From a virus, in IMG/VR virus record IMGVR_UViG_3300028837_000690, positions 1 to 21,044 of that record: 21,044 nt of DNA, one strand, 5' to 3'. Under the pieces are notes generated by a model. It made no database searches, was not told the DNA's origin, and saw nothing but the letters and a program-made list of their open reading frames with translations. The position numbers and the translations under genes were made by a program. This document shows positions 1 to 21,044 of the stretch, piece by piece. How positions within the stretch are numbered: the first letter of the stretch is position 1; each line of letters opens with the position of its first letter.

Positions 1-1
1 G

Positions 2-136
2 GTTTTTTCTGCCTGTCAGTCATCATTCCGCTGTCCGTACATCGGAATTTGTCGTGCGAATTGCAGGATAAACGAAGTCGAGCAGGGCGTATGCCCTGGC
101 GGCTATAAACGAACTGGTACACCACGAAAGGGTTAA
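2..136 (+). CDS. C-terminal end of a Cas4/RecB-like exonuclease (partial)
   Basis: A frame open from base 2 to a TAA at 134-136 encodes 44 residues and runs off the left edge. It is cysteine-rich: FSACQSSFRCPYIGICRANC followed by one more Cys. The arrangement C-x5-C-x5-C with a CPY(I/L)xxC core resembles the C-terminal iron-sulfur-type cysteine cluster of PD-(D/E)XK exonucleases of the Cas4/RecB/AddB type carried by many phages, where these cysteines follow the nuclease core. The nuclease motifs themselves lie outside the window. The stop is only 2 nt before the next start, so it is in the same operon as the Sak4-like ATPase, a usual partner in phage recombination modules. The family call is an inference from the cysteine pattern and context; the open frame is seen directly. 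Confidence 0.55.
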   Translation, partial: VFSACQSSFRCPYIGICRANCRINEVEQGVCPGGYKRTGTPRKG

Positions 137-138
137 GA

Positions 139-1029
139 ATGCCACGCACAGCACCACCTACATCCAGGCCGAAAGCTCCAGCCGCACCTGTTGCTCCGGT
201 AGCACCAGCCCGAGCTGGAAAACCTAAACACGTCAAACAGACATTCACCCTAGCTCCGTGGACAGGCGAGAACGAGGGTGAGAAGGTCATCGTCTACGGT
301 CGTTCTGGTGTGGGCAAGACTACATTGTGTGCTTTGATCCCCGATGCTCGATTCATCGGCTTGGATGATGGGGGCCGTAAAATCGTGCGGGCTGACGGAT
401 CGCACGTCCAGCATGTAACGGGTGTGCATACGTTCCAAGATGTGCTGGATGCTCTGACCCAGGATAGCCTGTGGCCGAAGGGTAGTTCCGTCGTGATCGA
501 CACCCTGACTCTGCTAGAGGACCTAGCCGAACCCTACATTTTCGCCAATATCCCGCACGAGAAGGGTGGCACGGTGAGTCACCTTGAAGGTTACGGATAT
601 GGTAAGGGCTACGTGCATCTGTACGAGACCATGCGGCTTGTTCTAGTCGCTCTCGACCGGCTCGTTGCCCGAGGGGTAAATGTCATCGGAATTTGCCAGC
701 TTGCATCAATCAAACAGGCTAACGCCGGGGGGCTGGACTACCTGTATGAAGGTCCAAAGCTGTGCCACCCGTCATCGGAGAAAAGTTCCTTCCGCTTGTG
801 TGCTTGCGAGTGGGCCGATCATGTGGTAAGGGTTGGTTACTTGACTATGCTCGTGTCAGGTGACAAAGATGCTAGGGTTGGAAAGGCCCAAGGAACCACG
901 GATCGCACACTCTACGTTCATCCCGAGCCCCATTTCTTTGCGAAGTCCCGGTCGCTCACAGACCCAGTGATTTCATTTGAGAATACGTCCGATGATTCCC
1001 TCTGGCAAGAGCTAGGCATCGGAAAGTAG
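139..1029 (+). CDS. Sak4-like phage recombination ATPase (AAA_24 type)
   Basis: This 296-residue protein has a low-complexity Pro/Ala N-terminus (about residues 1-30) and then a RecA-like NTPase core. Walker A is GRSGVGKTT (residues 54-62). A Walker B-like strand SSVVIDTLT (about 116-124) ends in Asp121. The line RFIGLDDGGRKI after Walker A is typical of the phage nucleotide-binding family (AAA_24) that includes Sak4 single-strand annealing or recombination ATPases. In phages these act with a Cas4/RecB-like exonuclease and an SSB, and here an exonuclease tail lies upstream and an SSB-like gene downstream. An AAAGGG ribosome site lies just before the ATG. Alternatives are other RecA-fold phage ATPases with replication roles. 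The ATPase fold is near certain and the Sak4 role likely. Confidence 0.85.
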   Translation: MPRTAPPTSRPKAPAAPVAPVAPARAGKPKHVKQTFTLAPWTGENEGEKVIVYGRSGVGKTTLCALIPDARFIGLDDGGRKIVRADGSHVQHVTGVHTFQDVLDALTQDSLWPKGSSVVIDTLTLLEDLAEPYIFANIPHEKGGTVSHLEGYGYGKGYVHLYETMRLVLVALDRLVARGVNVIGICQLASIKQANAGGLDYLYEGPKLCHPSSEKSSFRLCACEWADHVVRVGYLTMLVSGDKDARVGKAQGTTDRTLYVHPEPHFFAKSRSLTDPVISFENTSDDSLWQELGIGK

Positions 1030-1049
1030 AAAAAACAGGAGTGTACTAC

Positions 1050-1388
1050 ATGGCACCAAGAACGTATTACAAACCCCGAGGCGATGCGGTACTTATCCGC
1101 CCGCTACCGGAGGCCAAGCTCCAGACTCCCGGAGGGATTCACATCCCACCCAGTCTGAAACGGGACTTCGTGCGAGCGGAGGTACTGGAAATTGGGCCGG
1201 GTCGTTGGCTGGATTGCGGCGTGCGAGCAAGAGCCGACGACCTCGAACCTGGGCAGATTGTGCTTGTGTTGGGCGACCGCAAAGACCCCCGGACAGGCCA
1301 GACAGTACAGAGAAACTTGATCCCCGCGTCACCTGAGGAAGATGTCTTCCTGGTGCGTGAGGACCTTATTTACGCCATCGAGGTTTAA
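1050..1388 (+). CDS. GroES-like co-chaperonin (Cpn10)
   Basis: A 112-residue protein with the Cpn10 layout: an N-terminal strand YKPRGDAVLIRPLPEA, a mobile-loop region ending in GGIHIP (about residues 27-32), then VRAEVLEIGPGR as the conserved beta segment, and a C-terminus VREDLIYAIEV matching the lrexDIlAvi end of GroES. GroES caps the GroEL folding chamber. Phage versions such as T4 gp31 replace host GroES to fold the major capsid protein, so this one may help fold a structural protein (inference). An in-frame GTG lies at 1041, but AGGAG occupies 1037-1041, 8 nt before the ATG at 1050, so 1050 is preferred. The loop between the two beta segments (residues about 52-68, with GVRARADD) is longer than in short bacterial GroES proteins. 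No GroEL gene is seen. Confidence 0.85.
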   Translation: MAPRTYYKPRGDAVLIRPLPEAKLQTPGGIHIPPSLKRDFVRAEVLEIGPGRWLDCGVRARADDLEPGQIVLVLGDRKDPRTGQTVQRNLIPASPEEDVFLVREDLIYAIEV

Positions 1389-1412
1389 TCCTCTTGGCAG
1401 GAGAGTAGAATC

Positions 1413-1595
1413 ATGGCAAGGCCGAAAATCGAACTGAAAGCAAATGTGGTGAAGCAGGTCGTTAAGCAGTATAACAAGGGAGCAGGTCTAGTCGCTCTAG
1501 CTGAGAAGTATAAGGTGTCGGTGCCCGTTATCCGTCGGGTGCTGGTGGAAGCGAACGTGGAAATTCGTGGTCGTGGTCGCCCGGCGGCTGTGTAA
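1413..1595 (+). CDS. Small HTH-like DNA-binding protein
   Basis: Sixty residues, strongly basic, starting 24 nt after the GroES-like stop with an AGGAGAG ribosome site. The centre (about residues 13-48) reads as a helix-turn-helix of the resolvase/homeodomain type: VVKQVVKQYNKGAGLVALAE, then KYKVSVPVIRRVLVEANVEI, with a Gly-containing turn and a recognition-like helix. The C-terminus IRGRGRPAAV resembles an AT-hook or minor-groove arm (GRGRP). It has the size of a small phage regulator or accessory DNA-binding protein. No target site could be assigned. The DNA-binding role is an inference from this pattern. Confidence 0.7.
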   Translation: MARPKIELKANVVKQVVKQYNKGAGLVALAEKYKVSVPVIRRVLVEANVEIRGRGRPAAV

Positions 1596-1615
1596 CCCCA
1601 TTCACAGGAGAGAAC

Positions 1616-2407
1616 ATGACAGTTCCAATTGATAGAGTAGGATTGTTCCGGGGCCTCGTGCAAGAACATGCCGTCTCGGAATCCAAAAGTGGCTATCCTC
1701 AGTGGGTTGTCCGTTTCCGTGCTACGGAAATGTACGACGAGGCGGAGAAGACGTGGGTTGATTGGGCACAGTATGAGCAGGAAATTACCGGCTACATGGT
1801 GCTGTTCACCACAACCGGCCCACTGAAGAACTTCGAGCAGGTCAAGCTGGCAACAGGTTGGAATGGTGATACGTTCAGTGGTTTGAACGCCCTCGAACTG
1901 GATGGTAAGTGCCAGTTACAATTCCGGGTGGAAAGCCACGAGTACAACGGAACCACATCTAACCAGGTGTGTTGGATTGATGAGTTTGCCGCTGACCCGG
2001 ACCGTCGTATCAAGCGGCTCGACGACACCCAGTTGCGTACTCTCGATGCGAAGTGGAATAGAAAGGCTACCCCAGCACCGAAGAAGTCGAGCAAGGCCAA
2101 AGCTGAAGTTTCCCCGGCTGCCCCGGCTGCCCCGGCTGCTCCGGCTGCCCCGGCTGCCCCGGCCCCGTCAGAGCAGCCTAAGGCCATTGATTTTGGCCTG
2201 CCCAAGGCTGCTAATAAGAGCGAGGCATGGGGTGATGTCCATAAGTACAAAGGCCCCAAGGTTACTGATGAGACAATCATTGATCTCTGGCTTGCCAGTG
2301 TGTCTAAAATTGCCGGTGAGGAAGTGGATGAAAAGGACATCACGAATGAGCAATGGGCCGCTATTCGTGACGCGGTACTAACCGAGATCGACGTTATTCC
2401 GTTCTAA
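1616..2407 (+). CDS. Probable single-stranded DNA-binding protein (SSB-like)
   Basis: A 263-residue protein with three parts: a beta-rich N-terminal domain with many aromatics (about 1-148), a flexible Ala/Pro/Lys linker (about 149-200, with five to six PAA units), and a C-terminal helical segment that ends in EIDVIPF. The last residues closely resemble the acidic hydrophobic tip of bacterial SSB (DDDIPF), which recruits replication and repair partners. The gene lies between a Sak4-like ATPase and the primase-helicase, where phages usually carry their SSB. The N-terminal domain could be an OB fold or a DUF669-like domain, but I do not recognise it to family. Unlike classic SSB, about 60 residues of apparently folded sequence separate linker and tip. 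An AGGAGAG site lies 5 nt before the ATG. The role is inferred from tip, linker and position. Confidence 0.6.
   Translation: MTVPIDRVGLFRGLVQEHAVSESKSGYPQWVVRFRATEMYDEAEKTWVDWAQYEQEITGYMVLFTTTGPLKNFEQVKLATGWNGDTFSGLNALELDGKCQLQFRVESHEYNGTTSNQVCWIDEFAADPDRRIKRLDDTQLRTLDAKWNRKATPAPKKSSKAKAEVSPAAPAAPAAPAAPAAPAPSEQPKAIDFGLPKAANKSEAWGDVHKYKGPKVTDETIIDLWLASVSKIAGEEVDEKDITNEQWAAIRDAVLTEIDVIPF
2114..2167 (+). repeat. 9-bp coding minisatellite (Pro-Ala-Ala linker)
   Basis: Six near-identical copies of a 9-base unit (CCGGCTGCC with one- or two-base variants) encode Pro-Ala-Ala repeats in the linker of the SSB-like protein. The unit keeps the reading frame, so copy number can change the linker length without breaking the gene. 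Confidence 0.85.
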
Positions 2408-2416
2408 GGGCAAGCT

Positions 2417-3874
2417 ATGTCGCTCTCGGAACAATTCCTGAAACATCAGGAAAACACCGACTCCTGGCCGGCAATTTTGGGGGTGCTGGCCGGGAGCCTC
2501 GGTGTTTCATTATCTAGTCTACAAGCTCTCGGTATTGGTTGGAGCATTCAGAAGAATGCGTGGGCAGTACCCGAGCGGAACAGCATTGGGGAAATTACCG
2601 GCCTGGTCTACAGACACCATGACGGCCGACAATGGTGCGAGACGGGTTCTAAACGTGGGCTGACGTACGTAGTTCAGAGCGTGACCCCCGCAGCCCAACT
2701 GGATCAGACGTACAACCCAACGAAACAAACCTGGACCAGGGCCACCAGCACCGATCCCTGTCCTATCTGCAACCACGAGAAATGGTGCTCCTTTGACGGG
2801 GACCATACTCCACCTGAATTCATCCGATGTATGCGAAACTCCGAGGGAGCCATCTACCATGATCGGGACGGAGGGCACATTCACGAATTGGTGCCTGGCG
2901 GATTCAAACCACTACGGAAGACCTCGGCCTTAGAGCAGTCAGAGCTACCGATTCTGATTGTAGAGGGGATGTCTGACGTGGCAGCGGCTTTTGACCTGGG
3001 CTATCAGGCCGTGGGCAGGCCGTGTGCCGGGGGTAAACTGACTGCCACGTTTACCCAAGAGCTTGCTCGACTAGTCACTGGCCGGGACGTGGCTATAATC
3101 GGGGAAAACGATTCGGGAGCAGGTGTTGAGGGGATGAAGGCGGCGTTCTACGCTCTCCGGGGTGTGGCTCGCTCTGTTGTGAAAATCCTGCCGCCCACAG
3201 GCATTAAAGACTTACGGGAGTGGAAGAAACTGGGGGTAACTCAGAAGCAGCTTCAGACAGCGATCAGCCAGGGGGATACCACCACCGATCCGAACATCCT
3301 GGAAGATGTCAACCCACTGCCGCTTGCGAAACGATGGCTCCAGGATACTCGAACTGAAGACGGTTTTCGTACCCTCCAATACTGGCTAAAAGACTGGTAT
3401 ATGTTCGACGGGGTGAGCTATAAGCCGGTTGCGGACCACAACCTCCTGAAACACGAACTATATTGTTTCTGCGATGGCAAGCAGTATCTAAAAGGATCGC
3501 CGAAGGGACCGACTCTCGAAAGCTACGCTCCCACGAAAGCCAAAATCGAGGCGATCATTGACGCATTGTTGCATTTACGTCCTGTATACGATAACCCCCC
3601 TGTGTGGCTGACGAAAAAAGAAGATCGTACGGCTGCAACCCATGTGTTAATATTCCGAAATGGCCGTCTCGATCTGTTGCGACATCTCGCAGGGAAGCCA
3701 AATGCGTTTGAACCTAATGCAGCCGATCTGTTTGCTCTCGCAGCGATTCCATACGACTTTGTAACCAAAGCAGATTGTCCCAGGTGGCGGAAGTTCCTGG
3801 AGGAAGTTTTCCCCGCTCGTCCTCGGGCTCAAGCGGTAAACAGAACTGTGCCTCGACGACGATGCAGGATATAG
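2417..3874 (+). CDS. TOPRIM primase-helicase, N-terminal part (frame broken)
   Basis: These 485 residues hold a zinc-binding region (C115, C118, C124, C139), a TOPRIM domain with ILIVEGMSD (about 179-187) and the acidic motif IIGENDSG (about 227-234), then a D5_N-like region (about 300-450) leading to CPRWRKFLEEVF (454-465), the entry to an SF3 D5/P4-type helicase. TOPRIM primases make RNA primers and the helicase unwinds the fork; phages often fuse the two. After residue about 466 the sequence becomes arginine-rich nonsense (ARPRAQAVNR) and stops. The true continuation resumes in the +1 frame at about 3835. Compared with the family, roughly 50 residues including Walker A are missing at this point, so the protein as read here would lack helicase activity. 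A weak AAGGGC site precedes the ATG. Confidence 0.8.
   Translation: MSLSEQFLKHQENTDSWPAILGVLAGSLGVSLSSLQALGIGWSIQKNAWAVPERNSIGEITGLVYRHHDGRQWCETGSKRGLTYVVQSVTPAAQLDQTYNPTKQTWTRATSTDPCPICNHEKWCSFDGDHTPPEFIRCMRNSEGAIYHDRDGGHIHELVPGGFKPLRKTSALEQSELPILIVEGMSDVAAAFDLGYQAVGRPCAGGKLTATFTQELARLVTGRDVAIIGENDSGAGVEGMKAAFYALRGVARSVVKILPPTGIKDLREWKKLGVTQKQLQTAISQGDTTTDPNILEDVNPLPLAKRWLQDTRTEDGFRTLQYWLKDWYMFDGVSYKPVADHNLLKHELYCFCDGKQYLKGSPKGPTLESYAPTKAKIEAIIDALLHLRPVYDNPPVWLTKKEDRTAATHVLIFRNGRLDLLRHLAGKPNAFEPNAADLFALAAIPYDFVTKADCPRWRKFLEEVFPARPRAQAVNRTVPRRRCRI
2452..2507 (+). other. Long stem-loop at the 5' end of the primase gene
   Basis: Bases 2452-2473 pair with 2484-2496 plus 2499-2507. This gives 22 base pairs with two G-U pairs and one 2-base bulge (CC at 2497-2498), closing a 10-base loop (2474-2483). 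The innermost 13 pairs are G+C-rich and the outer nine continue as AAACACCGA against TCGGTGTTT. It starts 35 nt after the primase ATG, inside codons for about residues 12-30. A stem this long is unlikely by chance in coding DNA. It could tune translation, protect the RNA end, or act as a DNA hairpin for replication. The function is unknown. Confidence 0.75.
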
Positions 3875-4563
3875 CCGACAAGTTCGGTAAGGCGAGCTTG
3901 TTGGACAAGTTTGCCATCATTATGCCGGATGCCCATAACCTCGATAACGCTATACGTGCGTTGGAGATTCTCAAGGCCATCACAGGTTGCGATACGGTTA
4001 ACGTCAACCGTAAATTCCGAGACGATATCCAGGCGTCACTCAGCGGTAAAGTGACGATGGCGATGAATGAGTTGCCCCAGTTGCTCGACAAATCAGCCGC
4101 TCTCCGTAGACGTATGCGAACGCTACGGTTTGGTGTTTCTTTCGAGGGACACGAGGACTTCACCCTAAAGGAAACGCTGCGAGGCGAAACACAGGGTATT
4201 CTCCTGTGGGCTATTTCCGGGCTCAAACGAATCATCGAGCGGAAACACTTCACGGCTCCGGGGTCCGCCGACCGAGAGACAGCGAACGAACTTATCCGCT
4301 TGAATGCTCCGGCCATCGAATTCGCAGAGGAATGTTTGGAGGGGGGCGATACGCTACTGGAGTCCTGTTCAGTTGTCTATGCCTGCTGGAAAAACTGGGC
4401 GAAGGAACATGGATTGAATCCGGGTTCAGCCGCACAAATGAGTCAGAATCTTCGAACCGTATACGCGAAGCTCCCGGTTGTACAACTACGTGCGACAGGG
4501 CGGAAACGATCCTACCAGGGCATTCGTGTGACTGACGCAGCAAAACAGGAATACCTCAAATGA
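3775..4563 (+). pseudogene. SF3 (D5/P4-type) helicase, C-terminal part, displaced frame
   Basis: This frame carries the C-terminal half of the same primase-helicase. Family-like sequence begins at about 3835 (GKQNCASTTMQDIADKFG) and continues through LLDKFAIIMPDAH (Walker B-like strand with acidic end), VNRKFRD, VTMAMNELPQL (sensor-like, usually TNELP), RRRMRTLRFG (usual arginine-finger region) and ILLWAISGLKRI. A winged-helix-like tail follows, with CWKNWAKEHG at about 4384-4413. No convincing ribosome site precedes the frame. It opens with TTG at 3775 and the first ATG is at 3862, so independent translation is doubtful. The Walker A loop expected between WRKFLEEVF and this block is absent. 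Either a deletion with frameshift inactivated the gene, or the assembly lost about 150 bases. The stop overlaps the next start as ATGA. Confidence 0.75.
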
Positions 4564-4811
4564 GCGGACCGACAGGATATAGTAAGGGCGACAGACGACG
4601 CCCGTTCAACAGAAAGGCTTGGGACGAGAATTATGGGCGAATCTTCGGAGTGCGGGACGGCACAAGACGGCGAGCTTGTCCCGATGACACGCAAGGAACT
4701 TACGAAAATGAACAGAATACCCGTACCCGCGTACACTCACCAGATCGAGTTCCAGAAGTTCCCAAAAATTCCCCGCTACAACCGGCCCATCATAATCACC
4801 GAGAAGATTGA
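4560..4811 (+). CDS. Small phage-type protein with KGDRRRP motif
   Basis: The frame encodes 83 residues and starts in an ATGA overlap with the helicase stop; AGGAA lies about 10 nt upstream. The first 30 residues (SKGDRRRPFN, then AWDENYGRIFG) look like the short KGDxxRP...W/Y..IFG proteins that I recall in many phage genomes, usually only 30-80 residues long and of unknown role. After the IFG the sequence becomes low-quality (RRRACPDDTQ, HHNHRED) and runs about 100 bases into the ligase gene in another frame. The genuine protein may therefore be shorter, with a lost stop or a frameshift after residue 30. The N-terminal part is well supported and the tail is doubtful. Confidence 0.5.
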   Translation: MSGPTGYSKGDRRRPFNRKAWDENYGRIFGVRDGTRRRACPDDTQGTYENEQNTRTRVHSPDRVPEVPKNSPLQPAHHNHRED

Positions 4812-5406
4812 CGGGACGAACGCACAGATTCTAGTGCTAGAAAACGGGCAGGTGTTTGCCGGAAGCCGGAGTCAGTGGATTACCCCCGATAATGACCACT
4901 ATGGTTTTGCGGCGTGGGTACAACAGCATGAGGCCGAGATACGGGAGGTACTAGGTCCGGGACGACACGTTGGCGAGTGGTGGGGTCAGACAATTAACCG
5001 GGGGTACGATCTCGACCGCCGTTGCTTCAGTCTGTTTAATGTGTGTCGGTGGTCGGACAAGAAGGACCCAGCGGAAAGATACAGACATACAACATACCAA
5101 TGGATTCGTGGGGAACATGTGGAGAAAGTAAAGGTAGCTACGTTGGTCCCGCCTTGTTGCAACGTTGTTCCTATTTTGTACGAAGGTCCGTGGTGCGACG
5201 ACGAGAATACGGTACTACAGTGGGGTGAAGACCCTCGGATGGTTGACATTACTCTCTACCGTTTGTCATATGAGGGTAGCCATGCTGCTCCTGGATTTAT
5301 GAAGCCCGAGGGCATTGTAATCTTCCACAAGCAGAGCGGTCATCTATTCAAGGTAACGATTGAGAACGACGACGAACCTAAGTCGAAAGGGAAAAGCAAT
5401 GCCTGA
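4708..5406 (+). CDS. RNA ligase (nucleotidyltransferase superfamily)
   Basis: A 232-residue enzyme with the ordered motifs of ATP-dependent RNA ligases of the Rnl2-like group. Motif I is TEKIDGTNA (lysine 33 would take AMP), followed by an arginine strand VFAGSRSQW, motif III HVGEWWG, motif IIIa-like FSLFNV, motif IV PEGIVIFH and motif V HLFKVT. It would seal RNA nicks or ends by lysine-AMP chemistry. A longer frame opens at ATG 4633, but only the ATG at 4708 has a good ribosome site (AAGGAA at 4693-4698, 9 nt before), and motif I then sits near residue 30 as is usual. The C-terminus is a short charged tail (DDEPKSKGKSNA), so a large C-terminal OB domain is missing, as in small Rnl2-like or T4 Rnl2-core proteins. 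It may act with the phosphoesterase at 7036-7749 in RNA repair (inference). Confidence 0.85.
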   Translation: MNRIPVPAYTHQIEFQKFPKIPRYNRPIIITEKIDGTNAQILVLENGQVFAGSRSQWITPDNDHYGFAAWVQQHEAEIREVLGPGRHVGEWWGQTINRGYDLDRRCFSLFNVCRWSDKKDPAERYRHTTYQWIRGEHVEKVKVATLVPPCCNVVPILYEGPWCDDENTVLQWGEDPRMVDITLYRLSYEGSHAAPGFMKPEGIVIFHKQSGHLFKVTIENDDEPKSKGKSNA

Positions 5407-5716
5407 TTGTCCCCATGTCGAACCCGGATGTCTAGCATGTTTGGGATGCCGTTTGGCAACGGTTGACTGGAAAAATCATCCTTGTAGGGGGATAGTAAAA
5501 ATGACGTTTGAGAATTTTCCATCGGGGGAACTTGAGGAAATGGAAGTGACTGAGATAAAGACGCTCGACCAACTGGTTGCCGTCTATGAGGCAGCCAATA
5601 CAGGTAAAGCCACACTTGGTAACCAAGGGCAGGCTTTAGATGGTTACTCGGAACTTGCCAATTATCGAGCTATCCTGGCCCAATTTCTTGCCGCCAGGGA
5701 AGGAAGACAACAATGA
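5399..5716 (+). CDS. Small protein with N-terminal Cys cluster, unknown
   Basis: These 105 residues start in an overlap with the ligase stop (ATG 5399, TGA 5404-5406) after AAAGGGA. The N-terminus CPHVEPGCLACLGCRL plus a later Cys offers five cysteines and a His, and may bind zinc. The rest (EELEEMEVTEI-like acidic stretch and a helix-rich ALDGYSELANYRAILAQFLA) has no recognised family. A second possible start is the Met at 5501 (MTFENF), which has GGGGGA 8 nt upstream, so a shorter product without the cysteines may also be made. The ending overlaps the next gene by ATGA. Confidence 0.65.
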   Translation: MPDCPHVEPGCLACLGCRLATVDWKNHPCRGIVKMTFENFPSGELEEMEVTEIKTLDQLVAVYEAANTGKATLGNQGQALDGYSELANYRAILAQFLAAREGRQQ

Positions 5717-6624
5717 ATAGTGAAGGTGAATTCCGAACGTTTAGCAGTGGGGCCGTACGAGATACGGCGAAGAAAAAACCTATGGTTCAATTGATCTCCC
5801 CCTTCTTCCTGCGGGACCTGGGTGAATGGCTGCGATTTGCCTGTCGGGATCGGAAGCCGAAGCCGTATCCTCCACGTAACTGGGAGCGAGGAATGCCATT
5901 TAGCGAGACTGTCGGTTCCGGTTTCCGGCATCTACTTGCTATTATGGAGGGTGACGAGACCGAAGATCATATCGCCGCTCTCGGTTTTGCAGCAATGGCC
6001 CTAGCTCACTACCGACACGAGATTGAAGCCGGTCGCATGGATCCAGAACTCGATGATATGCCGAAATACGAGCAAGAGAGTTGTCCAGTTTGCGGACGTA
6101 GGGTTGAAGCCTGCATGGTTCCATTCAGCGGCAAGAAATATGATTGTCCCGCTTGCAAGTGGACCTCTCTCGACCCACCGCCCGAGCCCGAGATAGGATC
6201 AAAAGCGGATGCTCTGGTCAAAGAACTGATTGCCTCGGCCGACGAGGGCCAACGGATTATGTACATCGCCGGGCCGATGCGAGGGATAGCCGAGTTTAAC
6301 TTCCCCGCTTTCGATGCAGCCAGAGACCATGCTAATCGTTGCGGCATTGTCGCAATCAGCCCGGCTGACCTGGACCGAGCGGAATTTAGCGACAGTCTTT
6401 CGCAAGGGGACTTACAGGAATTCGAAAACCACCTTACTGATATTGTGGAACGAGATACACGGGCGATTCTTGCAATTGCTCGCAGCGGGAACCCCGGCGG
6501 CGTTGCTGCGTTACCGGGATGGCGAAAAAGCACGGGTGCCGCAGCAGAGGTAACTCTTGCTCGCTGGTTAAAACTTTCTGTGGTATCAACTAAGGATTTC
6601 AAGTCCACGGAGGAAATATGGTGA
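5713..6624 (+). CDS. Fusion: DUF5664-like dNTP hydrolase, zinc ribbon, DUF4406
   Basis: A 303-residue three-part protein. Residues 1-115 match the DUF5664 pattern (family title: dATP/dGTP diphosphohydrolase, N-terminal): FSSGAVRD, ISPFFL, PPRNWERG, FRHLLA and DHIAALGFAAMAL, with acidic EDH residues as in MazG-like all-alpha enzymes. Residues 124-148 form a zinc ribbon (CPVC...CPAC). Residues 181-290 match DUF4406, a fold related to nucleoside 2-deoxyribosyltransferases: MYIAGPMRG, FNFPAFDAAR, RDTRAILA and LPGWRKSTGAAAE. Such phage enzymes are thought to tune nucleotide pools, but neither domain's substrate can be told from sequence. The two domains are normally separate proteins, so a fusion points to related substrates. 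The start is an ATGA overlap. No adenylosuccinate-synthetase-like gene (PurZ) is seen, so a Z-DNA genome is not supported. Confidence 0.8.
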   Translation: MNSEGEFRTFSSGAVRDTAKKKPMVQLISPFFLRDLGEWLRFACRDRKPKPYPPRNWERGMPFSETVGSGFRHLLAIMEGDETEDHIAALGFAAMALAHYRHEIEAGRMDPELDDMPKYEQESCPVCGRRVEACMVPFSGKKYDCPACKWTSLDPPPEPEIGSKADALVKELIASADEGQRIMYIAGPMRGIAEFNFPAFDAARDHANRCGIVAISPADLDRAEFSDSLSQGDLQEFENHLTDIVERDTRAILAIARSGNPGGVAALPGWRKSTGAAAEVTLARWLKLSVVSTKDFKSTEEIW

Positions 6625-6812
6625 GAATCGTCAAACAGAGAATCATCAGAGCCAGAACGTCGCATACGTGTTTGGGTTGTAACGACATCATCGAACGCGG
6701 ACAACATGGTGTCTTGAGCCGAGTGGTTGCATACGATGGTGATAGTCGCCTTTCCCGGCAGTATTTCTGCTCGCGTTGTGTGCGTAACGCGAGAGAAGGA
6801 GGATCACAATGA
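6618..6812 (+). CDS. Small zinc-finger protein (two CxxC pairs)
   Basis: Sixty-four residues with two knuckles, HTCLGC (C18, C21) and FCSRC (C51, C54), about 29 residues apart, and basic flanks (RIVKQRIIRARTS; RNAREGG). The pattern resembles short phage proteins that bind one zinc and often nucleic acid or a host protein. GGAGGAA directly precedes the ATG, which lies inside the end of the previous gene (overlap 7 nt). The role is not known. Confidence 0.75.
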   Translation: MVRIVKQRIIRARTSHTCLGCNDIIERGQHGVLSRVVAYDGDSRLSRQYFCSRCVRNAREGGSQ

Positions 6813-7036
6813 CCCGAATGGAAATTCTCAAACGAAAAACGGAGCGGCAAAAAACCCTCATAACCCAGCAACGAGAGTATACCGTAAAGATGATGACGCG
6901 ATACAGCAGTCTTCGAAATCGAGTTGCCGGGTTGGAAAATCAACTTGCACTGGCCGAGAATCGAATTAAGTTTCTGAAACAGAGTCGATGGTTCAAACCC
7001 TGGACTTGGTTTCGAACCAAGAAGGAGGCGAGTTGA
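6809..7036 (+). CDS. Small coiled-coil protein with Trp-rich basic tail
   Basis: Seventy-five residues, start in an ATGA overlap after AAGGAGG. Residues 5-58 are almost all helix-forming with heptad spacing (RVAGLENQLALAENRIKFLK), so a coiled coil is likely. The tail SRWFKPWTWFRTKKEAS is aromatic and basic and could touch a membrane or nucleic acid. No family is recognised. It lies between the zinc-finger protein and the phosphoesterase in one coupled operon. Confidence 0.7.
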   Translation: MTRMEILKRKTERQKTLITQQREYTVKMMTRYSSLRNRVAGLENQLALAENRIKFLKQSRWFKPWTWFRTKKEAS

Positions 7037-7749
7037 TGGCCCGTGTATTGGTGGTAGGTGATCTCCATTTACCGGTCGCTCATCCAGGTTATCTACAGTT
7101 CTGTAAAGACGTCTACCGAAGGTGGCGGTGTAATACAGTTGTCTTTATCGGTGATGTGACGGATACTCACGCGATCTCTTTTCACGCCGCTCATCCAGAA
7201 TGCCCCGGTCCTTCCGACGAATACAAACTCGCAAAGATGCACATCGCCACATGGTATAGGAGGTTTCCGAAAGCTCGAATCTGCGTCGGCAACCACGATG
7301 AACGTGTGATACGATTGGCTGAGTCTGTGAACATCCCCGCTAAATTCCTGCGGAATTACCAGGAGCTTTGGGCCACACCTAAATGGACATGGGACTATGA
7401 CTTCATCATCGACAATGTGTACTACTTCCACGGAACCGGCAACAGCGGCGTTCATCCGGCCTTTAATGCAATGAAAAAACGTCTTATGTCTACCGTCATG
7501 GGGCATTGTCATTCTACCGCTGGTATCAAGTGGCTAGTCAACCCACAAAAACGTATCTTCGCTATGGATGTTGGGACGGGCATTGATGTACGAGCGTTCC
7601 AATTTGCTTACGGTAAACACTGCATTCAGAAACCCATTCTAAGTTGTGGCGTGGTTCTTGACGGTACTCCCTACCACGAAATTATGCCATGTGGCGACGG
7701 CGAGAAATATGACCGAAGGCGTTTTCCGAAACGTGACTTGTGGAGGTAG
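7036..7749 (+). CDS. Calcineurin-like metallophosphoesterase
   Basis: A 237-residue enzyme with the full set of two-metal phosphoesterase motifs: GDLH (D9, H11), GDVTD (D40, D43), GNHDE (N86, H87, D88), YFHG (H122) and GHCH (H147, H149). Such enzymes cleave phosphomono- or diesters; substrates include protein phosphate, nucleic-acid ends and cyclic nucleotides. The frame is open further upstream, but AAGGAGG precedes the ATG at 7036, which overlaps the preceding stop as TGATG. In Pnkp-type RNA repair a calcineurin-like phosphatase works beside an RNA ligase, and a ligase lies upstream in this operon, so a repair role is one option. Removal of 2',3' ends or simple protein or nucleotide phosphatase activity are others. 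The enzyme class is firm and the substrate unknown. Confidence 0.88.
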   Translation: MARVLVVGDLHLPVAHPGYLQFCKDVYRRWRCNTVVFIGDVTDTHAISFHAAHPECPGPSDEYKLAKMHIATWYRRFPKARICVGNHDERVIRLAESVNIPAKFLRNYQELWATPKWTWDYDFIIDNVYYFHGTGNSGVHPAFNAMKKRLMSTVMGHCHSTAGIKWLVNPQKRIFAMDVGTGIDVRAFQFAYGKHCIQKPILSCGVVLDGTPYHEIMPCGDGEKYDRRRFPKRDLWR

Positions 7750-7751
7750 AA

Positions 7752-7844
7752 ATGACAACTTGGCTCCCGTATGTGTTGTATGTTTGGGGAGCATTGTGCT
7801 TCCTAGTTGGTAGTACCCTAGCATTGATTGGAGCATTGAGATGA
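7752..7844 (+). CDS. 30-residue single-pass membrane peptide
   Basis: A short frame with GGAGG 7 nt before its ATG encodes 30 residues, MTTWLPYVLYVWGALCFLVG followed by STLALIGALR. Almost all of it is hydrophobic, so it is one transmembrane helix with a C-terminal Arg. Its stop overlaps the next ATG as ATGA, which is the coupling seen throughout this operon and supports a real gene. It sits just before a lipoprotein gene. A holin-like, lysis-related or host-membrane modulating role is possible but not shown, and no endolysin is seen nearby. Confidence 0.65.
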   Translation: MTTWLPYVLYVWGALCFLVGSTLALIGALR

Positions 7845-8287
7845 AAACAACAACCATTCTATTCGTCGGGCTGCTTCTCCTAGCCGGTGGTCTATTGGCT
7901 TCCTGTGCCGGGTTCAACTTTGGAGACGTAGTTCGAGTCCGCACACCGAATGCAGTCCAGAATCAGACAGGACTCCCGGCCAGCATGAGCCTCAATGAGG
8001 CCGAGGTCGAATACGAAAACTGGTTCCAGGTGGTACAATCGGCTGGGACTCGCTGGAAGAACGACCTGAGCCGGGGAGCGGAAGTAACTGGGTTGCTAAA
8101 TCAACTGACTCTACAGGCTCTCAACGAGACGGGACCTACTCTCCAAGGTATTCCAGTTCTAGGTCCCATGCTCCCGGTCTTGACTGGTCTCGTCGGTCTT
8201 GGCCTGGGTGTCGGCGGCAAGCGGAAGGGTAAGGAAGATAGTTTCAATGCCGGTCTTCAGAAAGGCAAGGAACTTGGCAACGTGTAG
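7841..8287 (+). CDS. Phage-encoded lipoprotein with Gly-rich helix
   Basis: A 148-residue protein with a lipoprotein signal: a basic MK start, a hydrophobic run and the lipobox LASC, so Cys22 would be lipidated and the mature protein anchored to a membrane. The middle (about 45-100) is polar and mostly helical. A second segment (about 102-125, GPMLPVLTGLVGLGLGVGG) is hydrophobic and Gly-rich, like a glycine-zipper hairpin, and is followed by a highly charged KRKGKEDSFN end. Lipidated phage proteins are often outer spanins or superinfection-exclusion factors. This one lacks the typical Pro-rich spanin tail. Location at a membrane is well supported, the function is not. Confidence 0.75.
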   Translation: MKTTTILFVGLLLLAGGLLASCAGFNFGDVVRVRTPNAVQNQTGLPASMSLNEAEVEYENWFQVVQSAGTRWKNDLSRGAEVTGLLNQLTLQALNETGPTLQGIPVLGPMLPVLTGLVGLGLGVGGKRKGKEDSFNAGLQKGKELGNV

Positions 8288-8304
8288 CCCCTTGCGAATT
8301 CGTT

Positions 8305-8357
8305 GTAGGTCCGACTTGATACTCGCTGCTGCGGTAGGGGTGTCGAGTCGGGCCTGC
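8305..8357 (+). ncRNA. 20-bp stem-loop downstream of the lipoprotein gene
   Basis: Bases 8305-8324 pair without interruption with 8338-8357 (20 pairs, five of them G-U), leaving a 13-base loop GCTGCTGCGGTAG. The G-U pairs suggest that RNA, on the + strand, is the form that matters. No run of T follows, so it is not a classic intrinsic terminator. It could be an RNA-stability element, a processing site, or part of a small RNA with the later hairpins. It begins 18 nt after the lipoprotein stop. Confidence 0.6.
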
Positions 8358-8389
8358 CGTCGAGCGTTTACTACCGGTAAGGTAGAAGT

Positions 8390-8533
8390 ATGTGGTTTGT
8401 TTGCAGAGTACCCAACCCTAACGAGCAGACTGAGGGGTTGGGTACTAGTTGTCCATTCTCGGTACGGGAAAAGTTGGAATCTCATCGTCAAACTATCCCC
8501 CGGTCGCAACAAACAAGTTTGCCAAATAGGTAA
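8390..8533 (+). CDS. Possible 47-residue protein, unknown
   Basis: An ATG at 8390 with AAGG 7 nt upstream opens a 47-codon frame to a TAA at 8531-8533. The product begins MWFVCRVPNPNEQTEGLGTS and ends in a basic, polar helix-like tail (VREKLESHRQTIPRS). It has no recognised family. The composition looks protein-like, but a 12-pair stem (8407-8446) lies within it, so the conserved element may be the RNA instead. It fits the tight spacing of the operon only moderately. Confidence 0.35.
   Translation: MWFVCRVPNPNEQTEGLGTSCPFSVREKLESHRQTIPRSQQTSLPNR
8407..8446 (+). other. 12-bp perfect stem-loop
   Basis: AGTACCCAACCC at 8407-8418 pairs perfectly with GGGTTGGGTACT at 8435-8446 around a 16-base loop. 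It contains no G-U pair, so it is equally strong as DNA on both strands. There is no T-run. It lies 50 nt after the 20-pair hairpin, which argues that the two form one structured region. Confidence 0.65.
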
Positions 8534-8628
8534 AATACCTTGGGCGTTTTGGGTGGGGGACAAGTTCGACAACGTTATGAGTCGTGGAGACCATCCTCGT
8601 CATTATTACCACTTGAGGGAGCAAGCCA

Positions 8629-8817
8629 ATGCCGGAATCTATTCGTCTGCGTGACGTACCCGCTATTGTGGAGGCTGAGACCGGCTGGCGACCTACCCGG
8701 CAAACTGTGTATGGGTGGGCTAATCGAGGGTGGTTGGCGACTACTAGCTATCAGCCGTTGCGTACAACTTACGAGGCCATCATGGCTTGTCTGGCCGAGC
8801 ACAAAGGGACTAACTAA
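8629..8817 (+). CDS. Small HTH DNA-binding protein (MerR/excisionase-like)
   Basis: Sixty-two residues with a GAGGGAG site 7 nt upstream. The order IRLRDVPAIVEAETGWRPTR, then QTVYGWANRGWL, fits the helix-turn-helix plus wing of MerR or excisionase-type proteins: a first helix with 'DVPAIV', a recognition helix with TVYGWANRG, and a short beta wing (LATTSYQPLRTTY) often seen after it. The tail YEAIMACLAEHK is a final helix. It could be a regulator or excisionase-like factor, but no integrase is seen. Its stop overlaps the next ATG as TAATG. Confidence 0.7.
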   Translation: MPESIRLRDVPAIVEAETGWRPTRQTVYGWANRGWLATTSYQPLRTTYEAIMACLAEHKGTN

Positions 8818-9038
8818 TGCTCGCACCCGGCGTCATGCGTATCACGGAGATTTACGCCCCTTGCATCCGTATGCTCATAACCATAGTTCAATCTGCTGGT
8901 CATGTTTGTTGTATACCGAGTTCCAGGTATTGGGCAACTACTTGGTACGGGTGTCCCTCCGCTAATTCACTAACCATTAAGGAACCAACCAGTGAGCAAG
9001 AACTACCACCAAACAATAACGCACATCATCGTGTGTAA
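8817..9038 (+). CDS. Uncertain small ORF (TAATG-coupled)
   Basis: The frame opens at an ATG that overlaps the previous stop (TAATG) after AAAGGGA and runs 73 codons with four Cys but a poor-quality C-terminus (SEQELPPNNNAHHRV). It overlaps the next gene by 47 bases. An alternative frame across 8819-8965 lacks any start codon yet reads like protein, with a zinc-knuckle-like YAHNHSSICWSC and an end (TAA 8963-8965) that leaves a normal gap to the next gene. A frameshift joining the first few codons to that frame would explain both. I cannot decide which is real. Confidence 0.3.
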   Translation: MLAPGVMRITEIYAPCIRMLITIVQSAGHVCCIPSSRYWATTWYGCPSANSLTIKEPTSEQELPPNNNAHHRV

Positions 9039-9330
9039 TGCCCCTGAACTGCGGATGTCGCAGATCGTGCCCCAAGCTCCGAGTGCCGGTCTACCGTGGA
9101 GGAACAACCTGGTAATTTGGGAGCGAGAGCGTAACGACGAAACCCGATTCAAGATCATTTCTCCAGAAGCCCTGCAAGTTGCCCGTACCGAGTACGATGA
9201 ATTACTGCCGACAATGGAAGATGAAATGCTTCCCGCCACGCCCGTCTTTAGTTGGCTTACTCTGCAACGAGTACCTACGTACGTAGTTGAATACATACGT
9301 ACGGTGACGCATGATAGGAGGGAACATTGA
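8992..9330 (+). CDS. Unknown phage protein, paralogue of the next gene
   Basis: A 112-residue frame beginning with GTG after AAGGAA (about 8980-8985). No family is recognised. Alignment by eye with the downstream protein shows shared order: an ITxII start, a Pro-rich hydrophobic segment, LVIWE, an I.P..L...R..YDE stretch, a P...W/LTL/LTW stretch, and a closing V..(I/L)R.T.T..R(R/E)R. This suggests a tandem duplication. The stop overlaps the next ATG as TGATG. The function is unknown. Confidence 0.65.
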   Translation: MSKNYHQTITHIIVCNAPELRMSQIVPQAPSAGLPWRNNLVIWERERNDETRFKIISPEALQVARTEYDELLPTMEDEMLPATPVFSWLTLQRVPTYVVEYIRTVTHDRREH

Positions 9331-9644
9331 TGATAACGAACTTCTGTACTCCCATTACTATCATCAATTTCGCCGGTAACTCGTATCCCGTACCCTGGCT
9401 TATTGGTCTTATACCGGACGCCGGAACCAAACAGAGCCCCCTCGTTATATGGGAGCAACAGGGTTTGTTTGGGATTTTTCCCCCGAGCAAATTGCGGAAT
9501 ATCAGAAAACTATACGACGAATGCAAGGCTGCTGCGGACGATCCCATCGTCACTATGTACTTGACGTGGGCTGATGTGGAACCTGTGGCCCCGCGGGTAG
9601 TCCAACATCTTCGGGAAACTGCCACCAAACGAGAAAGAACGTAA
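9330..9644 (+). CDS. Unknown phage protein, paralogue of the previous gene
   Basis: A 104-residue protein. AGGAGG at 9316-9321 sits 8 nt before the ATG at 9330, which is preferred over the in-frame TTG one codon earlier. It shares the pattern described for the upstream gene: SPLVIWEQQG, FPPSKLRNIRKLYDE, VTMYLTWADVEP and a basic end RETATKRERT. No catalytic motif is visible. It is followed 1 nt after its TAA by the start of the NUMOD4-type frame. Confidence 0.7.
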   Translation: MITNFCTPITIINFAGNSYPVPWLIGLIPDAGTKQSPLVIWEQQGLFGIFPPSKLRNIRKLYDECKAAADDPIVTMYLTWADVEPVAPRVVQHLRETATKRERT

Positions 9645-9645
9645 T

Positions 9646-9795
9646 ATGGAAAATTGGAAACTGATCCCCGATTTTCCTGGGTATGAAGCAAGCGATCAGG
9701 GTCGTGTGCGAAGCTTCAAATGGGTTTCCACTAACGACTGCATGTACGTCTGCACGTGGGTCTTGATACGGTCGTCAATCTCATTGCGGTCTTGA
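9646..9795 (+). pseudogene. Truncated NUMOD4-type homing endonuclease
   Basis: The frame starts MENWKLIPDFPGYEASDQGR and continues VRSFK, which is a clear NUMOD4 motif (W..I.gf..YeaSdqGrVRS), the DNA-binding module at the N-terminus of many phage HNH homing endonucleases. After about residue 25 (base 9720) the family sequence stops and a poor tail (WVSTNDCMYVCTWVLIRSSI) runs to a TGA at 9793-9795. The HNH domain is missing. That tail is antisense to the - strand gene starting at 9806, so the two lose their meaning at the same place. I read this as a gene cut by a deletion, rearrangement or assembly join. Confidence 0.65.
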
Positions 9796-9806
9796 TTATC
9801 CAGCAT
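9696..9806 (-). pseudogene. Start of a late-operon gene, truncated
   Basis: On the - strand an ATG at 9806 overlaps the end of the 1686-residue gene, with GGGAGG (9815-9820) 8 nt before it, an excellent ribosome site. The product begins MLDNQDRNEIDDRIKTHVQT and goes on YMQSLVETH, a polar, helical and protein-like sequence. At about 9720 it turns into a short basic end (LKLRTRP) and stops at 9696-9698, which lies inside the NUMOD4 frame on the other strand. It is probably the start of a longer late gene whose remainder is not in this window. Confidence 0.55.
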
Positions 9807-12800
9807 ACCAGCTACCTCCCGAAGTTGGTTTAGGCGGGGATGGGGGCGATGGCGGCCTGGGCAATACACCAGGTTTCCGTGTAATTCGGTCCACTATCGC
9901 ATTGTATCGTTTATTCTCAGCTTGAAGCTCCCGCCGAAGCTCGGGCTTCAAGGATTTCAAAAACGCCTTCTGTCGCTTCGCCGCTAGATTGATCGGCTGA
10001 CGAGACCGTAGACTGCTCCGTAAACCCGTCCGTGCCTTCTCCCCGGTTCGACCCTGCTCTTTGGCCCAGGTTTTGTACGCAGCCAGGGCTTCATCTATGT
10101 CGTCGTAATTGCCATCTCGAATCGTCTCGAACACCCGGTAATAATGGTAATTTGTCGGAGCACCACGACCCCCGCGATACGGGTCCTCCCCCTGGCTCAC
10201 TTGCCACGCCCGTACGTGCTTCCTGGCCCGATTATACCGACCACGCGAGGGATATACCAGGCTGGTCCACTGATTGCGGATCACTTTGTAGAGCGGACTG
10301 TACCGGGCAGCGAGGCTTTGGAGTCGCCTGGCCCAAGGCGTCCCCTCGTAGTGCCCCATGCCCGTCAGAGCCGACCCCACATCGCACAACACACCGGCAG
10401 GGAAGATGAGCTTGGTGGCTGCTTCGTACAAGTTCCCGTCCGAATATTTAACGGACTCAAACAAACGGTAAAATGGGCCGAATACGCCACCCTCGACCAT
10501 ACATTCTGCCAACAATGTTGCCCAGTTTTCCGGGTCTTCTGGATCAACCATTGGCTCTCGCTTCAAAGCTCGTCGCAGGTAACGAGACACGGCCCCCTTG
10601 CCAGTAAAAGCAACAGCCAGGGCCATTAACGTAAGGCCCGTTTGAGCGGCGGAAACTGCGGCCTGAGCCCGTATGTTCTGTGGCTGAGACCTGTCTGTGG
10701 CATCTCGGATATCATCCACAAGACCTGATACGACATTGCGGGTTAGCCTAGTCGTAGCCGTAATAACTGACAAGAACGGTAACATCACCCGAGCGACTGG
10801 ATTGTTCTGAATCCACCCTTTGTTGATAGCCGATTCAGTAAGACCTTGGACAGCAGCCGTACCATTTTGAATTGCCGCCACACGAGTCTGAGGCGACATC
10901 TCGCCACGTGCAACCTCCAAGATTTGGTTATCATTTAGCTTGCAGATGCGTCGTAGTATTTGCCGATCATGGCGACCCAGCCCGGTCTGAGTATTTAATG
11001 CTTCTACATACGCATCGAATTGCCGAGCCGCCAGATATTGTGCCCGTCGTTCAGTGAAGCGACCGACAATCATCCCGGCAGCCCGCACGTCTTTGATGAG
11101 CAGATCGGACAAAAACGAATCACGATGTAGGGTATAGTCGGTATACAATTCTGTATGAACAGCCCCCATCGCCCGATAGGCTGCATCGAACTGCTTAGGG
11201 CTCGTCACCATCTGGTGTAGCCCTTTCAGGAATCCAGTAAACCCCCGTTTACCGGTAATAGCAGTTGCTACTGTCCAATGAAGTGCATCCCATAGGGGGC
11301 TTAGATTCAACATGCTCGTTGCTACAGCGTTATATGCACCACGAATTGTGGATCGTATTGCACTTGGTTTACCGGAAGCAGGCATGAAGAAGTCATCAAA
11401 GGGGCCAGATGTATCAGGGATGTTGTTGTAGTTAACTATCAGACGATTGAACAACCTAGCACTACGACCCGGACTTCTTCGGCTACGGCGGATAGTTTCA
11501 TTTCGTAGCCGGTCCAGGAGTCCGTCGATGTCGGTGATTTCCGGGTGAGCTTTCATCGGATACGAGGATTTACCTGTTTCCTCATCATATTCCCCGTACC
11601 GAACTGTCAGATTATCCTGGATCATGCGACGTAGAATCAGTTCTCGCACCTGCTGTCGCGTCGTAGTACGAAAGTGATTCAACGGTTTACGTCGTGTAAA
11701 TTCCACAGGTTTTCCGTTGACCACAACAACCTGCGGGACAGCTTCCATTACCCGGACGAAATTCAACGCCCCGGTACGTTTACGCTCCCCCACACGTTCG
11801 GTCTCAGCTTGAGTCTCCATGCGTTTTGTGAGCAGTTCACGTATTGAAACACTTTCCGCCTCAGCGGCTTTGTGGGTTCTCGGGTTTAACTCCGGGTGTT
11901 GTTCGACCCACTCAATGTACGCATCCCAAACTGGACCTGTTTGATAGGCGAATGCGTCCATCCCGGCCTTTGTAGGCATCCGAAAATACCTGCCACCTTT
12001 GGCCTTCTTGAATATTCCGACAACCCAATTGCCATCTTTACCCATCTGAATTTGTGGGGCTTTCAGCTTGACTGCCAGATCACCGAGAACATCTTGTATG
12101 CTACGGTAGTATGCAACCAGTTGTTTGACCGGCTCAGGCACAGTTTCTTTTGCGACTGTCTCTGGTCGCTCGATCAATGTAGCCCAGTTGGTTGTACCAT
12201 CGGGTCGAAGCTGATTCATCCAACGAACCACCCCGCCGCGTCTACGACGAGGAATCCCCATGAGTAAGTCGTCCCAACCCTTGACAATCTCAGCCTCGTA
12301 TTTTCGAGATTGATTGTCGGCTGCCTGGAACAGGTCAGTTGCAAAGGCCCCGCCATTAGAAGCCATCCGCAAAGCGTGACCCTCATCCAATACGAGGGCG
12401 TCGATGGCACCGGCAGTATCTACTGCCATGTCAGTCACAGACGCCACGGCACCTGCGGCTCGCTGGGCCATGAACTGTGGATCAACGGCTCCGGCTTCAT
12501 CCGTTAGCAGACTCTTGATCCCGTCAATCACCGGGTTAGGTGGGTAATTGTCTCGACCATCCGTAACCGGGTCTGCGGCCATTGCATCTTCACTGGCAAC
12601 AATTGTTTGTGTGATATCAGCCACTTGTACGACTTCAGGAAGCTGTGTACTCATCGGAGGCGAACCTATTGCATCTGCCTCAGCCTCCGAAACTGCTCGA
12701 CTGGCTTCCGGCGGCTCACCCGTAACTTGATCGGCCAAAGCCTGAGCTATCATAGCCTCTGTTTCAGAACGAGTACGGGGCTCCCCATACTGTTCTTTCA

Positions 12801-14856
12801 GCCGTTCTTTGCGGGACTCGACCTTCTTATCGGCAGAAACTAGCAGAGTATCTAAGTCACTGCCCGGTGTGTATGTGACAGGCTGGCCCACCAGGAATAC
12901 ACTCAAACCGGGGATGAGATGTTTACGGCAGGCTTCCTCAATGCGAGAATTAACTACCTCAGCCCCTCGTTTAGTTGTGTTAGGGAGAATTACTGCAAAC
13001 TCATCGCCACCGTATCGAATAACCACAGCATCGGACACTCGACCAGTGCTTGCCCCACGTAGAGAATTCGCAAGGGCTCGTAAAAACCGATCACCACCTT
13101 TATGACCTAATACTGTATTAGCAGCTTTGAAGTGTGCCGCATCAAGTAGAATTACAGAAAATGGCTGGCCTGTCTCATCAGTCCGTTGGCGAAATTTAGC
13201 TAGAGTTTCCGTATATTGTCGTTTATTCCCGAGGCCGGTCAACTCGTCCGTGCGAGCCTCAGCCCTAGCCTCATCCCGCTCTTGCGTCAACCGTTCGATG
13301 GTTGGATCACCCTCTGAATCAGGGGCCGGTGTGGCTCGCGACTCTGCACCAGGTTCCTGTATAATGATCTCAGGACCACCCCTGGCATGATCTCGTACGG
13401 CTTCAGTCGGAGCAGCTTCAGCCTCGGGCGATGGAGCTACAGAGCGTGATCCTTCTACAAACTGGTCCGACCGTTCTAGACTACTTTCGGTTCTGCCTGC
13501 TGTTTCTCCAATCGAAACCGGATCAACAGGTGGTAACGGACTATTGGGACTAACCTCTTGCTGACTCACTGGATCGGCTGAATACGGCCCCTGCCAGGCT
13601 ACACCGGCCACTGTGCCGCCCGCTATGCCACCCACCAACCCCTCAAATGCAGCCTGCTTCACGCTGCTAAATAGGTTCTGCCACGTCACGTCCCGCAAAT
13701 CCAGGCCATACGCTATGGCCTCTTGCGTGAGAGACTGGAGGGCTTCTGTCCCGCTTTCAGTACCCGCCCCTAAAGCGATTGCAATTATACGTTTCCGGGC
13801 TCCGGGAACCTTCTTCTCAAGCATTTGAAACGGACCAAAATACTCCAAAGCCGATGCAGCCGCAGCATACAGGAGCGAGCCCACAAACGCTTGTGTGGAT
13901 GCCTCGCTGGCCGGGATACCCTTCTCAGCAGCGTATTGGAGATATTGATCGTACGCCCCCGCTCCTTCTAGGGCAAACATCGAACCAACAGCAGAGGCCC
14001 TATTAAGGAAAGCAGTGGCTTTATGCGATACGACCTTAGCTGCCTGTGCAGTTGCCACCTTACCCCAGCCCAACGATTCGGCTAAGGCTGACGCCCCTTT
14101 TGCAGTTTTTGCAGCCATAGCAGCTTTGTGTGCGGCCGAAGCACCGCCAGCCAATATTGATAGTTGAGGCACAACCTCACCCAAGGCTGACGCTACATCA
14201 GCAGTAATAAACCCCTCATCACCCTTTAAAGTAATACCGCCAAGACCTTTACCCTCCCTGACTCGTTTATCCAGTTCATTCAAACGCAGTCGTTCTCGGG
14301 TATATGCGTTTGTGATGGGGCCGGGATCAGCCGCATACGACACCGCTTCACCCATAGCTAGACCACCCCTATATCCAGCCGTCGCTAATTGCCAAGTACC
14401 CTTCGGAATACCCAGGAAAAAGTTCTTGATTTCCGACCATGCTGGCGTATAGGATGATTTCGCTTCGCCATTTTCAAACACAATAGCCGGTAGACGTTCG
14501 GTGCCGGGGAACGAGAAACCTTCCTCATGCAGACGCTTGTGCACATATTCGAGTATCGTGCGTTCTGATGCGTCTTTACGACTCGCTAGAAGCTCTGTTC
14601 GTAGAGCATTCGCCCGATCAACTCGCTGTTTTGTAAATTCCAAGTATGCGTGCTTTATGGCCCCCTCTTGTTTGAATTCCTCGGTGGCATGTTCCCGTGC
14701 TTTCTCGTATGCCCCCCTCGGTAGAGATTCGCGGAAAAATCTACGTTTCATATCCTCTACAGTTTCCGACGGGGATAATACATGCGGTCTGCCGGGAGTA
14801 GGAGTTTCATACGGCTCTGGTTGTCTGATTCCCACGGCATTTATATTGGTCTCCAT
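9796..14856 (-). CDS. Giant internal virion-like protein with GGDEF domain
   Basis: A 1686-residue protein, last full gene of the late operon. The N-terminus (about 30-115) is helical and charged. Residues about 215-430 are Ala/Gly-rich with several hydrophobic stretches that could insert in a membrane. A disordered Pro/Ser/Glu stretch (430-520) leads through a helix to a GGDEF domain (about 533-687) with DELTGLGNKR, LLDAAHFKAAN, GHKGGD and RYGGDEFAVIL. Residues 700-1500 are mostly helical and unrecognised, resembling the large ejected proteins of podoviruses, and the end is Pro-rich (RPPSPPSPPKP). The start overlaps the preceding gene by 16 nt with only a weak GAGATGG site. Such proteins are packed in the head and injected to help the DNA cross the envelope; this role is inferred from size, neighbours and composition. 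No lysozyme or transglycosylase motif was seen. Confidence 0.8.
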   Translation of the reverse strand: METNINAVGIRQPEPYETPTPGRPHVLSPSETVEDMKRRFFRESLPRGAYEKAREHATEEFKQEGAIKHAYLEFTKQRVDRANALRTELLASRKDASERTILEYVHKRLHEEGFSFPGTERLPAIVFENGEAKSSYTPAWSEIKNFFLGIPKGTWQLATAGYRGGLAMGEAVSYAADPGPITNAYTRERLRLNELDKRVREGKGLGGITLKGDEGFITADVASALGEVVPQLSILAGGASAAHKAAMAAKTAKGASALAESLGWGKVATAQAAKVVSHKATAFLNRASAVGSMFALEGAGAYDQYLQYAAEKGIPASEASTQAFVGSLLYAAAASALEYFGPFQMLEKKVPGARKRIIAIALGAGTESGTEALQSLTQEAIAYGLDLRDVTWQNLFSSVKQAAFEGLVGGIAGGTVAGVAWQGPYSADPVSQQEVSPNSPLPPVDPVSIGETAGRTESSLERSDQFVEGSRSVAPSPEAEAAPTEAVRDHARGGPEIIIQEPGAESRATPAPDSEGDPTIERLTQERDEARAEARTDELTGLGNKRQYTETLAKFRQRTDETGQPFSVILLDAAHFKAANTVLGHKGGDRFLRALANSLRGASTGRVSDAVVIRYGGDEFAVILPNTTKRGAEVVNSRIEEACRKHLIPGLSVFLVGQPVTYTPGSDLDTLLVSADKKVESRKERLKEQYGEPRTRSETEAMIAQALADQVTGEPPEASRAVSEAEADAIGSPPMSTQLPEVVQVADITQTIVASEDAMAADPVTDGRDNYPPNPVIDGIKSLLTDEAGAVDPQFMAQRAAGAVASVTDMAVDTAGAIDALVLDEGHALRMASNGGAFATDLFQAADNQSRKYEAEIVKGWDDLLMGIPRRRRGGVVRWMNQLRPDGTTNWATLIERPETVAKETVPEPVKQLVAYYRSIQDVLGDLAVKLKAPQIQMGKDGNWVVGIFKKAKGGRYFRMPTKAGMDAFAYQTGPVWDAYIEWVEQHPELNPRTHKAAEAESVSIRELLTKRMETQAETERVGERKRTGALNFVRVMEAVPQVVVVNGKPVEFTRRKPLNHFRTTTRQQVRELILRRMIQDNLTVRYGEYDEETGKSSYPMKAHPEITDIDGLLDRLRNETIRRSRRSPGRSARLFNRLIVNYNNIPDTSGPFDDFFMPASGKPSAIRSTIRGAYNAVATSMLNLSPLWDALHWTVATAITGKRGFTGFLKGLHQMVTSPKQFDAAYRAMGAVHTELYTDYTLHRDSFLSDLLIKDVRAAGMIVGRFTERRAQYLAARQFDAYVEALNTQTGLGRHDRQILRRICKLNDNQILEVARGEMSPQTRVAAIQNGTAAVQGLTESAINKGWIQNNPVARVMLPFLSVITATTRLTRNVVSGLVDDIRDATDRSQPQNIRAQAAVSAAQTGLTLMALAVAFTGKGAVSRYLRRALKREPMVDPEDPENWATLLAECMVEGGVFGPFYRLFESVKYSDGNLYEAATKLIFPAGVLCDVGSALTGMGHYEGTPWARRLQSLAARYSPLYKVIRNQWTSLVYPSRGRYNRARKHVRAWQVSQGEDPYRGGRGAPTNYHYYRVFETIRDGNYDDIDEALAAYKTWAKEQGRTGEKARTGLRSSLRSRQPINLAAKRQKAFLKSLKPELRRELQAENKRYNAIVDRITRKPGVLPRPPSPPSPPKPTSGGSWYAG
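12796..13260 (-). other. GGDEF (diguanylate cyclase) domain inside the virion protein
   Basis: Residues about 533-687 of the giant protein follow the GGDEF family in order: a helical lead-in, DELTGLGNKR (537-546), LLDAAHFKAAN (570-580; D572 matches the metal-binding Asp, N580 the guanine contact), GHKGGD (584-589), RYGGDEFAVIL (614-624) and an end LLVSADKKVESRK like the usual AD.A.Y.AK. Diguanylate cyclases make cyclic di-GMP from two GTP as dimers. An inhibitory-site-like RVSD (606-609) sits six rather than the usual five residues before GGDEF. The second Asp of the DxD motif is replaced by Ala, which varies in the family. Activity is plausible but not proved. Confidence 0.88.
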
Positions 14857-15749
14857 TGACCATCTCGTTTGATGACTCGCCGTACAACTTGACCATTTAC
14901 CACGTTTTTCAAGACGTGGCCTTCCTCGTAACTAGCAGGATCAGGAAGTTGTTCCTCGGATTGTGCGGGAGCTTGATCCGGTTGACCTCTACCAGTAAGT
15001 GGATCATACAACGCTTCAGTCTGCACACGAAGCTCTTGGGCTATTCGGTCTATCTCGGTGCGATACGCATCGACTTGTTTCTGCCAAGCTCGGGTTTGTT
15101 CGTCACTAAGAGTAGTACCCACCAAAAAGCTTTCTGCACGTGCAAGCCCCTTCTTCAGTACATCCAATCGGGCTCGCGGTCCCGCCGTGACAGCGGAGAG
15201 ATATGCTTCCGTGGGCGACTTGGGTGCAAACGTCTCAGGATACTGGACTCCCTGGCCCCCGAGAATTCGTAGCTTGTTCTGGCTGTACGTAAGCGGGTCG
15301 ATCTGCCCCTGTTGTAGCTGAGCATCTAACTCCTGAAGTTGGAGAGTTTGTTGCGGGCCAATTGCTGGTTCTGGTGCCTTGGGATACTGGACTGCCTGAC
15401 CCCCAAGAATTCGTAATTTATTTCGGCTGTACGTAAGCGGATCAACCTGGCCCCGTCGTAGTTGGGTGTTCAATTCCTCAAGCTGGAGAACCTGCCGTTG
15501 GCCAACTGCCTTAGCAAACGGCGATACTGCTTGTCTACGGGATGTCGGCGTTCGAGTTTGAAGGGCAGCAGTCTGGAGAGTAAATGCTCGTTCCTGAGCC
15601 TGTTGTCGATTAGATTCCGCTTGTCGCTGTTGGGCCAACGCCATCAATTTGATGTCACGCTCGAACGCCTGTTGCCACCCAATACCACGACCGGACATCT
15701 CGGCTAACCGTAACGCTGCCCCCATCGGGGCTGTAGTCATTGTTGGCAT
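14841..15749 (-). CDS. Putative internal virion protein with 48-residue tandem repeat
   Basis: A 302-residue protein with GAGGAAA before its ATG. The N-terminal 60 residues are helical and Gln/Ala/Arg-rich (MALAQQRQAE). Residues 83-177 are two tandem copies of a 48-residue unit built on LQLxELxxQLxxGQxDPLTY and NKLRILGGQ.VQYP. Then follow a coiled-coil-like region (about 180-245) with DEQTRAWQKQVDAYRTEIDR and a C-terminal beta part, NVVNGQVVRRVIKRDGQWRP. It lies between the small Gln-rich protein and the giant GGDEF protein, the place of internal core proteins in podoviruses, which suggests a core or ejection role (inference). No sequence family was recognised. Confidence 0.65.
   Translation of the reverse strand: MPTMTTAPMGAALRLAEMSGRGIGWQQAFERDIKLMALAQQRQAESNRQQAQERAFTLQTAALQTRTPTSRRQAVSPFAKAVGQRQVLQLEELNTQLRRGQVDPLTYSRNKLRILGGQAVQYPKAPEPAIGPQQTLQLQELDAQLQQGQIDPLTYSQNKLRILGGQGVQYPETFAPKSPTEAYLSAVTAGPRARLDVLKKGLARAESFLVGTTLSDEQTRAWQKQVDAYRTEIDRIAQELRVQTEALYDPLTGRGQPDQAPAQSEEQLPDPASYEEGHVLKNVVNGQVVRRVIKRDGQWRPI
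15219..15503 (-). repeat. Two tandem 144-bp coding repeats
   Basis: The unit from about 15503 to 15360 is repeated from 15359 to 15219 in the same frame. Both encode the DPLTY(S)(R/Q)NKLRILGGQ motif, and the DNA also matches closely (for example GAATTCGTA near 15263 and near 15407). The copies differ mostly by single substitutions, so the duplication is recent relative to the gene or kept under selection. Confidence 0.85.
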
Positions 15750-15767
15750 GATATTTTCCTCGCCTAC

Positions 15768-16334
15768 TTACCACCCTTTTTTGAAACTTTCCCACCCCGA
15801 ACCGAATTTCGATGAAATTGTTCGTGTTACTGTTCTCTTCTTCGACGGTGCGGCAGCGGCAGATTGAACCAGGCTAGCGAATTGGCCAATATCGGGTCCT
15901 TGAGTTTGCCGACTCCCCATTGCGGCTAATCTCATACCCCCAAGACCCATCTGCATCTGAGCTTGCTGGGTGAGCAAATTCGCCTGTTGGCTAGTCTCCA
16001 TTTCAGTTTGTCTCGCTAGTGCCCGTTGCTCGTCGCTACTGATACCGCGTTTAGCAGCTTCTCGGACTGTAGTACCACTCAGTCCACGACTAATCAGGTC
16101 TTGTTCCGACTGACCTCTAGCCTGTTCAGCGGATTCGGCGATGTCTGCTCGGGCTGCCCCACCAAGCGTTCCAGCGAGTTTTCGGGCTTGACCATACAGA
16201 CCCTGCGATCCAAGTTGTTTACCAAGGTTGTTGATATATTGAATCATCTGCTGGTACTGCCGCATGTTCTGTGCATTGGCCTGGTTCTGAGCCGCTTTGA
16301 TCTGTTCAATGATACCACTAATGTTAGTTGCCAT
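15768..16334 (-). CDS. Small Gln/Ala-rich virion protein, probably internal
   Basis: A 188-residue protein, rich in Gln, Ala and Met, mainly helical: MRQYQQMIQYINNLGKQLGS, AARADIAESAEQARGQSEQD, and ETSQQANLLTQQAQMQMGLG. The end is short and basic (RTVTRTISSKFGSGWESFKK). GGAG lies 7 nt before the ATG. Composition and its place before the repeat protein and the giant protein fit the small internal or ejection proteins of podoviruses (comparison with T7 gp14 by layout only). It starts 3 nt after the tail-fibre gene stop, so it is in the same operon. Confidence 0.6.
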   Translation of the reverse strand: MATNISGIIEQIKAAQNQANAQNMRQYQQMIQYINNLGKQLGSQGLYGQARKLAGTLGGAARADIAESAEQARGQSEQDLISRGLSGTTVREAAKRGISSDEQRALARQTEMETSQQANLLTQQAQMQMGLGGMRLAAMGSRQTQGPDIGQFASLVQSAAAAPSKKRTVTRTISSKFGSGWESFKKGW

Positions 16335-16337
16335 GAG

Positions 16338-18557
16338 TTAGCTCCATGAAACGCCATCGGTCCCGGTTGCTGCCGGGGATGCTTGGCTTGTGAGAATACC
16401 GCCTGTAAATCCTAACTGAACTCTACCCCCATTAACCTCTACGTCCAGTGTACCTGTTAGTCCGTCAGTTCCGTTGAGATTGAATGCCACATCTGCTCGA
16501 ATCGTGTCTGCTGCATGAACGTCTTCTTGGGCAACTGCCGCTCCACCAAAATACGAATGCCCCACAAAGACGTTCCTGGCTGTCGCCCCAACCTGATAGA
16601 TTCCCCAGTGAGTCGTAGTATACATCCGATCCAATACACCCGTACTATCGTCCGCACGGAGAGAACGATAGACTGTTGCTCGAATGCCGGTCAAATGCCC
16701 GGTATTGGTTTTACCGGCGGCTACTGTTTCTTGAGAAACATACTCTAATGCAATGCTGTTGGTGGCTCCACCCCCGTATGCAGCGGTACATTGCATAGTA
16801 TTGCCAATATACCACATATACCCCGGACAAGCATCAATGTACGTTGTGACCGAACGCATGTAACTCCCAGCAAATGGCGTTATATTAAACACACCACCAG
16901 TTGATTGAATCGTGCTGGCATTGATATTTATGTTATCTACAGAAAGACCCGCAAACGTGGGGGAACTCGCTACAGTAACAGCCTGGTCGATGTACCCATG
17001 ATCGGAACCATCACTCGAAGCATGAGTGAATGCCGTATCCCAATTTGCCGAGCTATCGGTGACAACTGACAGTGCCCCGGTCCCGGTAGTGACCTTCAAC
17101 AGCCCCGTAGCTAGAGCGGAAGAAACGTGGGTGATAGCTGTCTGGACAAAATGTTGGTCGGCCGCGTAGTTCAACAGTGCGTTGTGGTCAATCTCACCAT
17201 CTTGTGTGGCGGCAGAAATCACATCCCCTATATCATTGTACGTGAATACGATATTACCAACTGTGCCGTCATCCAGTATGGCACCAATTGCATCCTGGGC
17301 TGCCTCACCGAAGTCCGAGATTGTCGCGGCCAACTGGGTCCCTGTATGATTAGCCCGTGCTCTATCGGTGTCGTGGTAGTGAAGGGCACTCTCACCGGCA
17401 TCGGTGAGGTCCGTACGATTCGCGGTTGTGAGATGGTAGTAGTCGTCGGCAGCACCACCTTGTATACCTCCAAGATCGTTGTGATTATCTACACCTGTGG
17501 CGGCAAATTCGATATCGAACGCCGAGGCAACTGTAGTCGTATTGGTATTCTGCTTGACGATGATCTTTGCAGCCAATACTGTCATGTTTTCTACGAGATC
17601 GGGTATATCGCTCGGGGAAGTTGCATCCTCGGCCTCAGCCAGTTTGTAGCTGTTCCGTCCATACACGATATGGTAGTGCCCGTCGATTCCGGCATACACC
17701 CAATGCACGCCATAACGACCTACCCCGAGAGCACCAAGCGGGGGAGTTCCATCATCATAATTGAGATTGTCGATTACGGTCTCGCCCGTTGATTCAGTCC
17801 ATCCACCCGCCCCATCTCGATACCAATAACTGAATGTATTCCCGCCGCCCACAGTTGAATCGAACAGAGCAACCGTGAAGTGGTCGATATACCGCCACAC
17901 AATACCTTCTGTCGAGAGCACGTGCCGTGTAGCATCCGTACTTACGACGACTCCAGTTGCCCGTTCAAAACCACATACATCCCGAACTCGCCTCCGATTA
18001 CGTGCGTTATGGTCCTGGAATCGGTGCCCCAAATTCAGGATATGTAACTCGTCATCCACACGATACACCCACCCAATCAGAATCTCTGTCGTGTCGTTGA
18101 TCGTTGTGCGGTCTAACGTGGTATTCAGAGTGGGGGCATTGTCGGTATCCACATACTCAAGGAACACGTAATTCAGTTTATTGTTTACCAGATCAACATC
18201 CGTCTCCCCGGCGTAATCGAAGAATACGTTAGCCCCAACTTCAGACGCCGTTGTTTTAATAATACCCGTAGCAGCAGAGACATCTATCTGTCCGAGACCT
18301 GAATCAGAGATTACCCCACCCGTTAGAACACATGCACTTTGCGTGAGGTCTGACCAATGTTGTACAGTCGTGTAGGTAGGTGTGAGGTTTTGGCCCATCT
18401 GCAACAGGCCAGTTATTAACCCGGTAGTCGTCACACCAAACGCACCGAGATCGGTATCTTTGACTGCCCCGATATACGGAACAAATCCTGAGCCGACGCC
18501 CGCCATCGCTCGGCGTAACCGTGCGGGTTGTCCCGGTACGCGATCCAAGTCATACAT
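16338..18557 (-). CDS. Tail fibre / receptor-binding protein
   Basis: A 739-residue protein, AAGGAAA 8 nt before the ATG. The first half (about 1-350) is beta-rich and unrecognised; it includes a segment GRYGVHWVYAGIDGHYHIVY that I have seen as a theme in phage fibres. The second half has typical fibre or shaft patterns: HNDLGGIQGG and YYHLTTANR, HTGTQLAATISDF, DHGYIDQAVTVASSPTFAGL, then a beta-rich tip and an end with TSQASPAATGTDGVSWS. Such fibres bind the host surface. No catalytic (lyase) motif or chaperone domain was recognised. The stop of the upstream tail gene lies 2 nt before its start. Confidence 0.75.
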   Translation of the reverse strand: MYDLDRVPGQPARLRRAMAGVGSGFVPYIGAVKDTDLGAFGVTTTGLITGLLQMGQNLTPTYTTVQHWSDLTQSACVLTGGVISDSGLGQIDVSAATGIIKTTASEVGANVFFDYAGETDVDLVNNKLNYVFLEYVDTDNAPTLNTTLDRTTINDTTEILIGWVYRVDDELHILNLGHRFQDHNARNRRRVRDVCGFERATGVVVSTDATRHVLSTEGIVWRYIDHFTVALFDSTVGGGNTFSYWYRDGAGGWTESTGETVIDNLNYDDGTPPLGALGVGRYGVHWVYAGIDGHYHIVYGRNSYKLAEAEDATSPSDIPDLVENMTVLAAKIIVKQNTNTTTVASAFDIEFAATGVDNHNDLGGIQGGAADDYYHLTTANRTDLTDAGESALHYHDTDRARANHTGTQLAATISDFGEAAQDAIGAILDDGTVGNIVFTYNDIGDVISAATQDGEIDHNALLNYAADQHFVQTAITHVSSALATGLLKVTTGTGALSVVTDSSANWDTAFTHASSDGSDHGYIDQAVTVASSPTFAGLSVDNININASTIQSTGGVFNITPFAGSYMRSVTTYIDACPGYMWYIGNTMQCTAAYGGGATNSIALEYVSQETVAAGKTNTGHLTGIRATVYRSLRADDSTGVLDRMYTTTHWGIYQVGATARNVFVGHSYFGGAAVAQEDVHAADTIRADVAFNLNGTDGLTGTLDVEVNGGRVQLGFTGGILTSQASPAATGTDGVSWS

Positions 18558-18559
18558 TA

Positions 18560-20752
18560 TTAGTGTTTCCTTGTACGACCCGTGACATCCACGTTGGCTA
18601 CCAAATTCTCAACAGCCCACGTTTCATCTAAAACTGCATTCGACAGCTTCAACATAATTGCATTCCCCGTAACTCGATTGGCGATTGTTGTACGCCCTGC
18701 CGAGAGAATGCGAGCGGAACGAATCGTTGTCGCCTCGATTGCTTTTTGGGCCGTTTCTTCGGCGTACATTGTCAATACAACATCACCCGATTCAGAATCC
18801 AGTATCGCCGTAACACTGTTAGTCCGCGTGTTTCTTAGCGGCCCGCCTACTGCGATTGGGGGATAAAGAACGTACGAATTGATAGCCACTCCGTCATCAC
18901 TTTTTGCCGCCGAATCGAATCTACGTAGCCAACCGTCGAATCCGCCGAGTATAATAGCATTATCGTTGGGCCTATCCCCATCAAAAGTGAACACTGTCGT
19001 CGGACCTTGAGCATTCGGGATCGCAAGTTTCCAGAAACCGTCAGTCCGTTCATCCCAGTAATAGTGTATAGTCGCCCCCTCGGTACGAGGCACTATGAAA
19101 ATAAATAGGCCGTGCCGTACGCTATCCCATGTGAGATGAACTGCATTAGTCGTTAAGTCGATAGAACCGAACGTTCGATCCATACGATTTCTGGACAGGG
19201 GTTCGGGAGCCCCTCCGGCAACCATACGCCAAATCGCTCCTGACCCGAAGAAATAGAGCACACCGTTAGGGTCAAACGCAAACGCATCCGGTCCAGAAAT
19301 TCCTGTTTGGTAACTGATATTATCTATCCGTCCTCTGTCTGCCGGATCGCCTCGCATTATCCACAAGGTATGGTCGCCACCAATGTACATGAGATCGTCG
19401 GAATATGGAGCAAGACACGTAACAATATCGGGACATTTACCTGCATCCGTGGTGTTCCCGGCAACAGCCATTGTCGCTGATACCGCTGCCCCATAATCCC
19501 AATTGAGCGGATCACCCACCGCCGACATGAACCAGTTGTGGGGGTCCTCCACAAGTCCTGATAGTACGACCCTACCTCGATACAAGGTTATGTACCGGGC
19601 TATTTTAGTCCCCGATACCGGCAGAGCACCGCTTGTGGGAGTCCATGCTGCAACCGTATTTGTCAGAGGGGTCCACTTTCTGTAATTGGCAGGTTTACCA
19701 GCACAGAAATAAACCAAACCAAATGCTTCTTGTGCCCCTACTCTACCCGTAGTAACTAGAGCGTTGGTTCCGCCTATCGCAGGCCGCAGAAATTCTTCGA
19801 GAGGCCGACCTGAATAAACATCGCCACCTGACACAGCTACAATCTGGTAGTCGCGGGAAGAAACCGAAGGAATATGGGTGAAACTCCAATTATCCATTAT
19901 GATTGTGTTGCCAACTATGTTATTTTTATAGGCGTGAAATCCGACGTATAGACCGGGGTAGGCAGGAGAGGCGGGATCATCTCTGACGAATGTTTCGACA
20001 AGAACACCCGCAACATAAACCTTAAATGTGCCGCCTGTCACCCTAATCTTCAATTCTTTCGGTGCTGCCCAATACGCCGGATCGAGCCAATCATCAGACC
20101 CCGGAGTAGCATCTACTGCACCATTACCTATCCCGGCGTACTCTAACTCGAACGTGTAAACCCCGCCAATGAACGTCATTTTAAGGGTTAATACCTGGTA
20201 ATTTATTACATTGAACGGGAATTCAGGTACTTTAGATCGAGCAATGAAACCGGCATAGAGAGTGCCACCTGCACCTGCTACTAGCGTTACGTCGGCCTTT
20301 AACTCGAATGTTTCCCCACTGATTTGTGCCGATTTATGGAACGCACAAGCCCAAATACTACCGGGAGTATTAGCGTTATTTAGTGTGACTGCATTAGTTT
20401 GGATGTGCGGATACGTCGCACTTAAATTGGCATTCGGATAAGTAATTAGACATGGGTACCAGTCGGTATCATCCAGGACTCCATTAGCCTGAGTAAAAGC
20501 ATCGGTTACTGGGTCATTCACTACCGAGCGTGTAAGGGACGTTATTTTTTGCAGTGGGGTTGCTCCGTTATGGAGGGTGGTAAAGTATTTACTAGTGCCG
20601 CATCGTTGCCCGCCACGTGCTCGGGATTGTATAGAATCAAACGGAATGACATTCAGAGCATCGGGGGAGGTTCCCGGTGGCTGATGTCCAAAAGACCAAT
20701 TTTCATTGACGCCCTGTAGGGGGAAAATCAAATCCTGAGGCTCAACAGGCAT
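18560..20752 (-). CDS. Tail/neck stabilisation-type protein with LamG-like insert
   Basis: A 730-residue beta-rich protein with GGAGG just before the ATG. The N-terminus (PLQGVNENWSFGHQPPGTSP, then DALNVIPFD and GGQRCGTSKY) is like that of P22-gp10-type packaged-DNA stabilisation and tail proteins. The C-terminal 400 residues carry repeated beta-propeller-like blades (DDLMYIGGDHTLWIMRGDPA, GVLYFFGSGAIWRM, HYYWDERTDGFWKL, AIILGGFDGWLRRFD). Between them, residues about 84-293 form a concanavalin/LamG-like domain with ISGETFELKADVTL, LYAGFIARS, LKIRVTGGTFKVYVAGV and TIIMDNWSF, typical of sugar-binding or lectin-like modules. It would join the portal or tail tube and might contact surface glycan. 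The first and third parts are a reasonable structural call; exact function is inferred. Confidence 0.7.
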   Translation of the reverse strand: MPVEPQDLIFPLQGVNENWSFGHQPPGTSPDALNVIPFDSIQSRARGGQRCGTSKYFTTLHNGATPLQKITSLTRSVVNDPVTDAFTQANGVLDDTDWYPCLITYPNANLSATYPHIQTNAVTLNNANTPGSIWACAFHKSAQISGETFELKADVTLVAGAGGTLYAGFIARSKVPEFPFNVINYQVLTLKMTFIGGVYTFELEYAGIGNGAVDATPGSDDWLDPAYWAAPKELKIRVTGGTFKVYVAGVLVETFVRDDPASPAYPGLYVGFHAYKNNIVGNTIIMDNWSFTHIPSVSSRDYQIVAVSGGDVYSGRPLEEFLRPAIGGTNALVTTGRVGAQEAFGLVYFCAGKPANYRKWTPLTNTVAAWTPTSGALPVSGTKIARYITLYRGRVVLSGLVEDPHNWFMSAVGDPLNWDYGAAVSATMAVAGNTTDAGKCPDIVTCLAPYSDDLMYIGGDHTLWIMRGDPADRGRIDNISYQTGISGPDAFAFDPNGVLYFFGSGAIWRMVAGGAPEPLSRNRMDRTFGSIDLTTNAVHLTWDSVRHGLFIFIVPRTEGATIHYYWDERTDGFWKLAIPNAQGPTTVFTFDGDRPNDNAIILGGFDGWLRRFDSAAKSDDGVAINSYVLYPPIAVGGPLRNTRTNSVTAILDSESGDVVLTMYAEETAQKAIEATTIRSARILSAGRTTIANRVTGNAIMLKLSNAVLDETWAVENLVANVDVTGRTRKH

Positions 20753-20781
20753 TTTCGGCCTCCAGTCTTAAAATGCCGCCA

Positions 20782-20812
20782 TCGGGGACCGATGAAATAT
20801 CCCGATCCCCGA
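20782..20812 (-). terminator. Intergenic hairpin, possible partial terminator or RNA processing site
   Basis: Eleven bases at 20782-20792 pair with 20802-20812 (with two G-U pairs on the - strand) around a 9-base loop. On the - strand the hairpin is followed by GGCGGCATTTT, so a short T-run begins about 8 bases downstream. It lies in the 75-nt gap between the partial gene and the tail gene. A leaky terminator, a site that stabilises the downstream mRNA, or an RNase III-type site are all possible. Confidence 0.5.
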
Positions 20813-20827
20813 CGATATTAGACAATC

Positions 20828-21044
20828 TTATGCGTTGTCGATTTCCTCGGCGATGTTCGACCGCTCAACCAGGTTAAACGCACAGAGACACGAACGATAA
20901 CGGACAGACACGCCGTAGATTGTCGCAACAGCCACACCGGTCTCCGTGCCATCAATCTCGATGGTCAACACATCGCCGACCTTATGACTCAAGCCCGACA
21001 TATTGAACGCATACTGTGCGATTGCCTCGTCATCAACCGACTGT
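20828..21044 (-). CDS. C-terminal end of an unrecognised late protein (partial)
   Basis: A - strand frame from the right edge to a TAA at 20828-20830 encodes the last 71 residues of a protein: QSVDDEAIAQYAFNMSGLSH, then a beta-rich VGDVLTIEIDGTETGVAVAT, and an end NLVERSNIAEEIDNA. The composition is fully protein-like and the next gene starts after a 75-nt gap with a hairpin. It is upstream in the late operon, so a head, neck or tail protein is likely, but no family is recognised from this fragment. Confidence 0.6.
   Translation of the reverse strand, partial: QSVDDEAIAQYAFNMSGLSHKVGDVLTIEIDGTETGVAVATIYGVSVRYRSCLCAFNLVERSNIAEEIDNA

Follow-up and report, generated by a model that had tools for sequence, protein, structure and literature searches.

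The 21,044-base stretch analysed here (hereafter the window) is an IMG/VR virus record, a metagenome contig from an uncultured phage. Its rightward genes, which encode a Sak4-like AAA protein, a GroES-like protein, a D5-type primase in two pieces, an RNA ligase and a metallophosphoesterase, converge on five leftward late genes encoding proteins of 730, 739, 188, 302 and 1686 residues. These five genes are nearly contiguous, with gaps of 2, 3, 18 and -16 nt, and the coordinates given below for them and for their parts all refer to the minus strand. The cassette consists of (i) the gene for a 730-aa late structural protein (18560..20752), a probable tail tube or nozzle protein, which was our anchor for finding relatives; (ii) the gene for a 739-aa late protein, a probable tail fibre (16338..18557); (iii) a small gene (188 aa, 15768..16334); (iv) a medium gene (302 aa, 14841..15749), which overlaps the start of the giant gene by 16 nt and has the position of T7 gp15 and N4 gp51, with no sequence similarity to N4 gp51; and (v) the last gene, which encodes a giant late protein of 1686 aa and ~180 kDa (9796..14856). 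None of the structural proteins of the window has a PHROG or Pfam match; these genes are called late structural because of their synteny with a related viral locus, L010, which displays a portal match (E 1.7e-7) and a weak terminase match. Note that the D5-type primase/helicase (2417-4563) is spread over two ORFs that overlap and differ in frame, of which the first contains D5_N and the second DUF5906 plus a weak Pox_D5 match; the split is a frameshift, either real or from assembly.

The 730-aa tail protein used as a query retrieved 80 loci, many of them with room for downstream genes. The order tail protein, fibre, small, medium, giant is conserved in related viral contigs, with equivalent small and medium genes ahead of the giant, and syntenic giants are present in L010, L011, L013, L014, L016, L148, L153, L155, L161, L166 and others. 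Relatives were found only by means of tail-protein and GGDEF queries: a scan of viral contigs with the whole giant yielded no relative, and when its C-terminus and the tail protein were compared by tblastn with 50,697 phage records, nothing was retrieved. The tail protein is 63% identical to its L010 counterpart and 33-40% identical to those of other groups, while the 188-aa protein is conserved at 31-40% in the same cassette of L010, L011, L013, L014 and L016. The first ~40 residues of the 739-aa protein are 62% identical to those of L010 and the remainder is divergent.

The giant comprises several parts with distinct affinities. Its N-terminal domain (residues 1-440, 13537..14856), the proposed virion or delivery part, resembles the L157 giant (28% identity over residues 26-435, E 3e-31) and also the L154 giant. 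The syntenic giants of this phage group have an N-terminal domain family in common, and hhalign aligned the window N-terminus with it at E 1.5e-4 (0.14 for the reversed control), a signal of moderate strength that vanished against the other giants when L157 and L154 were withheld from the window profile. The window N-terminus is thereby probably a distant member of the family common to the giants of the group. A preliminary description of this DNA had called the N-terminus membrane-prone, which its Ala/Gly richness weakly favours (19% Ala and 12% Gly in residues 140-440); no 19-residue stretch in that region reaches a Kyte-Doolittle mean of 1.4, and classical transmembrane segments in the N-terminus were rejected on hydropathy. 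The two stretches of this length that do reach the threshold, 1399-1418 and 1483-1501, both lie in the C-terminal half.

The N-terminal domain is followed by a Pro/Ser/Glu-rich linker (residues 441-517, 13306..13536; residues 440-515 contain 14% Pro and no Lys), a lead-in helix (residues 518-534, 13255..13305) directly preceding the GGDEF diguanylate cyclase domain (residues 535-685, 12799-13257), and a clade-specific module tail with a GExxTRxEA motif, recognised in the alignment of eight viral giants (residues 686-705, 12742..12801). Between the module encompassing the domain (residues 475-722) and its L013 counterpart the identity is 48%, and by BLAST the flanks of the L013 module do not match those of the window giant. 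The C-terminal region (residues 716-1686, 9799..12711) is predicted to be largely helical; its structural model was unusable (pLDDT 43). Some 970 residues of this region (716-1684) align end to end with residues 605-1575 of the L153 giant, at 39% identity over 983 columns, and L153 has no GGDEF domain and a low-complexity linker where the window giant has one. Since the N-terminus, the GGDEF module and the C-terminus each match a different relative, the window giant is a three-part mosaic (related to L157, L013 and L153, respectively) with junctions in Pro-rich linkers.

GGDEF is the sole domain that Pfam recognises in the window giant (PF00990, residues 535-685, E 1.3e-25; score 90.5 bits, curated cut-off 23.8), and all PDB sequence matches of the protein fall within it, including the solved diguanylate cyclases GcbC (5e-18) and WspR (2e-16). 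The domain had been placed at 12796-13260, i.e. residues 533-686, on the strength of its motifs, and DELTGLGNKR, D572, HFKAAN, GHKGGD and RYGGDEF are indeed all present. An AlphaFold model of the module, built from eight viral homologues, has a pLDDT of 75.6, with a core above 90; with this model, the top Foldseek hits were solved diguanylate cyclases (E 9e-9, TM to the target up to 0.71), and nearly all the PDB matches listed were diguanylate cyclases or GGDEF domains, which bears out the fold. The helical lead-in previously noted corresponds to helix 17-33 of the model, predicted with moderate confidence. Across eight viral giants, whose identity goes down to 29%, 24 columns are invariant, among them D572, K577, N580, D589, G616, G617, D618, E619, K683 and K687. 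The residues kept here are catalytic in PleD and WspR. Altogether, sequence and model indicate that the GGDEF fold is real and its active site intact; the enzyme may turn over.

Two departures from the canonical motifs had been correctly pointed out. The Ala that replaces the second Asp of DxD (D572-A-A) is normal for the viral clade, being found in most members. The other concerns the RxxD motif, which lies one residue further than usual from GGDEF: the window has RVSD, six residues and then GGDEF, versus five residues in WspR and GcbC, and thus lacks the canonical product-inhibition site, defined as RxxD five residues ahead of GGDEF. In the relatives the spacing is 4 or 6, or the motif is absent. 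This product-inhibition site is not essential for cyclase activity. The end of the module, RKxxxKxxxGExxTRxEA, is clade-specific and stands where bacterial cyclases have YxAKxxGRN; the GE and R of the module tail are invariant in the eight giants, and the tail (residues 686-705) has no counterpart in the aligned GcbC and WspR fragments. Because YxAKxxGRN is replaced and the spacing of the inhibition site is altered, turnover is not assured. As for the product, the GacA spacing from Asn339 to residue 348 (PMC6456294) designates N580 and D589 as the base-recognition pair; an Asp at the base-recognition position drives GTP specificity (PMC6456294), and D589 predicts c-di-GMP as the product of the window domain.

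Compared to the bacterial cyclases WspR, PleD, GcbC and SadC, the window domain has the same fold, the same active-site residues and a helix ahead of the domain, whereas it lacks a sensor domain, has a changed C-terminal motif and inhibition-site spacing, and belongs to a separate cluster of the GGDEF tree. Small GGDEF proteins are known in phages (Bacillus phage SP-15, Bordetella phages LK3/CN1, Yuavirus; PMC8471281); these are likewise phage-encoded, but free-standing and not part of a virion giant. The search for GGDEF domains in large viral proteins, suggested by the preliminary description, brought up about 15 giants besides that of the window, ranging from 1463 to 4256 aa. Most GGDEF matches in the phage collection were small or bacterial-type cyclases and were left out, and ordinary bacterial cyclases from a scan of genome contigs were used only as an outgroup.

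Among the syntenic giants, a GGDEF domain is present in L011, L013, L014, L016/L017, L161, L166 and L225 and absent from L010, L145 (the giant ORF of which runs off the contig end), L146, L147, L148, L151, L153, L155, L171, L183, L184, L187 and L217. The tail-protein tree joins the window in a pair with L010, a locus lacking GGDEF, inside a clade of eight in which the window alone has the domain; the distribution of the domain on this tree requires four changes, at least three of them forced by supported branches. In the GGDEF tree the cassette giants form one cluster (85/94) that excludes bacterial cyclases and most of the small viral ones, and a second set of giants, L042, L055, L239, L242 and L243, forms a separate one (94/88). 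Given these two clusters, GGDEF probably entered giants at least twice. Two giants of the second kind (L042:7730-20386 and L055:7649-20416) exceed 4200 aa and combine a Thr at the base-recognition position with a GGDEF motif, a combination reported for hybrid-promiscuous, cGAMP-capable GGDEF enzymes (PMC6456294), and domains of this type are predicted to use ATP in addition; the L243 giant has an Asn at this position.

The slot occupied by GGDEF holds something else in other relatives. The giants of L147 and L155 have a radical SAM domain there (Pfam E 2e-17, CxxxCxxC intact), so that depending on the relative the slot contains GGDEF, radical SAM or a linker. It is an evenly balanced proposition that the giant ejection protein works as a cargo bay, in which related phages would swap one unrelated enzyme for another (diguanylate cyclase, radical SAM) or keep the slot as a bare linker. 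The slot would then lie behind a conserved delivery domain and ahead of a variable C-terminus, and each kind of virion would inject its DNA together with a different enzyme, comparable to the swapping of tips in polymorphic toxins. The domains of the radical SAM giants (L155:6729-11621 and L147:6673-12249) are closest to PhpK-type B12 radical SAM methyltransferases; the L151 giant has a portion of this module that lacks the Cys motif.

GGDEF is the only known domain of the window giant, and other GGDEF giants add polyvalent-protein domains: LPD38 in L014, ART-PolyVal in L012 and ddrB-ParB in L235. The L012 protein (L012:5693-16795) is a 3700-aa viral protein with GGDEF and ART-PolyVal, and the L235 one (L235:6718-11556) a 1612-aa viral giant with GGDEF and ddrB-ParB, from a phage with no detectable relative of the window tail protein within the stretch examined. 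A ParB-like domain seen by eye in L011, L014 and L157 received no confirmation from Pfam and is not claimed.

The plan of the cassette is that of known ejection systems. In short-tailed phages a single operon encodes the ejection proteins in the order small, medium, large (PMC8954989). T7 gp14, gp15 and gp16 follow this order, as do the 188-, 302- and 1686-aa proteins beside the 730/739-aa tail genes of the window; T7 gp14, with 196 aa (PMC8954989), is close in size to the 188-aa protein, and the large protein is mostly helical in T7 and, by prediction, in the window. T7 gp16 carries a transglycosylase, whereas the window giant has a cyclase domain instead, and the two show no sequence match. 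The likeness to N4 extends to the genome layout, rightward early genes including a primase and a Sak4-like gene converging on leftward gp53-gp52-gp51-gp50, and the Schitoviridae ejection operon (PMC12633501) has the tail, small, medium, giant order found in the window. N4 gp50, a 3500-aa protein, consists of a membrane NTD, a linker of ~100 residues, an RNA polymerase, a second linker and a CTD. Its ejection follows that of gp52 and gp51, and it folds again in the cytoplasm, still anchored to the membrane (PMC12633501). The window giant shares the NTD-linker-enzyme-linker-CTD build, with a cyclase domain in 1686 aa in place of an RNA polymerase in 3500 aa. Aligned by hhalign with the N4 gp50 NTD, the N-domain family gave E 0.002 with a probability of 13%, and the CTD gave no match; homology to gp50 is thus not established, and we speak of an analogy of plan, not of membership.

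We therefore favour, with a probability of roughly 55%, the reading in which the giant is the third ejection protein of a phage of short-tailed type, built like the N4 virion RNA polymerase and carrying a diguanylate cyclase as cargo. This reading relies on the conservation of the GGDEF fold and active site in eight divergent viral giants, the Asp (D589) at the base-recognition position, the nearly contiguous five late genes with the small-medium-giant order of podovirus ejection operons, the resemblance to the N4 layout and to the build of gp50, the N-domain family common to the syntenic giants, the changing content of the slot in different relatives, and the polyvalent-protein domains in sibling or analogous GGDEF giants. 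The lack of a PHROG/Pfam structural match, of significant gp50 homology and of a clear N-terminal transmembrane segment counts against it, as do the replaced YxAKxxGRN and the altered inhibition-site spacing. The preliminary description had likewise proposed an ejected giant with a GGDEF domain: the fold, the intact active site and the embedding in a giant late protein are borne out, and the place and order of the genes suit an ejection-protein operon; packaging, injection, cyclase activity and purpose are inferred, and effects on biofilm, motility or receptors putative. In the proposed mechanism the head would hold a few copies of the giant, which would pass down the tail once the small and medium ejection proteins had gone and regain their fold at the inner membrane, where an oligomeric assembly could join the GGDEF domains via their lead-in helices and let them dimerise without a bacterial sensor. 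From the onset of infection host GTP would then be turned into c-di-GMP, and the probable gain is a rise in its level ahead of phage gene expression. Motility arrest, a change of envelope or polysaccharide and interference with cyclic-nucleotide defence are candidate benefits; the N4 receptor is described in one report (PMC8669472) as a c-di-GMP-dependent glycan.

If the giant is ejected with a domain that binds nucleotides instead of making them, it would act as a GTP/c-di-GMP sensor or sponge, or as a protein-interaction module. Degenerate GGDEF domains are receptors in bacteria, LapD for instance, and RxxD is kept, with unusual spacing, in several members, and the C-terminal K/R motif is unlike that of bacterial cyclases. 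However, receptor-type GGDEFs usually lose active-site residues, whereas all the core ones are invariant here in eight giants down to 29% identity and the RxxD site is the feature that varies, so that we regard a sensor or sponge as unlikely. Quite unlikely, too, is an anti-defence cargo, in which c-di-GMP, or the domain as a binder, would disturb CBASS, type III CRISPR or Panoptes and not biofilm or motility. Delivery ahead of gene expression would suit such a role, and the L042/L055 cluster has the Thr expected of cGAMP-type enzymes, but D589 of the window domain predicts plain c-di-GMP, which, as far as we know, CBASS does not typically use as its signal. For GGDEF in polyvalent proteins, a disturbance of nucleotide-based host responses was put forward by Iyer et al. 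2017 (PMC5512222).

It is quite improbable as well that the giant is a late protein that is not ejected, be it a cytoplasmic or scaffold protein that would raise c-di-GMP before lysis or a tail component. Late expression alone is no proof of packaging, but the gene order and the NTD-linker-enzyme-CTD build match ejection proteins, and most of the seemingly free-standing cyclases are small viral proteins that stand apart in the GGDEF tree. Finally, a chance motif or an assembly chimera of a bacterial cyclase gene and a phage gene, conceivable for a 21-kb metagenome contig when L153 has the same C-terminus without GGDEF, has a negligible probability and is in practice refuted, as the GGDEF stretch has no internal stop and the reading frame continues across its two junctions; an identically placed GGDEF domain is found in seven more cassette giants, mostly encoded by complete ORFs, and these domains cluster together, apart from bacterial ones.

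Returning to the ejected-cyclase reading, part of it has precedents. Iyer et al. 2017 (PMC5512222) described polyvalent proteins, giant phage proteins encoded near late genes and predicted to be injected, some with GGDEF, which they suggested interferes with host nucleotide responses; their example is WP_004096050.1 from an Acetonema longum prophage. The window giant resembles these in being a very large protein (1686 aa) beside virion and late genes, as the last gene of the late cassette, and in its GGDEF. It differs in that the example has at least nine domains, whereas only one enzyme domain can be recognised in the window giant, which belongs to a compact ejection cassette. Radical SAM is not mentioned in the main text of that article, and our literature search found no description of the compact cassette, of its recurrence in many phages or of an exchange of GGDEF, radical SAM and empty linker at one slot. 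To the question left by the preliminary description, whether this architecture was already known, the answer is hence partly yes, for GGDEF in giant phage proteins predicted to be injected; what is new is that related phages exchange the content of a putative cargo slot. If the giant is ejected and active, the second-messenger state of the host would be changed before any phage gene is read, and the slot would be a natural site for injected protein cargo. Occurring with GGDEF, with radical SAM or with an empty slot, the cassette provides a natural comparison in which the role of injected enzymes is testable module by module.

Two other genes of the window deserve mention: a GroES-like (Cpn10) gene (1041-1388) in this small phage genome, with no GroEL seen in the window, and a gene (5713-6624) in which a dATP/dGTP diphosphohydrolase N-terminal domain is fused with DUF4406.
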